From Paracoccaceae bacterium (lineage in GTDB: Bacteria > Pseudomonadota > Alphaproteobacteria > Rhodobacterales > Rhodobacteraceae): a DNA stretch of 64,000 nt. Under the pieces are notes generated by a model. The model saw only the letters and a program-made list of their open reading frames with translations, was not told the origin of the DNA and ran no database searches. This document shows positions 1-64,000 of this stretch, in pieces. Every line of letters begins with the position of its first letter. Positions within the stretch are counted from its first letter, which is position 1. The stretch is from assembly GCA_902534325.1 (NCBI GenBank), contig CACAPQ010000004.1, positions 1 through 64,000 of the forward strand, read 5' to 3'. The translations under genes and the position numbers were made by a program.

Positions 1-809
1 GTAAATCGACTTTCATTGAAGTTTTTGGCTCCTATCTTACTGATTTTGGATTAAGTGTTGCAGTTCTTGCTGTTGATCCCAGCTCTGTCAGATCAGGCGG
101 GTCTATACTTGGAGATAAAACTAGGATGACACTCTTGGCTCGAAATCCTGCTGCTTTTATACGGCCGTCTCCCAGTCAAACTCATTTAGGTGGGGTAGCT
201 CGCCGGACTCGTGAAACCGTGAAGATATGTGAGGCGGCAGGGTTTGATGTTATTTTAATTGAAACTGTCGGTGTTGGACAATCTGAAACTATTGTTTCTG
301 AAATTTGTGATATTTTTACTTTGCTGCTTGCTCCGGCTGGTGGCGACGAATTACAGGGTGTAAAAAGAGGGATAATGGAGCTTGCCGACATTATTTTAGT
401 AAACAAAGCTGACGGTCAATTAAAGGATCAAGCAACAAGAACTTGCGCTGACTACTCTGGAGCTCTCCGATTACTTAGAAAACGCCCTCAGGACCCACAA
501 GGGTTTCCGAAGGCAATGACCGTTTCAGCGATAGAGAAAGATGGAATTAGTGAGACATGGAAAGTAATTTCTAATCTCGTCGAGTGGCGCCAGGAAAAAG
601 GTCATTTTCAATCTAATCGTACGGAACAGTTAAAGTTTTGGCTTATTGAAGATGTTAGATATAAGTTATTGTCTGTTTTAGATAAAAATCCTATGAAAGA
701 GGATCTCCTAGAAATTGCTGAAGAAGTTGTTTCAGGAAAGAAAAATTTAGCATTGGCGGCAAACCAAATATTGCAAGAAATTTCCATTAAAAAGGGTGAG
801 TTGGGCTAG
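1..809 (+). CDS. meaB: methylmalonyl-CoA mutase-associated GTPase MeaB (ArgK family), 5' truncated by window edge
   Basis: The reading frame is open from the first bases (first full codon at 3), so the gene starts upstream of the window and about 269 codons are visible; family members are usually around 320-340 residues. The first visible residues, (G)KST, are the end of a Walker A loop. Further on are the switch-like VDPSS segment, ETVGVGQSE and the NKAD guanine-specificity motif. MeaB/ArgK proteins are GTPase chaperones that protect or reload adenosylcobalamin on methylmalonyl-CoA mutase, the last step of propionyl-CoA assimilation. The mutase itself is not in the window. The family assignment is firm; the exact client protein is inferred from the family. 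Confidence 0.9.
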
Positions 810-886
810 ATTAACTTTATTTTTTCAGCTTAATTTTTCAGAAAAAAAATTACCTATTTAATATATTTTTTTTCGCCTGAAGGTGC

Positions 887-915
887 TTGACGAGCATACA
901 GAATGCCCCTAGAAG
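887..915 (+). promoter_or_regulatory. possible promoter of rpmB
   Basis: CTTGACG, with TTGACG at 887-892, matches the strongly conserved -35 element of alphaproteobacterial housekeeping promoters. A 17-base spacer leads to TAGAAG at 910-915, which is only a poor -10. The site lies about 90 bases before the rpmB start in an otherwise empty 193-base gap. I infer it from the -35 match and position alone. Confidence 0.35.
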
Positions 916-1002
916 CTCTGAAATAGTTTAAGTATACAAGCTTATTTTTTAAATAGATGTTTGGGCAAGTGTTGCTCAAAAAGTTAAAGTTAGGAAACTA
1001 AA

Positions 1003-1287
1003 ATGTCGCGCCGTTGTGAATTAACAGGTAAAGGGCCAATGACCGGAAACAATGTAAGTCATGCCAATAATAAGACACGCCGAAGATTTTTACCCAACCT
1101 TAACGAAGTGACACTACAATCAGAAACTTTGGGACGTGGTGTAAAATTACGCATATCGGCTGCAGCGCTAAGGACAGTAGATCACAGAGGTGGTCTTGAC
1201 GCTTTCCTTGCGAAAGCAAAGGACAAAGAGCTGTCTGCTAATGCTCTTAAAGTCAAAAAAGAAATATCGAAAGCTCAAGAAGCTTAA
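1003..1287 (+). CDS. rpmB: 50S ribosomal protein L28
   Basis: This 94-residue protein opens with [20 protein letters not shown] and continues with [12 protein letters not shown], the typical N-terminus of bacterial L28, a basic protein of the large ribosomal subunit. Alphaproteobacterial L28 is usually 90-100 residues, so the gene is full length. The start follows a GTTAGGAAACTAAA leader with AGGA about 8 bases upstream. It stands alone, with its own possible promoter upstream and only a short CACG/CGTG stem plus T-run (about 1293-1312) downstream, too weak to call a terminator. Confidence 0.97.
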
Positions 1288-1353
1288 TAATACACGGTAA
1301 ACGTGAATTTTTAATATCTACAGAACTGTTTATTCACTAGAGTGGTTTGATTA

Positions 1354-1824
1354 ATGAAAATTAAATTATTTATAGCCGCCATCCCATCACTATTGGTGTT
1401 GTGTTCAAGTCTAAGTGCTGGGCAAATTATGATATCTGATGCCTACGCACGGTCATCTGGTCCTCTTGCCAAGGCAGGTGCAGCCTACATGAGAATAATG
1501 AATCACTCTGATGAGAGCGATCGCCTCTTAGGTGTACAATCTGATATTGCAAAAAAAACAGAGCTTCATACCCACTCAAAGGATTATAACGGTGTAATGA
1601 AGATGATCCGTATAGATGAAGGTATTAAAATAGGAGCGATGAAAGAACATCGTCTTATTCGCGGTGGTCAACATATCATGTTTATGGGCCTCAAAGAGCC
1701 TTTCGAAACGGGAAAAATAATCCCATTAACACTTCTTTTTGAAAAAGCAGGTGAGGTTGGTATTGAGATTATTATCGATCAAGATAGGAAAGAAAAAAAA
1801 CATTCCCAATCGCACACCCACTAA
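1354..1824 (+). CDS. periplasmic copper chaperone PCu(A)C family protein
   Basis: A 156-residue protein with a signal peptide (basic MKIK, hydrophobic stretch to about residue 22, then AGQIMISDAYAR). The core GAAYMRIMNHS, TELHTHS, GVMKM and GQHIMFMGL segments are those of the PCuAC/DUF461 family. In this family the Cu(I) ligands are a His, a spaced Met and a later H-x-M pair; candidate residues are the TELHTHS histidines, GVMKM and the methionines of HIMFMGL. Such proteins carry copper in the periplasm to cytochrome oxidase CuA, and oxidase genes lie about 40 kb away in this window. The C-terminal tail is His-rich (HSQSHTH) and may add metal binding. The downstream phosphatase starts 14 bases after the stop. 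Confidence 0.88.
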   Translation: MKIKLFIAAIPSLLVLCSSLSAGQIMISDAYARSSGPLAKAGAAYMRIMNHSDESDRLLGVQSDIAKKTELHTHSKDYNGVMKMIRIDEGIKIGAMKEHRLIRGGQHIMFMGLKEPFETGKIIPLTLLFEKAGEVGIEIIIDQDRKEKKHSQSHTH

Positions 1825-1838
1825 TTGGATTTAAAAAC

Positions 1839-2315
1839 GTGATACAGTCGGTTCTCTTTATTTGTCTTGGTAATATTTGTAGGTCACCGACAGCCGAATG
1901 TATATTCAGAGAAAAAGCGAAAATTTCTAAACTCGATATCTTTTGTGACAGTGCCGGCACGGCTTCTTGGCATGTTGGATCTTTTCCTTATGAGCCCATG
2001 CAAGTGGCAGCACAGGGTCGAGGATTTGATATGTCCAAGCTAAGGGCTCGCCAAATTACAATAGCTGATTTCGAAGATTTTGATTTGCTGGTTGTTATGG
2101 ATAATGAAAACCGATCCAATTTAAAAAATTTATGCCCAGAAAAGTTAGATAAAGTGCACCTTTTGACTGACTATTCTTTGGAGGATTTGGCGTATGATTA
2201 TGTTCCTGACCCTTACTACACTCGCAACTTTAATGAAGCGCTTGATATAATAGAAACATCACTGAATGGATTGGTGAAAAGTTTAATAAATCATAATAAT
2301 TATTTAAAACAATAG
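1839..2315 (+). CDS. low molecular weight protein-tyrosine phosphatase
   Basis: The 158-residue protein begins MIQSVLFICLGNICRSPTAE, which holds the LMW-PTP P-loop: nucleophilic Cys9, Arg15 and Ser16 of C-x5-R-S. The general-acid region DPYY occurs near residue 125. Length is standard for the family. Start is GTG at 1839, 14 bases after the copper chaperone stop, so the two genes are probably co-transcribed. Members dephosphorylate tyrosine-phosphorylated proteins or act on small aryl phosphates; the physiological substrate cannot be read from sequence. Confidence 0.93.
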   Translation: MIQSVLFICLGNICRSPTAECIFREKAKISKLDIFCDSAGTASWHVGSFPYEPMQVAAQGRGFDMSKLRARQITIADFEDFDLLVVMDNENRSNLKNLCPEKLDKVHLLTDYSLEDLAYDYVPDPYYTRNFNEALDIIETSLNGLVKSLINHNNYLKQ

Positions 2316-2401
2316 TTTAAAGGGTTTTCAGGTCTTTTTTCTTGCTCTTTCAAGTAAGTGACTTACCTTTTCTCAATTAGGTTTATAAAAGGTTCACGCC
2401 C

Positions 2402-2803
2402 ATGCAGATTTTAACACTCTACCTTTCCACAGCAGTTGTGTTTTTGGCGCTTGATATTGTCATGCTAAAGCGTGTGCTTTACCCGCTCTTTTCATCCAAT
2501 CTCGGCGATTGGCTTTTAGAAGATCCTAGAATGGGTCCAGCAGCAGTATTTTACCTTTTCTATGTAGGCGGCGTTCTATTTTTCGCATCTTGGCCCGCAT
2601 TTAATTCAGGTAACCCAACTCAAGCCTTAATGGCTGGTGCTTTACTTGGGGTACTCGCTTACGGGACATATGAGTTTACTAACTTTGCCACTCTGCGAGC
2701 GTGGTCGCCTACTATGGTGATGATAGACGTCACTTGGGGCGCAGTTTTAACAGGTGTATCCGCTTGGGCGGGTGTGGTTATCACACGCGCAGTATTTGGC
2801 TGA
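2402..2803 (+). CDS. DUF2177 family membrane protein
   Basis: A 133-residue, very hydrophobic protein with about four membrane segments (roughly residues 3-22, 45-65, 75-95 and 105-130). It begins MQILTLYLSTAVVFLALDIV and carries YGTYEFTNFATLRAW, features I associate with DUF2177. The function of the family is unknown to me. An AAAGG element lies upstream of the ATG. It is flanked by the tyrosine phosphatase and the inositol monophosphatase on the same strand, with 80-90 base gaps, so operon membership is uncertain. Confidence 0.75.
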   Translation: MQILTLYLSTAVVFLALDIVMLKRVLYPLFSSNLGDWLLEDPRMGPAAVFYLFYVGGVLFFASWPAFNSGNPTQALMAGALLGVLAYGTYEFTNFATLRAWSPTMVMIDVTWGAVLTGVSAWAGVVITRAVFG

Positions 2804-2894
2804 TTTTATAAATCTGGGCTTAGCTCAAGGTTTTATTGGCATTTAATAGTTAGTTCAGTATAGACTTTGACAGTTTATATTGTGGAGAACTTTT

Positions 2895-3683
2895 ATGCCG
2901 GGCAGTGCAAATCTGAATATTATGTTAAAGACTGCTCGCAAAGCAGGACGCTCGTTATCAAAAGATTTTAGGGAAGTTGAAAATTTGCTAGTATCTCGTA
3001 AAGGTGCTGGTGATTTTGTCAGCCGCGCGGACATTGCTGCTGAAAATATAATTCGTGATGAACTCATGGAAGCCCGACCCACTTATGGATGGGTTGGCGA
3101 AGAAAGTGACGAAGAAGAAGGAAAAGATCCTACTCGTCGTTGGATCGTTGATCCGCTTGATGGGACCACTAATTTTTTACATGGTTTGCCACACTGGGCG
3201 GTGTCAATAGCCTTAGAGCACAAGGGTGAAATTATTTCAGGAGTTATTTATGATCCTTGCAAAGACGAAATGTTCTTTGCAGAGAAAGGATTAGGTGCCT
3301 GGATGAATGAAACTAGAATTCGAGTATCAGCACGTCACAGTATAGCAGATAGCTTGTATGCAACAGGTATTCCTTTCTCGGGAAGAATAGAAGATTTGCC
3401 AGAAACAATAAACGATCTCAAAAAATTAATGCCCAAATGTTCTGGAGTTCGCCGATATGGCGCTGCTGCATTAGACTTGGCATATGTTGCTGCTGGCCGA
3501 TATGAAGGTTATTGGGAGCGTAACTTGAATAATTGGGATATTGCTGCTGGTGTTATTATTGCAAGAGAAGCTGGAGCCATGGTTGAGTCAATTTCCATAA
3601 ATGAAGACCCGTTGATTGATGGAAATATAATTGCCGCAAGCGAAGTACAGTTTAATAAATTTGCAAAAATTATACGGGAATAA
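2895..3683 (+). CDS. suhB: inositol monophosphatase family protein (SuhB-like)
   Basis: The protein of 262 residues has all the metal-binding signatures of the family: GEES at about 68-71, IVDPLDGTTNF at about 84-94 and WDIAAG near 215. It hydrolyses myo-inositol-1-phosphate or related sugar phosphates; in many bacteria SuhB also affects rRNA transcription. The start is the ATG at 2895, preceded by GGAG at 2884-2887; an in-frame TTG at 2880 would add five residues but lies before the Shine-Dalgarno. The stop (3681-3683) abuts directly on the stop of the convergent rhomboid gene. Confidence 0.92.
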   Translation: MPGSANLNIMLKTARKAGRSLSKDFREVENLLVSRKGAGDFVSRADIAAENIIRDELMEARPTYGWVGEESDEEEGKDPTRRWIVDPLDGTTNFLHGLPHWAVSIALEHKGEIISGVIYDPCKDEMFFAEKGLGAWMNETRIRVSARHSIADSLYATGIPFSGRIEDLPETINDLKKLMPKCSGVRRYGAAALDLAYVAAGRYEGYWERNLNNWDIAAGVIIAREAGAMVESISINEDPLIDGNIIAASEVQFNKFAKIIRE

Positions 3684-4424
3684 TCATCTTCTTACTTTTG
3701 GAATATTTGATCGTGTGAATGAATATGTCGCTTCTTTGTGATCCGGGGCACCATGGTTTTTTGACCAAAACTTTTTTCCACCCAATTTCTGCCAGGTCGT
3801 AAAGGTGGCAATAACACCAAAAATAAATCCACCTATATGAGCCCAATAAGCAACGCTGCTCACCGAAGCTGGTACTGCTAATCCATTGTAAAGTTGCAAT
3901 ACAAACCAGATACCTAAGACAAGCCATGCCCGAATTGGGATAATTTTAAAAATAATGATGAAGATAAATAAAATATCAATTCTAGCTTTTGGAAATAGAA
4001 GCAAATAGCCTCCCATAACCGCTGCCACTGCACCAGAAGCCCCTATGACTGGAACATTAGAGGAGGAATCTGCTGCAAATTGCGCAAAATTTGCAAAGAC
4101 TCCTGCACACAGATAAAAAATTAGAAACCAAAAATGTCCCATTTTATCTTCTAGATTGTCACCATAGATGTGCAGGAACAGCATATTTCCTAGCAAATGC
4201 ATAAAACTACCATGAAAAAATATAGAGGTTAATAAACCTAAATAAGCGCTTCCCTCACTTATTCTTGCTGGTATAAGCGCCCAGTTTTGAAATAAAGGAT
4301 TTATTTTACTGGGGTCTCCCAAGACGGGCCAATAGCTTACAAAGATAAAAGTGTTTAATAAAATTAACCCATAAGTTATGTAGGGAAACCTAAGAGACGG
4401 ATTATGATCGCGTATTGGAAACAT
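3684..4424 (-). CDS. rhomboid family intramembrane serine protease
   Basis: This 246-residue membrane protein has the rhomboid catalytic dyad: GASGAVA with Ser130, and AHIGG with His196. The HGSFMHLLGNM segment at 71-81 contains the HxxxHxxxN residues that shape the oxyanion site. Six or so hydrophobic segments are visible, matching the bacterial rhomboid core without extra domains. Rhomboids cleave other membrane proteins within the bilayer; the substrate is not predictable. The gene converges on suhB with no base between the stop codons and points away from tRNA-Leu. Confidence 0.92.
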   Translation of the reverse strand: MFPIRDHNPSLRFPYITYGLILLNTFIFVSYWPVLGDPSKINPLFQNWALIPARISEGSAYLGLLTSIFFHGSFMHLLGNMLFLHIYGDNLEDKMGHFWFLIFYLCAGVFANFAQFAADSSSNVPVIGASGAVAAVMGGYLLLFPKARIDILFIFIIIFKIIPIRAWLVLGIWFVLQLYNGLAVPASVSSVAYWAHIGGFIFGVIATFTTWQKLGGKKFWSKNHGAPDHKEATYSFTRSNIPKVRR

Positions 4425-4595
4425 ATTTTTAGGTGTATTCTTTCAATAATAGCAGTCAAGTTGAATCTAAGTAAGTTATCTCAAACTTTTTAATATAATC
4501 TACAAATAAAAAGGTGCAAAATCTTGCATAAATTTAGTATGAATTATTCTTTATACTAGACACTCCAGACAATATAAGTAATGTCGGCGCACCTG

Positions 4596-4679
4596 GCCCG
4601 TGTGATGGAATGGTAGACATAACAGACTTAAAATCTGTGGCCTTCGGGCGTGGCGGTTCGAGTCCGCCCACGGGTACCA
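4596..4679 (+). tRNA. tRNA-Leu, anticodon UAA
   Basis: The acceptor stem 4596-4602 pairs with 4669-4675 (seven pairs, the first a G-U). The anticodon stem ACAGA (4622-4626) pairs with TCTGT around the loop CTTAAAA, putting TAA at 4629-4631. The T arm is GGCGG-TTCGAGT-CCGCC (4652-4668). The long variable arm after the anticodon stem is typical of a class II leucine tRNA. A CCA end is encoded at 4677-4679. It reads UUA codons. No integrase or repeated att-like sequence is visible beside it. Confidence 0.97.
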
Positions 4680-4781
4680 GGTGAATTAATTAATAACTGA
4701 TATTCAATTTATTGAAAGAGAAACTAAAGCCTATTATTGGCAGCAGATATTAAAAAAGCTTTAAGTCCCAGTGGAGAAAAA

Positions 4782-6629
4782 ATGAAGAATTCAAATACGG
4801 TTTTGATCGACAAAAATCCTGGTAGAAATTCTCAAACCTACGGTATTGCAAGAGAATTAGGTACTGATTTGGGGCTCATTCACGAACCGTCTGTCGGGGT
4901 GGTTGGGAATAAGGGTGACTCCCAGTGTTATATTGGTGTTTCACAAAAGGTTGGAATTATACATGATGCTTTAAAAGATAAAGTGGGTAGCAAACCTGGG
5001 CAATTACCAATGAGATTAATCCAACCAGAGTTTACTGTTGCCACATCTGATGGGATTAGGAATGGCACAAAAGAGATGCGATATTCCTTAATTGGTAGAG
5101 AGGTTACAAACGATAGTTTGTCAGAGCATCTTAGCGCTACTGGTCTTGAGGGCGTTATTGCAGTTGTTGCATGTGACAAGCCGCCTGTAGGTACTCTAGC
5201 TGCTATTTTAGAACATAACCGACCTGCAATTTTAATGTCTGATGGTTCAATTAGACCTGGTATTGATTCAGAAACTGGGGAAAGTATTGACTTAATTACA
5301 GCCTATCAAATGGCTGGCAGTGATGATGAAAAATTAAAGAGTAGAATTGCAAAAGAAGCCTGTCCTGGTTATGGAAGTTGTGGCGGTATGTTTACTTATA
5401 ACACTATGCAAACTTTTATTGGTGTTGTCGGAATGCAACCTTTGCATATGATCTCACCAGCATCTGAAGATGAAAGACGCATTGAAGAATTTCCCGCTGA
5501 ATTGGTGAATTATTTAGCTAATTTGATTAATAAAAACATTACACCTAGAGACATCGTTACTAGAGAGTCTTTAAGAAATGCAATTATTGTAGCTATGGCT
5601 GTTGGTGGCTCAACTAATGTATTATTGCATGCTCCTGAGTTAGCAAGAGCCGCTGGATATAAAGACTTTGCCAATGAAATAATGAGCCCCGAAGAATTTA
5701 ATAATTTGTCTAGAAATATTATTCCGGTTGTCATAGATGCTCGGCCTTTTGGACAATATTCGATGGTGGATATTGATGCCAAAGGCGGTATGCAAGTGAT
5801 AGTTAAAGAACTCATGGACGCTGGATTGTTAAATGGTGACACATTGACTTGCACAGGAGAGACCCTGTCTGAACAAGTCGAACGACTGAACCCTCCTACA
5901 CCGGATGAGGATGTAATTTATACTGTTCAAAAACCATATAAAGAGACAGGCGGACTGCGCGTTTTAGGTGGAAATTTGTCACCTGAATTTAGTGCTGTAC
6001 TAAAGTTAGCTGGCGTTGAAGGCGGACTGGAAAATAACATCTTTCAAGGTAAGGCTAAGGTTTTTGATGGAGAACAGGAATTATTGAAGGCATTAGACTC
6101 TCAGGCTGATATGTTCGAAAACTTTGATATGATTGTGGTACGTTACGAAGGGCCGTTTGGTGCGCCAGGTATGCCTGAAATGCTAGACTCGACCTCTAGA
6201 ATTACGGCGTTATGTCGTGAGAAAAATATTGTAGTTGGCCTCATGACTGATGGTAGGTTTTCTGGAGGATCGGTTGGTTTAGTTATAGGCCACGTTGGTC
6301 CCGAAGCAGCCGCAGGCGGTGCAATTGCTTTAATCGAAACTGGTGACGAAATAGTTGTAAATTTGAACAAAAATGAGTTGAATTGTACGCAACTTAAAGA
6401 TGAAACAATAAGACTTGAGCGCGAGACACTTTGGAATGATCTTGTGGCTGAAAATGGTGGTATGCACCCTTCGGTTGGAGACGCTGATACTAGATTACTT
6501 AATCGGATGCGTAATTCGGCAGTTTCTGCGGTTTATGGAGCTGGTATGCATCCAAACAGGTCACTATGGGTTCGTGATCCTCGGAAACCTCAGAAATCAA
6601 ATTTTGAACCGTCTAATAAATTTAGATAG
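4782..6629 (+). CDS. IlvD/Edd family dehydratase (dihydroxy-acid or sugar-acid dehydratase), divergent
   Basis: A 615-residue IlvD/Edd superfamily protein. Three candidate Fe-S cysteines are kept: Cys49 (GDSQCYIG), Cys131 (VVACDKPPVG) and Cys200 (GYGSCGGMFT). C-terminal DGRFSGGSVG and GHVGPEAAAGGAIAL match the family, including the catalytic-base serine. It differs from textbook IlvD: CDKPPVG replaces the usual CDKxxPG, and GGMFTYNTM has Tyr where Ala is normal. The family dehydrates 2,3-dihydroxy acids (branched-chain amino acid synthesis) or aldonic acids; I cannot choose, as no isoleucine/valine or sugar genes are adjacent. The start is the ATG at 4782 with GGAG five bases upstream; an in-frame TTG at 4737 would add 15 atypical residues. 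Confidence 0.8.
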   Translation: MKNSNTVLIDKNPGRNSQTYGIARELGTDLGLIHEPSVGVVGNKGDSQCYIGVSQKVGIIHDALKDKVGSKPGQLPMRLIQPEFTVATSDGIRNGTKEMRYSLIGREVTNDSLSEHLSATGLEGVIAVVACDKPPVGTLAAILEHNRPAILMSDGSIRPGIDSETGESIDLITAYQMAGSDDEKLKSRIAKEACPGYGSCGGMFTYNTMQTFIGVVGMQPLHMISPASEDERRIEEFPAELVNYLANLINKNITPRDIVTRESLRNAIIVAMAVGGSTNVLLHAPELARAAGYKDFANEIMSPEEFNNLSRNIIPVVIDARPFGQYSMVDIDAKGGMQVIVKELMDAGLLNGDTLTCTGETLSEQVERLNPPTPDEDVIYTVQKPYKETGGLRVLGGNLSPEFSAVLKLAGVEGGLENNIFQGKAKVFDGEQELLKALDSQADMFENFDMIVVRYEGPFGAPGMPEMLDSTSRITALCREKNIVVGLMTDGRFSGGSVGLVIGHVGPEAAAGGAIALIETGDEIVVNLNKNELNCTQLKDETIRLERETLWNDLVAENGGMHPSVGDADTRLLNRMRNSAVSAVYGAGMHPNRSLWVRDPRKPQKSNFEPSNKFR

Positions 6630-6634
6630 GTTTT

Positions 6635-7159
6635 TCAGTTCTGTAAAAGTCTATCGCTAAATTCTTCGACAGACTTCCAATTTGTAAATTCAAAGGTTCC
6701 TGAAGTGTCTGTGGGCCCTTTTGTTATAAACATTATGAGCCTTATCATTTGTTTGTCAGTGAATTTGTAAGAGGGATAGTCAATTTTTCCTGCAAATACA
6801 CCGAGCAAGTTGGGTTGCCAGTTTGTTAATTGGAGAAATTTTTTCATATAGGGATTTGTATCAGGAGTATTTTTACCTTCTTTTCGTGCAACTACATTGA
6901 CGGTAAAAAATGCTGTAAAGTTAGCTTTTAGAACTTCTATGTTTTTCTCAATGAATTTATAAAGTTTTGGACTGTGCTTGCCGTATCTTATACTAGCCCC
7001 AATAATAATCTTATCATACAAGTTCAGCTCTGCCCGATCAATTTCTTCGATTGAGAACAAATCTATATTTATTTTGGCTTCAAGCTTTTGTTTCAGAAAT
7101 TCGCAAATTCGTTTTGTTTGCCCATCGGTTGTTGAATAAATTATTACAGCTTTTTGCAT
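6635..7159 (-). CDS. hemG: flavodoxin-type protoporphyrinogen IX dehydrogenase (HemG-like)
   Basis: The 174-residue protein starts MQKAVIIYSTTDGQTKRI, a flavodoxin FMN phosphate-binding loop (STTDGQT). GASIRYGKHSPKLYKF and TNPYMKKFL are characteristic of HemG, the oxygen-independent enzyme converting protoporphyrinogen IX to protoporphyrin IX in heme synthesis, coupled to the respiratory chain. The ATG at 7159 fits E. coli HemG, which begins directly before this loop; a TTG at 7171 would add four residues. It converges with the dehydratase gene, with five bases between stop codons. HemG is commonest in gammaproteobacteria, so its presence here is worth noting. Confidence 0.88.
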   Translation of the reverse strand: MQKAVIIYSTTDGQTKRICEFLKQKLEAKINIDLFSIEEIDRAELNLYDKIIIGASIRYGKHSPKLYKFIEKNIEVLKANFTAFFTVNVVARKEGKNTPDTNPYMKKFLQLTNWQPNLLGVFAGKIDYPSYKFTDKQMIRLIMFITKGPTDTSGTFEFTNWKSVEEFSDRLLQN

Positions 7160-7461
7160 TTCTCGTACCAATTTTACATTATGCTGACTTTACTGAATTT
7201 TTGTTTGATTTGAAATCACTTAGTTGTCGTTTATCATTTATCTGTATCATTTGAAAAATTTAAAACCACGCAATTTCTAGCTACTGAGCTTTATTAAAAA
7301 ATTTTTGTTCAACTAATTTAAAAAGCTGCAGCTACATAGCAAAAAGATAGCAAAATTTTTAACTATAATTAGAAAGTTAGATAGTTGTTTCTCTCACTCA
7401 GAATAGCCTTGATATACGTTTAAACAGTACCATTTCTTTTGTTATAGAAACTGGAGTTTGA
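7160..7461. other. AT-rich divergent intergenic region, no gene seen
   Basis: This 302-base gap between hemG (leftward) and the photolyase gene (rightward) should hold the promoters of both. It is very AT-rich with homopolymer A and T runs. I see no RNA gene, no convincing -35/-10 pair and no open frame with a ribosome binding site. A GGAG (in CTGGAGTTTG) just before 7462 is the Shine-Dalgarno of the photolyase gene. Confidence 0.6.
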
Positions 7462-8958
7462 ATGGTGAATAACACTTTTTTGTTGCTTGGTAATCAGCTT
7501 TTTGACCCCCAAATATTAAAGGATCGGGGCTGCAAGCGGGTGTTTATGGCTGAAGATTATGGTCTGTGTACTTACGAGAAGCATCATAAACTCAAAATTT
7601 ATTTATATTTGTGCGCTATGCGCGAATATAAGGACGAGTTACGGCGGAATGGAATTCAAGTAGACTATTTCTCCCTAGAAGATCGTTCGGATAAAAAAAC
7701 GTACATAGAGTTTTTCCTCAAATTTTTACATGAGAAAAAAATTGATAAAGTAAATATTTTTGAAATTGAAAATAAATTTTTTGAAAAAAAAGTTTTATCA
7801 TCTTTGAAAAAGGCTGGAATAGAATATGAGATCTCTGAAACTCCAATGTTTTTATTTTCTCGAAAAGAATTCGGTTTGCTCTATGGAAAAAATAAATCAT
7901 TCAGACTGGGCAATTTTTACAAAGTAGGCCGTAAGAAATTTAATATTCTAGTTGATGGCGAAGGAAACCCTTTAGGTGATCGTTGGTCATTTGACGAAGA
8001 AAATAGGAAAAAAATACCAGCTAAAACGCACGTCCCTGAATTACCTAAATTTAATTTATCAAAATATCATGACGCGGTCTCATATATAGTTGAAAAAAGT
8101 TTTTCTGAGCATCCAGGAAATACTAAAAATGTATGGTTTCCTGTAACGCGTTCTGAAGCTTTAGATCTATTGGACGATTTTTTAATTCAAAGATTTGAAA
8201 ATTTTGGTGCATACGAAGATGCTATGCTCAAGGGGCGTAATTTTTTATTTCATAGTTGTATATCTGCAGTGCTAAATATCGGACTAATTACTCCAGATGT
8301 AGTAATTGAAAAGGCGTTAGATTTATTCAAAAAAAACAAGGCTCCTTTGAATTCAATAGAGGGGTTTATAAGGCAAATTTTAGGATGGCGAGAGTTTATA
8401 CGAGGCATTTATCAACTTAGAGGCTCAAAGCAGAAAAATTCAAATTTTTGGGGTCACCAAAGGAAACTAAGCCAAACTTGGTACGATGGTTCAACCGGTT
8501 TATTGCCCCTTGATGATTGTATTAAATCTGCCGTTAAAGAGGGATATAGCCATCACATACCAAGGCTTATGGTCATTTGTAATTTGATGAATATGTGTGA
8601 AATCGATCCAAAATTTATCTATAAATGGTTTATGGAGATGTATATTGATGCGTCTGACTGGGTTATGATCCCTAACGTTTTTGGAATGGCGACGTACTCT
8701 GATGGTGGTTTAATGTCGACGAAGCCATATACTTGTAGCTCCAATTATATTTTAAAAATGAGTAACTATGAGAAGGGGGCTTGGTGTGACGTAATTGATG
8801 GTCTGTATTGGAGATTCGTTCAAAAAAACGTTAGTTTTTATTCTTCAAATCCACGCTTATCTTTTCAAACAAGAGTACTGAGCAGAATGAGTGAGGATAG
8901 GAAAGTTTTAATTTTTAGAAAAGCTGAAGAATTTTTAGAAACTCATACCCAATCGTAG
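7462..8958 (+). CDS. cryptochrome/photolyase family protein (PhrB / FeS-BCP related)
   Basis: A 498-residue DNA photolyase-related protein of the prokaryotic PhrB type rather than class I CPD photolyase. The N-terminal Rossmann domain (FLLLGNQLFDP) precedes the FAD-binding helical domain with RQILGWREFIRGIYQL, HHIPRLMVICNLM, SDWVMIPNVFGMA and DGGLMSTKPYTCSSNYI. PhrB proteins use FAD and light to repair (6-4) photoproducts and normally bind a 4Fe-4S cluster. Here the usual paired cysteines before the last one are absent: the region reads NYEKGAWCD (Cys442), and Cys353 is the other candidate ligand. Chromophore use and lesion type are therefore uncertain. Start is ATG with GGAG upstream. Confidence 0.88.
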   Translation: MVNNTFLLLGNQLFDPQILKDRGCKRVFMAEDYGLCTYEKHHKLKIYLYLCAMREYKDELRRNGIQVDYFSLEDRSDKKTYIEFFLKFLHEKKIDKVNIFEIENKFFEKKVLSSLKKAGIEYEISETPMFLFSRKEFGLLYGKNKSFRLGNFYKVGRKKFNILVDGEGNPLGDRWSFDEENRKKIPAKTHVPELPKFNLSKYHDAVSYIVEKSFSEHPGNTKNVWFPVTRSEALDLLDDFLIQRFENFGAYEDAMLKGRNFLFHSCISAVLNIGLITPDVVIEKALDLFKKNKAPLNSIEGFIRQILGWREFIRGIYQLRGSKQKNSNFWGHQRKLSQTWYDGSTGLLPLDDCIKSAVKEGYSHHIPRLMVICNLMNMCEIDPKFIYKWFMEMYIDASDWVMIPNVFGMATYSDGGLMSTKPYTCSSNYILKMSNYEKGAWCDVIDGLYWRFVQKNVSFYSSNPRLSFQTRVLSRMSEDRKVLIFRKAEEFLETHTQS

Positions 8959-8980
8959 ATTTAAAATAAGCAGTGTAATT

Positions 8981-9001
8981 AAAGTTTGATCAAATTTTTT
9001 T
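8981..9001 (+). terminator. possible weak terminator after photolyase gene
   Basis: AAAGTTT (8981-8987) can pair with AAATTTT (8992-8998) around a GATC loop, followed by further Ts. It lies between the converging photolyase and murQ genes. The stem is AT-only apart from one G-T wobble, so this is a low-confidence call. Confidence 0.3.
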
Positions 9002-9017
9002 ATTATCGTCTGCTTGG

Positions 9018-9920
9018 TCAATATGGACTGAGATTTTCTAACTTAACCCGCCTGATAGCCGACCTTAGATTTTGATCCTCACTTTTAAGAATATTTTGAG
9101 CAGTAACGATAGATTTTGCTCCTGAAGCTAGCAAGATAGCAAGTTTTACTCTACCATCAGCTTCTGTTAGTGCATCTTTTGCTTTCTTTCTATTACAGCC
9201 AGTGATGTTCATCACAATTTTTTCTGACCTCTTAAACAATTTGGTATTGTTAGCAACAAGGTTGACCATTTGACCGTCCATTACATGACCTAGTAATATG
9301 CCCATGTAAGTAGACATTGTGTTTAAAGCTATTTTCTGTGCCGTGCCCGCGCCCAATCGTGTTGAACCAGCTACTACTTCAGGAGGAGTTGGTAGCAAGA
9401 CTGGTATATCGGAGCCTATAAGAAGTTCTGTATCTGGATTATTGGCTATTCCAATTGTTGTGGCCCCCACCTTTTTGGCTATTTTCATAATGACTGAAGG
9501 GTAGGTAGTATTTCCACTTGCTGCCAAACAAATCACGCAATCTCCGGGTTCAATAATTTCGGCATCAGAAATCGCAGCTGATTTATTATCCTCCATGTTA
9601 CCTTTTGGCTGCGACATATCTTGAATTCCACCCGCCCTTAATATCTTAATTTGTGAAATTGGAATGCCGAATGTTGGTGTAAGTTCTAAGCCATCTGCCA
9701 TACCCTGAAGTCCAGAACTACCCGCTGCGGCATAAACTAATTTATTGCCCATTAAGATCGCGCTTGCCATTGCTTTTGCACCGGCTTCAAGGAAACTCAT
9801 TGACTTATTTACAGATCTAGCCGCTTCGATTTGACCTTCGTAAAGGATAGTAAGTATTTCTAAATCGCTTTTTTCGTCTAGGCCTAAAGCTTCAGGATGT
9901 AATTTCTCGGTAGTTTGCAT
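9018..9920 (-). CDS. murQ: N-acetylmuramic acid 6-phosphate etherase
   Basis: A 300-residue SIS-domain protein of the MurQ family. Visible are AAAGSSGLQGMADGLELTPTFG (sugar-phosphate binding, with the Glu of LEL at the position of the catalytic residue), LAASGNTTYP and AGSTRLGAGTAQKIALNTM, with a C-terminal UBA-like helical region (GCNRKKAKDAL). It removes the lactyl ether from MurNAc-6-phosphate to give GlcNAc-6-phosphate. The SGLQGMADGLEL segment departs from the classical SGRL...DASE motif, as I recall for alphaproteobacterial members. It is divergent from nagA, which uses its product; the 88-base gap holds overlapping inverted repeats. Confidence 0.88.
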   Translation of the reverse strand: MQTTEKLHPEALGLDEKSDLEILTILYEGQIEAARSVNKSMSFLEAGAKAMASAILMGNKLVYAAAGSSGLQGMADGLELTPTFGIPISQIKILRAGGIQDMSQPKGNMEDNKSAAISDAEIIEPGDCVICLAASGNTTYPSVIMKIAKKVGATTIGIANNPDTELLIGSDIPVLLPTPPEVVAGSTRLGAGTAQKIALNTMSTYMGILLGHVMDGQMVNLVANNTKLFKRSEKIVMNITGCNRKKAKDALTEADGRVKLAILLASGAKSIVTAQNILKSEDQNLRSAIRRVKLENLSPY

Positions 9921-9984
9921 AGTATATTTTGTTTAATTAGAGCTAATCGTTATTTTATGTTAGAAGCCTAATGTATAACCCGTC

Positions 9985-10008
9985 AAACCTTAAGGTTTAG
10001 ATTAAACC
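9985..10008 (+). promoter_or_regulatory. overlapping inverted repeats immediately before nagA
   Basis: AAACCTTAAGGTTT (9985-9998) is a perfect 14-base palindrome. Its right arm is reused in GGTTTA (9994-9999) - GAT - TAAACC (10003-10008), a second perfect inverted repeat ending at the base before the nagA ATG. The arrangement may be a tandem operator in the murQ/nagA divergent region, or alternative hairpins in the nagA leader that cover its ribosome binding site. No regulator gene is adjacent. Confidence 0.5.
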
Positions 10009-11163
10009 ATGACTAAAAAAAAATCTTTCGTTGGCGCAACAATTTTTGACGGTTTCAAGCGGCACTTAAATGCCGCTTTGATAATTAAGAATAGCAAAGT
10101 CGTTGAAATTATTCCTGAAGAAAAAGTTGACCCTAAAACTGAGCAAATCGTTTTAGCTGGAGGTCTCCTAACACCTGGTTTTGTTGACTTGCAGGTAAAT
10201 GGCGGTGGCGGCGTTTTATTTAATGACAATCCATCACCGGAAAACTTGAAGATAATTTGTGAGGCACATGCAAAACTTGGAAGCACTTCAATTATGCCAA
10301 CACTTATTTCTGATAGTCCTGAGGTAAATAAACGAGCAATTTCGGCAATTACTGGTGCTTTAGATAAGCAAATCAACGGATTAGTTGGATTACATCTAGA
10401 AGGCCCACATTTGGCTGTTGAACGTAAAGGTGCTCACGAAGAACGCTTTATAAGGCCGATGAAAGAGTTTGATTGCCTTGAACTTGAAAGTTTAGCAAAT
10501 AAAATCCCTAAGTTAATGTTAACAATAGCTCCAGAAGCCGTATCGCCTCAGCAAATAACTAGGTTATCAAAAGCGGGTGCTATTATTTCCCTGGGACATA
10601 CTGATTGCACTTTTAATCAGGCAGCCGAAGCCGTCGGTGCAGGAGCAACATGTGCAACCCATCTTTTTAATGCAATGAGCCCCTTTGGAAGTCGTGAGCC
10701 TGGACTTGTTGGTGCAGTCTTAGATAGCGGAAAACTATTTTCTGGCATCATAGCAGATGGTTTTCATGTCAATAAAACAAGTATAAATTTAGCGTTACGA
10801 GCTAAGAAGGCGCCTGGTGCTTTATTCCTAGTTAGTGACTCAATGTCTACCGTAGGTTCAGACCAAAAACACTTTTTTTTGAATGATCGCTTAATCACTC
10901 GGAGCCAGGGAAAATTAATATTAGAGGACGGAACTTTAGCTGGTGCCGACATTCATCTATCAGATGCTGTAAAATATATGGTAAATGAAGTGGGGATTTC
11001 GCAAGATGATGCAATTAGAATGGCAAGTCTTATCCCTGCCATGGTTTTGGGCGTGGAAAGTGAAATTGGCTGCCTAACGCCAGACGCTCGGGCGGATTTT
11101 CTGTGGATGAAAAATGGCTTGGAGATTGAAAAAGTTTGGGTTGGTGGAAAAGAACAGTCTTAA
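10009..11163 (+). CDS. nagA: N-acetylglucosamine-6-phosphate deacetylase
   Basis: A 384-residue amidohydrolase. LTPGFVDLQVNGGGG, GLHLEGPHL (metal-binding Glu), SLGHTDCTFNQ, THLFNAMSPFGSREPG and LVSDSMS (catalytic Asp) appear in the order expected for NagA. It deacetylates GlcNAc-6-phosphate to glucosamine-6-phosphate plus acetate. GlcNAc-6-phosphate is the product of the divergent murQ, and anmK converges from the other side, which supports a role in cell-wall sugar recycling. Length is normal. The ATG lies right behind a pair of overlapping inverted repeats; the only AAGG (9992-9995) is rather far (13 bases) and within the repeat. Confidence 0.94.
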   Translation: MTKKKSFVGATIFDGFKRHLNAALIIKNSKVVEIIPEEKVDPKTEQIVLAGGLLTPGFVDLQVNGGGGVLFNDNPSPENLKIICEAHAKLGSTSIMPTLISDSPEVNKRAISAITGALDKQINGLVGLHLEGPHLAVERKGAHEERFIRPMKEFDCLELESLANKIPKLMLTIAPEAVSPQQITRLSKAGAIISLGHTDCTFNQAAEAVGAGATCATHLFNAMSPFGSREPGLVGAVLDSGKLFSGIIADGFHVNKTSINLALRAKKAPGALFLVSDSMSTVGSDQKHFFLNDRLITRSQGKLILEDGTLAGADIHLSDAVKYMVNEVGISQDDAIRMASLIPAMVLGVESEIGCLTPDARADFLWMKNGLEIEKVWVGGKEQS

Positions 11164-11171
11164 ATAAAATT

Positions 11172-12293
11172 TTATGCTGGATATGCGATTACACCACCTA
11201 TCATGGGTTTCCAAACACCCGTTGTTTTGGGGTATGAAATTGGAAGGTTTGCCAGAGTTCTTGCCGCGAGAAATGCAAAACATTCTGCTTCTATAGCGTC
11301 CCCTCGCCAATTATATTTATCAGCGGTTTCAACATTGATGTTGGCTCGAGATGAAATTTCTTTCATCATTGTAGGGTTTTTTCGTCCACCGCCTGAAACG
11401 ATTAACTGCGTCGGGCGTATGGGTAAAAGATCAAGACCTTTCCCAACTGATGCCCCTACTAATGCCGTTAGAGTTGCGGCACCATCTTCAAGTGACATGC
11501 CTTCGGCAATTTTGTAAGAAAAATCGAATCGGTCTAAAGACTTTGGGAAAGACACTTCAAAATAAGGGTCGTTCAATATTTCGGCTAGTTTGCACTCGTC
11601 TACTTTTCCTCTGGCTGCTATTTCGCCTTCTATATCCATTTGGCCAAGATTAAATGACTTAATCCAATCATTTACTGGCGCGTTGGCCGGACCGGTATCG
11701 AAGGCAATGAGATCATATTTTTCAGAGTAGCAACTTAAATTTCCCAAACCACCTAAATTTAGTATTGCTGTAGTTGAAGTCGCTCCAATTTTTTTTAGCA
11801 GTGCGGCATGATAAATTGGGCAAAGTGGGGCGCCTTGCCCGCCTTCCGATATATCATTGGTTCGAAAGTCATAAACGACGGGTATACCAAGCTTATTTGC
11901 CATTGTTTGGCCATCACCTAGTTGCCGTGTTTTACCTTTTGAAGACTTATTTGGAGCTCTGTGGAGGACCGTTTGCCCATGAAATCCAACCGCTTCAATT
12001 TCATTTTCATCTATTCCTGAAAGCTTAATGCATCTCTGAACAGCTACTGTTTGAGAATTTGTTAGCGCGGCTTCTGTTTTAGAAAAGATTGCTGGCTCAG
12101 GGCCATTAAAATCCCAGATTTGAGCTTCATTGATAGCTTTAATGAGTAGACCTTTTACTTCTTCATCATAGGGCAGCAAATTATAGTACCCAAATTCTTC
12201 TATAATTTTCCCATCAGTACGCAAAAACGCAGCATCGATGTTTCCATCTAAAACTGTTCCAGTCATAAGGCCAATATGCCAGCGCGTTTTCAT
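11172..12293 (-). CDS. anmK: anhydro-N-acetylmuramic acid kinase
   Basis: A 373-residue protein opening with HIGLMTGTVLDGNIDAA, the AnmK ATP/substrate motif (usually GLMSGTSLDG), followed by AVGFHGQTVLHRAP, QLGDGQTMANKLGIPVVYDFR, NLGGLGNLS, DTGPANAPVNDW and LIVSGGGRKNP. It cleaves the 1,6-anhydro ring and phosphorylates to MurNAc-6-phosphate, the substrate of MurQ. The stop is eight bases from that of the converging nagA. The phosphoesterase gene lies 67 bases upstream on the same strand, so anmK may be read from the phn-side transcript or its own promoter. Confidence 0.94.
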   Translation of the reverse strand: MKTRWHIGLMTGTVLDGNIDAAFLRTDGKIIEEFGYYNLLPYDEEVKGLLIKAINEAQIWDFNGPEPAIFSKTEAALTNSQTVAVQRCIKLSGIDENEIEAVGFHGQTVLHRAPNKSSKGKTRQLGDGQTMANKLGIPVVYDFRTNDISEGGQGAPLCPIYHAALLKKIGATSTTAILNLGGLGNLSCYSEKYDLIAFDTGPANAPVNDWIKSFNLGQMDIEGEIAARGKVDECKLAEILNDPYFEVSFPKSLDRFDFSYKIAEGMSLEDGAATLTALVGASVGKGLDLLPIRPTQLIVSGGGRKNPTMMKEISSRANINVETADKYNWRGDAIEAECFAFLAARTLANLPISYPKTTGVWKPMIGGVIAYPA

Positions 12294-12360
12294 TTTTTCT
12301 AAAAGATAAATTTAGAGAGTTTAGTTATAAATTTTATCGACATCATAATCCATACCATAT

Positions 12361-13137
12361 TTAGTTTATGGTTGTGAATGCTGTCCAAAAACCATCTTTT
12401 GAGCTATCTAAGTACGCGAAACCAGTAGGCGATAATTTAAAACCTTTTGGGGCATCTACTCTTCTGTTGAATGAAAACCTCGTACAAGTTGAAGGTGCTG
12501 TCACGACTGAGTGGATACCTAACGTACCCTGATAAATTCCATGCACATGCCCGCAGAGAATTCTGATTGGTTGGTTGGCTGCATCAAGACAGTCTGAAAG
12601 TGCATCTGAGTTCTTAAGCCCTATCTCATCCATGAAAGGAATACCCGTATTTATTGGAGGGTGGTGGATCGCGAGAATAATATTTTTTTCAGTAGGTTGA
12701 TTTAAACTCTCAAATAGTAGGTTTAAACTTTCTGGCCGTAGCATGCCATGGTTTTGACCCTCAACTAATGTATCTAGGCCAATAATTAAAGTATCACTTG
12801 TCTCGTACACCCAATCAAAAAATCCTGAGCTTTTAATATCTATGTCTTTCGCGAAATAATTCATCATTGGCTGACGCAGGTCGTGATTTCCTGGGATAGC
12901 TAATAAGGGTAAATGTAGCTTTTTTAAGATATCATACGCGTCGGAGTAACTTGCTGTACTCCCATCATCACTAATATCACCAGTAATAATTATGCCATCA
13001 AGATTACCAAAATCTTCCTTTTTACCTAAAATTTTATCAACTGTGTTTTTCAGAATATACCTTGCGTTGAATGCCCGTGATAAGGTTGTTTCATCTTCGA
13101 CGAGATGGAAGTCTGATAAGTGTAGAAAACCTGACAT
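12361..13137 (-). CDS. calcineurin-like metallophosphoesterase (cyclic nucleotide / glycerophosphodiesterase type)
   Basis: A 258-residue binuclear metallophosphoesterase. The metal-ligand blocks are in order: LSDFHL near the N-terminus, ITGDISDDG, AIPGNHD, AIHHPP and CGHVHGIYQG. This set is that of the CpdA/GpdQ class, which hydrolyses cyclic AMP or glycerophosphodiesters. Position is suggestive: same strand, downstream of phnDCEE and a HAD phosphatase with 72-81 base gaps. A phosphodiester taken up by the transporter could be cut here and then dephosphorylated, but that is inference; a housekeeping cAMP role is equally allowed by the sequence. Confidence 0.82.
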   Translation of the reverse strand: MSGFLHLSDFHLVEDETTLSRAFNARYILKNTVDKILGKKEDFGNLDGIIITGDISDDGSTASYSDAYDILKKLHLPLLAIPGNHDLRQPMMNYFAKDIDIKSSGFFDWVYETSDTLIIGLDTLVEGQNHGMLRPESLNLLFESLNQPTEKNIILAIHHPPINTGIPFMDEIGLKNSDALSDCLDAANQPIRILCGHVHGIYQGTLGIHSVVTAPSTCTRFSFNRRVDAPKGFKLSPTGFAYLDSSKDGFWTAFTTIN

Positions 13138-13218
13138 TAATAACTTTTTATCATCAATTTTCTTAGCCTAGCAATAATGTAAATTGATTAAAATCAGAAT
13201 AATTTAATAAATCGTGCT

Positions 13219-14049
13219 TTAAAATGAAAAAGCCGGGATGATAAAATTTGGTGTGTCAGAAAATTTAAGAGAATTCATTAATTCTTCTTCTTGCTTTGTC
13301 GCGGCAATACCAGTTTTAACAAGAGCGCTCGAGCAATTAGCATTAAAACTCCCTCTGATATCATGTTCGATACTGTCACCAATACATAGGACTTTCTTAG
13401 AGTTTATTTCTGGGATTTTATTAAGAGCAAACTTGTAAATTAATGGATGGGGTTTCCCAAACCACGTGACAGGCCCTCCCATTTTCTCATATTCTTTCGC
13501 AATTAAACCTGCTCCAAAAGAATTTCCATTTGGCGTCAACATCATTAAATCTGGGTTTGTGCAAAAAGCAGGTACTCCTCTGGTGGCCAATGGCTCAAGT
13601 AGGGATGTGTAGTAATTAAGAGGTTTCCTATCAGACTCAGACCCTGCAATTATTAAATAATCAGCTTCATCAGTATTTTTGGCTATTTCACAATAAAGGC
13701 CATTAATCGGTGATGTATCTGTGTCCCTTGAAATTAAATAAATTTTAGGCGTTGTAGAACAGACACCTTGGAATTTATTTTTAATAGTCCAATACGCCAC
13801 CTCTCCAGAAGTAATCACTGCGGTAAACAAATTTAATTCAAAACCAAGTCTTTCAAGCCGGTCACAATTTTTCTCAGCCCGTTTACCTGAATTCGAAATT
13901 AAAACTATTGGTTTATTGTATTCGGACAGTCTTTTGATTGCATCTACCGCAAATGGATAAGGTCCTGAAGCATCCATTATTACGCCAAATTGATCAATAA
14001 AAAATGCATCAAACTGACCGGCAAGTTTTTTCAAAGTTGTATGCTTCAT
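13219..14049 (-). CDS. HAD-IIA superfamily hydrolase (TIGR01459-like)
   Basis: A 276-residue haloacid dehalogenase superfamily phosphatase. The nucleophile motif is FFIDQFGVIMDASG (first Asp of D-x-F-G-V), followed by the IVLISNSGKRA motif II, a central cap as in the NagD/HAD-IIA type, then GKPHPLIY (motif III Lys) and CIGDSIEHDIRG (motif IV). It fits the alphaproteobacterial group I know as TIGR01459, whose substrate is not established. It sits 72 bases downstream of the second phnE on the same strand, so it may release phosphate from an imported compound. Confidence 0.82.
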   Translation of the reverse strand: MKHTTLKKLAGQFDAFFIDQFGVIMDASGPYPFAVDAIKRLSEYNKPIVLISNSGKRAEKNCDRLERLGFELNLFTAVITSGEVAYWTIKNKFQGVCSTTPKIYLISRDTDTSPINGLYCEIAKNTDEADYLIIAGSESDRKPLNYYTSLLEPLATRGVPAFCTNPDLMMLTPNGNSFGAGLIAKEYEKMGGPVTWFGKPHPLIYKFALNKIPEINSKKVLCIGDSIEHDIRGSFNANCSSALVKTGIAATKQEEELMNSLKFSDTPNFIIPAFSF

Positions 14050-14121
14050 TTTAAGTTCTAATTGCGTTCAAGAAAAGACTAACACCAAAAAAAGACGGAC
14101 TATTTTTCTCGGCACTGATTT

Positions 14122-14934
14122 TTAAATAATAGCGCCACGAACTTTTGCAGAAACCCATTCTGAGATAAAAACAGTGATCAAAATAACAATCAAGATTAAA
14201 GATACTTGGGTCCAGGCCAATGTATTTAATGAGCCATTTAACTGTAATCCAATGCCGCCGGCTCCAACTAATCCTAAAATTGTGGACTCACGAATATTTA
14301 TGTCCCAACGATAAATGCCAACTCCAGCAATAGTTGGAAGCACTTGGGGTAATATTCCAAATATCATTTTTTGCGGACCACTTGCACCAGTTGCTTCGAT
14401 AGCCTCTACCTGTGTGTGATCTATTTCTTCAATGGATTCATAAATTAATTTTGCACAGAAACCAATGGACCTAAGCCCGATGGCAATTGTACCTGCCAAA
14501 ACACCGGGCCCCAAAATAAAAACTAAAATTAAAGCCCAAATTAATGAATTCACAGACCTAGATGATACAATAATAAAGAGGCCAATTGTACGAACAACAA
14601 TATTTGGAGTAGTATTACGAGCTGTTGCGAATGCAACCGGTACGGCAATAACCATGGCTATTATAGTTCCAATTGTTGCGATATTTATTGTATCCCAAAC
14701 AGGCTTCCATAACTTATCCATATATGACCATTTTGGAGGTACCATGCGAGAGCCAATGTCAGCAGCTTGGGTTGGTGCGTCGGTCACAAAAAACCATACT
14801 GTTTTTTCAGATATCATCTGCCAAGCATACATAATAACGGCAAGGCCGATTAACCAACAAACCCATCTAATCCATTGTTCTTTGGAGGTACGGAGCCGCC
14901 AAGTTTCAATACCATTATTTGTAATTGCTGGCAT
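14122..14934 (-). CDS. phnE: phosphonate/phosphate-ester ABC transporter permease PhnE (second copy)
   Basis: A 270-residue inner-membrane permease with about six hydrophobic segments and the binding-protein-dependent transport signature EAIEATGASGPQKMIFGILP. PhnE features include SRSVNSLIWALI, LRSIGFCAKLIYE and DINIRESTILGLVGAGGIG. The start used is the ATG at 14934, whose A is the last base of the preceding phnE stop in TAATG, indicating translational coupling; a GTG at 14946 would add four residues. Tandem different PhnE proteins presumably form a heterodimeric channel with PhnC below. Confidence 0.93.
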   Translation of the reverse strand: MPAITNNGIETWRLRTSKEQWIRWVCWLIGLAVIMYAWQMISEKTVWFFVTDAPTQAADIGSRMVPPKWSYMDKLWKPVWDTINIATIGTIIAMVIAVPVAFATARNTTPNIVVRTIGLFIIVSSRSVNSLIWALILVFILGPGVLAGTIAIGLRSIGFCAKLIYESIEEIDHTQVEAIEATGASGPQKMIFGILPQVLPTIAGVGIYRWDINIRESTILGLVGAGGIGLQLNGSLNTLAWTQVSLILIVILITVFISEWVSAKVRGAII

Positions 14935-15749
14935 TACTGCACCCACTTTCTGAAAAAGCTCGATGTATATTCCATCGACATCACAATTAAGATTATTATT
15001 ATAAGTATCGCGGCGGCCGTGTCGAATTCATATCTGGAAAATGATGTATTTAGAGTTGCACCTATCCCACCGCCACCGACAATACCGACAACAGCGGATT
15101 CTCTAAAATTAATATCTAAACGATAAATTGATAAACCTATCATTCTCGGCATAACTTGAGGCTGTATGGAATAATTGATCCACTGAAACCAATTTGCTCC
15201 TGTTGCTTTAACAGCTTCAGCTTGTGACGCGCTTGAGTTTTCTATGTCTTCAGCGAGTAATTTTGCATAAAAACCGATTGTACCAAGTGACAATGCAATA
15301 AAGCCAGCAAATGGTCCAAAACCAAATAATTTTACGGCAAATATCGCGAGTATTATTTCAGGAAAGGTCCTCGAAGCTGCTATTACGCCCCTACAAAATA
15401 AATAGACCCAGGCTGGCGCCAAGTTGCGGGCAGCGCCGAGGCCAATTGGGATCGATAAAGCAATCCCTGCGACTGTAGATATAATAGCCATCCAGATGCT
15501 TTCAGCAATTCCTTCCCAAAGTACCCCGCGGTTGTCTGAGAAATTTGGAGGAAAAAATGAATCCAAAAACCTTTGAGCTCTAGGTAGCCCTTCTTTTACT
15601 CGCTCCAAATCAATATTCATTGTCCCAAGAGCTGCGGCAAGGTAAATTGCTCCACCCACAATTATTAACCATCTTACAAAGCTATTCTTTATAAATGGGG
15701 CTTTTTTCCAACTGGAAGGGTAACTTCCTGTTTCTGAAGAGTCCGTCAT
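14934..15749 (-). CDS. phnE: phosphonate/phosphate-ester ABC transporter permease PhnE (first copy)
   Basis: A 271-residue permease homologous to its downstream neighbour. After a soluble N-terminus, the hydrophobic segment IIVGGAIYLAAALGTM starts at about residue 29. SRTFPEIILAIFAVKLFGFG and LGTIGFYAKLLAEDIE are followed by EAVKATGANWFQWINYSIQP, the loop that docks on the ATPase, and DINFRESAVVGIVGGGGIG. It starts two bases after the phnC stop and its own stop overlaps the next phnE start. Together phnD-phnC-phnE-phnE form one importer for phosphonates or phosphate esters. Confidence 0.93.
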   Translation of the reverse strand: MTDSSETGSYPSSWKKAPFIKNSFVRWLIIVGGAIYLAAALGTMNIDLERVKEGLPRAQRFLDSFFPPNFSDNRGVLWEGIAESIWMAIISTVAGIALSIPIGLGAARNLAPAWVYLFCRGVIAASRTFPEIILAIFAVKLFGFGPFAGFIALSLGTIGFYAKLLAEDIENSSASQAEAVKATGANWFQWINYSIQPQVMPRMIGLSIYRLDINFRESAVVGIVGGGGIGATLNTSFSRYEFDTAAAILIIIILIVMSMEYTSSFFRKWVQ

Positions 15750-15751
15750 GT

Positions 15752-16546
15752 TTAAAACTCTTCCTCATCATCGTCATCTTCGTCTGTTGACTTGATAGTC
15801 GCAGACCAATCTTCCTCACCATATATTCTCGTTAAAACTTCGGGTGTAAGACCGTCGGGTTTTCCATCATAGACAACTGAACCTAGTTCTAAGCCTACAA
15901 CACGCTGAGAAAACATCTGAGCGAGGAAAACGTCGTGAATATTTATTATAGCCGTAAGACCCCTTTCGGAACATAGCTCTTGGATCAATCTCATAATTTG
16001 CCGCGATGTTTTCGGGTCGAGACTTGCGGTTGGCTCATCAACAAGCAACAGATCTGGATTTTGTATTAGTGCACGACAGATTCCCACGCGCTGGCGTTGC
16101 CCACCGGAAAGTTCATCTGCACGCTTATCTGCCATATGTTTTAGGCCAACTCTGTCTAGTAGGCGATAAGCTTCCTGAATATCTGCTCTTGGAAATTTTC
16201 TGAAATAGCTGCGCCAAAACCCAACATAGCCAAGACGGCCTGATAAAACATTTTCCATAACTGTCAATCGTTCAACTAGGGCATACTCTTGGAAAATCAT
16301 GCCCATTCTTCGTCTAGCCTTTCGTAAAGCAGAAGAAGACAATTTTGTGAGCTCCGTTCCTTTAAGCACCACACTTCCTGAGGTTGGTTGTACAAGTCGG
16401 TTCACACAGCGGATTAAAGTAGATTTCCCCGCACCTGATGGTCCGATAAGGGCCAGAACTTGGCCTTTGGGAATCTCTAAAGTAACCCCTTTAAGTGCCA
16501 GCTCTCCAGTATTATATTTTTTTGTTAATTCGGCAAGTTGCAGCAT
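15752..16546 (-). CDS. phnC: phosphonate/phosphate-ester ABC transporter ATP-binding protein
   Basis: A 264-residue ABC ATPase: Walker [10 protein letters not shown] at 35-43, Q-loop [14 protein letters not shown], signature [15 protein letters not shown], Walker [14 protein letters not shown] and the switch His of [20 protein letters not shown] and ENVLSGRLG are typical of PhnC. The C-terminus ends in an unusually acidic tail ([10 protein letters not shown], preceded by IKSTDE) not needed for the ATPase fold. It is separated from phnD by 87 bases containing a strong stem-loop, which could lower expression of phnC-phnE-phnE relative to the binding protein. Confidence 0.95.
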
Positions 16547-16580
16547 ATGGTACCTGTATGTCTATTTGTTTTGTTGCGCT

Positions 16581-16606
16581 AGTCAGGCCCTATTATGGGC
16601 CTGACT
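16581..16606 (-). promoter_or_regulatory. intercistronic stem-loop between phnD and phnC
   Basis: AGTCAGGCCC (16581-16590) and GGGCCTGACT (16597-16606) form a perfect 10-bp stem with a six-base loop. In the direction of phn transcription no T-run follows, so it is not a standard terminator for that strand; it could stabilise the upstream phnD message or partly attenuate. On the other strand it is followed by TTTAGTTTTTT, but no gene there would need a terminator. Confidence 0.65.
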
Positions 16607-16633
16607 TTAGTTTTTTATGACTTCGTCTCTGGA

Positions 16634-17611
16634 TTATTTACAGTCGTAGCTAACGCCGTTTGCTGTATCGATACCTCTGATGACAGCCCAGTCATTCTTA
16701 TGACGAATTCCGATGAAACGGTCAGCTTTTGCGAACTCTTTTTTGAAAGTAGCGTCTGATTCAAAGTCAAAGCTCCAAAATGCGCTTTTGATTTTTGCAA
16801 CAAGCTCTGGATGTAAGTTGTGTGCGTGGCCGTATCCAGTAGTTGGGAATGTTGCCGACTTGTATACTATTTGCAGTACATCCTTTTCTATAACACCGCG
16901 GCGCTCCATTCGCTGCCTAACTGAGTTGGCTATAGCAGCAACTTCGTAGTCACCGTTATAAACACCTAAAATAGAGTTATCGTGCTTTCCAGAAAATGTT
17001 GGCGTGAAATCTTTGTCTGCCAACAAGCCAAACTCACCTTTTAGGATCGCAGAAGGCGCTTTAAAGCCAGAATTAGATGTTGGTGACGTAAAGGCCATTG
17101 TTCGACCCGCAATATCTGCTGGAGATGTGATATCACTGCCTTTTTTCACAATAATTTCCATCTCATAACCGTATCTTCCATCGTCGTATGCCATCATACC
17201 AAAAGGTACAAAGCCAGCACAGCTAACTGCTATTGGATTTGATCCTGTGTTAAAACCAGCAACATGAAGTCTCCCTGAGCGCATAGCTTCAAGCTGTGCA
17301 GCATTTGACTCCACTGGGAAAAACACCACTTTTCGGTCAGTATATTTTTCCAGATGGTCTGTGAATGGTTTCCAAACATTTGCATATACAGCAGGATCTT
17401 CCACAGGAGTATACGTGAATATTATTGTTTTAGGGTCAACCCAATCTTTTGGATCCAGCGGCAAATCAGCAACTTGGTCTAAATTTCTGTCGCAATAAGC
17501 GTCATCCAGTGTTCCTCTGTGACAGTCTTCGGCGACTGCTTGCGTAACAAAACTTGCACACAACATAATGGCGGCCGAAATAGCGGCGCCTAATTTCAAT
17601 TTGTTAATCAT
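16634..17611 (-). CDS. phnD: phosphonate/phosphate-ester ABC transporter substrate-binding protein
   Basis: A 325-residue periplasmic binding protein. The signal peptide covers about residues 1-27 (KLKLGAAISAAIMLCASF, cleavage after VAEA-like AVAED). The mature PhnD/phosphate-phosphite-phosphonate domain contains FTYTPVEDPAVYANVWKPF, VFFPVESNAAQLEAM, AGFNTGSNPIAV and AFTSPTSNSGFKAP. The SPTSNSGF loop is where this family contacts the phosphonate or phosphate oxygens. It is the first gene of the phnDCEE operon, transcribed leftward and divergent from a HAD phosphatase gene. No C-P lyase genes follow, so the ligand may be an ester, phosphite or an aminoalkylphosphonate. Confidence 0.93.
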   Translation of the reverse strand: MINKLKLGAAISAAIMLCASFVTQAVAEDCHRGTLDDAYCDRNLDQVADLPLDPKDWVDPKTIIFTYTPVEDPAVYANVWKPFTDHLEKYTDRKVVFFPVESNAAQLEAMRSGRLHVAGFNTGSNPIAVSCAGFVPFGMMAYDDGRYGYEMEIIVKKGSDITSPADIAGRTMAFTSPTSNSGFKAPSAILKGEFGLLADKDFTPTFSGKHDNSILGVYNGDYEVAAIANSVRQRMERRGVIEKDVLQIVYKSATFPTTGYGHAHNLHPELVAKIKSAFWSFDFESDATFKKEFAKADRFIGIRHKNDWAVIRGIDTANGVSYDCK

Positions 17612-17752
17612 CTATCCTCTCCCAGTATTTAACGATTCTCTGGCCAAGAGTATGCGGCTAACCATCTTCAAACAACATTTTTATGAGTCTTTTGAGGTAA
17701 ATTAGATTTTACACGCCAGTAAAAAATCCTTAGTGAAATCAGATAGTATTTA

Positions 17753-18454
17753 ATGTTATTAAATAGTGTGGGGTGTGACTTGGGAAAATCAGATGCTCTT
17801 AAGGCAAGTATAATATTCGACTTGGATGGTACTTTAATTGACAGTGCTAAAGACATTCAATGGGTTGCCAATACTGCTTTATCTAAAATTGGAGTTGCTC
17901 CTATCAGCTACGAGGAAGCTGTCAGCTTTATTGGTGAAGGTGCCCCACTATTTGTTAAGAAAATGATTGCGGCTCGATCAGTTGAAACCGATCAACATGA
18001 TTTCCTGCTAGAGCAATTTTTAAAATTTTATGAGGAAGCTGTGCAATTTAGTAAGCCATATGACAATGTCGTCGCTGTTTTGGAAATGCTGAATGCAAAC
18101 CATAATCTAGGAGTATGCACAAATAAACCACTGAAGCCTGCATTGAAGATTTTAAAGCATTTAAAATTAGATCATTTTTTTAAATGTGTAACAGGAGGTG
18201 ACAACCCATTAGCAAGAAAACCAGATCCAAGACCTCTGTTTAAAACATCTGAAAGCATAGGGGATGGTCCGTGTGTTTATGTTGGCGATAGTGAAGTTGA
18301 TGCTGAGACGGCCAAAAGAGCTGATGTTCCATTTTTACTCTTTTCTGAGGGATACCGTAAAACACCTGTAGAAAAGATCCCACATACCTTTCAATTTTCA
18401 TCCTTCAAGGAACTACCTAGATTAATTGAAAAAGTATTAGTATCGGCTCACTAG
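17753..18454 (+). CDS. gph: phosphoglycolate phosphatase-like HAD hydrolase
   Basis: A 233-residue HAD-I phosphatase with ASIIFDLDGTLIDSAKDI (nucleophile DLDGT), VCTNKP (motif II), ARKPDPRPL (motif III Lys) and YVGDSEVDAETAKRA (motif IV). The small alpha-helical cap and the DSAKDI sequence are those of Gph, which removes 2-phosphoglycolate. The annotated ATG adds about 17 residues before the first strand and has no clear Shine-Dalgarno; an in-frame GTG at 17768 or TTG at 17780 may be the true start. It is divergent from phnD across 141 bases, so it might act on an imported phosphate ester instead. Confidence 0.85.
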   Translation: MLLNSVGCDLGKSDALKASIIFDLDGTLIDSAKDIQWVANTALSKIGVAPISYEEAVSFIGEGAPLFVKKMIAARSVETDQHDFLLEQFLKFYEEAVQFSKPYDNVVAVLEMLNANHNLGVCTNKPLKPALKILKHLKLDHFFKCVTGGDNPLARKPDPRPLFKTSESIGDGPCVYVGDSEVDAETAKRADVPFLLFSEGYRKTPVEKIPHTFQFSSFKELPRLIEKVLVSAH

Positions 18455-18618
18455 TGAAAAAATGTCTATAACCAGACTTGTTAATATTAATTTCAACTTG
18501 AGTTTGATTTCTAGGTTCTTTGCATCAATTGTTCTTACGGTTTAAACATTAACGTGTTTTAATCTTGGCTTAAAAAGTCGGCAATGGTTTTTGGCAAAGC
18601 AAAAAGGGAAGACTATAC

Positions 18619-19833
18619 ATGAGTATTTTGCATGGTATGCGGGTTTTTGAAAGCTCAGCTTTTGTTGCTTTACCTCTTGCAGGTATGCAATTAGCCCAAA
18701 TGGGTGCAGAAGTTATCCGGTTTGATAATTTAGGGGGAGGCCTTGATCACTTCAGAAGACCGCTCGCTCCCAACGGCGAAAGTTTATTCTGGCATGGTCT
18801 AAATAAAGGAAAAAAATCTTTTGCTGTAGATTTAAAATCTGAAAAAGGGCGCGAACTGGTCAGCGATCTAATCACTTCAGATGGTGATGATGCCGGTTTG
18901 TTCATAACCAATCTGAGAGTGCCTGGTTGGACAGATTATGAAAGCCTTAAAAGAAAGCGCGCTGATTTAATAATGGTTACTCTGAAAGGCGATCGACACG
19001 GGGGGCCGGAAGTTGACTATACTGTTAACCCATCGCTTGGAATACCCCACATTACTGGCGCTGAGGGCAGCACAGAACCTGTTGCAAATGCTCTTCCCGC
19101 CTGGGATTGCGTAGCAGGTAATATGGTCGTCTCTTCACTACTTGCAGCTGAGCGAGATCGTTTGCGAACTGGAAGGGGTCAGGACGTGGAGTTCGCTTTA
19201 AAAGATGCTGCGGCTGCAGTAATTGGTCACCTTGGAATGATAGGAGAGGCGACAATTTACGATCAACAAAGAGGAAAATCGGGCAATTCTGTATATGGAG
19301 CCTATGGCCAAGATTTTGAGTGTGCTTGCGGTGGTCGAGTTGTTGTAATTGGTCTTACCTTGAGGCAATGGCGTGGCCTATTAAAAGCAACAGATAAAGC
19401 ACAGGAAATCAAAAAACTTGAACAGAAATTAAATATTTCCTTAGATGACGAAGGGCATCGTTGGGAACACAGGCATGAAATAAATAACGTTTTTCGGTCA
19501 TGGTTTTCAAAGCGAAAAATTTCTGATTTTGAGAAAAGTTTTAATGATTTTGGTCTCACCTGGTCACGATTTAGAACAACAAAAGAAGCAATTACTGAGG
19601 ACAAAGATACATTCACTGATAATCCAATGTTTGAAACATTAAATTTTGAAGGGGTTGGCCAATACATGGTTCCTAGATCGCCATTAGAATTTTCTAATTA
19701 TGATCGTTTGCCTGCCCAAAAGCCTCCAAAGCTTGGTCAGCACACTGAGGAAATTTTGGGTGACATAATGAAGTTGGGATCAGGTGAGATTGGGGCACTT
19801 TTTGATAGTGGAACCGTTGGGTCTTCCAAATAA
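18619..19833 (+). CDS. mct: CaiB/BaiF family CoA-transferase, probable 2-methylfumaryl-CoA isomerase
   Basis: A 404-residue family III CoA-transferase. The N-terminus FESSAFVALPLAGMQLAQMG, then GGGLDHFRRPL, FWHGLNKGKKSFAVDL, DYTVNPSLGIPHITG and LPAWDCVAGNM resemble, from memory, mesaconyl-CoA C1-C4 CoA transferase (Mct) far more than formyl-CoA transferase or CaiB. The Asp in PAWDCVAG is the catalytic residue position. Mct moves CoA within 2-methylfumaryl-CoA in the 3-hydroxypropionate bicycle, and some marine proteobacteria are known to carry part of that pathway. None of its usual partners (mesaconyl-CoA hydratases, malyl-CoA lyase) are in this window. It has a GGGAAG site before the ATG. 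Confidence 0.75.
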   Translation: MSILHGMRVFESSAFVALPLAGMQLAQMGAEVIRFDNLGGGLDHFRRPLAPNGESLFWHGLNKGKKSFAVDLKSEKGRELVSDLITSDGDDAGLFITNLRVPGWTDYESLKRKRADLIMVTLKGDRHGGPEVDYTVNPSLGIPHITGAEGSTEPVANALPAWDCVAGNMVVSSLLAAERDRLRTGRGQDVEFALKDAAAAVIGHLGMIGEATIYDQQRGKSGNSVYGAYGQDFECACGGRVVVIGLTLRQWRGLLKATDKAQEIKKLEQKLNISLDDEGHRWEHRHEINNVFRSWFSKRKISDFEKSFNDFGLTWSRFRTTKEAITEDKDTFTDNPMFETLNFEGVGQYMVPRSPLEFSNYDRLPAQKPPKLGQHTEEILGDIMKLGSGEIGALFDSGTVGSSK

Positions 19834-19861
19834 AGTTGATATGGGGTTAGAAATTAAATAA

Positions 19862-19978
19862 ATGAACAAAAAAAACAAAAAAAAACCAAAATCAGATGCT
19901 AGAGTAGCCGGGGAAGTGGCAACTTATGTTTTGCTTGGTTTAGGCATATTCGTCTTTATTATTGTAGCATCGTCTTAA
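19862..19978 (+). CDS. small hypothetical membrane protein (38 aa)
   Basis: A short frame encodes 38 residues: a very lysine-rich start (MNKKNKKKPKSDA), a polar stretch, then one strongly hydrophobic segment (TYVLLGLGIFVFIIVASS) ending at the stop. The pattern is that of a single-pass membrane peptide with its N-terminus inside. It fills the gap between the mct-like gene and the converging transporter, ending two bases from the latter. The Shine-Dalgarno is poor (GGGGTTAG about 14 bases upstream). The family is unknown to me; it could be spurious. Confidence 0.4.
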   Translation: MNKKNKKKPKSDARVAGEVATYVLLGLGIFVFIIVASS

Positions 19979-19980
19979 TA

Positions 19981-21327
19981 TTATTGGTTCATGGCCCTTT
20001 TATGCTGAGGTAGATAAATGCTGACAAGTACAATTCCAGCTAATCCTAATATTGCAGCTGGGATTAATGTTATAGAAATTTGTAGTGTATTAAGCGCAGC
20101 ATCGGTCTGCTGGGTAATTCCTTCAGTCGTTTCTTTCCATCCATATAGGCTTAGGATAAACCCTAAAATTAAAGGAGAAATAGCATTTGCTACCTTCTGA
20201 CCAAAAAGCCAAACCGCAGAAAAAGCGCCTTCAATAGATTCACCAGATTTTTCACGAGTTACATCCATCAGATCTGGATATAGCGCCCAAGGAATTTGTT
20301 GGTAAGATCCATTGGTCATTCCAGCTAAAATAAAAAGACCAGCAATTATTGTAACGTTATAGTTAGGCAAACTGAAGAATATAAAAATCAATAGAGCAAT
20401 ATAGCACGCAATGCCAATGAGTTGCGCCGTAACTTTACCATATAAATTGGACAATTTAACCCATAAGGCCTGACTGATAATTGAGCCTATCACAAATGCT
20501 GCGAACATCAGTGAAAGAGTTCCAAGACCTTTCGCAACACCAGAAAATAATGAATCCCCATCATCCAGTATCAAATACATTGCGGCGAAAGGTAGTCCCG
20601 CAGTGATTAAGGCTATTGCTAGCGTCATAATGCCATATAAAATTACCAAAGTAACAAATGCACGATTAGCCAAAACTAGTTTTAAAATGTACGAAAAATT
20701 TTGTTGGGATGGAACCAAAGTGCGGGGCGCTTTCCGTGTGAAAAACACTGAAAGCCATATAGATAAAATTATTAGTGGAGCCACGCAGATTGCTGCAAAA
20801 GTATAGCCAGATTTTGTATCTCCCGCTAAGATTGGTATTAGCGCGCCACCAACCAAAATACCTAAAGAGGCAAATGCCATGCGCCACGCGGTCATAGAAG
20901 ATCTTTCCTTTCTATCCAATGTCATTTCGCCCGCCATAGCACCGTAAGGTATTGAAACCATTGTAAAACCTAAAGTTGATATCAAGAAAAAAACGATAAC
21001 CCAGATAAGGCTTGCACTTGTAGTGAAATTTTCTGGCACAGCAAATAGTCCAATCATTGCAAGTGCTAAAACGACTGCTCCTACGACCATCCAAGGGGCT
21101 CTTCTTCCAAAACGAGAAACTGTCTTGTCACTAAAATAGCCGATTATTGGATCCGTAATTATATCAAAAATTAAAACAGCTGTCGTCACGGCACCTGCCA
21201 GAGCGATTGGAATGCCAAGGAAACTATTCATAAAGGCCAAAATTAACAGTTGTTTTACGATAACGAAAACAACGATTCCCATATCCGCCAAACCCCAGCC
21301 GGCTTTTTGACCTATTGAAAGTGACAT
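19981..21327 (-). CDS. MFS transporter, glycoside-pentoside-hexuronide:cation symporter type
   Basis: A 448-residue transporter with about twelve hydrophobic segments. KAGWGLADMGIVVF at the N-terminus and FDIITDPIIGYFSDKTVSRFGRRAPW in the first part match the GPH (MelB-like) family, where the Asp residues take part in cation coupling; LGFTMVSIPYGAMAGEMT is also typical. Such proteins import sugars or related glycosides with Na+ or H+. The substrate is not evident. It lies 42 bases downstream of lysA on the same strand, as the last gene of an apparent argH-lptM-aminotransferase-lysA operon. Confidence 0.85.
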   Translation of the reverse strand: MSLSIGQKAGWGLADMGIVVFVIVKQLLILAFMNSFLGIPIALAGAVTTAVLIFDIITDPIIGYFSDKTVSRFGRRAPWMVVGAVVLALAMIGLFAVPENFTTSASLIWVIVFFLISTLGFTMVSIPYGAMAGEMTLDRKERSSMTAWRMAFASLGILVGGALIPILAGDTKSGYTFAAICVAPLIILSIWLSVFFTRKAPRTLVPSQQNFSYILKLVLANRAFVTLVILYGIMTLAIALITAGLPFAAMYLILDDGDSLFSGVAKGLGTLSLMFAAFVIGSIISQALWVKLSNLYGKVTAQLIGIACYIALLIFIFFSLPNYNVTIIAGLFILAGMTNGSYQQIPWALYPDLMDVTREKSGESIEGAFSAVWLFGQKVANAISPLILGFILSLYGWKETTEGITQQTDAALNTLQISITLIPAAILGLAGIVLVSIYLPQHKRAMNQ

Positions 21328-21369
21328 AAAAAATCTCCGCTTATGTTTCCTGTACTTCTAGACTTGAAA

Positions 21370-22638
21370 TTACTCAAGCCAATCAGGAATAATGTCTCGT
21401 TCTATAATTTCTTCGTAGCTAGGTCGTTTGCGAATTATGGAAAATTCATTTTTGTTGACCATCACTTCTGGAATTAAAGGTCTAGTATTATATTCACTAG
21501 ACATCACCGCTCCGTAGGCCCCAGCGGATCTAAATGCTACCAAGTCGTTTTTACTAAGTTCAGGCATTGTTCGCTTTTTTGCAAAGGTATCCCCAGTTTC
21601 ACATACCGGTCCAACCACATCGTAAACAGTTTCAGCCTGAGGTGAACTTGGCTGTTTGACGGGTATTATATCGTGATATGCATCATACATTGCTGGGCGA
21701 ATTAAGTCGTTCATAGCTGCGTCGAGTATCAAAAAATTTCGATTATCACCATTTTTTACACCCAGAACAGATGAAACTAAGATGCCCGCATTACCAACAA
21801 TTAATCGGCCTGGTTCAATTTCTATTTCACAATCAAGGTGGCCTAGAACTTTTCTGACCATTTTTCCGTATTCTACTGGAAGAGGGGGAGCGGATTTATT
21901 TTTCTCATAGGGGATCCCAAGTCCTCCACCAAGATCCAATCTTTTGATTTTGTGTCCATCTTGTCTTAAAACCTGAGTTAAATCAGCAAGCTTTTGGTAT
22001 GCTTTTTTGAATGGTTCGAGGTCAGTTAATTGACTTCCAATGTGTAGGTCTATTCCCACAACACTGATGCCTGGCATTTGGGAGGCTTTAGAATAAACAT
22101 CTCTCGCCCTAGATATAGGAATTCCAAATTTATTTTCAGCTTTACCGGTCGCAATTTTCTCATGGGTTTGAGCATCTACATCTGGGTTTATTCTGATAGC
22201 TATAGGGGCTATTTTATTCATGGATGATGCGATTGCAGATATTTGCTCAAGCTCTGAATCGCTTTCCACGTTAAACTGTCGGATACCATTTTGAAGAGCC
22301 AACGTTATTTCTTCTAATGTTTTTCCTACACCTGAGAAAACGACTTTTTCAGGTGGTATGCCTGCAGATATTGCCCGTCTGTACTCCCCTCCAGATACCA
22401 CGTCCATTCCAGCTCCCAGGTTTCCGAGGGTTTTAAGTATCGCCTGATTAGAAGCGGCTTTCATTGCGTAACAAATACAGTGATCCATACCATCAAGGGC
22501 ATCATCAAAAAGCTGAAAATGTCTTACTAAAGTGGCTGTGGAGTAAACATAAAAAGGCGTTCCAACAGATGCTGCTATTTCAGCCACAGAAACATCTTCA
22601 GCGTAAAGTTGCCCATCTCTATAATTGAAATGATCCAT
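21370..22638 (-). CDS. lysA: diaminopimelate decarboxylase
   Basis: A 422-residue fold-III PLP enzyme. YAMKAASN holds the Schiff-base Lys60; DLHIGSQLTD, DLGGGLGIPY and EIEPGRLIVGNAG bind PLP phosphate and substrate, and VGPVCETGDTFAK provides the active-site Cys-Glu from the partner subunit. It makes L-lysine from meso-diaminopimelate. Full length. It lies 36 bases after the aminotransferase gene in a minus-strand run beginning with argH, a conserved neighbourhood in Alphaproteobacteria. Confidence 0.97.
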   Translation of the reverse strand: MDHFNYRDGQLYAEDVSVAEIAASVGTPFYVYSTATLVRHFQLFDDALDGMDHCICYAMKAASNQAILKTLGNLGAGMDVVSGGEYRRAISAGIPPEKVVFSGVGKTLEEITLALQNGIRQFNVESDSELEQISAIASSMNKIAPIAIRINPDVDAQTHEKIATGKAENKFGIPISRARDVYSKASQMPGISVVGIDLHIGSQLTDLEPFKKAYQKLADLTQVLRQDGHKIKRLDLGGGLGIPYEKNKSAPPLPVEYGKMVRKVLGHLDCEIEIEPGRLIVGNAGILVSSVLGVKNGDNRNFLILDAAMNDLIRPAMYDAYHDIIPVKQPSSPQAETVYDVVGPVCETGDTFAKKRTMPELSKNDLVAFRSAGAYGAVMSSEYNTRPLIPEVMVNKNEFSIIRKRPSYEEIIERDIIPDWLE

Positions 22639-22674
22639 ATGTTTATTTGTCCCTCTTAATGACGATATTACGTC

Positions 22675-23847
22675 TTAGGTAAGAATTTTGTCTATTCGCT
22701 CAATAGCACGTAATATATTTTCTTTGCTATTTGCATATGAAAACCTTAAATATCCTTCTCCAAATGTGCCAAAACTTGTTCCGGCAATAGTGGCTACCCC
22801 TGCTTGATCTAGAAATAGATCTTGAGCTTGCGACGAAGAGAGCCCTGTGCCTGATATATTGGGAAAAGCATAAAAGGCACCAGCTGAATCTATACAGGAA
22901 ACTCCTTTAAGCTCGTTAAGGGCAGAAACAATAACCTTCCTTCTCATATCAAACTCAGAAACCATTTTTAGAACTGGCTCCTTTGGCCCCGTTAGGGCCA
23001 CCAAGCCTGCATATTGCGCAGCAGCGTTTACACAAGAGTGATCATTTATACATAAACGGGTGACTTGATCGACCATTTGATCAGGCCAAACAGCATACCC
23101 CATACGCCAGCCTGTCATGGCATAAGTTTTTGACCAACCATCCAAAACAATTAATCTATCACGAATTTCTGGATACTGTAAAAGGCTGACATGCTTCCGC
23201 CCATTATACAACATCTGGCTATAAATCTCATCTGACAATATAGCTACATTTGGATAATCTTTTAGTCCTGCAACCAATTTATCAACTTCTGATTTGGGAG
23301 TGACCCCACCAGTTGGATTAGCTGGGCTATTAATAATTATAAGCCTTGTTTTTTTGGTGATCTGAGAGAGAACTGCCTCTGCATCGAATGCGAAACCTTT
23401 CTCCTCTTTTAAAGCAATTGGAACAGGGGTTGCACCAGTGTAATTTATGACTGACTCATAAATAGGAAAGCCTGGATTAGGGTACATTATTTCTGCCCCT
23501 TTTTCTCCAAATAAAAGTACTGCGAAAAACATTGTTGGCTTTCCGCCTGGAACGACGATGATATTATTGGGATTAACCGAAGTTTGATGCCGCCTTTCTA
23601 AATCGTTTGCAACAGCCTCCCTCAATTCAGGAATTCCGTTTGCTGGAGTGTATCCATGATGTCCGTCCTCAAGCGCTTTTATTCCTGCTTTAACTATGTG
23701 GTCCGGTGTTCTAAAGTCAGGTTGCCCAATCCCAAGGTTAATTATGTCTTTCCCGTTTGCAGCTAATTCATTTGCTTTAGCGAGCACTGTGAAAGCCGAC
23801 TCCGTTCCCAGTCTGGAAATACTGTCGGCGAATTTTAGTTGCGTCAT
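22675..23847 (-). CDS. pyridoxal phosphate-dependent class I/II aminotransferase
   Basis: A 390-residue fold-type I aminotransferase. GIGQPDFRTPDHI, HGYTPANGIPELREAV, SPANPTGGV and the PLP lysine in DGWSKTYAMTGWRMGYAVWP (Lys240) are aspartate-aminotransferase-like. The specific amino donor is not determinable; placement between argH and lysA suggests amino acid metabolism. The start used is the ATG at 23847 (MTQLKFADS), eight bases after a GGA; an in-frame TTG at 23859 would add four residues. Confidence 0.9.
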   Translation of the reverse strand: MTQLKFADSISRLGTESAFTVLAKANELAANGKDIINLGIGQPDFRTPDHIVKAGIKALEDGHHGYTPANGIPELREAVANDLERRHQTSVNPNNIIVVPGGKPTMFFAVLLFGEKGAEIMYPNPGFPIYESVINYTGATPVPIALKEEKGFAFDAEAVLSQITKKTRLIIINSPANPTGGVTPKSEVDKLVAGLKDYPNVAILSDEIYSQMLYNGRKHVSLLQYPEIRDRLIVLDGWSKTYAMTGWRMGYAVWPDQMVDQVTRLCINDHSCVNAAAQYAGLVALTGPKEPVLKMVSEFDMRRKVIVSALNELKGVSCIDSAGAFYAFPNISGTGLSSSQAQDLFLDQAGVATIAGTSFGTFGEGYLRFSYANSKENILRAIERIDKILT

Positions 23848-23874
23848 TAAATTTTCCAAAAGTTAATTATGATT

Positions 23875-23973
23875 TTATTTTTTTTCTTCATGGATAGGCG
23901 CTTTGGGTGGGCCGTCCACGCCGCAGCCAACTACCGCAAAACCCAGTAGTAGAACTAAAGCAAAGTTTTTCAT
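23875..23973 (-). CDS. lptM: LptM-like small lipoprotein (32 aa)
   Basis: A 32-residue frame reads [20 protein letters not shown], then GPPKAP and a charged tail (HEEKK). It is a minimal lipoprotein: basic start, hydrophobic core and a VVGC lipobox (Cys17), followed by the GxxGPxxxP pattern of LptM/YifL, the lipoprotein that aids maturation of the LPS translocon LptD. Its ATG overlaps the argH stop (ATGA), so it is translationally coupled. Alphaproteobacterial genomes commonly have such a gene between argH and lysA. It is too short for usual ORF cut-offs. Confidence 0.8.
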
Positions 23974-25361
23974 CCTAATACCTTTTTCCATCTATCTATT
24001 TGAAATTGCACCTCTTTAGGTGATGTTCCTCCGTATGAAGATCGCGACTTAACAGAATTTTCAACAGACAAAACCTTAAACACATCTTCATTAATATCGG
24101 AATGGATGCTTTGCATGTCTTTAAGTTCTAGTTCAGACAAATCGCGTCCTGATCGTTCAGCAAGGCTTACTATTTCACCTGTCACGTGATGTGCGTCTCG
24201 AAAGGGTAAGTTTAAAACTCTAACTAGCCAATCTGCTAAATCAGTGGCCGTAGAAAAGCCAGATTTTGCTGCAAACTCCAAATTTTCTTTATTGGCGGTC
24301 AAATCTTGGATCATACCTTCCATTGCACATAAAGCTAAACTTAAACTATCTGCTGCGTCAAAAACCTGCTCCTTGTCCTCCTGCATATCTTTAGAATAAG
24401 CCAGAGGGAGGCCCTTCATAACTGTCATTAAGCCTATATTAGCTCCTAATATTCGCCCTATTTTTGCACGCACCAATTCAGCAGCATCGGGGTTTTTTTT
24501 CTGGGGCATAATAGAAGATCCCGTTGAAAATCGATCTGATAGATCAATAAACTTAAATTGTGCTGAAGACCAAATAACAAGTTCTTCTGCCAATCTGCTT
24601 AAATGCATGGCGCATATAGAAGAAGAAGTTAAAAACTCCAAAGCGAAGTCTCTATCACTTACCGCGTCCAGAGAGTTTGCTGTTGGTCTTTCAAATTCAA
24701 GAGCTCTAGCAGTGTGGTCTCGGTCAATTGGAAAAGAAGTGCCTGCTAATGCCGCGGAACCTAGTGGGCACTCATTCATTCTAATTCTTGCATCCTTAAA
24801 TCTAGAACGATCTCTTGCGAACATCTCAACATATGCCATCATATGATGACCCCAAGTAATTGGTTGAGCTGTTTGCAAATGAGTAAATCCGGGCATAATC
24901 CAAGACACCCCACTTTGGGCCTGGTCAAGCAGGGCTCTCATTAAATCGGCTATGTTCTTGTCAATCAAATCTATCTGGCCTCTGACCCAAAGACGAAAAT
25001 CTGTTGCGACTTGATCGTTACGTGATCGTGCAGTATGCAGCCGGCCAGCTGGGTTGCCGATTTTATCCTTTAACCTTGCCTCGATATTCATATGAATATC
25101 TTCGAGTGCTTTTGAGAATTCAAATTCACCCGAATTGAGCTCATTAAGGATCTCTTCAAGCCCTTCTTTGATGGCCGAAACGTCAGAAACATTTAATATG
25201 TCAGTTGCGCCCAGCATATCTACATGTGCGATAGAACTTTCAATATCTTGAGGCCCTAAACGCTTGTCAAATTCAATTGAGGCGTTAATTGCTTCCATTA
25301 TAGCATCAGGTCCCGTAGAGAACCGACCGCCCCACATTTTGTTAGAGGATTTTTTTGACAT
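23970..25361 (-). CDS. argH: argininosuccinate lyase
   Basis: A 463-residue fumarase/aspartase-superfamily enzyme. [11 protein letters not shown] at the start, [46 protein letters not shown] and the signature [12 protein letters not shown] (catalytic Ser loop) are all present. It splits argininosuccinate to arginine and fumarate. The start codon overlaps head-to-head with that of the divergent thioredoxin gene (CATG, 25359-25362), and an AGG for argH lies inside the other gene. The 3' end overlaps the LptM-like gene by four bases. Confidence 0.97.
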
Positions 25362-25959
25362 GAAACTACCTTTTATAGGAGTTAAAAATTTTTTGACGCT
25401 GGTTGTTCTTTATACGGCCTTTAGCTTCTGTGCAAATACTGTGCTTTCTGAAGATAATAAATTTTCTGTTCTTGAGGAATTTAAGGTTGGCGAAATGAAA
25501 AAACTCATTTTGCATGAAAGCCCTAAGGCTGTCAGTGAAGAGGTTTTTTATAATTCAAACAACGATCCTATTTCTTTAAAATCTTTTTCTGGGCGTCTTA
25601 CATTAGTGAATTTTTGGGCAACTTGGTGCGCCCCTTGTCTAGAAGAAATGCCAAGTTTATCAAACCTTCAAAAAATAAAAGGTAGTGAGAAATTTAACGT
25701 GGTAACTATCGCTACGATGAGAAACTCACCAAAATCTGTGGAAAATTTTTTTAATAAAAACTCGATTGATAACCTGACAAAATATCAAGATCCTAAGGGA
25801 AAATTGGCTCGCTCTCTTAAAATAGCAGGGCTTCCATTAACTATTTTGTTAAATAAAGATAATAAGGAAGTGGCGAGATTTATTGGCGATGCTGATTGGT
25901 CAAGCCTGCATGCTTTAAAGTTGATTGAAAAGGCTACTGAAATAGATCTTAAGAACTAA
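25360..25959 (+). CDS. TlpA-family periplasmic thiol:disulfide oxidoreductase
   Basis: A 199-residue protein with a signal peptide or N-terminal anchor ([20 protein letters not shown], residues 9-28) and a thioredoxin fold of the TlpA type: [18 protein letters not shown] with Cys90 and Cys93, and the cis-proline loop AGLPLTILL. It probably reduces periplasmic disulfides, for example in cytochrome or copper-centre maturation. The start is the ATG at 25360 with AGAGGA at 25344-25349; an upstream in-frame ATG at 25264 lies deep inside argH on the other strand and would mask the signal peptide. Confidence 0.9.
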
Positions 25960-25984
25960 AATCACTAACTTCTTTGAAGATATT

Positions 25985-26614
25985 TTAAATCAAATTGGTT
26001 ACTAAATAGGTCACTTTGCCTGCAAACTTATTTAATTCTAATCTTATTTCATCAATTATTTCAGTATACGAAACTAAGTAGCTTTCAGACTCTGGCAAGA
26101 CTGATATTAATTGATTGCTATTTGTGTATGCTAGCAATGCAAATAAAACTATCAATAAGCCAAAAATGAACCCTGAACGTTTTGTTGTTTTGTTGTTTTC
26201 TAAGGCCTCAGCTAGTGCATCTTTTGCTTGATGCTTTAGAACGGCATCTTTTGTGAGAGTTGCAGGCTCACTATCTCTAACATTTTTCAAACTTCTTTTG
26301 TTTTTGGATGGTATATTTTTTTTGTTGCGCTCTTGATCTCTAGCTTCAATTTCTCTTTTAGCCTCTTCCCTTAATATTTTAATAACAGAGGGATCAATCT
26401 TTTTCTGATCAGATGCCTCACTCGATACTTCTTCAGTATCTTCTTTTGTGATTTCGGTTTGAGGCTCAATTAACTGCTCATCGCTAGATGTTTTAGTTCG
26501 AGTTTGAAACCATGAGTGCCCACAGCTATCGCATTTTACTTCCCTACCGCCTATTGGAACAGCATGGCGAGGAATCTCATAATTTGCTTTGCATTTTGGA
26601 CAAACTAAACGCAT
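25985..26614 (-). CDS. MJ0042-type zinc-ribbon membrane protein
   Basis: The 209-residue protein begins with a zinc-ribbon: MRLVCPKCKANYEIP (Cys5, Cys8) and VKCDSCGHSWFQ (Cys28, Cys31), the MJ0042 motif. A long charged, probably disordered middle (residues 40-140, rich in Glu, Lys, Ser) leads to one transmembrane segment at about 150-172 (SGFIFGLLIVLFALLAYT) and a short C-terminal domain. The role is unknown. It is divergent from ftsE over 157 bases, an arrangement I recall from other Rhodobacterales, which hints at a link with cell division or envelope. Confidence 0.8.
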   Translation of the reverse strand: MRLVCPKCKANYEIPRHAVPIGGREVKCDSCGHSWFQTRTKTSSDEQLIEPQTEITKEDTEEVSSEASDQKKIDPSVIKILREEAKREIEARDQERNKKNIPSKNKRSLKNVRDSEPATLTKDAVLKHQAKDALAEALENNKTTKRSGFIFGLLIVLFALLAYTNSNQLISVLPESESYLVSYTEIIDEIRLELNKFAGKVTYLVTNLI

Positions 26615-26771
26615 TAGTTCCTCTGTGAATAAATGACTCCATCAGACTTTATGACATATAAAAAAATATATATAGCCGTAAAAGTACATGCTTTTTATTG
26701 TTGAACAACCGTTTATTAGACTATGCTTATAGTATGGATTTAGAATTAAAAGAAAAAGGGAAGTTTTAGTT

Positions 26772-27446
26772 GTGATTGAAATGGAAGGCGTCGCTTACTC
26801 TTACGGTGAGGAGCTTTTATCAGAGCTAAATCTTTCCATTTCTCAAGGCTCTTTTTATTTTCTTACTGGGCCTTCAGGGTCAGGTAAAACAACTTTCCTT
26901 AAAATGTGCTATGGTTCACTAATTCCAACATCAGGCAAACTTAGCGTTTTTGGTAAAGACTCATCTGGTTGGTCACGTGATGAAATTGCATATCTCAGGA
27001 GAAAAATAGGTGTTGTACACCAGGATTGTCAGTTTCTTGATCATTTGAATGTTGCCGACAATATTGCTTTGCCAATCAGAGTCTCAGCGCGGAATTCCTT
27101 ATCTGATAGTGTAAATTTAAAAGAGCTTTTGAATTGGGTTGGTTTATCTCATCGCTCTAAAGCGCTGCCTCCTGAACTTTCAGGAGGTGAAAGGCAAAGA
27201 GCAGCTTTAGCGCGTGCAATTATTATGTCGCCAGATGTTATATTAGCTGATGAGCCAACAGGTAATATTGATTGGGAGATGTCGCAGAGATTAATTCGTT
27301 TATTAATCGAATTAAACCATATGGGAAAAACAGTTGTTATTGCTACTCATGACTTGAATTTGATTAGATTTACAAAAGCCAGCGTGCAGGCGCGTGTTTT
27401 AAGAATAAGCAATAAAACAGTCCAGCTCGCCGGAAGTGATCTTTGA
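26772..27446 (+). CDS. ftsE: cell division ATP-binding protein FtsE
   Basis: A 224-residue ABC ATPase: Walker A GPSGSGKT at 33-40, Q-loop VVHQDCQFLDHLNVADNIAL, signature LSGGERQRAALARAI, Walker B VILADEPTGNID and switch His ATHDLNLIR. FtsE with FtsX controls peptidoglycan hydrolases at the septum. It starts with GTG at 26772 behind a GGGAAG site. The stop TGA overlaps the ftsX ATG (TGATG). The protein is in a three-gene operon ftsE-ftsX-plsC. Confidence 0.92.
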   Translation: MIEMEGVAYSYGEELLSELNLSISQGSFYFLTGPSGSGKTTFLKMCYGSLIPTSGKLSVFGKDSSGWSRDEIAYLRRKIGVVHQDCQFLDHLNVADNIALPIRVSARNSLSDSVNLKELLNWVGLSHRSKALPPELSGGERQRAALARAIIMSPDVILADEPTGNIDWEMSQRLIRLLIELNHMGKTVVIATHDLNLIRFTKASVQARVLRISNKTVQLAGSDL

Positions 27447-28339
27447 TGGCTAGTATGAAAAATATTTTTTTACCTGATAGATACGTAAATCAGGTTGTCC
27501 CTACAAATGGATTTACCACGCTTTTGACGTTTCTTACTTCTGCGGCAATGGCCTTTTTGATCGTTTTTTCATTAGCTATGTCTTTTGCAGCTGATAGATT
27601 AGCTCAAAGCTGGTCAGATTCCTTGGCAAATTCAGCAACATTGCGCGTATCTGCCCCATTAGCAGATTTAGAGAGCCAAACTGAGGCTGCTTTGAATGTT
27701 TTATCTAATACAAAGGGAATAGCATCTTTTCGTTTGTTGAAAGTAGAAGAACAGCAGGCATTACTTGAGCCGTGGTTTGGACCAAAAGTGCCGATAAGCA
27801 ACTTACCTATGCCACGCCTCATAAGTATCGAAGAAGATGAAAATGGATATGATAGAGTAGGTCTTAAGTTAAGGCTTGCCGCTGAAGTTCCTTCTGCCGT
27901 ATTGGACGATCATACCAGGTGGCGCGAGCCCCTTGTAAAAGCGGCTTATCGTATTTGGTTTTTGGGTTGGTTATCAATTGGACTGGTATTTTTCATTGTA
28001 ATTTCAATGATGAGTCTCGTAACCCGTGCTGCGTTGTCGTCAAATAAAAAAGTGATTGAAGTTTTAAGGTTAGTGGGAGCTACAGATCAATATATTGCTG
28101 CGGCTTTTGTGCGTAAATTTGCTTTAAGAGCTTTTTTTGGCTCAATGTTGGGTGCATTTGGAGCGTCAATGACGCTATTTCTTTTGCCTTCTGAGGCCGA
28201 TCAAACTGTAATTTTGGCGGGACTACGGCTGGAAGGTTTTGAATGGTCGTGGTTGATTTTTGTGCCTTTATCCTTTTTTGTTTTTACATTTTTAACTGCA
28301 CGAATAGCCTCTCTCAGTATTCTGAGATCTCTGACTTAA
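27446..28339 (+). CDS. ftsX: cell division protein FtsX-like permease
   Basis: A 297-residue membrane protein with FtsX architecture: one N-terminal hydrophobic segment (about 24-48), a periplasmic domain (to about 170) and three C-terminal segments (about 172-195, 225-250, 265-290), with VIEVLRLVGATDQYIAAAFV as the FtsE-coupling region. Sequence conservation is low, as usual for FtsX, but overlap with ftsE settles the identity. The start is the ATG at 27446 overlapping the ftsE stop; an in-frame TTG three bases earlier is less likely. Confidence 0.9.
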   Translation: MASMKNIFLPDRYVNQVVPTNGFTTLLTFLTSAAMAFLIVFSLAMSFAADRLAQSWSDSLANSATLRVSAPLADLESQTEAALNVLSNTKGIASFRLLKVEEQQALLEPWFGPKVPISNLPMPRLISIEEDENGYDRVGLKLRLAAEVPSAVLDDHTRWREPLVKAAYRIWFLGWLSIGLVFFIVISMMSLVTRAALSSNKKVIEVLRLVGATDQYIAAAFVRKFALRAFFGSMLGAFGASMTLFLLPSEADQTVILAGLRLEGFEWSWLIFVPLSFFVFTFLTARIASLSILRSLT

Positions 28340-29061
28340 TGCTCTACGCGGTTCAATATATACGTTCTTTTCTGTTTCTTATTCAGATGTATTTAATGAT
28401 GGTGGTTTTTGGCTTGGTGTTTTGTCCATTTGTAATGCTCAATAGAAAGTATTCGTATTTGGCTGTTCATGTTTGGTGTAGATGGGTCCGCTGGACAGCT
28501 GCTTGGATGGTTGGATTAAAATCTGAGGTTAGGGGTGTTATTCCAGATCATGAGCTAATTATCGCGGCGAAACATCAAAGTTTCTTCGATATAATTTTGA
28601 TTGTTAGTGAAACGCCAAGGCCAAAATTTATAATGAAGTCATCGTTACGATGGGCTCCGGTTTTGGGGTGGTATGCAAAAAAAATAGGATGTGTTCCCGT
28701 TGAGCGTGGGAAAAGATCTGAAGCCATACAAAGAATGATGTCTGCTGTTGCCTCGGGTGCAACCCCTCCTGGTCAACTAATTATTTATCCACAGGGAACG
28801 AGAGTATCGCCTGGCGATTTTAAGCCATATAAAATCGGTGTAGCTGCACTCTATCAACAGACTGGTCAAGCCTGTTTGCCAGTAGCGTGCAATGTAGGGG
28901 TTTTCTGGCCTAAATATGGCATCATGCGTAAACCTGGAGTGGCAGTCGTTGAATGTTTGCCTGTAATACCAGCAGGATTAGAGAACTCAGAACTTATGTC
29001 TGAACTTGAAAATTCTATAGAAAAAAGAACAAATCAGTTAATTGCCGAAGTAAAAGTATAA
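28339..29061 (+). CDS. plsC: 1-acyl-sn-glycerol-3-phosphate acyltransferase
   Basis: A 240-residue membrane-bound acyltransferase. The catalytic H-x4-D box is KHQSFFD (His79, Asp84), preceded by a hydrophobic N-terminus; the phosphate-binding block is YPQGTRVSPGD, with Gln in place of the usual Glu of PEGTR. It transfers an acyl chain to lysophosphatidic acid, giving phosphatidic acid. The start ATG at 28339 overlaps the ftsX stop (TAATG); an in-frame GTG within ftsX would add 32 residues and is rejected. Confidence 0.9.
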   Translation: MLYAVQYIRSFLFLIQMYLMMVVFGLVFCPFVMLNRKYSYLAVHVWCRWVRWTAAWMVGLKSEVRGVIPDHELIIAAKHQSFFDIILIVSETPRPKFIMKSSLRWAPVLGWYAKKIGCVPVERGKRSEAIQRMMSAVASGATPPGQLIIYPQGTRVSPGDFKPYKIGVAALYQQTGQACLPVACNVGVFWPKYGIMRKPGVAVVECLPVIPAGLENSELMSELENSIEKRTNQLIAEVKV

Positions 29062-29228
29062 ATAAAAACCAAATTTATAGGCACCATCAGCACTTTAGGT
29101 TTCTGTAAAATACTTTTTTTCGAAATCTGGACGTAAGTGGTCTGGTAAATGTCGGAAATGCAAAGTTACATTTTTACTCAAGGTTTATACGATTTAAAGA
29201 TGTTTATCATTGGATAAAGGAAACCTGG

Positions 29229-30905
29229 ATGAGCTATAAAAGTGATATTGAAATTGCTCGAAGCGCAGAAAAAAAACCAATTCAAGAAGTTGGTGCTCAC
29301 CTTGGAATTCCTGCAGAACATTTGTTACCGTACGGTCATGATAAAGCCAAAGTAAGCCAAGAATTTATAAATGGTGTTCAAGATAAGGAAAATGGAAAAT
29401 TAATTCTTGTAACTGCCATTAATCCCACACCTGCTGGTGAAGGCAAAACAACAACAACAGTTGGTCTTGGCGATGGACTTAAAAAAATCGGCAAAAATGC
29501 CATGATTTGTATAAGAGAAGCTTCGTTAGGTCCAAATTTTGGTATGAAAGGCGGTGCGGCTGGAGGCGGATATGCCCAAGTTATCCCAATGGAAGATATG
29601 AACTTACATTTTACGGGCGACTTCCACGCAATAACTTCTGCTCACTCATTACTTTCAGCTATGATTGATAACCATATTTACTGGGGTAATGACCTTGGTA
29701 TTGATACTCGAAGAGTTGTATGGCGGAGAGTGGTAGACATGAATGACAGAGCACTCCGTCAGATTACAGCTTCTCTCGGAGGTATTTCAAATGGCTTCCC
29801 TCGCGAGGCAGGCTTTGACATCACAGTTGCTTCAGAAGTTATGGCAATTCTTTGTTTAGCCAAGGATCTGAATGATTTGCAGACAAAATTGGGCAATATG
29901 ATAGTTGCCTACAGGCGTGATCGTTCTCCTGTTTTTTGCCGTGATATAAAAGCGGACGGAGCGATGACAGTATTGCTTAAAGATGCCATCAAACCTAATT
30001 TGGTGCAGACTTTAGAAAATAATCCAGCTTTTGTGCATGGAGGGCCTTTTGCTAATATTGCGCATGGATGCAATTCTTTAATAGCAACTCAAACAGCGCT
30101 TAAGTTATCTGACTATGTTGTAACTGAGGCAGGATTTGGAGCCGACTTAGGCGCTGAGAAGTTTTTGAATATTAAATGTCGTAAGGCGGGTTTATCGCCA
30201 GCGGTTATTGTACTCGTTGCTACTATTCGTGCTATGAAAATGAACGGCGGAGTCGCAAAAGAAGATTTAGGGCAAGAAAATGTCAGTGCTGTAAAGTCTG
30301 GCTGTGCAAATTTAGGTTGTCATATAGAGAATTTGAAAAGTTTTGGCGTACCGGTAATCGTAGCAATCAATCATTTTGTAAAAGATACTCAGAACGAAAT
30401 TGATGCAGTGATACAGTTTGTCACAAGTCAGGGTTCGGAGGCTATTGTTTCAAAACATTGGGAACTTGGATCAGAAGGTTCAGTGGATTTAGCCAGACGC
30501 GTCTCAGAAATAGCAGACTCAGAAGTTTCTGATTTTGCTCCAATTTATCCTGATGAAATGCCACTTGCTGAAAAGATACAGACGATTTGTAAAAGAATTT
30601 ATAGAGCTGATGAAGCTCTTATGGATAAGAAAATTTACGATCAATTAAAGCAATGGGAGGAACAGGGATATGGCGATTTGCCAATTTGCATGGCAAAAAC
30701 ACAGTATAGTTTCTCAACAGACCCTAACTTGCGTGGAGCTCCAAAGGGACACACTGTGCCTGTTCGGGAAGTGAGAATAAGTGCAGGTGCCGGTTTTATA
30801 GTCGTTGTATGCGGAGAAATTATGACAATGCCGGGTCTGCCTCGGGTTCCTGCCGCGGAATCTATATATCTCAACAAGTTTGGCGAAATAGAAGGGTTGT
30901 TCTAG
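29229..30905 (+). CDS. fhs: formate--tetrahydrofolate ligase
   Basis: A 558-residue enzyme, the standard length. [18 protein letters not shown] is the ATP-binding loop; [49 protein letters not shown] and the C-terminal [17 protein letters not shown] follow. It interconverts formate plus THF plus ATP and 10-formyl-THF. With folD two genes downstream and sarcosine oxidase about 20 kb away, it can run towards formate release with ATP gain during demethylation. An AAAGGAAAC site precedes the ATG. Confidence 0.97.
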
Positions 30906-30955
30906 ACTTAAATTTAATGTTTTACATTGTTAAGCTTTAAGTTCAGGAGACCGTA

Positions 30956-31261
30956 ATGACAGAACTTACAAAACCAGGTGATTGTAATAATATGGATGAA
31001 TTACGTCATCAAATTGATAAGTTGGATGTCCAAGTAGTTGAGCTTTTGGCAAATCGTTCAGAATTTATAGATAGAGCAACTGAGTTGAAGAAATTAAATG
31101 GAATGCCTGCTAGAATTCCTGAACGAATTGAAAGTGTCGTTTCCAACGCGCGAAATGCGGCTGAAGAGCTAGATCTAGACGCAGATCTTGTTGAAAAAAT
31201 TTGGCGAATTTTAATCGATTGGTCCATTCAAAGGGAAGCAGAAATTATTCGCGAAGAGTGA
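30956..31261 (+). CDS. chorismate mutase (AroQ class)
   Basis: A 101-residue all-helical protein. [30 protein letters not shown] carries the AroQ Arg residues and the Lys contacting chorismate; [13 protein letters not shown] and [14 protein letters not shown] complete the fold. It converts chorismate to prephenate for phenylalanine and tyrosine. It lies between fhs (50 bases) and folD (34 bases), so an aromatic-pathway gene is built into a C1-folate operon, an order I recall from other Rhodobacterales. Confidence 0.9.
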
Positions 31262-31295
31262 GCTTAATTTTCTCAAATTTAAAGGATTACCAAAA

Positions 31296-32189
31296 ATGGT
31301 AGCGCAAATAATAGACGGGAAGCTTTTTTCTAGGAAGCTACGGGACCAAGTTGCTGAGCATGTGAATGCTTTGAAAAAAGAAAATAATGTTACCCCAGGC
31401 CTGGCTGTGGTTTTAGTTGGTGAGGATCCGGCAAGCCAAGTTTACGTTCGATCAAAAGGTAAACAAACTATAGAAGCTGGAATGAATTCGTATGAGCATA
31501 AATTAAGTGAGGATACCTCTGAAGAAGATCTTTTAGAACTGGTAAACCGTTTGAATGATGATAATGAAGTGCATGGAATTTTAGTTCAACTGCCGTTACC
31601 AGAACATATAAATGAAGATGCTGTAATAAATGCCATCGATCCGGTAAAAGACGTTGACGGATTTCATATTTCCAATGTTGGCTTACTGGCTACAGGTCAA
31701 AAATCTATGGTTCCTTGTACACCCTTGGGATGTTTACTTATGCTAAAAGATTTCCATGGATCTTTATCTGGCATGGATGCTGTTATTATTGGAAGGTCGA
31801 ACATAGTTGGAAAACCAATGGCCCAGCTCTTATTGAGCGAAAGTTGCACAGTTACGATAACCCATTCAAAAACAAAAAACTTGGAAGAAATGGTTGGACG
31901 CGCTGACATTATTATAGCTGCGGTAGGAAGACCAGAAATGGTCAAAGGGGACTGGATAAAGCCGGGCGCCACGCTTATTGACGTAGGGATCAATAGAGTA
32001 GAAGGAAATGATGGTGGGAAGCGTTTAGTCGGTGATGCAGAGTTCTCAAGTTGTTCAGAAATTGCGGGCGCTATAACTCCTGTTCCTGGTGGTGTTGGAC
32101 CGATGACAATTGCATGCCTATTAGTAAATACTTTAGTCGCTTGTTGTCGTAAACATAAGTTTTCCGAGCCAGATATTATTCCAAATTAA
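31296..32189 (+). CDS. folD: bifunctional methylene-THF dehydrogenase / methenyl-THF cyclohydrolase
   Basis: A 297-residue protein with [18 protein letters not shown] (catalytic YxxxK), [29 protein letters not shown], the NADP-binding [17 protein letters not shown] and [14 protein letters not shown]. It oxidises methylene-THF to methenyl-THF and hydrolyses this to 10-formyl-THF, the Fhs substrate. Length and motifs are normal. Its stop codon overlaps that of the converging pdeM gene at TTAA (32186-32189). Confidence 0.97.
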
Positions 32190-32854
32190 TTGGCTTTAGA
32201 AATTGGAATTGGGTAAATTTCTTTTCCCGTCATTAAGGCAATAGCTTTTTGCTGCATAATTGAGCGAAGTGGATCACGATTACAATAAAGGCCCCCAGTA
32301 TAGGTTCCATATGCTGGCAATATTACGCGATTTTCGTCTACTAAAAAACAACGCTTTGTGAAGGATTGGCCTTTAATAATTAACCTTATTTTAGGATGAT
32401 AATGGCCAGATATTTCAAAGCGATCTTCTGCACTTGCAATATGCTGGAAGTTAAGTTTTTCAATTTCGAGAGTATGTAAAAAGCTACCACCCAAATTTTT
32501 AGGGGATGGATCATGATTACCAGAAACCCATATCCATTCTCGACCTGCTTGCATTTTCGTAATCCAAAGAAGCTCATCTGATGGTAGTGATTGACTTGCT
32601 TCATTATCGTCAAAACTATCCCCAAGGCATATTATTTTTTTGGCATTTGTAGAGTCTAAGTCTTTTTCTAACCTTAATAAAGTATCCTGATTTTCATAAG
32701 GTGGGATCCACGATTGACCCATTCTGGCTAATCTATTTGACTTTCCAAAGTGTAAATCGGAGACACACAGGATGGATTGAGCTGGCCACCAGAGAGCGCC
32801 TGATGGCATAGCCACAAGTTCGTTTTCTGAGATGAAAAACTTAAAACAGTCCAT
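32186..32854 (-). CDS. pdeM: ligase-associated DNA damage response endonuclease PdeM
   Basis: A 222-residue metallophosphoesterase with [26 protein letters not shown] and ISGHYHP, the metal-ligand blocks. [19 protein letters not shown] at the start is characteristic of PdeM, which belongs to a DNA-repair gene set with an Lhr-like helicase, an exonuclease and an ATP-dependent DNA ligase. The helicase gene lies 36 bases upstream, which strongly supports the assignment; ligase and exonuclease are absent here. Confidence 0.87.
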
Positions 32855-32890
32855 TTAATTTCTTATAAATTAATACTAGTGCCATAATAT

Positions 32891-35302
32891 TTAATCTAAT
32901 CCTGCTTCTCTCATAAGCGAGCCTACCTCATTTTGTAATATTAGCTCCCTTGCTTGGCCCTCAATAGGTACCGTACCCACTTCGAGCAACATTGGGGCGG
33001 CTAGAGGTGATACATGTGGAAGATTTCTGTGGGTTATATTATCGTCTACTCTATCGAACATTTCCTTTATGCGATTAAAGTCAATTAACCCTTTCATTGC
33101 TTCATCTCTGGTAATCTTTAAAAGAAGGTGACTTGGATCATATTTGACTAAAGTATCGTACAAAATGTCTGAGGAAAAAGTTGTCTGGCGCCCTGATTTT
33201 CTAAGGCCTGGCAAATTACGGTCAATTAGTCCCGCAACTGTAGCTACTGATTTAAAAGTTCTTTTCATTAAGGCGTTGCCTGAAAGCCATTTATCAAGGC
33301 CTAATTCAATCGCACTGGAATTAAATAATTCGATTGGATTTTCCACCTTTTTAAGCCCCCAAAGAAGAGTGGCATAATCATTTGCCACAAAGCCCAATGG
33401 AGCAAGGTTAAGCTCCTCTAACCTCTTTGACAAAATCAATCCTAAAGTCTGGTTCGCATTTCTCCCTGCAAAGCTGTAAACAGCCATATGATGACGAGAT
33501 TTTCTTACAAAAGTTTCAACTAATAAACTATCTTTAACTGGTAATTCCGAAAACTCTTTTTGTTTATTTAACCAGTTAACTGTATCTGCCGGTAAATCTT
33601 CCCAGTTTTCATTTTTGAAACTATCTAAAATTCTATCACTGAGTTTTGTACTTGTTGCAAATTTAGTTCCCATAAACGTAGCGATTTTAGGCTGTTTGTT
33701 GGCGTTCTGTGATACTTCGACAACCATTTCCCGTAAGCTTTCGAAGCGCACTATTTTACCACCAATTAAAAAAGTATCACCTTTTGTCAGCGATGCTGCA
33801 AAAGTTTCTTCAATTTCTCCAAGGGGTTTTCCTCCACTTCGACGATGCGTCCGAACTTTTAGCGTTTCCGTATCTTGTATAGTTCCTACGTTCATTCTTA
33901 TTCTATTTGCCGTTCTTGGATCCCGCAGAACGATATTTCCACTATTATCAATCTTCAATCGGTGCCACTGCTCATATCGATTAAGTGCATATCCTCCATC
34001 TATACAAAATCTTAAACACTCATTAAAATCACTCTGTGTTAAGTTTTCGTAAGCGCCTATTTTTTTTATTTCTTTAAATAAATGATGAGGACAAATTGCC
34101 CCCGCACAAGCCACAAGCAAAATATGTTGGCACAAAACATCCAATGATCCTGAGTTTACTGGTTCGCCATCTAGATCGCTATCTTTGACAGCTTCTAGGG
34201 CAGCTTGGCACTCAATAATTTCAAATTTATTAGCGGGAACCATTATTGCTTTGGAAGGAGCATTATAGCTATGGTTAGCCCTTCCAATTCTCTGTACTAG
34301 CCGTTTTATATTTTTTGGGGCACCAACTTGAATGACAAGGTCTACGTCATTCCAATCTATGCCTAGATCTAGGGTTCCTGTACAGACAATAGCTCTCAAT
34401 TCACCTCTGATTATAGCTGCCTCAACTCGCTGTCGTTGATCAAGGTCGAGACTGCCGTGATGAATCGCGATGGGGAGATTATTTTTATTATTTAACCATA
34501 AATCGTGAAAAAAAATTTCTGCTTGAGCACGTGTATTATGAAAAATCAGTGTAGTTTTATGATTAGATATTTTTTCTAAAACATCTGGGATAGAGTAGGT
34601 GGCTCCAGCTCCTGCCCAAGGAGGTGGGGTCTTTGTTTGAAGCATGGAAATGTCTGGATCAATCCCAGATTTAGCAAATATTATTGGACAATTAGCTTTA
34701 TTTTCCGAAATAAAATTTGCTATTTCCTCGGGACGATCAACTGTTGCAGAAAGTCCTATTTTCCGAAGGTTTGTACACAAGGATTGTAATCGAGATATTG
34801 CTAATACTAATTGATGGCCACGTTTGTTTTCAACGAGTGCGTGTATTTCATCAATCACTATTCTTTTTAAGTTGGCGAAAAGGGTTTTAGACTCTGGAAA
34901 CGAGATGAGTAGTGCCAAACTTTCAGGGGTGGTAAGTAAAATATGTGGCGGATCAACTCGTTGGCGTCGCTTTATTGCTGCTTTGGTATCGCCAGTTCGA
35001 TCTTCCACTCTTATATTCAGCCCTATTTCTTCAATAGGGATCATTAAATTTCGTTTAATGTCTGATGCTAGTGCTTTTAAAGGAGAAACATAAATTGTAT
35101 GTAGCCCAGAGAATTCTGAAGAATCAAGTTCGATTAAGGTCGGCAAAAATCCTGATAATGTTTTGCCGGAACCAGTTGGCGCAATAAGGAGCTGAGATTT
35201 TCTTTTTGAGTTATTGAGTACTTCAATCTGATGGGGTCGCAAGACCCAGTTTTTTGTTTCAATCCAATTTTCAAACTTTTGAGGTAATTCATAATTTAGC
35301 AT
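32891..35302 (-). CDS. ligase-associated DNA damage response DExH-box helicase (Lhr-like)
   Basis: An 803-residue superfamily 2 helicase. LIAPTGSGKTLSGFLP (motif I, about residue 39), VSPLKALASDI, LTTPESLALLI, VIDEIHALVENKRG (motif II), LSATVDRP (motif III), FHNTRAQAE, CTGTLDLGIDW and QRIGRANHS (motif VI) run in order, followed by the winged-helix and Lhr-core C-terminal region. These helicases unwind DNA in damage repair. It is upstream of pdeM on the same strand with a short gap. The expected ligase and exonuclease partners are replaced by CoA-transferase genes. Confidence 0.9.
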   Translation of the reverse strand: MLNYELPQKFENWIETKNWVLRPHQIEVLNNSKRKSQLLIAPTGSGKTLSGFLPTLIELDSSEFSGLHTIYVSPLKALASDIKRNLMIPIEEIGLNIRVEDRTGDTKAAIKRRQRVDPPHILLTTPESLALLISFPESKTLFANLKRIVIDEIHALVENKRGHQLVLAISRLQSLCTNLRKIGLSATVDRPEEIANFISENKANCPIIFAKSGIDPDISMLQTKTPPPWAGAGATYSIPDVLEKISNHKTTLIFHNTRAQAEIFFHDLWLNNKNNLPIAIHHGSLDLDQRQRVEAAIIRGELRAIVCTGTLDLGIDWNDVDLVIQVGAPKNIKRLVQRIGRANHSYNAPSKAIMVPANKFEIIECQAALEAVKDSDLDGEPVNSGSLDVLCQHILLVACAGAICPHHLFKEIKKIGAYENLTQSDFNECLRFCIDGGYALNRYEQWHRLKIDNSGNIVLRDPRTANRIRMNVGTIQDTETLKVRTHRRSGGKPLGEIEETFAASLTKGDTFLIGGKIVRFESLREMVVEVSQNANKQPKIATFMGTKFATSTKLSDRILDSFKNENWEDLPADTVNWLNKQKEFSELPVKDSLLVETFVRKSRHHMAVYSFAGRNANQTLGLILSKRLEELNLAPLGFVANDYATLLWGLKKVENPIELFNSSAIELGLDKWLSGNALMKRTFKSVATVAGLIDRNLPGLRKSGRQTTFSSDILYDTLVKYDPSHLLLKITRDEAMKGLIDFNRIKEMFDRVDDNITHRNLPHVSPLAAPMLLEVGTVPIEGQARELILQNEVGSLMREAGLD

Positions 35303-35326
35303 TAAGTGAATTTTAAGCGCGAAAGA

Positions 35327-35953
35327 TCAATTTACTATTTTGGCTTCTGTGGCACTGCGTATTTCTTGCTCCGATATTTCATCTGCACACTCGATGATCT
35401 CCAGACCTCCTGAAACGACATCCAAAACACCTAAATTTGTTATTATCCTGTCCACAACACTTTTCCCAGTAAGCGGAAGAGTGCACTCCTTCAATAATTT
35501 GGACTCACCGTGTTTATTAGTATGATCCATAACAACGATTACACGACCAACACCAGAAACTAAATCCATAGCACCGCCCATTCCTTTCACTAGTTTACCC
35601 GGTATCATCCAATTAGCTAGGTCACCGTTTTCAGCAACTTCCATAGCACCTAATATAGCCATTGCTATCTTACCTCCTCGGATCATTCCAAAGGAGGTGG
35701 CACTATCAAAATATGCAGTTTGGGGTAGTTCTGTTATCGTTTGCTTGCCAGCATTAATCAAATCCGAGTCTTCCTCACCCTCGAGTGGGAATGGCCCCAT
35801 GCCAAGCATACCATTCTCTGATTGAAGAGTAACGTTTATTCCTTCTGGAATATAATTTGATACTAAAGTTGGAATTCCAATACCAAGATTTACATACATT
35901 CCATCTTCAAGTTCTTTTGCTGCTCTGGCAGCCATTTGATCTCGATCCCACAT
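35327..35953 (-). CDS. scoB: 3-oxoacid CoA-transferase subunit B
   Basis: A 208-residue family I CoA-transferase beta subunit. [18 protein letters not shown] leads to [16 protein letters not shown] and [12 protein letters not shown], with Glu46 as catalytic residue (forms the glutamyl-CoA thioester). [19 protein letters not shown] is typical of succinyl-CoA:3-ketoacid CoA-transferase. The start is set at 35953, where family members begin and GGA lies seven bases upstream; the frame extends to 36034 but that overlaps scoA. It transfers CoA to acetoacetate or other 3-oxoacids. Confidence 0.93.
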
Positions 35954-35963
35954 TTTTTGTCCT

Positions 35964-36662
35964 TTAAGCAGCAGGGCGCGTTGTGCGCTGTTCAATTCGT
36001 TTTTCATGCTCACCTTGAATAATCCTGTGAACATAGATCCCAGGGAGGTGTATCAAATCTGGATCTAGCGAGCCTGTAGGTACAATTTCCTCTACTTCCA
36101 CAACGCAAACTTTTCCACACATTGCAGCTGGAGGATTAAAATTCCTAGCCGTTTTTCTGAATATTAAATTTCCCGTTTCGTCCGCTTTCCACGCTTTTAT
36201 AATTGAAAGGTCCGCAAACAGACTTTCCTCTAAAATATAGGTTTCTCCATTGAAATCTTTATGTTCCTTTCCATCAGCTATTATGGTGCCCACTCCGGTT
36301 TTCGTATAGAAACCCGGTATCCCGCACCCTGCAGCACGCATTCTTTCTGCTAAAGTACCTTGGGGATTAAACTCTAATTCAAGCTCACCTGATAGATACT
36401 GCCTCATAAATTCAGCGTTTTCTCCAACGTATGAAGATATCATCTTTTTTACTTGGCGAGATTCAAGTAATATACCTATTCCAAAATCATCAACACCAGC
36501 ATTATTCGATGCAAAAGTTAAATTTTTTGCCCCCGCATCTTTAATAGCTTGCAGTAATATTTCTGGGATGCCACATAGTCCAAACCCTCCTGAGGCAATG
36601 AACATTCCATCGAACAGTAAACCCTTTAGAGCCTCGCCGGCAGTACCATAAACTTTTTGCAT
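35964..36662 (-). CDS. scoA: 3-oxoacid CoA-transferase subunit A
   Basis: A 232-residue alpha subunit. [67 protein letters not shown] and the C-terminal LPGIYVHRI are diagnostic. It pairs with the scoB product ten bases downstream. The start at 36662 follows GAAAGG and aligns with the family; an in-frame start at 36713 would add 17 basic residues. The pair lets the cell use acetoacetate or reuse CoA, and could link to polyhydroxybutyrate turnover, which the window does not show. Confidence 0.94.
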
Positions 36663-36735
36663 TGAATGATTACCTTTCTTAAATTTTGACAATTGTCCTA
36701 AATAAAAATTCAAAAAAAATTAAATTAAAAAAGAT

Positions 36736-39228
36736 TTATTTTTTCTTGCCTCTTTTTTTTCCTTTTGCCGCCTTTTCGGTTATAAGCTTTACAGCTTCTT
36801 CAAGTGTAATTTCTTCGGGGTCTTTTCCTTTTGGTATTGTGGCGTTGATTTTTGCGAACTTTACATAAGGGCCATATTTTCCATCCATCACATTTAAAGG
36901 CCCGCCCCCATCAGGGTGTTCGCCAAGTTCTTTAATTGTTTTGGAGGCTGTGCCACGTCCACTTCCGGCGGCAGCCTTTTTTGATAACTCTTCAACAGCT
37001 CTATTCATCCCAACGTTAAATACATCATCAGGATCTTGTAAATTTGCGTAAGTCCGCCCGTGACGTACGAAAGGGCCATATCTCCCAATCCCTGCTTCTA
37101 TTATCTGCCCATCTTCTGGATGAGGCCCTATTTCTCTTGGCAAACTAAGAAGTTTTAGCGCTTTTTCGAGTTCTATATCTGACGGTAACCACCCTTTTGG
37201 CAGGCTAGCTCTTGGCGGTTTTTTATTCTCCTCTGTGGCTTCGCCACGTTGAATATAGGGACCGTACCTGCCACTCCTAAGAAATATTTTATCTCCATTA
37301 TCTTCACCAAGTAAACGCTCTGCTGTTTCATCTGGTTCACCGGATATAGGACGGGTAAAATTACACTCTGGATAGTTTCCACATCCAACAAACCCGCCAG
37401 TTCGCGATGATTTCAAGTGGAGCTGACCATTTCCGCATTTCGGACACCTCCTTGGGTCGCTACCATCTTCTTTAGAGGGATAAAGTTGGGGCGCTAATGC
37501 ATCATCTAAAACGTCTAAAACTTCAGTAATTCTAAGCTCTGATGTTTCAGAGATTGCTTCTGAAAAATCATTCCAAAATTGACCTAGAAGTTCTTTATAG
37601 TTCCCTTTTCCAGCACTCACAGAATCAAGTTGGTTTTCTAAACCTGCCGTAAAATCAAACTCAACGTACCGTTTGAAAAAATTCAATAGAAAAATTGTAA
37701 CTATGCGTCCCTTATCTTCTGGAAATAACCTATTTTTCTCTTTTTTAACGTATTCTCTATCCTGAATTGTCGTCACAATATTAGCATAAGTTGAAGGTCT
37801 GCCTATTCCCAATTCTTCCATTTTTTTGACGAGACTAGCTTCTGTATATCTTGGTGGCGGCTGAGTGAAGTGTTGCTCGGGATCAATACTGAGCTTTTCA
37901 ATTTTTTCTCCCTTAGACATTTGTGGAAGACGATTTTCATCGTCTGATTGCTCCACGTCATCGCGGCTTTCTTCGTAAACTTTGAGAAATCCTTCGAACA
38001 ACACAACTTGCCCGTTAGCTCTAAGAGTAACTTCCTTGTCTGGGCTTTGTATATCTACTGAAGTTCTCTCTAACTTTGCGGACTCCATTTGACACGATAT
38101 CGTTCTTTTCCAGATTAAATCATATAGTTTAAACTGGTCAGCATCGGAAAGTTTTAATTGCTTTGCATCTTTTGAAATGGAAGTAGGTCGAATGCATTCA
38201 TGAGCTTCTTGAGCATTTTTCGCTTTATTTTTGTAGAACCTTGGAGATGCTGGTAAAAATTGATCACCATATCTTTGCCTTACGGCTTCTCTCGTAGAGG
38301 TAACAGCTTCTGGCGCCATATCAATCCCATCGGTTCGCATATATGTGATATGACCTGCCTCGTATAACCTTTGAGCTGCTTGCATTGTTTGTCTGGCACC
38401 CATTCCATATTTTCTTCCAGCCTCTTGTTGAAGAGTAGATGTCATGAAAGGAGCGAAGGGGTTTCTACTAGTTGGCTTACTTTCAACTGAGGCAACGATA
38501 AGATCACGTGTCGTGATTGCCTGTGCAGCCAACTCCGCTTCCGAGCTACTTTTCAAATCATATTTATCTAGTTTCGTTCCGGCAAAGTTTATTAGTTTCC
38601 CATCAAATACTTGCCCTCTAGGAGTTTTTAAAGATGCTTTCACAGACCAGTATTCTTTTGGTTTGAAAGCTTCTATTTCCATTTCTCTTTCTACGATTAA
38701 TCGCAAGCAAACTGACTGTACCCTTCCAGCTGATCTAGCCCCGGGCAATTTACGCCATAACACTGGAGATAGATTGAAACCGACAAGATAATCGAGAGCT
38801 CTTCGTGCAAGATAAGCATGTACTAACGGTGCGTCTATTTCTCGAGGATTGGCCATCGCTTCTGAAACAGCTGATTTAGTAATCGCGTTAAAAACAACTC
38901 TGCTTACTGGTGTGTCACTATTTATAACCCGCTTATTTCGTAATGTTTCTTCGAGGTGCCAACTTATAGCTTCACCCTCACGATCTGGATCTGTAGCTAA
39001 TATCAACTCATTATCTTTTTTCAGAGCATCGGCTATGGCTTTGACATGTTTTTTACTGTCAGCACCAATTTCCCATTTCATATCAAAACCCTTATCCGGG
39101 TCCACAGATCCGTCTTTCGCTGGTAAATCTCTAACATGACCAAATGACGCTAAAACGGTATAATCGGAGCCCAGATATTTATTGATCGTTTTTGCTTTTG
39201 CTGGTGACTCTACAACCACTACTGGCAT
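36736..39228 (-). CDS. topA: DNA topoisomerase I
   Basis: An 830-residue type IA topoisomerase. MPVVVVESPAKAKTINKYLG is the Toprim start (catalytic Glu8), with LATDPDREGEAISWHL next; the active-site Tyr is in GHITYMRTDG. After the core there is one zinc-finger module (CPKCGNGQLHLK to CGNYPEC) and repeated alphaproteobacterial C-terminal modules of the GRYGPFVRHG / GKYGPYVKFA kind, ending in a lysine-rich tail (GKKRGKKK). It relaxes negative supercoils. The start at 39228 has AGGA upstream and matches the family; the frame reaches 39297 but adds non-homologous residues. Confidence 0.96.
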   Translation of the reverse strand: MPVVVVESPAKAKTINKYLGSDYTVLASFGHVRDLPAKDGSVDPDKGFDMKWEIGADSKKHVKAIADALKKDNELILATDPDREGEAISWHLEETLRNKRVINSDTPVSRVVFNAITKSAVSEAMANPREIDAPLVHAYLARRALDYLVGFNLSPVLWRKLPGARSAGRVQSVCLRLIVEREMEIEAFKPKEYWSVKASLKTPRGQVFDGKLINFAGTKLDKYDLKSSSEAELAAQAITTRDLIVASVESKPTSRNPFAPFMTSTLQQEAGRKYGMGARQTMQAAQRLYEAGHITYMRTDGIDMAPEAVTSTREAVRQRYGDQFLPASPRFYKNKAKNAQEAHECIRPTSISKDAKQLKLSDADQFKLYDLIWKRTISCQMESAKLERTSVDIQSPDKEVTLRANGQVVLFEGFLKVYEESRDDVEQSDDENRLPQMSKGEKIEKLSIDPEQHFTQPPPRYTEASLVKKMEELGIGRPSTYANIVTTIQDREYVKKEKNRLFPEDKGRIVTIFLLNFFKRYVEFDFTAGLENQLDSVSAGKGNYKELLGQFWNDFSEAISETSELRITEVLDVLDDALAPQLYPSKEDGSDPRRCPKCGNGQLHLKSSRTGGFVGCGNYPECNFTRPISGEPDETAERLLGEDNGDKIFLRSGRYGPYIQRGEATEENKKPPRASLPKGWLPSDIELEKALKLLSLPREIGPHPEDGQIIEAGIGRYGPFVRHGRTYANLQDPDDVFNVGMNRAVEELSKKAAAGSGRGTASKTIKELGEHPDGGGPLNVMDGKYGPYVKFAKINATIPKGKDPEEITLEEAVKLITEKAAKGKKRGKKK

Positions 39229-39390
39229 TAAATATCCTTTCGACTCACGATTGCGACTTCGCGCGGGAACATGGCTCCAGCTGGGAAGGTTTGTCAATCC
39301 TGCTTAAACAAAATTAACATAAAACTACTTCGATTGACTTTTAAGACATAGCTTAATTAATGGTTTTTTCCAATTTAGGGAGTCCAAGCT

Positions 39391-40812
39391 TCAATTTGAA
39401 ACACCCCCAACGGTAAGGCCACTGATATACAAACTTGGTTGTCCAACTCCAACAGGAACCCATTGCCCAGCCTTTCCACAATTGCCTATCCCAGGGTCCA
39501 GTCGAAGATCGTTTCCAATAGTTTTAATCTTTTTAAGGGCAGATGCTCCATCTCCGATTAGCGTTGCGCCGCTGACAGCTTCTTGGATTTTACCATTCTT
39601 AACGCGATATGCTTCCGTACAAGAAAAAACAAACTTCCCATTTGTGATATCTACTTGCCCTCCGCCAAAGCCCACAGCATAAAGACCGTCTTTTAAATCT
39701 TGAATTAAATTTTGTGGATCTTCATTTCCTTCCTGCATGTAAGTGTTGGTCATTCGGGGCATTGGAGCATGTGCATAACTTTGCCTGCGACCATTACCCG
39801 TAGATTTTAATCCCATCAATCTAGAATTTTGTCGGTCATGCATGTAACCGACTAGAACGCCGTTATCTATCAGTTTTGTTTTTTGGCTTGGTGTGCCCTC
39901 ATCGTCAATTTTAATTGAGCCCCTGCGATCAGGAATTGTACCGTCATCAAAAACTGTTACTCCTGGAGCGGCGATCCTTTTTCCCATCAAGTCACTGAAC
40001 GCACTTGTTTTTTTTCTATTAAAGTCTGCTTCAAGACCATGTCCAATTGCTTCATGGAGTAAAATCCCTGGCCAGCCTGGACCTAAAACTAAATCCATTA
40101 CACCTGCTGGAGCTGGCTTGGCCTTGAGATTTACTCTTGCAATTCTTAATGCTTCGGAGGCAGCATTTTTCCAAATTTCTGGCTTTAAATAGTTGAGCAA
40201 GTTACTTCGCCCACCAATACCGGTGTATCCATTTTCCCTTCGACCGTTATCTTCTAATAAAATGGATATGTTTAGTCGTACCATGGGTCTTATATCGTGA
40301 GATGAGGAACCATCAGGGCGCAGTATAAAAACTTTCTGAGCTGATGAAGAGATTGTTGCTGTTACTTGTTTGATATTTGGGTCAAGACTTCTACTGAAAT
40401 CATCAATTTCTTGAAGGATTTTAACTTTTTTCGAGAAAGTTAACTCCATTATTGGGTTGAAAGGTTCATATATATTTTTTTCTGTTTCTGAAGGTGAATT
40501 AGCAAACTTGCCCATTTGCCCTTGGGAGGCCTTTTGAACAGTTGGAACCATTTTTAAAAGTGCGGAGTGGGACAAATCAGTTGAATGAGCATATCCTGTT
40601 ATTTCGCCGCAAACTGATCGTAATCCCATTCCTTCTGAAGCATCGAAGTTTGCAGATCTTACTCTTTTGTCATCTAAAGTTATTGTTTCAGTTTGTCGTT
40701 GTTCGAAAAACAACTCTCCGTCATCGGAATTTTTGGTTGCCAGTTGTAAAGACTTAACGGCATCTTCCCAGGTTAAGTGTTTTCCAAAAGGATCAAAATC
40801 GCACGTTTTCAT
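39391..40812 (-). CDS. tldD: metalloprotease TldD
   Basis: A protein of 473 residues from the ATG at 40812. LGPGWPGILLHEAIGHGLEADF carries the HExxxH zinc-binding motif of TldD; NRKKTSAFSDLMGKRIA, VFDDGTIPDRRGSIKIDDEG, YMHDRQNSRLMG and PMPRMTNTYM follow in the usual order. TldD with TldE forms a protease acting on modified peptides and unfolded short proteins. GGGA six bases before 40812 favours this start over an ATG four codons upstream (40824). tldE is not in the window. It is divergent from ctaC, as in other Rhodobacterales. Confidence 0.94.
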   Translation of the reverse strand: MKTCDFDPFGKHLTWEDAVKSLQLATKNSDDGELFFEQRQTETITLDDKRVRSANFDASEGMGLRSVCGEITGYAHSTDLSHSALLKMVPTVQKASQGQMGKFANSPSETEKNIYEPFNPIMELTFSKKVKILQEIDDFSRSLDPNIKQVTATISSSAQKVFILRPDGSSSHDIRPMVRLNISILLEDNGRRENGYTGIGGRSNLLNYLKPEIWKNAASEALRIARVNLKAKPAPAGVMDLVLGPGWPGILLHEAIGHGLEADFNRKKTSAFSDLMGKRIAAPGVTVFDDGTIPDRRGSIKIDDEGTPSQKTKLIDNGVLVGYMHDRQNSRLMGLKSTGNGRRQSYAHAPMPRMTNTYMQEGNEDPQNLIQDLKDGLYAVGFGGGQVDITNGKFVFSCTEAYRVKNGKIQEAVSGATLIGDGASALKKIKTIGNDLRLDPGIGNCGKAGQWVPVGVGQPSLYISGLTVGGVSN

Positions 40813-40999
40813 CTTTATTCCCATATAACTTTGAATTATTACACTTTTAAATCAAAAAAAAGCGTCCGTTTGCCGCAATTATACTTCTTTATCTCTTTGT
40901 CAAAATATGGTTTTACACTACCTTGAAGAGAACAAGAGTGTTTACCACTTAATAAACTGTTATAAAATTTACACGAACACTGAAAAATCAGGGTGAAAA

Positions 41000-41872
41000 A
41001 TGCGACTAAAATCAATATTAACCGGATTAAGTTCTGGCCTATTAGCTTTGCCAGTAGGTGCTGAAGATGGACTCGAAATAATCGGGCAACCTATAGCAGA
41101 TGGTATAGGGTTTCAACCGGCTGCAACTAAGTTGGCGCGGGATCTGCAATGGCTAGACGGACTGGTTTTAATAATTATCACTGCAATTACGGTTTTTGTG
41201 CTTGGTTTGTTGGCTTTCGTTATTATACGGTACAACCGAAAAGCAAATCCGGTACCAGAAACTTTTACTCATAATTCCCCAGTGGAAGTAGCTTGGACCA
41301 TTATACCCATAGTTATACTTGTATTCATCGGTGCGTTTTCCTTACCAGTGCTTTTTGATCAGCAGAAAATTCCTGAAGGTGAAGTAAATATAAAGGTGAC
41401 CGGATATCAGTGGTATTGGGGTTATGAGTACGTAGATGAAGGTTTCGAGTTTGAAAGTTTTCTAATTGGCGAAGGAAAAGTTTTAACGCCGGAGGTTGAG
41501 CTTGAATTACAAGAAGCAGGCTACACTCGTGATCAATTTTTACTTGCTACTGACACGGCAGTGGTCGTTCCTGTCGATAAAACAGTTGTAATGCAAGTTA
41601 CTGGAGCTGACGTTATACATAGCTGGACTATTCCCGCCTTTGGCGTAAAACAGGATGCAGTTCCTGGTAGGCTAGGACAATTGTGGTTTAAAGCTGAGAA
41701 AGAGGGAATATATTTTGGTCAGTGCTCTGAACTATGTGGAAAAGATCATGCCTTCATGCCTATCACAGTAAAGGTTGTGAGCCAGGATGCTTACAACGCT
41801 TGGTTATCTGCAGCTAAATCGGAATATGCTGGAACCGCTCAGTCTTATAACATAGCAGAGGTTGCCAAATAA
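41000..41872 (+). CDS. ctaC: cytochrome c oxidase subunit II
   Basis: A 290-residue protein with an N-terminal signal sequence (LKSILTGLSSGLLALPVGAE), two transmembrane segments (about 55-78 and 98-120) and a periplasmic cupredoxin domain. The CuA ligands are visible: His in VIHSWTIP, and CSELCGKDHAFM with two Cys, His and Met. VTGYQWYWGYEYVD is the electron-entry aromatic patch. It receives electrons from cytochrome c. It opens the ctaC-ctaB-small gene-ctaG-ctaE cluster; subunit I (ctaD) is elsewhere. AGGGTGAAAA precedes the ATG. Confidence 0.97.
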   Translation: MRLKSILTGLSSGLLALPVGAEDGLEIIGQPIADGIGFQPAATKLARDLQWLDGLVLIIITAITVFVLGLLAFVIIRYNRKANPVPETFTHNSPVEVAWTIIPIVILVFIGAFSLPVLFDQQKIPEGEVNIKVTGYQWYWGYEYVDEGFEFESFLIGEGKVLTPEVELELQEAGYTRDQFLLATDTAVVVPVDKTVVMQVTGADVIHSWTIPAFGVKQDAVPGRLGQLWFKAEKEGIYFGQCSELCGKDHAFMPITVKVVSQDAYNAWLSAAKSEYAGTAQSYNIAEVAK

Positions 41873-41921
41873 TAGTTTAATTTTTTATTCAACTTTATGT
41901 TTGGAACACAATAGGTTAAAA

Positions 41922-42854
41922 ATGTCAGAAGTTAGCTTACATAAACTTTACTCAGACGAGCCTGAGTTTGGTGACTTTTTTTCCTTGCTGAAACCTCGGG
42001 TTATGTCGCTAGTAGTATTCACTGCTATAGCTGGATTGTTAGCCGCTCCGGGAAACATTCACCCATTTGTGGCTTTTGTATCGATTGTGTTTATTGCGTT
42101 AGGTGGCGGAGCTTCTGGGGCCCTAAACATGTGGTATGACGCAGATATAGATAGCATAATGTCACGAACTAAATCGCGGCCAGTTCCTGCTGGAAAAATT
42201 TCTGCCAATGACGCAAAGTATATTGGAATTGTACTTTCGACCATATCAGTTGTTATGCTTGGCCTTGCCTCTAATTGGTTGGCAGCTTTTTTACTGGCGT
42301 TCACGATATTCTTTTACGTTATTGTCTATACTATCTGGTTGAAGCGGGCTACGCCGCAGAATATCGTTATTGGTGGTGCTGCTGGAGCATTTCCGCCAAT
42401 TATTGGATGGGCGGTTGTTGCGGGAAACATCGGTTTTGAAAGCATTTTAATGTTTGCTTTAATATTCGTATGGACGCCTCCTCATTTTTGGTCTTTAGCA
42501 CTCTTTATGAAGAATGATTATGATTCAGCTAAGGTGCCAATGTTGACTGTTACTAATGGTAGAAGATCAACAAGAAACCATATTTTCGTATATTCATTAA
42601 TCCTAGCTTTCGTGGCTTTATCGATTGGTTTATCTTCTTTGAGTGGGCCAGTTTATTTGTTAGTTGCACTAGTTCTCAACATACAGCTTGTAGTTTCAGC
42701 ATTTAGATTATGGGCTAGATCTGAAAATGACAGCGTAGATGATAATTCTCTTGTAGAACGAAAGTTTTTTAAATTTTCTTTGCTTTATTTGTTTTTCCAT
42801 TTTGGAGCTATCATGGTGGAGACTAAAACTAACATAGTCTGGCCAGGAGTTTAG
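41922..42854 (+). CDS. ctaB: protoheme IX farnesyltransferase (heme O synthase)
   Basis: A 310-residue UbiA-family prenyltransferase with about nine membrane segments. LLKPRVMSLVVFTAIAG and NMWYDADIDSIMSRTKSRPV contain the NxxxDxxxD prenyl-diphosphate motif; FVWTPPHFWSLALFMKNDYD is the second conserved loop. It farnesylates heme B to heme O for the aa3-type oxidase. The start is the ATG at 41922 (MSEVSLHK) with AGG just upstream; an in-frame TTG at 41862 lies inside ctaC and is rejected. Confidence 0.96.
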   Translation: MSEVSLHKLYSDEPEFGDFFSLLKPRVMSLVVFTAIAGLLAAPGNIHPFVAFVSIVFIALGGGASGALNMWYDADIDSIMSRTKSRPVPAGKISANDAKYIGIVLSTISVVMLGLASNWLAAFLLAFTIFFYVIVYTIWLKRATPQNIVIGGAAGAFPPIIGWAVVAGNIGFESILMFALIFVWTPPHFWSLALFMKNDYDSAKVPMLTVTNGRRSTRNHIFVYSLILAFVALSIGLSSLSGPVYLLVALVLNIQLVVSAFRLWARSENDSVDDNSLVERKFFKFSLLYLFFHFGAIMVETKTNIVWPGV

Positions 42855-42855
42855 C

Positions 42856-43023
42856 ATGAGCTTTGGAAGGGAACATGATTTACACAAGAGGCGCAAGGGT
42901 AGAAATTTAGGTCTTGGTCTGGTTCTCATTGGGTTTGTTGGAATTATGTTTGGCCTTACAGTAGTTAAAGTCACTGAGGGTCAGTTTGCTGAAGCTTTAG
43001 CTGGGGTGTCGCGCAGTGAATGA
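42856..43023 (+). CDS. small CoxF-like membrane protein of the cytochrome oxidase operon (55 aa)
   Basis: A 55-residue frame starts one base after the ctaB stop and overlaps the ctaG start by eight bases. It reads MSFGREHDLHKRRKGRNLGL, then one transmembrane segment (LVLIGFVGIMFGLTVVKV, about 21-38) and a short polar tail. A basic segment followed by a single membrane helix at this position is the CoxF-like gene seen between ctaB and ctaG in related genomes. Its role is unknown, presumably oxidase assembly. Tight packing on both sides makes it very likely real. Confidence 0.85.
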   Translation: MSFGREHDLHKRRKGRNLGLGLVLIGFVGIMFGLTVVKVTEGQFAEALAGVSRSE

Positions 43024-43624
43024 TAGAGCGAAGAAAAAGACAGCCGCTCAAATGGTTGGTGTGGTAGTTTTTATGGGAGCTATGGCTTGGGCGTCTGTTC
43101 CATTTTATGATTGGTTTTGTCGGGTCACTGGATTTGGTGGAATTACTCAGGTGGCAGATAGTGGTTCTGAAATTGTGTTGAGCGAAACAGTCAAAATTAG
43201 ATTTGACGCATCGCTAGAGCGAGATATGCCTTGGGAATTTAAACCGGTTCAACGGGAAATTGAACTTCAAATCGGAGCTACTGGTTTGGCTTTTTATGAG
43301 GCGTACAATCCTACTGATAAACCTGTTGCCGGAACGGCTAGTTACAACGTAACTCCTTACGAAGCTGGGGGGTTTTTTAGCAAAATAGATTGTTTCTGTT
43401 TTGAAGAGCAGGTTTTAATGCCTGGTGAGCGTGTTCAAATGCCTGTGACATTTTTTGTTGATCCTGAGATAGTTGAGGATCGCGATGCCAAGCACACCAA
43501 GGTAATCACGCTGTCTTACACGTTCTATGAAAAAGACATAACACTGGAACCGGCTCAGGTTAGTGTAAATACAATAAGTAAATTTAATCAGCTCCTAAGT
43601 GAGGGGAAACAAAATGGCGCATGA
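43016..43624 (+). CDS. ctaG: cytochrome c oxidase assembly protein CtaG/Cox11
   Basis: A 202-residue protein with one N-terminal membrane anchor (about 10-30) and a periplasmic beta-domain. [16 protein letters not shown] and [10 protein letters not shown] hold the Cu(I)-binding cysteines; [19 protein letters not shown] is also diagnostic. It delivers copper to CuB of subunit I. The start is GTG at 43016, overlapping the preceding small gene; its last 11 bases overlap ctaE. Confidence 0.96.
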
Positions 43625-44432
43625 AAAAAATCACGATTATCATATATTAAATCCTTCTATATGGCCCTTCATTGGTTCGATCGCAGCTTTTGTGATGCTT
43701 TTTGGGGCTGTAGTTTTCTTTCATAGCGAAAATCCTTGGATGTTTATTGCAGGTTTTATCGGTGTATTGTTTGTGATGTATGTCTGGTGGTCAGACACAG
43801 TAAAAGAAAATCAAGTTGGTGATCATACGCCAGTAGTTTTGATTGGTTTAAGATACGGCTTCATTCTTTTTATAATGTCGGAAGTTATGTTCTTTCTCGC
43901 GTGGTTCTGGAGTTTTTTTAAGCATGCTATGTATCCAATGGGTGATCTGAGCCCATTGCAGGATGGTCAATTCCCTCCTGCTGGCATAGAGGTTTTTGAC
44001 CCTTGGCATCTACCACTGATTAATACTCTAATTTTGCTGTGTTCCGGAGCAGCTGCAACCTGGGCGCACCATGCAATTGCTCATGACGAAGATAGAAAAT
44101 CTATGGTGCAGGGTCTTGTTATTGCGGTTGGCTTGGGTGTTTTGTTCACAATTTTTCAGGCTTATGAATACCAGCACGCAGCGTTTGGTTTTTCAGGAAA
44201 CATATACGGAGCAAACTTTTTTATGGCCACAGGTTTTCATGGTTTTCATGTGATAGTAGGCACAATTTTCCTTGCGATTTGTATGCTACGAGCAATGCGT
44301 GGACACTTTACTAAGGATCAGCACCTTGGCTTTGAAGCTGCAGCTTGGTACTGGCATTTTGTGGACGTCGTATGGCTATTCTTGTTTGCAGCAATTTATG
44401 TCTGGGGAAGCGTTGGTGCGACAATTCACTAA
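43614..44432 (+). CDS. ctaE: cytochrome c oxidase subunit III
   Basis: A 272-residue membrane protein with seven hydrophobic segments. [37 protein letters not shown] (conserved Glu), [31 protein letters not shown] and the C-terminal [15 protein letters not shown] are standard subunit III. The start ATG at 43614 has GAGGGGAAAC directly upstream and overlaps the ctaG end; a GTG 15 bases earlier is less likely. A strong terminator follows, ending the oxidase unit. Confidence 0.97.
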
Positions 44433-44481
44433 AATTTCGTAAAGGTATTTTGGTTTACTAATCTAAATGAATATTAATAGG

Positions 44482-44512
44482 AAAGCGCGCAGCAATTCGC
44501 GTGCTTTTTTTT
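44482..44512 (+). terminator. rho-independent terminator after ctaE
   Basis: AGCGCGC (44484-44490) pairs with GCGTGCT (44499-44505), including one G-T wobble, around an eight-base loop; A82-A83 can extend the stem onto the first Ts. A run of eight Ts (44505-44512) follows. It lies 50 bases after the ctaE stop and just before surf1, and it overlaps an in-frame GTG that would otherwise be a longer surf1 start. Confidence 0.8.
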
Positions 44513-44524
44513 GGATTTAAATTT

Positions 44525-45208
44525 ATGCCACATAAATTATTTACATGGTTATTTATATGTTCTGGGACAATTATTCTGCTCTTCCTCGGGCAGTGGCAGT
44601 TAGATAGGCTTGTTTGGAAACAATCTATTTTAGTAGAGATTGAAAGTAAAATTTCTGGATTGCCGCAGTCTTTACCGTCTGATGTTAAGGAAACTGTTCA
44701 CAAATATATGCCAATACAGCTTTCTGGAAAAATAAAAGGAAGTTTTATAAAAGTAATGGCCAGCCAAAAATTTATTGGGGCTGGTTACCGAATAATTGTG
44801 CCATTCGAATTGGAAACCGGTAGCACAATCTTAGTAGATTTGGGATTTATACGCCATGAATTTGCTTCGGATATTAGCTTAGATGATAATCTAAGCATAA
44901 TTGGGAATTTACATTGGCCACAAGAAGTTGATTTTTTTACACCGAACCCAGATACAAAAAATAATATTTGGTTTGCCCGTGATGTAAATGAGTTATCAAA
45001 AGAGCTGCAAACTGAGCCGATTTTAGTGGTTGCTAAAAGCTTCAGTCCATCAATTACCTATCTTGATCCGCTTCCTATTAATACAGAAAATATCCCTAAT
45101 AATCACAAACAGTATGCAGTCACTTGGTTTTCGCTTGCATTTATTTGGCTTGGGATGGGAGTATTTTTCATTTATAGAACGAGCGTCAATAGAGGCCGAA
45201 AAATATGA
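44525..45208 (+). CDS. SURF1 family cytochrome oxidase assembly protein
   Basis: A 227-residue protein with two terminal membrane helices: the N-terminal one with LLFLGQWQLDRLVWKQ (SURF1 signature GxWQxxRxxWK) and a C-terminal one (YAVTWFSLAFIWLGMGVFFI). The loop between lies in the periplasm and includes VPFELETGSTILVDLGFI. SURF1 proteins help insert heme a into subunit I. The start is the ATG at 44525 with GGA nine bases upstream; the GTG at 44501 falls in the terminator stem. The last four bases overlap thrC (ATGA). Confidence 0.9.
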   Translation: MPHKLFTWLFICSGTIILLFLGQWQLDRLVWKQSILVEIESKISGLPQSLPSDVKETVHKYMPIQLSGKIKGSFIKVMASQKFIGAGYRIIVPFELETGSTILVDLGFIRHEFASDISLDDNLSIIGNLHWPQEVDFFTPNPDTKNNIWFARDVNELSKELQTEPILVVAKSFSPSITYLDPLPINTENIPNNHKQYAVTWFSLAFIWLGMGVFFIYRTSVNRGRKI

Positions 45209-46590
45209 AGTACATATCTACTCGTGGGAAAGCTCCAGTTTTAAATTTTGAGGAAGCAATGTTAACTGGCCTCGCAAGAGACGGCGGTCTGTACGTTCCT
45301 CAATCAATCCCAAACTTTTCTCCAGATGATATATCATCGATGTCAGATTTAAGTTATGAGGAGATAGCCTTTAAAGTTATATCGCCCTTTGTTGGAGATT
45401 GTTTTTCTGACGATGAATTAATCAAAATCATAAAAAAAGCCTATACCGAATTTGGGCATATAGAGCGTGCTCCTCTTGTTGAATTAGAAAGTAACCATTT
45501 CCTTCTAGAATTATTTCATGGTCCAACTCTGGCCTTTAAAGATTTTGCTATGCAACTAATTGGTCAGTTTTTTCAAGTTGCATTAGAACGTAAAAAATCA
45601 AGAGTAACCATTGTTGGTGCAACCAGTGGGGATACTGGTAGTGCTGCAATTGAAGCCTTTCGTGGCTTAGATGCCGTAGACGTTTTTATTTTATACCCTG
45701 ATGGGCGTGTTTCAGATGTCCAGAGAAGGCAGATGACAACGCCTTCTGAAAATAATGTTCATGCAATTGCAATCAATGGTCATTTTGATGACTGCCAGGC
45801 CCGTTTGAAGGACATGTTCAATGATTTTGAGTTTCGAGATGGAGTGAATTTAGCTGGTGTTAATTCAATAAACTGGGCACGGGTTTTAGCCCAAGTCGTT
45901 TATTACTTTTCCTCAGCGGTTAAGCTGGGAGCTCCAAATAAAAAAATTAGTTTTAGCGTGCCTACTGGAAATTTTGGAGATATTTTTGCTGGTTTTATTG
46001 CAAAAAAAATGGGCCTCTCAATTGATCGCCTTGTGATAGCTACTAACCAAAACGATATTCTGCACAGATGCCTAAGTTCTGGTGTTTATAAAACAGATAG
46101 AGTTTTACCAAGCATAAGCCCATCTATGGATATCCAAGTGAGTTCCAACTTTGAGCGAGCGCTTTTTTATGCCACGGATTGTAATGGTAGTGAAGTTTCG
46201 AATTTGATGGAGCAACTCAAAAGCACCGGTCAATTCACTATTTCTGGAAGTGTTTTAGAAATAGTGCGAGAAAATTTTGATAGTGGGAGGGCTTCTGAAG
46301 ATGAAACTCATTCTGAGATCGCTTATAATTACCAAAAGCATTCTGAATTGCTGTGTCCTCATTCCGCCATAGGTGTGCTGGCTGCAAGAAAACAGCGTAA
46401 AATTGGTACTCCTATGGTTACACTTGCTACTGCCCATCCAGCTAAATTTCCAACAGCTGTTAAAAATGCAACATCAGTATTTCCTGAGTTGCCGTCTCGC
46501 ATGGCTAATCTATTTGATCTTGATGAGAGAATAACAAACGTTGAAAATAATCTTCAATCCATCCAAGCTTTTGTAAAGGAACGGATATAA
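45205..46590 (+). CDS. thrC: threonine synthase
   Basis: A 461-residue fold-type II PLP enzyme of the bacterial/fungal class. MKYISTRGKAPVLNFEEAML at the start, HGPTLAFKDFAMQ with the Schiff-base Lys112, GATSGDTGSAAIEAF (PLP phosphate loop) and SVPTGNFGDIFAG follow. It turns O-phosphohomoserine into threonine. The start ATG overlaps the surf1 stop. Placement behind the oxidase genes and before the M16 peptidase is conserved in Rhodobacterales. Confidence 0.97.
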   Translation: MKYISTRGKAPVLNFEEAMLTGLARDGGLYVPQSIPNFSPDDISSMSDLSYEEIAFKVISPFVGDCFSDDELIKIIKKAYTEFGHIERAPLVELESNHFLLELFHGPTLAFKDFAMQLIGQFFQVALERKKSRVTIVGATSGDTGSAAIEAFRGLDAVDVFILYPDGRVSDVQRRQMTTPSENNVHAIAINGHFDDCQARLKDMFNDFEFRDGVNLAGVNSINWARVLAQVVYYFSSAVKLGAPNKKISFSVPTGNFGDIFAGFIAKKMGLSIDRLVIATNQNDILHRCLSSGVYKTDRVLPSISPSMDIQVSSNFERALFYATDCNGSEVSNLMEQLKSTGQFTISGSVLEIVRENFDSGRASEDETHSEIAYNYQKHSELLCPHSAIGVLAARKQRKIGTPMVTLATAHPAKFPTAVKNATSVFPELPSRMANLFDLDERITNVENNLQSIQAFVKERI

Positions 46591-46592
46591 AT

Positions 46593-47858
46593 ATGAGCGT
46601 AAATCATCATACACTAAATAACGGGTTCCAAGTAATCACGGAAAATATGCCCGGTCTTAAATCCGCTTCTCTTGGAATTTGGATTTCTGCTGGAGGTCGG
46701 CACGAGCGGCTTGAGCAAAACGGTATTGCCCATTTTCTGGAACATATGGCTTTCAAGGGAACAAAAACAAAGTCAGCCTTGGATATAGCAGAAGCGATTG
46801 AGAATGTAGGAGGGTACATAAATGCCTACACTTCAAGAGAAACAACAGCATACTTTGTTAGAGTTTTAAATGAGGATGTTGAAATGGCAGCTAATATACT
46901 GGCTGACATTTTGAGGAATTCTGTGTTTGACAAACGTGAAGTCGACGTCGAGCGCGGGGTTATATTGCAAGAAATTGGTCAAACTTTAGATACACCAGAT
47001 GATATAGTATTTGATTGGTTGCAAGAAACCGCTTATCCTGAGCAGTCTTTAGGACGATCTATTCTTGGGCCTAGTGAGAATATTTCAAGGTTCTCTAGAG
47101 AAGATTTGTCCGCCTTTGTAAGCGAGCATTATAGTCCCGATAGAATGATTCTTTCTGCGGCTGGTGGGATTGATCATGATACGCTTTGCAAGCTTGCTGA
47201 GAAAGCTTTCGGTGATCTGCAAAAGCCGAAATTATTCCATCAACCTATGGCTGCAGCTTTTTCAGGTGGAGAATTCAGGAGGGATAAAAAACTCGAGCAA
47301 GCTCATTTCGCTTTAGCGTTTGAAAGCCCAAGTTATAGAAGCCGTGATATCTACACCGCCCAGGTTTATTCGATAGCGCTTGGTGGTGGTATGTCCTCAA
47401 GATTATTTCAACAGATTAGAGAAAAGCGTGGGCTTTGCTACTCGATTTTTGCACAAGCGGGGGCCTTTTCTGATACAGGCTTTACTACTATTTACGCAGG
47501 TACGTCGGCAGAGCAAATACCTGATTTGGCAAATTTGACAGTTAATGAGCTCAAAAGAGTAGCTTTGGATCTTTCAGAAGCTGAAGTTACTAGAGCTAGA
47601 TCGCAAATGAAGGCTGGTTTATTAATGGGCTTGGAAAGTCCCTCGAGCAGGGCTGAAAGGCTCGCGAGAATGATTCAAATTTGGGGTAAAGTTCCCAGTT
47701 TAGATGAGACAATTGAAAAGATCGATTCAGTAAACTTAGAAAAAGTGAGGACCTATGCTGAACATGTGATAACACGAGCTAAGTTTGCAATGGCTCTTTA
47801 CGGTCCCATCTCATCGGCACCGGCGCTGCAAGAATTGGATGCACTTAGAGCGGCTTAA
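46593..47858 (+). CDS. M16 family zinc peptidase (processing-peptidase-like)
   Basis: A 421-residue insulinase-family peptidase. The inverted zinc motif HFLEH is at 47-51 in NGIAHFLEHMAFKGT, with the distal Glu in REVDVERGVILQEIG. GGGMSSRLFQQIREKRGLCY is the C-terminal substrate-binding signature. It resembles the mitochondrial processing peptidase beta subunit; in bacteria it probably degrades peptides. It starts two bases after the thrC stop, and its stop overlaps the next start (TAATG). Confidence 0.94.
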   Translation: MSVNHHTLNNGFQVITENMPGLKSASLGIWISAGGRHERLEQNGIAHFLEHMAFKGTKTKSALDIAEAIENVGGYINAYTSRETTAYFVRVLNEDVEMAANILADILRNSVFDKREVDVERGVILQEIGQTLDTPDDIVFDWLQETAYPEQSLGRSILGPSENISRFSREDLSAFVSEHYSPDRMILSAAGGIDHDTLCKLAEKAFGDLQKPKLFHQPMAAAFSGGEFRRDKKLEQAHFALAFESPSYRSRDIYTAQVYSIALGGGMSSRLFQQIREKRGLCYSIFAQAGAFSDTGFTTIYAGTSAEQIPDLANLTVNELKRVALDLSEAEVTRARSQMKAGLLMGLESPSSRAERLARMIQIWGKVPSLDETIEKIDSVNLEKVRTYAEHVITRAKFAMALYGPISSAPALQELDALRAA

Positions 47859-48448
47859 TGTTTTCATTTAGGCAAACAATTAAAATCAAGACAAGTCGGT
47901 TGATACTCAGGCCGCCCATGCATTTTGATTTTAAGAAATGGAAAGAAGTTCGTTATTCGAGCAAAGAGTTTTTAACGCCTTGGGAACCTAAATGGAATTC
48001 GGATCATTTAACACGGAAATCATTTTCAAACAGAGTTTATTGGTCAAAGAAGGCGATTAATCAAGGTACTGGATTGCCATTATTTCTTTTTGATAGTGCC
48101 ACAGATGAATTATATGGAGCTATTACACTTGATAATATTCGACGGGGCCCGACGCAAAGTGGAACCTTGGGATACTGGATTGGTGAAAAATACGCTCGTC
48201 GCGGTTACATGACAGAGGCAATTAATGCAATTGTACAATATGCCTTTATGGATCTTGACCTGAGTCGGATCGAGAGCGCTTGTTTGGCTGATAACAAACC
48301 GTCTAGGGGTGTTCTTGAGAAATGTGGCTTTAAATATGAAGGTGTCGCTCAGGCCTATATCCAGATCAATGGGCGCTGGCGAACGCATGTTTTATATTCT
48401 GCACTCCGCTATGATCGAAGGGGTAAAACCTCTGCGGGAGTTGAGTGA
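47858..48448 (+). CDS. GNAT family N-acetyltransferase (RimJ/RimL type)
   Basis: A 196-residue acetyltransferase. SRLILRPPMHFDFKKW at the start, GTLGYWIGEKYARRGYMTEA (acetyl-CoA pyrophosphate loop RRGYMT), LDLSRIESACLADNKPSRGV and LEKCGFKYEGV are those of RimJ-like enzymes that acetylate protein N-termini, including ribosomal proteins. The ATG overlaps the peptidase stop, so it is coupled to it. The target is unknown. Confidence 0.9.
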   Translation: MFSFRQTIKIKTSRLILRPPMHFDFKKWKEVRYSSKEFLTPWEPKWNSDHLTRKSFSNRVYWSKKAINQGTGLPLFLFDSATDELYGAITLDNIRRGPTQSGTLGYWIGEKYARRGYMTEAINAIVQYAFMDLDLSRIESACLADNKPSRGVLEKCGFKYEGVAQAYIQINGRWRTHVLYSALRYDRRGKTSAGVE

Positions 48449-48468
48449 AAAATTATTGAGGAAAAAAC

Positions 48469-49887
48469 GTGGCTTTAAAACCGGTAACGGAAGAATTTAT
48501 TAATGAGCTGAAATTAGGTTTATCTCCTGGGGCAGTGTTGGCTGTTCCTGATAACTATTTATCAGAACCTCGCTCTAGGTGGCGAGGGATTAGTTCAATT
48601 ATTGTTTTACCCCAGAATGTTAAAGAAGTTTCAGACATAGTTAGTTTGGCTAACGCGCAAAATATCCCAATTATTCCTTACGGTGGTGGTACAGGGTTAG
48701 TCGGTGGGCAGATACAAGATAAAGGACCTTCAGGCATTCTATTATCTTTGGAACGAATGAATAAGATAACGTCTCTGAATTTAGATGAAAATGTAATTAC
48801 TGTGGAAGCTGGTGTGATTTTGTCAAATTTAAGAGACGCAGCAGAAGAAGTGAAAAGAATATTTCCCCTTTCCCTGGCTTCTGAGGGAACAGCCCAAATA
48901 GGTGGAAATCTAGCAACAAATGCAGGTGGTGTTAATGTGCTGAGATATGGAAGCACCAGAAATTTATGCCTCGGTCTAGAAGTGGTTTTTGCAGATGGCT
49001 CGATTTGGAATGGATTGTCACGGCTCCATAAAGATAATACTGGTTATGACCTTAAAAATTTAATCATAGGCTCAGAGGGAACCCTAGGAATTATTACTGC
49101 AGCAACGATGAAGCTATTTCCAAAACCACTAGAGCATACCGTGGCTCTAATTGCGGTTAAGTCTCCTAAGGATGCTCTAAGGTTACTTTCTGTGACAAAA
49201 GATTATTTTGGTGAAACAATTTCTGCTTTTGAGTTGATTAATAAAATGGGCATCGATTTTTTTAATGAAACAAAAGTGGAAGTTAAAGTTCCCTTCTCTA
49301 AAATTCCGGAGTGGATGGTGCTATTGGATATTGGGCACCCTGGACGAAATAGTGCAGAGAAAAACACAAATGATTATTTTGAAAATATTTTGAGTGGTGG
49401 GCTTGCAGTAGATGGCGTGCTTGCAGAAAACGTTGGTCAGCAAAATGATTTATGGGCACTTCGTGAAAATATTCCAGAAGCCAATCGACGAATTGGGTCT
49501 ATATCAAGTCATGATATTTCTTTGCCATTATCAACAGTAAGTACATTTATTGATGAGGCTAGGATTGAAATTTCAAAACTTGGTAACTTTAGAATAAATT
49601 GTTTTGGCCACTTAGGAGACGGAAACCTTCACTTTAATATTTTCCCAAACAAAGGGGAAAAACGAGAAGACTATAATCATATAAGGCCAGAAATTAAGAC
49701 GACCATCCATGACCTTGTTCATCTACATCGAGGTTCTGTAAGTGCAGAACATGGAATAGGGCGATTAAAGATAAATGATTTAGTAAAGTATTCTGACCCA
49801 ATTAAACTAAAGCTTAATAAGTCAATTAAAGCAGTTATGGATCCAAAGGGTATATTAAATCCAGGAGTGATTTTTGTATCCAACTAA
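48469..49887 (+). CDS. FAD-binding 2-hydroxyacid dehydrogenase (GlcD / D-2-hydroxyglutarate dehydrogenase-like)
   Basis: A 472-residue VAO-type flavoprotein. The FAD domain has IPYGGGTGLVGGQI and IGGNLATNAGGVNVLRYGSTR and IGSEGTLGIITAATM; the C-terminal domain has FGHLGDGNLHFNIFP with metal-ligand histidines, and SAEHGIGRLK. These oxidise D-2-hydroxyglutarate, D-lactate or glycolate. As GlcE/GlcF partners are absent, a single-subunit D-2-hydroxyacid dehydrogenase is more likely than glycolate oxidase. The start is GTG at 48469 after a GAGG site, 20 bases past the acetyltransferase. Confidence 0.88.
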   Translation: MALKPVTEEFINELKLGLSPGAVLAVPDNYLSEPRSRWRGISSIIVLPQNVKEVSDIVSLANAQNIPIIPYGGGTGLVGGQIQDKGPSGILLSLERMNKITSLNLDENVITVEAGVILSNLRDAAEEVKRIFPLSLASEGTAQIGGNLATNAGGVNVLRYGSTRNLCLGLEVVFADGSIWNGLSRLHKDNTGYDLKNLIIGSEGTLGIITAATMKLFPKPLEHTVALIAVKSPKDALRLLSVTKDYFGETISAFELINKMGIDFFNETKVEVKVPFSKIPEWMVLLDIGHPGRNSAEKNTNDYFENILSGGLAVDGVLAENVGQQNDLWALRENIPEANRRIGSISSHDISLPLSTVSTFIDEARIEISKLGNFRINCFGHLGDGNLHFNIFPNKGEKREDYNHIRPEIKTTIHDLVHLHRGSVSAEHGIGRLKINDLVKYSDPIKLKLNKSIKAVMDPKGILNPGVIFVSN

Positions 49888-49935
49888 TGAGACTAAGAAA
49901 TGAACCTGACATTTTAAGTTTTGCTGTTTAAAATT

Positions 49936-50310
49936 TTAGCTTTGTTCAGAATTATTTTGTAAACGCTTTAAATGGGACTTATAAAGTATTGGTGCCAGAA
50001 TTTTGTCATAAATAAATGCCGCTATTTCCCTTACTATAGGAAAATTGGTCAAAATCGCCAAAATTTTATATCTGGGCATTTCTTCCCAAAGTTTTCGGAA
50101 AGCTGGCAAGCCATGGATAACTTGTCCATCTGATATTACATGTAGGCGCTTTGCACCTTGATCTTTGCTGACGCCATAAAGTGATAAATCAGTCTCACCT
50201 AATTTATCAAAATAAAGTTCAATACCTTTTTTCTCCGCATACTTTCTGTAGTGGCAGATTTCCGCGTTGCAAATTGGACAGTCTTCATTAAATAAAATTC
50301 TGATACTCAT
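49936..50310 (-). CDS. DCC family thiol-disulfide oxidoreductase-like protein (DUF393)
   Basis: A 124-residue protein with the family's defining start: ILFNEDCPICNAEICHYRKY (DxxCxxC-like, Cys11 and Cys14), then GLPAFRKLWEEMP and a C-terminal region ending LAPILYKSHLKRL. The DCC fold resembles thioredoxins, with possible redox activity, but no substrate is known to me. It stands alone on the minus strand between the GlcD-like gene and rimO; rimO lies 59 bases upstream, so it could share the rimO transcript. Confidence 0.85.
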   Translation of the reverse strand: MSIRILFNEDCPICNAEICHYRKYAEKKGIELYFDKLGETDLSLYGVSKDQGAKRLHVISDGQVIHGLPAFRKLWEEMPRYKILAILTNFPIVREIAAFIYDKILAPILYKSHLKRLQNNSEQS

Positions 50311-50369
50311 GAGGAGTAGGTAGATTTAGACAGTCATATAGCAAGTTTTGGGATTAGATTTTCAAACTG

Positions 50370-51752
50370 CTAAGATTTTTGATCATCTGAAATAGTCCCC
50401 CAAAGGTCATAATCACCTGATGCTGTCACATTGACTTTGACAATGTCACCCACGTGAATTTTTTCAAAATTGTCCTCAATAAAAAGGTTTCCATCAATTT
50501 CTGGCGCATCAGCTTTTGTTCTGCAGATTGCGCCTTCCTCATCGATTTCATCAACAATTACATCAATCTCTTTACCAATTTTTTTGGCAAGCTTTTTAGT
50601 AGATATTTCCAATGCCTTTTCCATAAAAACTTCCCACCGATGTTGTTTAACTTCCTCAGATATTTGATGTGCCAAGGCATTAGACCTAGCCCCTTCAACA
50701 TTTTCATACTTAAAACATCCTACGCGATCTAGTTGAGCTTCATCCAGCCAATCGATAAGCGTGTTAAATTCATCCTCAGTTTCGCCTGGATAACCTACTA
50801 TAAATGTTGATCTAAGGGTGATTTCTGGGCAGATCGACCGCCATCTTTTTATTTCTTCTAAAGTGCTTACCGAAGCAGCAGGTCTTGCCATTCGCTTTAA
50901 AACTGCTGGATGGGCATGTTGGAAAGGAATATCCAGGTAAGGTAGTATCAAGCCATCTGCCATCAGTGGGATGAGTTCACGAACATGCGGGTATGGATAA
51001 ACATAATGTAGACGCACCCAAGCTCCAAGTTTTCCCAAGTCATTAGCCAAGTCTTTAATATGAGACCTATGACCTTTCTCGCGTGAATATTTTAAATCTA
51101 ACCCAAAAGCACTTGTGTCTTGCGATATTACGAGAAGCTCTTTCACTCCATTATCAACTAGTTTTGTGGCTTCGTGAACTATTGCGTGTGCTGGTCGTGA
51201 CTTTAAACTGCCTCTCATGTCTGGGATTATGCAAAACTTGCACTTATGATTGCATCCTTCTGAAATCTTTAAATAGCTAAAGTGGCGAGGAGTTAATTTA
51301 ACTCCAGTTTCAGGAAGTAAATCTATAAAGGGATCAGGTTTCGGTGGTACTATCTGATGAACTGCATCCAAAACATTTTCATATTGATGCGGCCCAGTTA
51401 CAGCTAGAACACGAGGATGGGTTCCAGTTATAAATTCTGGTTCGGCTCCCAAACACCCCGTAACGATAACTCGTCCATTCTCATTAATTGCTTCACCAAT
51501 TGCATCTAAACTTTCAGCTTTTGCACTGTCTAAAAACCCACAAGTGTTTACTATTACAGCGTCGGCTCCCGTGTAATCAGGTGAGATGCCATACCCTTCC
51601 GCACGTAGCCTGGTAAGGATTCTTTCACTATCAACAAGTGCTTTAGGGCATCCTAATGAAACCATCCCGATGTTTGGTTGTTCAGAGCTTCTCTCACTTT
51701 TTAAAGATACTCTCGCTTGGTCAGGCCTTTTTAATGAAGGATTAGTTCTCAT
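50370..51752 (-). CDS. rimO: ribosomal protein S12 methylthiotransferase
   Basis: A 460-residue radical SAM methylthiotransferase. The N-terminal domain has [17 protein letters not shown] with Cys35, and further cluster ligands Cys71 and Cys100; the radical SAM motif is [18 protein letters not shown] (Cys167, 171, 174). A C-terminal TRAM domain ends the protein. [10 protein letters not shown] and [11 protein letters not shown] identify RimO rather than MiaB. It methylthiolates Asp88 of ribosomal protein S12. Length is normal. Confidence 0.95.
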
Positions 51753-51947
51753 CTTACTTGTAGTAGCAGATATTTGTCGAAGTAAAAGCCCATTAGATTT
51801 TTGTCTTTTTATTCATCAGCAAGGATTATATTTAAGTTAAACGAATAACAAAAACTAGTCGAAAAGATCTGTATTTTTGTCGTTTGTCAGACTTGATTTT
51901 ATTTATAAAAATTGATCAACTGATGATCTGCGTCACCGAGGTTAAAT

Positions 51948-53201
51948 ATGCGATTTTCTGGATTAAAAATATTGAAAGAAGGTTTAACTGGAAATAAAGG
52001 TTGGACTAATCATTGGCGGGATCCAGAGCCTAAACAGGAGTATGATATTCTAATAATTGGCGGCGGTGGGCATGGCCTGTCCACTGCATATTATCTAGCA
52101 AAAAATCACGGTTTAAAGAATATAGCTGTTCTAGAAAAAGGTTACCTAGGAGGAGGTAATGTGGGACGGAATACAACAATTGTTAGAGCAAATTACTTTT
52201 TGCCAGGCAATTCGGAGTTTTATTCTCACTCTCTTAAACTTTGGGAAGGCCTGGAACATGATTTGAATTATAATGTTATGCATTCTCAAAGAGGATTGAT
52301 AAATTTGTTTCATTCGGATGGGCAGAGAGATGCTTTTGCAAGGCGTGGCAATGCAATGATAAATCAGGGTGACGATGCTATCTTATTGGATAGAGATGGT
52401 GTTCGAGATCTATTACCTTACTTAGACTTCGAACAGACACGGTTCCCTATCTATGGAGGTTTATATCATCCTAGAGGCGGTTCTGCCCGACATGATGCTG
52501 TTGCATGGGGATATGCTCGGGGCGCGGATACTCGTGGTGTGGATTTGATCCAAAACTGCGAGGTTACAGGTATAGATATAGAGCAAGGTCGCGTTACTAG
52601 TGTGCAAACAACTCGCGGCACTATTAATGCCAAAAAAGTTGGTATTGTGGTTGCAGGGCGCTCTGGGCAATTGGCTGCTATGGCAGGAATGAGATTACCT
52701 ATAGAGAGCCATATTCTGCAGGCTTTTGTTACTGAGGGTTTAAAGCCATGTATAGATCATGTTGTTAGTTTTGGAATGGGCCATTTTTATATTAGTCAGT
52801 CAGATAAGGGTGGATTAGTATTTGGTGGAGATCTTGATTTTTACGCTTCTTATGCTCAGCGAGGAAACTTACCAATGAAAGAGCACGTTATGGAAGCCGG
52901 CATGACCTTAATGCCTATGATTGGAAAAGCTCGTGTTTTACGATCCTGGGGGGGGATTATGGATATGACGCCAGATGGTTCTCCGATAATCGATAAAACC
53001 GAAATAGATGGTTTATATATTGATTGTGGCTGGTGCTATGGTGGATTTAAAGCAGTTCCTGCCTCTGGTTATTGCTTTGCTCATTTAATTGCTACTGACC
53101 AACATCATGAAGTAGCAAGTGGTTTTCGGTTGAACAGGTTCAAAACGGGTTACGGTTTGATTGATGAAGAGGGCACTGGCTCTCAACACAATCTGCATTA
53201 G
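51948..53201 (+). CDS. soxB: sarcosine oxidase subunit beta
   Basis: A 417-residue flavoprotein. DILIIGGGGHGLSTAYYLAK is the FAD-binding dinucleotide fold; GNVGRNTTIVRANYF and the RGGSARHDAVAWGYARGA segment follow, the latter with the His that in characterised heterotetrameric sarcosine oxidase carries covalent FMN. PDGSPIIDKT and CGWCYGGFKAVPASG close the catalytic domain. The enzyme demethylates sarcosine to glycine, passing the methyl carbon to THF. It heads the soxBDAG operon. It is unrelated to the sulfur-oxidation sox genes. Confidence 0.96.
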   Translation: MRFSGLKILKEGLTGNKGWTNHWRDPEPKQEYDILIIGGGGHGLSTAYYLAKNHGLKNIAVLEKGYLGGGNVGRNTTIVRANYFLPGNSEFYSHSLKLWEGLEHDLNYNVMHSQRGLINLFHSDGQRDAFARRGNAMINQGDDAILLDRDGVRDLLPYLDFEQTRFPIYGGLYHPRGGSARHDAVAWGYARGADTRGVDLIQNCEVTGIDIEQGRVTSVQTTRGTINAKKVGIVVAGRSGQLAAMAGMRLPIESHILQAFVTEGLKPCIDHVVSFGMGHFYISQSDKGGLVFGGDLDFYASYAQRGNLPMKEHVMEAGMTLMPMIGKARVLRSWGGIMDMTPDGSPIIDKTEIDGLYIDCGWCYGGFKAVPASGYCFAHLIATDQHHEVASGFRLNRFKTGYGLIDEEGTGSQHNLH

Positions 53202-53214
53202 AGGAAAAAATGTT

Positions 53215-53487
53215 ATGAGAATCCCGTGCCCTATATGTGGAGAAAGAGATCGACGAGAATTTTATTATGTAGGTGATGCAGAAATAGTTAATAGACCATC
53301 TCCTGACGCTTCAGAAGATTTATGGAATGATTATCTACACAATCGCGAAAATCCAGCAGGTGTCACGAAAGATTTGTGGTATCATGAAAGTGGATGTAAC
53401 TCCTGGTTAATAGTAACCCGTAATACTGTAACACATGAGGTTGAGTCGGCCGAATTGACAGTTGATATAAAGGGTGATTTGTCGTGA
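53215..53487 (+). CDS. soxD: sarcosine oxidase subunit delta
   Basis: A 90-residue zinc-binding subunit. MRIPCPICGERDRREFYYVG contains Cys5 and Cys8; LWYHESGCNSWLIVTRN has His57 and Cys61, the remaining zinc ligands. DLWNDYLHNRENPAG is characteristic. The start at 53215 is set by homology and by AGAGGAAAA upstream; the open frame runs further up but overlaps soxB. Its last four bases overlap soxA (GTGA). Confidence 0.95.
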   Translation: MRIPCPICGERDRREFYYVGDAEIVNRPSPDASEDLWNDYLHNRENPAGVTKDLWYHESGCNSWLIVTRNTVTHEVESAELTVDIKGDLS

Positions 53488-56417
53488 GGGTTGCAGGAAA
53501 AGGTCTTATAAATCGTGAAAAGACTTTAAATTTTAAATTTGATGGGCGGAGTTATAAAGGGTTTGAGGGCGATACAGTTGCTTCAGCACTTTTAGCTTCA
53601 GGAGAGAAAGTATTTGGCCGTTCATTTAAATATCATCGGCCAAGGGGAGTTCTAACTGCTGGTAGCGAAGAGCCAAATGCTCTTATTACTGTTGGGCAGG
53701 GCGCCTTTCAGGATCCAAATGTTAGAGCAACAACCCAGGAAATTTTTGAAGGTTTAATTACGAGAAGCCAAAATAATTGGCCAAATTTACAATATGATAT
53801 TCTATCCGTAAATGATCTATTTTCAAATTTTTTAGGTGCGGGATTTTATTATAAAACGTTTATGTGGCCAAAAAGTTTTTGGGAAAAAATATATGAACCT
53901 TTTATTCGGCGTGCAGCGGGTTTAGGTGCGCTGAGTGGCTTGCATAATTCAGACACCTACGAGAAAGCTTACGCTTTTTGTGACTTACTGATTATAGGCG
54001 GAGGACCATCGGGGTTAATGGCTGCCAAAATTGCTGCTGAAGCTGGATTAGATGTTATTCTCGCTGAACAAGAGCCTATTTTTGGCGGGCGACTAAATAG
54101 TGAAACGGAAAAGGTTGATGGTATTCTAGGTAGTGATTGGGTTGCTAAAATCATTGAAGAATTGAAGGAACTGGACAACGTACGCTTATTTTTGCGAACC
54201 ACCGTGACAGGCGTTTACGATCAGGGAACTTTTGCTGCAGTTGAGCGCGTGGGACATCATCTTCCCGATAGAGGGAATGATCGGCCACTTGAGTGCTTTT
54301 GGAGATTTGTAGCGAAAAATAGTATTCTAGCAGCGGGGGCGATCGAAAGAGCTATAGCGTTTCCTAATAATGATCGTCCTGGAATTATGGCCGCTAGCGC
54401 AGTCCGGACGTATCTTAATCGTTTTGGAGTTTCGCCGGGCAGATCTATAGCTCTATTCTGCAATAACAATACAGCTCACAACACGGCCAAGGACTTATTG
54501 GAAAGTGGCATAAATATCGCGGCGATAATTGATAGTCGTGAGGATAGTAAAACTGATTTAGATGTCCCCTTTTATAATGGAGCTGAAGTTTCAAATACCT
54601 TTGGCCGCCAAGGGCTTAATTCAATTATTGTGAAAAAAAACAATACTGAGAGTAAAATAGAAGTTGACTGTTTAGCTGTCTCAGGGGGATGGAATCCAAC
54701 TTTGCATTTAACTTGCCATATGAATGGTCGACCAACCTGGGATGAAAAGATCCTAAGCTTTGTTCCAGAAAATGGAGTAATTCCGAATATGGCTGTTGTA
54801 GGTGCAGCTAATGGTCTTATGGATACCCACAGTTGTTTTGCATCCGCGCAAAAAGAGGTCGGCCTTATAATAAAAGCTTCTGGAAAAACTGCAAAAACGA
54901 AAAGATTGCCAAAAACCGAAATTACAAAATATGAAATCTCACCAAAATGGTCGGTAGATGGAAAAGGTAGGGCGTGGCTTGATTATCAAAACGACGTCAC
55001 AGTTAAAGATATCCAGCAATCTGTTCAAGAAAACTTTAAATCAGTTGAGCATATGAAACGTTACACAACTCAAGGTATGGCAATTGATCAAGGTAAGAAC
55101 TCAAATGTTGCTTCTTTGGCGATTTTGGCAGATGCGACAGGTCGAGGTATTCCTGAAACTGGTACAACTACCTTCCGACCCCCTTTTGTACCTGTCTCAA
55201 TTGCCGCCATGGGTAAAAATGCGCAGGGAATAGGATTTGCTCCCCAGCGTTATACGACTTCTCATGTTGCCTCTGTTGATCGTGGGGCTCCAATGGTAGA
55301 AGCGGGGCTTTGGTACCGTCCAAGCTACTTCCCAGAAGTTGGTGAAACTAATTGGCGTCAGTCATGTGACCGAGAAATCGAAATGGTTCGCACTAATGTA
55401 GGCGTCTGTGATGTTTCAACGCTGGGAAAAATAGATATTCAGGGTCCCGATGCGCATAGGCTATTAGACTTTGTTTATACAAATATGTTTAGCACGCTCA
55501 AAGTTGGAAAAGTTCGATATGGTTTGATGCTTCGCGAAGATGGACACGTGATGGATGATGGAACAACGGCACATTTGGCTGAGAACCACTATGTGATGAC
55601 CACTACTACCGCTGCAGCGGGGCAGGTAATGCGTCATTTAGATTTTGTTCACCAATGTCTGCATCCCGAATGGGATTTAGGTTTTATTTCAGTTACTGAG
55701 CAATGGGCCCAATTCTCAATAGCTGGACCAAAATCACAAGAATTGATTAATGCTGTATTGGATAAGCCGATCTCTTCAGAAACTTTTCCCTTCATGTCTT
55801 GTGCGTCTGTTGGTATTTTGGGAGAAGCAGGTCGCCTATTCAGGATCTCTTTTAGTGGAGAGCATGGCTATGAGATTGCAGTGCCGGCCAGATTTGGCGA
55901 AAGTCTTTTTCGTTTATTAGTCTCACGTGCAGAGGAAATAGGTGGTGGGCCATATGGTATGGAAGCGCTCAATATTCTTCGAATAGAAAAAGGCTTTATA
56001 ACGCACGCTGAAATTCATGGAAGGATAACCGCTTTTGATTTAGGTATGCAACGTATGATCTCCGAAAAAAAGGACTGTATTGGAAAGACTTCGGCTTCTC
56101 GCCCAGGTTTGCTTGACAGTGAAAGAGAGCAACTTATTGCACTTAAACCCGTTGGCTCGGTTAAACAAATTGTTGCAGGTGCACATCTTTTTGATCTTAA
56201 TGATGAACCTGTACGGGAAAATGATAGAGGCTATGTAACGTCGGTTGGTTTCTCTCCAACTTTTGGACATTTCATAGGATTAGGCTTTTTTAAGGGTGGC
56301 CAAGCTAGATTAGGTGAGCAAATAAAAATGGTGGATCACCTCAGAGGTATTGAGACTGAGTGTGAGATTGTAAATACTGTCTCCTTTGATCCAAAAGGAG
56401 ACAGGCTTCGTGATTAA
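53484..56417 (+). CDS. soxA: sarcosine oxidase subunit alpha
   Basis: A 977-residue multidomain subunit. The N-terminal ferredoxin-like domain (about 1-100) has FGRSFKYHRPRGVLTAGSEEPNAL; an NAD-binding fold starts near 168 (LLIIGGGPSGLMAAKIA). The C-terminal half (about 590-960) is a GcvT-like aminomethyltransferase with WRQSCDREIEMVRTNVGVCD and GEHGYEIAVPARFGESLF, which takes the methyl group to THF. Length fits the family. The start is GTG, overlapping soxD; its end overlaps soxG. Confidence 0.96.
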   Translation: MRVAGKGLINREKTLNFKFDGRSYKGFEGDTVASALLASGEKVFGRSFKYHRPRGVLTAGSEEPNALITVGQGAFQDPNVRATTQEIFEGLITRSQNNWPNLQYDILSVNDLFSNFLGAGFYYKTFMWPKSFWEKIYEPFIRRAAGLGALSGLHNSDTYEKAYAFCDLLIIGGGPSGLMAAKIAAEAGLDVILAEQEPIFGGRLNSETEKVDGILGSDWVAKIIEELKELDNVRLFLRTTVTGVYDQGTFAAVERVGHHLPDRGNDRPLECFWRFVAKNSILAAGAIERAIAFPNNDRPGIMAASAVRTYLNRFGVSPGRSIALFCNNNTAHNTAKDLLESGINIAAIIDSREDSKTDLDVPFYNGAEVSNTFGRQGLNSIIVKKNNTESKIEVDCLAVSGGWNPTLHLTCHMNGRPTWDEKILSFVPENGVIPNMAVVGAANGLMDTHSCFASAQKEVGLIIKASGKTAKTKRLPKTEITKYEISPKWSVDGKGRAWLDYQNDVTVKDIQQSVQENFKSVEHMKRYTTQGMAIDQGKNSNVASLAILADATGRGIPETGTTTFRPPFVPVSIAAMGKNAQGIGFAPQRYTTSHVASVDRGAPMVEAGLWYRPSYFPEVGETNWRQSCDREIEMVRTNVGVCDVSTLGKIDIQGPDAHRLLDFVYTNMFSTLKVGKVRYGLMLREDGHVMDDGTTAHLAENHYVMTTTTAAAGQVMRHLDFVHQCLHPEWDLGFISVTEQWAQFSIAGPKSQELINAVLDKPISSETFPFMSCASVGILGEAGRLFRISFSGEHGYEIAVPARFGESLFRLLVSRAEEIGGGPYGMEALNILRIEKGFITHAEIHGRITAFDLGMQRMISEKKDCIGKTSASRPGLLDSEREQLIALKPVGSVKQIVAGAHLFDLNDEPVRENDRGYVTSVGFSPTFGHFIGLGFFKGGQARLGEQIKMVDHLRGIETECEIVNTVSFDPKGDRLRD

Positions 56418-56952
56418 GTTATTACCCAAAACAGCTGCTGCTGGGCTGACGCCTATAAAAATTTCAAATACTACAATAATAGAAATTGATACGCTAACAC
56501 TTACCTCAATTTCTGCGAATAAAGGAAAGTCTGAAAAGTTATCTGAACACTTAAAAAAATCGCATGGAATGTCTCTTCCCCACAGCGGACGTGCAAGTGG
56601 TAGAGAAGGAGCAAGAGCCTTGTGGTTTGGACAGCACACACTTTTAGTAGGTCCAAAATGTGATGAGAAATTAAATAAGTTTGCGATTTTAACAGATCAA
56701 AGTGATGCTTGGGTTATTTTGCGTATGAGTGGTGATTTGATAGAAGATGTACTCATGCGGTTAAGTCCTGTTGATGTCAGATTGAAAACATTTAAAGTTG
56801 GTAGTGTTGTTCGCACTGGTCTTCTTCATGTTAATGTTACACTGCATCGGATAGGAGCAAACACAATTGACGTATATGGTTTTCGTTCAATGGCAAAAAC
56901 ACTTTGTCATGAATTGACCCAAGCACTTTCCTCAGTGGCTGCTCGCGATTAA
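56410..56952 (+). CDS. soxG: sarcosine oxidase subunit gamma
   Basis: A 180-residue subunit, GcvT-C-like. GKSEKLSEHLKKSHGMSLPH, WFGQHTLLVGP, TDQSDAWVILRMSG, LMRLSPVDVR and VNVTLHRIG are gamma-subunit features; the protein packs against alpha. The GTG at 56410 is chosen as start because AAGGAG lies about ten bases upstream and it overlaps the soxA stop; an in-frame TTG at 56386 lies before that Shine-Dalgarno. This completes soxBDAG. Confidence 0.93.
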   Translation: MIKLLPKTAAAGLTPIKISNTTIIEIDTLTLTSISANKGKSEKLSEHLKKSHGMSLPHSGRASGREGARALWFGQHTLLVGPKCDEKLNKFAILTDQSDAWVILRMSGDLIEDVLMRLSPVDVRLKTFKVGSVVRTGLLHVNVTLHRIGANTIDVYGFRSMAKTLCHELTQALSSVAARD

Positions 56953-57020
56953 GAAATATTAAGTTAGTCAAAAGTCAATATAGACTGGACTCTAAGTAAA
57001 TCTAAACCGATATTTAGATT

Positions 57021-58970
57021 ATGAGTTTGCCACCTGGTTTCCTTGAAGAGTTGCGTGCACGAGTAAGTGTAACCCAAGTTGTTGGTCGCAAAGTGTCATG
57101 GGACTTGAAAAAATCAAACCAGAGTAAGGGTGATATGTGGGCTCCTTGCCCTTTCCATAAGGAAAAAACTGCGTCATTTCATGTAGATGATCAAAAAGGA
57201 TTTTATTATTGCTTTGGATGCCATGCAAAAGGGGATGCTATCTCTTTTGTCAAGGAAACTGAAAATGTAAATTTTATCGAGGCTGTTGAAATACTGGCTA
57301 AAGAGGCTGGTCTTCAAATGCCCGAGCAAGATCCACAAGCAAAAGAAAAGTCTAGCTATAGAGATGAACTTTTTAAAATTATGGACTTATCGGTGAGATT
57401 TTATCAGCGTTCACTAAGTTCGGCAAAAGGTGTGAGAGCTCGTGAGTACATCAATAGTAGAAAATTAACTTCGAAAATTATAGACGAATTTGAACTTGGA
57501 TTTGCACCTAATAGTAGGACTGAACTGTTTGATTATCTCTTGGATAAAAATATTCCAGAGCAGCAGATAATTGATACTGGAATGTGTCTGCGTCCCGATG
57601 ATGGCGGAGCGGTATATGATCGGTTTAGAGACCGGATAATGTATCCAATTCGAGACTCTCGAGGACGTTGCATAGCCTTTGGCGGTCGAGCAATGTCACA
57701 AAATGCTAATGCTAAATATCTTAATTCCCCGGAAACTAAATTATTCGAAAAAGGTAGAAGTCTTTATAATTTCAGTACTGCTAGATCTGCCCTAAGAACA
57801 CAATCATCATTGATTGTTGCTGAAGGTTACATGGACGTTATTGCGCTTTCCCAGGCGAGTTTTAAAGCTTCGGTTGCTCCATTGGGAACAGCTATAACAA
57901 AAGATCAGCTAGCTTTGATATGGCGAATAAGTCCTAGTCCTGTGGTCGCTCTTGATGGAGACAGAGCAGGTGTTAACGCTGCTTACAGACTTATAGATCT
58001 GGCGCTTCCGTTAATTGAGACTGGTAAAACTATTAAATTTGCGCTTATGCCGGAAGGATATGATCCCGACGATCTAATAAAAGAGCGGGGTAGGGATGCC
58101 ATGCAGAATTTAGTTGATGAGGCAATTTCGTTGGCTGATCTTCTTTGGAGAAGGGAAACAGAAGGGCTCTCCTTTGATAACCCCGAAGCAAGAGCAGCTC
58201 TTGATAAAAAATTAGATCAAGCATTATCAAATATTAGAGATAGACAGCTCAAATATCATTATCAGCAGCACTTTAAAGACTTAAAATGGACCGCATTTAT
58301 AAAAAAGTCTGGGAAAAACTTTTCTGGTTCACAAAATAACGCAAATGCAGGCAAAGCCGTAAAGGGTTCGTTTATTGCAAATTCAGATAAGAAAAATTTT
58401 ATTTCTCTTAAAGAGACAGTTATCCTTGCCATTCTGGTGAGATATCCAAGTTTAATTGAAACTAATAAAGAAAAATTAACAACAATGGAGTGGAACTCCA
58501 AGCATCACGTTTTGCTTTTAGGCGAAATTTTGAATATGGGACACTTAGGTTACAAAGACCTCATGGAAAATTTACAAAATAAATTTGGTGATAAAGCTCT
58601 TGGGAAACTCTTTAAACAAAACCATGTAAATATTATACCTTGTCTTGGGACAAAACATGATCCTCAACAAGCTCAGTCAATTTTATCTGATGAGATAAGC
58701 AAATTAGAAATCCAGCGAGGCTTGGATGCTGAACTAGAGGAAGTTGTTAATTCTTCAGATAAGGAGTTAGATGAAACAGCATTTTGGAGACTTGGCCAGG
58801 CCAGCAAAGTAAGACAGAGTACTAATAATTCTGAAAAAGATGACCATGTGAATTTCGAAATTGCTCCTAATGGAGTAAAATTAGATAGAGAAGAGAAAAG
58901 TCAGTTTGACGCACTTTTGGAAGAAATTTCCCAAGATACCTTTAATAAATCTAAAAATCGTGAAAATTAA
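57021..58970 (+). CDS. dnaG: DNA primase
   Basis: A 649-residue primase. The N-terminal zinc finger is CPFHKEKTASFHV and YYCFGCHAKGD (Cys43, His46, Cys64, Cys67). The Toprim core has VAEGYMDVIALSQA, APLGTA and VALDGDRAG with acidic metal ligands. A C-terminal helicase-binding region follows (about 450 onward). It lays RNA primers on the lagging strand. dnaG directly precedes rpoD, a remnant of the classic macromolecular synthesis operon; rpsU is not adjacent. Confidence 0.97.
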   Translation: MSLPPGFLEELRARVSVTQVVGRKVSWDLKKSNQSKGDMWAPCPFHKEKTASFHVDDQKGFYYCFGCHAKGDAISFVKETENVNFIEAVEILAKEAGLQMPEQDPQAKEKSSYRDELFKIMDLSVRFYQRSLSSAKGVRAREYINSRKLTSKIIDEFELGFAPNSRTELFDYLLDKNIPEQQIIDTGMCLRPDDGGAVYDRFRDRIMYPIRDSRGRCIAFGGRAMSQNANAKYLNSPETKLFEKGRSLYNFSTARSALRTQSSLIVAEGYMDVIALSQASFKASVAPLGTAITKDQLALIWRISPSPVVALDGDRAGVNAAYRLIDLALPLIETGKTIKFALMPEGYDPDDLIKERGRDAMQNLVDEAISLADLLWRRETEGLSFDNPEARAALDKKLDQALSNIRDRQLKYHYQQHFKDLKWTAFIKKSGKNFSGSQNNANAGKAVKGSFIANSDKKNFISLKETVILAILVRYPSLIETNKEKLTTMEWNSKHHVLLLGEILNMGHLGYKDLMENLQNKFGDKALGKLFKQNHVNIIPCLGTKHDPQQAQSILSDEISKLEIQRGLDAELEEVVNSSDKELDETAFWRLGQASKVRQSTNNSEKDDHVNFEIAPNGVKLDREEKSQFDALLEEISQDTFNKSKNREN

Positions 58971-58997
58971 ACGTAATTATTTAGTTATATGGGTGTG

Positions 58998-59037
58998 CGA
59001 ATCAAAAGTTCACGCTATTGATTCGGGAACACGAATC
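58998..59037 (+). promoter_or_regulatory. three-segment alternative-hairpin leader before rpoD
   Basis: CGAATC (58998-59003), GATTCG (59020-59025) and CGAATC (59032-59037) lie in the dnaG-rpoD gap. The middle copy can pair with either flank: upstream with a 16-base loop, or downstream with a six-base GGAACA loop. A direct repeat CACGCTAT (59011-59018 and 59039-59046) overlaps the set. The rpoD Shine-Dalgarno GGGAG follows at 59052-59056. Either an RNA switch or a DNA operator would fit; function is unproven. Confidence 0.45.
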
Positions 59038-59062
59038 ACACGCTATGCCTTGGGAGCTAATT

Positions 59063-61039
59063 ATGGCTGCAAAAGATACTGAAGATCGAAAAAATGATGA
59101 GCAAGATGCTGACTTGTCTCTAGATATGAGCCAGGCAGCGGTTAAGAAGATGATCGCTGAGGCAAGAGAGCGTGGTTACATAACTTATGATCAATTGAAT
59201 AATGTTTTGCCACCAGATCAGGTTTCTTCTGAACAGATTGAGGATGTTATGTCTATGCTGTCTGAAATGGGCATCAATATCATTGAAGATGAAGAGGTTG
59301 AAGAAGAGGAAGGGCGCGTTACAGATTTAGTTGCAGTTAACCAAACAAAAGATGTTGCAATTTCCGGGGGAGATACGGAAAAATTAGACCGGACTGATGA
59401 TCCGGTTCGCATGTACCTTCGGGAAATGGGCTCTGTTGAGTTGCTGAGCAGAGAAGGTGAAATCGCAATTGCAAAGCGGATCGAGGCTGGCCGAAACACA
59501 ATGATACTGGGTTTATGCGAAAGCCCATTGACATTTCAAGCCATCACAATCTGGCGCGATGAACTTTTAAATGAGGATATTTTGCTGAGAGATGTAATCG
59601 ATCTTGAAACAACATTTGGTAATCAAATTGGTGAAGAGGTTGATGAGCAAAAGGTAATGAAAACCTCCAATGTCAATGATTCACCAATAAAACAAGCTGG
59701 AGAAGAGTTAGACGCTGATGGCAATCCTATTATTAGTGACGACGATGATGAAGATGACGATCAATCAAACATGTCGCTAGCAGCAATGGAAGCAGAATTA
59801 AAACCACGTGTTCTGGAAATTTTAGATCGAATAGCATCAGATTATTCACAGTTATCGGAAATCCAGGATGACAGATTATCTGCAACGTTAAATGATGGAA
59901 GTGATTTTTCTGAATCCCAAGAAACACACTATCAATCTTTACGATCAGAAATTGTTGAATTGGTTAATGAGCTGCATCTTCACAATAACAGGATTGAAGC
60001 ACTAATAGACCAATTATATGGTATAAATAGAAGAATAATGCAGATTGATGGATCGCTTGTTAAATTAGCGGACCAAGCTCGCATCAACCGCAGAGATTTT
60101 ATCGAAGAGTATCGTGGATATGAATTAGATCCTAATTGGCTTGACCGTATGGCGGAAAAAACTGGCCGCGGTTGGCAAATGTTCATTGAGAAGTCACGAG
60201 AAAAGGCTGAAGATTTAAGATCTGATATGGCGCAAGTTGGACAGTATGTTGGTTTAGACATCTCTGAATTTAGAAGAATTGTTTCTCAAGTACAGAAGGG
60301 TGAAAAAGAGGCCCGACAGGCTAAAAAGGAAATGGTGGAAGCTAATTTACGATTAGTGATCTCAATAGCCAAAAAATATACTAATCGTGGATTGCAGTTT
60401 TTAGATTTGATCCAGGAGGGTAATATCGGGCTCATGAAAGCGGTTGATAAATTTGAATATCGCCGCGGTTATAAATTTTCGACTTACGCGACCTGGTGGA
60501 TACGTCAGGCGATAACGCGTTCGATAGCAGATCAAGCCAGGACTATCAGAATTCCAGTTCATATGATTGAAACAATTAACAAATTGGTTCGTACTGGTAG
60601 ACAGATGCTTCATGAAATTGGAAGAGAGCCTACTCCTGAAGAGTTAGCTGCTAAACTCCAAATGCCTCTCGAAAAAGTTCGTAAGGTTATGAAGATTGCC
60701 AAGGAGCCAATTTCTTTGGAAACCCCTATTGGAGATGAAGAAGATTCACAGTTAGGTGATTTTATTGAAGATAAAAATGCTGTGCTTCCATTAGACAGTG
60801 CAATCCAGGAAAATCTTAAAGAAACAACTACCCGTGTTCTCTCTTCGCTTACACCTAGAGAAGAACGAGTTTTAAGAATGCGATTTGGTATTGGGATGAA
60901 TACTGATCACACTCTGGAAGAGGTAGGACAACAGTTTAGCGTTACCCGAGAAAGAATTAGGCAAATTGAAGCTAAGGCTCTAAGGAAACTGAAACATCCT
61001 AGCAGGAGCAGGAAACTACGCAGTTTCCTCGATCAATAA
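59063..61039 (+). CDS. rpoD: RNA polymerase sigma factor RpoD (sigma-70)
   Basis: A 658-residue housekeeping sigma factor. Region 1.1 is at the N-terminus; region 1.2 begins [21 protein letters not shown]; a long acidic non-conserved insert ([10 protein letters not shown], about 230-240) precedes region 2, with [20 protein letters not shown] and the -10-recognising [20 protein letters not shown]; region 4 ends with [20 protein letters not shown]. The start is the ATG at 59063 behind GGGAGCTAAT; the frame extends 15 codons further into the leader but that lacks homology. Transcription may start at its own promoter or read through from dnaG. Confidence 0.97.
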
Positions 61040-61085
61040 GAATATCCGTTGTAGCCTACAAACTGCTCTTTGGGTCTTATTGAAC

Positions 61086-61499
61086 ATGAAACTAAAAACT
61101 TTTTTTGTGTCAACAAATGGCCCTGGTCTTTATGAAGTAACAAACCAAATAGTACAGTGGGTCGAGGGCGACGGGCTTTTGACGCTTTTGGTTAAGCATA
61201 CTTCAGCTAGTCTTTTAATTCAGGAAAATGCTGATCCAGAGGTAAAATTCGACTTCATTCAATTTCTTGAGAGATTAGTGCCCCACAGCTCATCGCCAGA
61301 CATGTCTTATTTAACCCATACTTATGAAGGGCCTGACGATATGCCTGCTCATATCAAATCTGGATTAATGCCCACAACATTATCTATCCCAGTAGAAAAT
61401 GGTCAAATGACGCTTGGTACTTGGCAGGGGATTTACCTTGTTGAGCATCGATTAAGTCCACGCAGGAGGGAAATTGTGGCATCTCTTCTATTGGCTTGA
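61086..61499 (+). CDS. YjbQ family protein (UPF0047)
   Basis: A 137-residue protein. TLLVKHTSASLLIQENADPE and DDMPAHIKSGLMPTTLSIPV and GTWQGIYLVEHR contain the conserved His and Glu of the YjbQ family. Members can show weak thiamine-phosphate synthase activity, but their physiological role is not settled. The start is the ATG at 61086; a TTG at 61080 would add two residues. It stands 46 bases behind rpoD. Confidence 0.88.
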   Translation: MKLKTFFVSTNGPGLYEVTNQIVQWVEGDGLLTLLVKHTSASLLIQENADPEVKFDFIQFLERLVPHSSSPDMSYLTHTYEGPDDMPAHIKSGLMPTTLSIPVENGQMTLGTWQGIYLVEHRLSPRRREIVASLLLA

Positions 61500-61530
61500 T
61501 GTACTTTATATAGGCAGGAAAAATCATACT

Positions 61531-61546
61531 ACACAATTTATTGTTT
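61531..61546 (+). promoter_or_regulatory. putative NrdR box upstream of nrdR
   Basis: ACACAATTTATTGTTT matches 14 of 16 positions of the palindromic NrdR-box form ACACAATATATTGTGT, as I recall the consensus. It lies about 70 bases before nrdR. NrdR boxes usually come in pairs about 31-32 bases apart; I see only a half-match (AGTGT near 61570) for a second one. Autoregulation of nrdR is the inference. Confidence 0.45.
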
Positions 61547-61616
61547 ATTTTTTATTCTAACTGTGGATAAGTGTGCTCAAGATCCATACTGAGAGATTAC
61601 AGCAAGAGGTATAGTG

Positions 61617-62087
61617 ATGCGTTGTCCGTTTTGTGGTAATATTGACACGCAGGTAAAAGACTCAAGACCTGCAGAAGATCATGTCTCGATAAGACGGCGC
61701 AGATTTTGTGTTGCTTGCGGTGGTCGTTTCACAACATATGAGCGCGTTCAACTTAGAGACTTGGTAGTCATAAAATCGAGCGGAAGGCGCGAAGATTTTG
61801 ATAGAGATAAACTAGAGAGGTCTATTCGCATAGCGCTGCAAAAAAGGCCTGTTGAATATGAAAGAATGGAGCAGATGATTTCTGGCATAGTGCGTCGTCT
61901 TGAAAGTTCAGGAGAAACTGACATCAATTCAAATAAAATTGGTGAAATCGTTATGGAAGCGTTGGCGCGAATTGACACAGTAGCTTATGTTCGATTTGCC
62001 AGTGTTTACAAAAATTTTCAGGCAGCTGATGATTTTGATAAGTTCGTATCCGAATTGAGGCCACCAGATACAGAAGACGAAGCCTAG
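61617..62087 (+). CDS. nrdR: transcriptional repressor NrdR
   Basis: A 156-residue protein. The N-terminal zinc ribbon MRCPFCGN (Cys3, Cys6) and [13 protein letters not shown] (Cys31, Cys34) is followed by the ATP-cone: [20 protein letters not shown]. It represses ribonucleotide reductase genes in response to ATP/dATP. The start is the ATG at 61617 with GAGG at 61606-61609; a GTG three bases earlier also reads in frame. ribD begins five bases after the stop, the usual nrdR-rib linkage. Confidence 0.96.
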
Positions 62088-62092
62088 TTTCA

Positions 62093-63199
62093 GTGTCAGA
62101 CGAACGCTATATGGCATTAGCGATTTCTATTGGACGTCGTAATTTAGGTCAGACTTCGCCAAACCCAAGTGTTGGATGTGTACTTTTAAAAAATAATGTA
62201 ATTGTTGGTAGAGGTTACACGGGAACAAATGGAAGGCCACATGCTGAAACACAAGCGCTAAAGCAAGCTGGTTCAGCAGCTAAAGGTGCTACTGCTTATG
62301 TAACTTTGGAACCATGCTCCCACGAGGGGGAAACTCCACCATGTGCGCATGCACTCGTTAAAGCGGGTATTAAGCGTGTTGTTATCGCGGTCATTGATCC
62401 TGACATGAGAGTAAATGGTAAAGGAATATCTGTTCTTGAGGCTGCTGGGATAGAGGTTAAAGTTGGTGTTTTATCTGACCAGGCATCCCTGGATCATGCT
62501 GGTTTTTTCTATTCTCAGAGTGAGTGTAGGCCTTGGATTACTTTAAAACTAGCGGCAAGCATCGATGGAAAAATTGCTACCACCAGAGGAGATAGTAAGT
62601 GGATAACAGGCTCCTCTGCCCGTCATTTTGTTCACAATATGAGGAGGAAACACGATGCGATCATGGTTGGCAGTGGGACGGTAATATCCGACGATCCTAG
62701 CTTGAATGTGAGAGATTTGGGAGCTTGTATACAGCCATATAGGATTGTGCTTAGTTCTAATTTAAAAATTCCAGTAAAAAGTAATTTGACCAAAACAATT
62801 CGTGAACAGCCAGTTTGGATATTTCATTCAAATGAAGCATCTGAGGAGCGTAAGAGTGAGTGGTTAGAGTTAGGTGCTAACTTGTTCGAATGCCAAGTTG
62901 ATAATTTTGGTCTTTCGATAAAAGATATTATGAAAAAATTATCAGAAAAAGGAATAACTAGACTACTTTGCGAAGGAGGTGGCAAACTTGCAGCTTCGCT
63001 TATTCGCTCAGAATTGGTTGATGAAATGGTTACATTTCATGGAGGTTTGACTATTGGTGCTGATGGATTTCCCAGTATTGGGAATTTGGGGATTTGTTCG
63101 TTGAATGAGGCAAAACGTTGGCGACTAGATCGCACACTATCTTTTGGTGCTGAAGTTTTAAATATCTGGCATCCAACCGATAAATATACAGAAAATTAG
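62093..63199 (+). CDS. ribD: bifunctional diaminohydroxyphosphoribosylaminopyrimidine deaminase / reductase
   Basis: A 368-residue two-domain enzyme. The deaminase part has GRPHAETQA (His50, Glu52) and TLEPCSHEGETPPCAH (Cys75, Cys84), the zinc-cytidine-deaminase motif. The reductase part has RPWITLKLAASIDGKIAT and HDAIMVGSGTVISDDP, with LCEGGGKLAASL near the end. It performs two steps of riboflavin synthesis. The start is GTG at 62093, five bases after nrdR. ribE follows after 89 bases. Confidence 0.95.
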   Translation: MSDERYMALAISIGRRNLGQTSPNPSVGCVLLKNNVIVGRGYTGTNGRPHAETQALKQAGSAAKGATAYVTLEPCSHEGETPPCAHALVKAGIKRVVIAVIDPDMRVNGKGISVLEAAGIEVKVGVLSDQASLDHAGFFYSQSECRPWITLKLAASIDGKIATTRGDSKWITGSSARHFVHNMRRKHDAIMVGSGTVISDDPSLNVRDLGACIQPYRIVLSSNLKIPVKSNLTKTIREQPVWIFHSNEASEERKSEWLELGANLFECQVDNFGLSIKDIMKKLSEKGITRLLCEGGGKLAASLIRSELVDEMVTFHGGLTIGADGFPSIGNLGICSLNEAKRWRLDRTLSFGAEVLNIWHPTDKYTEN

Positions 63200-63288
63200 A
63201 CTATTTCTTAACTGACACACTTTTGCTGGAAACTTTTATAGGTTACCTTAGTTAAGGATTTTAAATAATGTTTGGAGCTTAATCTCAA

Positions 63289-63882
63289 ATGTTTACAGGA
63301 ATAATTACAGATGTGGGTGAGATTATAGAACTGGAAAAGAGGGGTGACCTTCGTGCCCGAATAAAAACTAATTATGATGCAAACGGAATTGCATTTGGTG
63401 CATCTATAGCTTGTGATGGGATTTGTCTCACAGCAGTAGATTTTGGGGACAACTGGTTTGATGTTGAGATCAGTGCGGAGACTGTCTCTAAAACTGTAAT
63501 AGGATCTGGTCTTTGGAAAATTAACCACCAGGTGAATTTAGAACGTTCATTAAAAGTTGGGGATGAACTTGGGGGGCATATTGTTTCTGGTCATGTAGAC
63601 GGCATTGCAAAAGTTTCTTCTATCAAAGACGAAGGCGATAGCACTAGATTTATGTTTGAAGTACCTGAAGAATTAGCCCGTTTTATTGCCCCAAAAGGTT
63701 CTGTTGCTCTAAACGGCACTTCTTTGACTGTTAATGAGGTAAAAGATAATACATTTGGAATAAATTTGGTTCCACATACAAAAAAAGTAACTTCATGGGG
63801 TAAGACAAAGGTAGGAGATCCTATAAATTTGGAAATTGATACCTTAGCGAGATACGTCGCGCGCTTAGCGGAATATCAATAG
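63289..63882 (+). CDS. ribE: riboflavin synthase alpha chain
   Basis: A 197-residue protein of two homologous beta-barrel lumazine-binding repeats: MFTGIITDVGEI, GASIACDGICLTAVDFGDN, then GGHIVSGHVDGIAKV and GSVALNGTSLTVNEVKDN. It disproportionates two 6,7-dimethyl-8-ribityllumazine molecules into riboflavin. Full length. No FMN riboswitch is visible in the 89 bases before it. The remaining 118 bases of the window downstream hold no gene I can support; ribBA or ribH may follow outside. Confidence 0.96.
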   Translation: MFTGIITDVGEIIELEKRGDLRARIKTNYDANGIAFGASIACDGICLTAVDFGDNWFDVEISAETVSKTVIGSGLWKINHQVNLERSLKVGDELGGHIVSGHVDGIAKVSSIKDEGDSTRFMFEVPEELARFIAPKGSVALNGTSLTVNEVKDNTFGINLVPHTKKVTSWGKTKVGDPINLEIDTLARYVARLAEYQ

Positions 63883-64000
63883 AATTTAATTACTATGAAG
63901 TTTTTCACTAAGCTACTTTAAACCAAAAAAAGTTGTTGGCGTGGATTTGCTTAAAGTCCAAATGAGAACCAATATTTATTTACCTTATTTACAAATAATA

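Follow-up and report, generated by a model that had tools for sequence, protein, structure and literature searches.

A lone Mct-like gene and a possible route from acetyl-CoA and CO2 to pyruvate in small-genome marine Rhodobacteraceae

According to passages of PMC11599936, the common pathways of acetyl-CoA assimilation lead to a C4 compound, from which C3 must be reached by decarboxylation, and engineers are looking for oxygen-tolerant routes that fix CO2 and yield pyruvate. The reductive citramalyl/ethylmalonyl-CoA pathway is presented in a passage of PMC10521678 as an artificial design made in silico in 2021, with a calculated value of -39 +/- 9 kJ/mol. The route that we propose below for a lineage of marine Rhodobacteraceae would share the reaction chain and the net equation given in that passage; however, the design there joins parts of different organisms, whereas here the parts would share one natural genome. 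The ethylmalonyl-CoA pathway of the Rhodobacter sphaeroides type has Ccr, Msd and Mcl1 in common with this lineage, in which an Ecm-like mutase also occurs; the lineage differs in being without Mcd and Mcl2 and in the proposed products, acetyl-CoA and pyruvate instead of glyoxylate and propionyl-CoA. With the second cycle of the 3-hydroxypropionate bicycle it has in common Mct, a hydratase of the mesaconyl-C4-CoA type and malyl/citramalyl-CoA lyases, but it is without the mesaconyl-C1-CoA hydratase of that cycle. Itaconate and methylsuccinate degradation (ich, ccl) offers a further likeness, given that one hydratase of the genome analysed here (P0004) resembles Ich and one lyase (locus L115) resembles RipC/Ccl; however, these two genes are clustered neither together nor with the Mct-like gene, and no itaconate CoA transferase was assigned. 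According to passages of PMC12661815, nearly all Roseobacter-group genera have the ethylmalonyl-CoA pathway, and those passages give no sign of the present variant there. The literature searched named no natural use of the route, and our claim of novelty is limited to that search.

The stretch of DNA that we analysed (the window, 64,000 nucleotides) belongs to a genome assembly of 2.09 Mb in 74 contigs that is 77.8% complete (G000). Four of its genes are referred to throughout.

Positions 3-809, + strand: meaB, encoding the GTPase that serves B12-dependent acyl-CoA mutases, truncated at the left end of the window.
Positions 17753-18454, + strand: HAD-family phosphatase gene upstream of the Mct-like gene, in the slot that a meh-like gene takes in relatives.
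Positions 18619-19833, + strand: gene for an Mct-like family III CoA transferase of 404 amino acids, recognised from ORF, profile, structure-database, tree and dN/dS evidence.
Positions 19981-21327, opposite (-) strand: MFS transporter gene (MFS_2) downstream of the Mct-like gene.

The Mct-like gene is confirmed as a real gene and not a chance ORF. Its frame of 404 codons on the + strand is intact from ATG to stop, and near-identical genes (84-98%) were found in seven Rhodobacteraceae or Paracoccaceae bacterium records (L006-L012), which together with the window make up the eight sequences or genomes called the lineage here. The frame is intact in all eight, and dN/dS between the window gene and the other lineage genes was 0.06-0.10 in all seven comparisons, with dS near saturation for the most distant pair, indicating that the gene is in use and under purifying selection. 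The loss of the adjoining partner gene (see below) and the streamlined size of the genome (2.09 Mb at 77.8% completeness) would suit a relic without function; this reading is hardly credible, and we rejected it on the intact frames, the dN/dS values of 0.06-0.10 and the conserved catalytic residues. An earlier note on this DNA had described the gene as unlinked to other genes of its route, and its neighbours are indeed the HAD phosphatase gene, found upstream in six of seven lineage loci (the exception being L010), and the MFS transporter gene, found downstream in seven of seven; meaB also lies at the window edge, as that note said. An Rfam scan returned one tRNA and no RNA match at the Mct-like locus, and scans for promoters and terminators gave counts at or below shuffled expectation. 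Elsewhere in the window (14122-17611, - strand) lies a phosphonate-type ABC transporter, whose binding protein matches PF12974 at 203.9 bits and which, by reading of the translations, has two permease-like genes and one ATPase-like gene.

The 404-residue protein carries the motifs SAFVA, GGGLD, NKGK, EVDYTVNP and LPAWD, from which the earlier note had taken it for an Mct-like member of the CaiB family, an assignment that the database searches uphold. It matches Pfam CoA_transf_3 at 177.9 bits, and the best NCBIfam model is TIGR04253 (2-methylfumaryl-CoA isomerase) at 470 bits, followed by the next model at 90.9 bits. In the PDB, the highest-scoring entries are 7xkg (Mct of Roseiflexus, 454.9 bits) and 8apq (Mct of Chloroflexus, 446.8 bits), with the next protein at 89.5 bits. 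These two Chloroflexi enzymes share its fold family and have 52.9% and 51.5% identity to it, respectively, over the full length, whereas three further CaiB-family proteins encoded in the window genome are only 22-25% identical to it. The curated cut-off of TIGR04253, 725 bits, lies above the score of the window protein and was reached in none of 198 Rhodobacteraceae genomes; among the 31 of these genomes with a strong Mct-like gene (above 350 bits), the window protein scored lower on this model than 27 of the other 30 family members.

A tree of 56 rows, from which L004 (a short match), two fragments of G021 and one fragment of G180 were left out, agrees with this placement; its outgroup has long branches, and it is rooted for display only. 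The window protein groups with its lineage (support 100/100) and then with L013 (100/98), inside a Rhodobacteraceae-type clade of 40 rows (100/99). A clade of 44 rows (99/96) unites these with two proteins from betaproteobacterial plasmids and with both Chloroflexi Mct, and the three CaiB paralogs of the window genome fall outside it on long branches. The phylogeny that had been proposed as a check thus puts the protein within the Mct clade. The stem branch of its lineage is long (0.50).

The active site was compared in an alignment of 56 rows (53 Mct-like proteins and the three other CaiB proteins of the window genome), with residues numbered as in the Chloroflexus enzyme. Four codons of the window gene, all on the + strand, correspond to residues of known role.

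Positions 18742-18744, + strand: codon of Leu42, aligned with Leu43 of Chloroflexus Mct; kept.
Positions 18754-18756, + strand: codon of Arg46, aligned with Arg47; Arg in all 53 Mct-like rows and in none of the three CaiB paralogs.
Positions 19018-19020, + strand: codon of Tyr134, aligned with Tyr136; kept.
Positions 19105-19107, + strand: codon of Asp163, aligned with the catalytic Asp165; Asp in 56 of 56 rows.

Passages of PMC9813914 describe Leu43 as constricting the mouth of the active site and Tyr136 as binding the free carboxylate, and passages of the same paper and of PMC9196870 describe Arg47 as binding the free carboxylate of mesaconyl-CoA and Asp165 as the catalytic residue. Unlike the Chloroflexi enzymes, the window protein has Leu, Lys and Pro in place of the cork residues of the CoA tunnel (Phe101, Arg75 and Arg104, respectively) and Gly in place of Arg314, which counts as a cork residue in Roseiflexus, the Arg at this last position being confined to the two Chloroflexi rows; its gene also stands in no operon with mch and mcl. 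Since it falls below the TIGR04253 cut-off and is without the cork residues, we do not file it as a strict Mct. Its class can nevertheless be called Mct-like, and its function predicted to be like that of Mct, with high confidence, and it very probably interconverts the C1 and C4 forms of mesaconyl-CoA. The lost cork residues and the long stem of the lineage (0.50) would also suit an enzyme that has drifted to another substrate, moving CoA from one carboxylate to the other on another diacid, or from one molecule to another. Homologues of at most 48% identity occur on plasmids in 24 records, and plasmid homologues are among those that adjoin genes for acyl-CoA dehydrogenases and thiolases; the literature also contains a report of ThnP, an intramolecular CoA transferase that acts in naphthalene degradation. 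However, the residues that bind mesaconate are kept, and the loss of Mcd described below fits a mesaconyl substrate, which makes a change of substrate very unlikely.

The earlier note had regarded the isolation of the gene as unusual, and among relatives it is: a meh-like hydratase gene adjoins the strong Mct-like gene in 25 of the 31 sampled genomes that have one, the six exceptions being the window genome, G164, G030, G068, G083 and G144, and likewise in all five of the records L013-L017. A malyl-CoA-lyase gene lies about 2-3 kb upstream in 6 of 20 stretches (L057, L066, L068, L073, L074 and L075) and in L016. In L057, L066, L073 and L016 (some Rhodobacteraceae and one Rhodobiaceae record), meh-mct or mct alone closes a serine-cycle-like cluster of a regulator, an aminotransferase, a malyl-CoA lyase and two malate-thiokinase-like genes. 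Reading of the intervening translations in L057, L066 and L073 gave the lyase together with the aminotransferase and the two malate-thiokinase-like genes, the last three being probably SgaA, MtkA and MtkB. The clusters of the relatives indicate that the wider family ties Mct to C2/C4 acyl-CoA metabolism and that the window lineage has lost this linkage.

Such clusters, with a malyl-CoA lyase upstream of (meh-)mct, favour the suggestion of the earlier note that the gene belongs to a partial 3-hydroxypropionate bicycle co-assimilating propionate derivatives, in which glyoxylate and propionyl-CoA would pass through beta-methylmalyl-CoA, mesaconyl-C1-CoA, mesaconyl-C4-CoA and citramalyl-CoA to acetyl-CoA and pyruvate. 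As 24 of the 31 genomes with an Mct-like gene keep Mcd, this direction is open to those relatives. However, PF19315 (mesaconyl-CoA hydratase) found Mch/Mcd in none of the eight lineage genomes, whereas seven of eight other genomes matched, six of them above the cut-off. A Rhodobacteraceae Mcd protein used as query matched 175 of the 198 genomes and neither the window genome nor G164, the assembly of which is 96% complete. The second-cycle set (mch, mcl, mct and meh) is thus incomplete in the lineage, where mch is absent, and there would be no known enzyme by which mesaconyl-C1-CoA could be made from glyoxylate and propionyl-CoA. The partial bicycle is therefore distinctly unlikely, and we rejected it for the window lineage because Mch/Mcd was not found.

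The gene order around sdhC agrees with this absence. The order mdh, mcl2, mcd, sdhC is seen in L125, L126, L127 and L129, which were chosen because mcl2-mcd is present in them. In the window genome, G164 and G204, a single contig carries both mdh and sdhC at a distance of 1.1-1.7 kb, and nothing between them matches mcl2 or mcd. The absence of mcl2-mcd at this place is thus a real deletion and not an assembly gap. Being without Mcd, the genome stands outside the definition of the ethylmalonyl-CoA pathway. The window genome and G164 also gave no isocitrate lyase match beyond ICL/PEPM-family frames of 285-297 amino acids (at most 61 bits). Frames of ICL length were found in eight other genomes, six of which belong to the 12 that have neither strong Ccr nor Mcd, a sign that the searches behave. 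On contig C13 of the window genome (L175:6850-9471), a LeuC/LeuD-like pair has as neighbours hydantoinase-like genes and a gene for a 282-residue ICL/PEPM-family protein.

Genes or candidate genes for the opening steps of the ethylmalonyl-CoA pathway are present in the window genome. Ccr is encoded at C9:26520-27797 (612 bits, above the cut-off), head to head with a gene for a 654-residue acyl-CoA mutase that reaches 526 bits on the methylmalonyl-CoA mutase model (cut-off 876); from its position and score, we infer this mutase to be Ecm. A second Ccr-like paralog at C6:21481-22668 (L119; 545.7 bits, above the cut-off) adjoins an aminomethyltransferase-like gene and is distinct from the ccr beside the mutase gene. 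The candidate for Msd, an acyl-CoA dehydrogenase of 564 residues, scored 816.5 bits against PDB 6es9, which we take to be the methylsuccinyl-CoA dehydrogenase of Paracoccus, and 280.5 bits against 8ciw.

Lyases of suitable families are present as well. An Mcl1-type lyase, which in the window genome scored 510 bits against the malyl-CoA lyase of R. sphaeroides (4l9y), occurs in five of the eight lineage genomes, the assemblies of which are incomplete; a passage of PMC3832036 reports that R. sphaeroides Mcl1 makes citramalyl-CoA reversibly. A RipC/Ccl-like lyase scored 250 bits (cut-off 375). PF03328 matched three proteins each in the window genome and G164, and by score, length and place these were taken as RipC-like, Mcl1 and HpcH-like, none of them being assigned as Mcl2. 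The RipC-like gene lies in a cluster on contig C17 (L115:6125-18802) that resembles a set for branched-diacid breakdown; its other genes presumably encode a Rieske-type oxygenase, an SBP56-like protein, two MmgE/PrpD-family proteins, a CaiB protein and dehydrogenases. The earlier note had suggested a search of the genome for other pathway genes and would have been refuted by finding none. That result did not occur: the genome has a hydratase, and lyases too, of fitting families, and mch was not found.

The hydratase in question, P0004 on contig C1 (C1:61206-62051), scored 231-232 bits against itaconyl-CoA hydratase, and its type occurs in six of the eight lineage genomes, which are incomplete assemblies. 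In a hydratase tree of 33 rows, 20 hydratases linked to Mct split from the rest (87/94), and P0004 falls outside this group, together with hydratases of G031, G099 and G115 (100/100), three genomes without an Mct-like gene. The tree thus places P0004 as a paralog, the cognate hydratase linked to Mct being gone from the window lineage. In G115 (L180:5843-9638), genes for a GST, an itaconyl-CoA-hydratase-like protein, an acyl-CoA dehydrogenase and a CaiB protein stand in a row, and of these neighbours only the GST is kept beside P0004 in the window genome. Its position in the tree and the G115 cluster indicate that the substrate of P0004 may differ. Nevertheless, itaconyl-CoA hydratases are reported in a passage of PMC12290011 to be active as mesaconyl-C4-CoA hydratases too, which makes P0004 a plausible partner for the Mct route.

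We propose that these enzymes make up a truncated ethylmalonyl-CoA pathway with a new end. Ccr, Ecm and Msd would lead to mesaconyl-C1-CoA, as in the opening steps of the ethylmalonyl-CoA pathway; Mct would convert this to mesaconyl-C4-CoA by moving CoA within the molecule; hydration by an itaconyl-CoA/mesaconyl-C4-CoA-type hydratase would yield (S)-citramalyl-CoA; and Mcl1 or the RipC-like lyase would split the latter into acetyl-CoA and pyruvate, in place of the glyoxylate and propionyl-CoA of the normal pathway end. The net reaction would be acetyl-CoA + CO2 + 2 NADPH -> pyruvate, and two electrons would enter the quinone pool. With Mcd gone, mesaconyl-C1-CoA would be a dead end without Mct. 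The usual role of Mcl2 is to convert glyoxylate-derived malyl-CoA to malate, and its loss is in keeping with a pathway in which glyoxylate is no longer formed. Against the proposal, the genes of the route are unlinked in the window genome, and its weakest link is the hydratase, a paralog of the one that accompanies Mct elsewhere. The identity of the mutase as Ecm, the substrates of the hydratase and the lyase, and the flux through the whole are inferred from the genomes. Taken as a whole, the route (truncated ethylmalonyl-CoA pathway, Mct, hydratase and lyase) has, in our estimate, close to an even chance of being correct. Somewhat less probable, at a little under even, is the wider claim of a natural oxygen-tolerant pathway from acetyl-CoA and CO2 to pyruvate in small-genome marine Rhodobacteraceae, in which the Mcd/Mcl2 branch has been deleted and Mct, a hydratase and a lyase act instead. 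If true, this reading would account for the lone Mct-like gene, free-living marine bacteria would already run such a route without carbon loss, and annotating a normal ethylmalonyl-CoA pathway from the presence of Ccr would be mistaken for these lineages.

The distribution of the genes across the family was assessed in 198 Rhodobacteraceae genomes, 176 of which have strong Ccr (E <= 1e-220; six genomes with weaker matches were set aside), 11 of these without Mcd. Mct-like genes were found in 7 of the 11 genomes with Ccr and without Mcd, compared with 23 of the 165 with both (Fisher p=4.4e-4, genomes treated as independent). With one genome per genus, which removes relatedness only in part, Mct-like genes were found in 6 of 10 genomes with Ccr and without Mcd (p=0.0017). 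Among genomes at least 90% complete the counts were 3 of 6 and 21 of 153 (p=0.045), five of the 11 genomes with Ccr and without Mcd being less than 80% complete. In genomes without strong Ccr, an Mct-like gene was present in none of the 12 without Mcd and in one of the 10 with Mcd. Some assignments bear on these counts: a G180 fragment (126 amino acids, 178 bits, in a genome with Mcd) was not scored as an Mct-like gene and would change 23 of 165 to 24 of 165; G157, G166 and G172 were assigned as without Mcd by elimination; and the Mcd match of G061 (6e-21), scored as present, is probably a paralog. In this search of 198 genomes, G119, G131, G155 and G172 showed strong Ccr and neither Mcd nor an Mct-like gene, which counts against the proposed route.

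This enrichment bears on another explanation, namely that a hydratase unrelated to Mcd serves mesaconyl-C1-CoA, so that the ethylmalonyl-CoA pathway would run as usual and Mct would be a side route or salvage enzyme. A haloarchaeal Mch of unrelated sequence catalyses the reaction, as stated in a passage of PMC5592240, and short MaoC-family hydratases are available (three in the window genome, four in G164). However, these MaoC frames are single-domain and only 114-203 amino acids long; Mcl2, the normal user of glyoxylate, is not among the PF03328 matches of the window genome and G164 and is missing beside mdh; and the enrichment of Mct in genomes without Mcd would be left unexplained. We consider this explanation unlikely.

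Under the proposed route to pyruvate, the same exchange of Mcd for Mct may have occurred several times in the family. The genomes with Ccr, without Mcd and with a full-length Mct-like gene (the window genome with G164, G030, G068, G083 and G166) are scattered in the Mct tree, a pattern that points to more than one such event. Two of them count against the proposal: the G068 copy lies in a distant clade, and G030 gave no hydratase match at E <= 1e-30. Across the whole sample, meh-like hydratases were found in 30 of the 31 genomes with an Mct-like gene, compared with 101 of the 167 without one (p=2e-5, genomes treated as independent).
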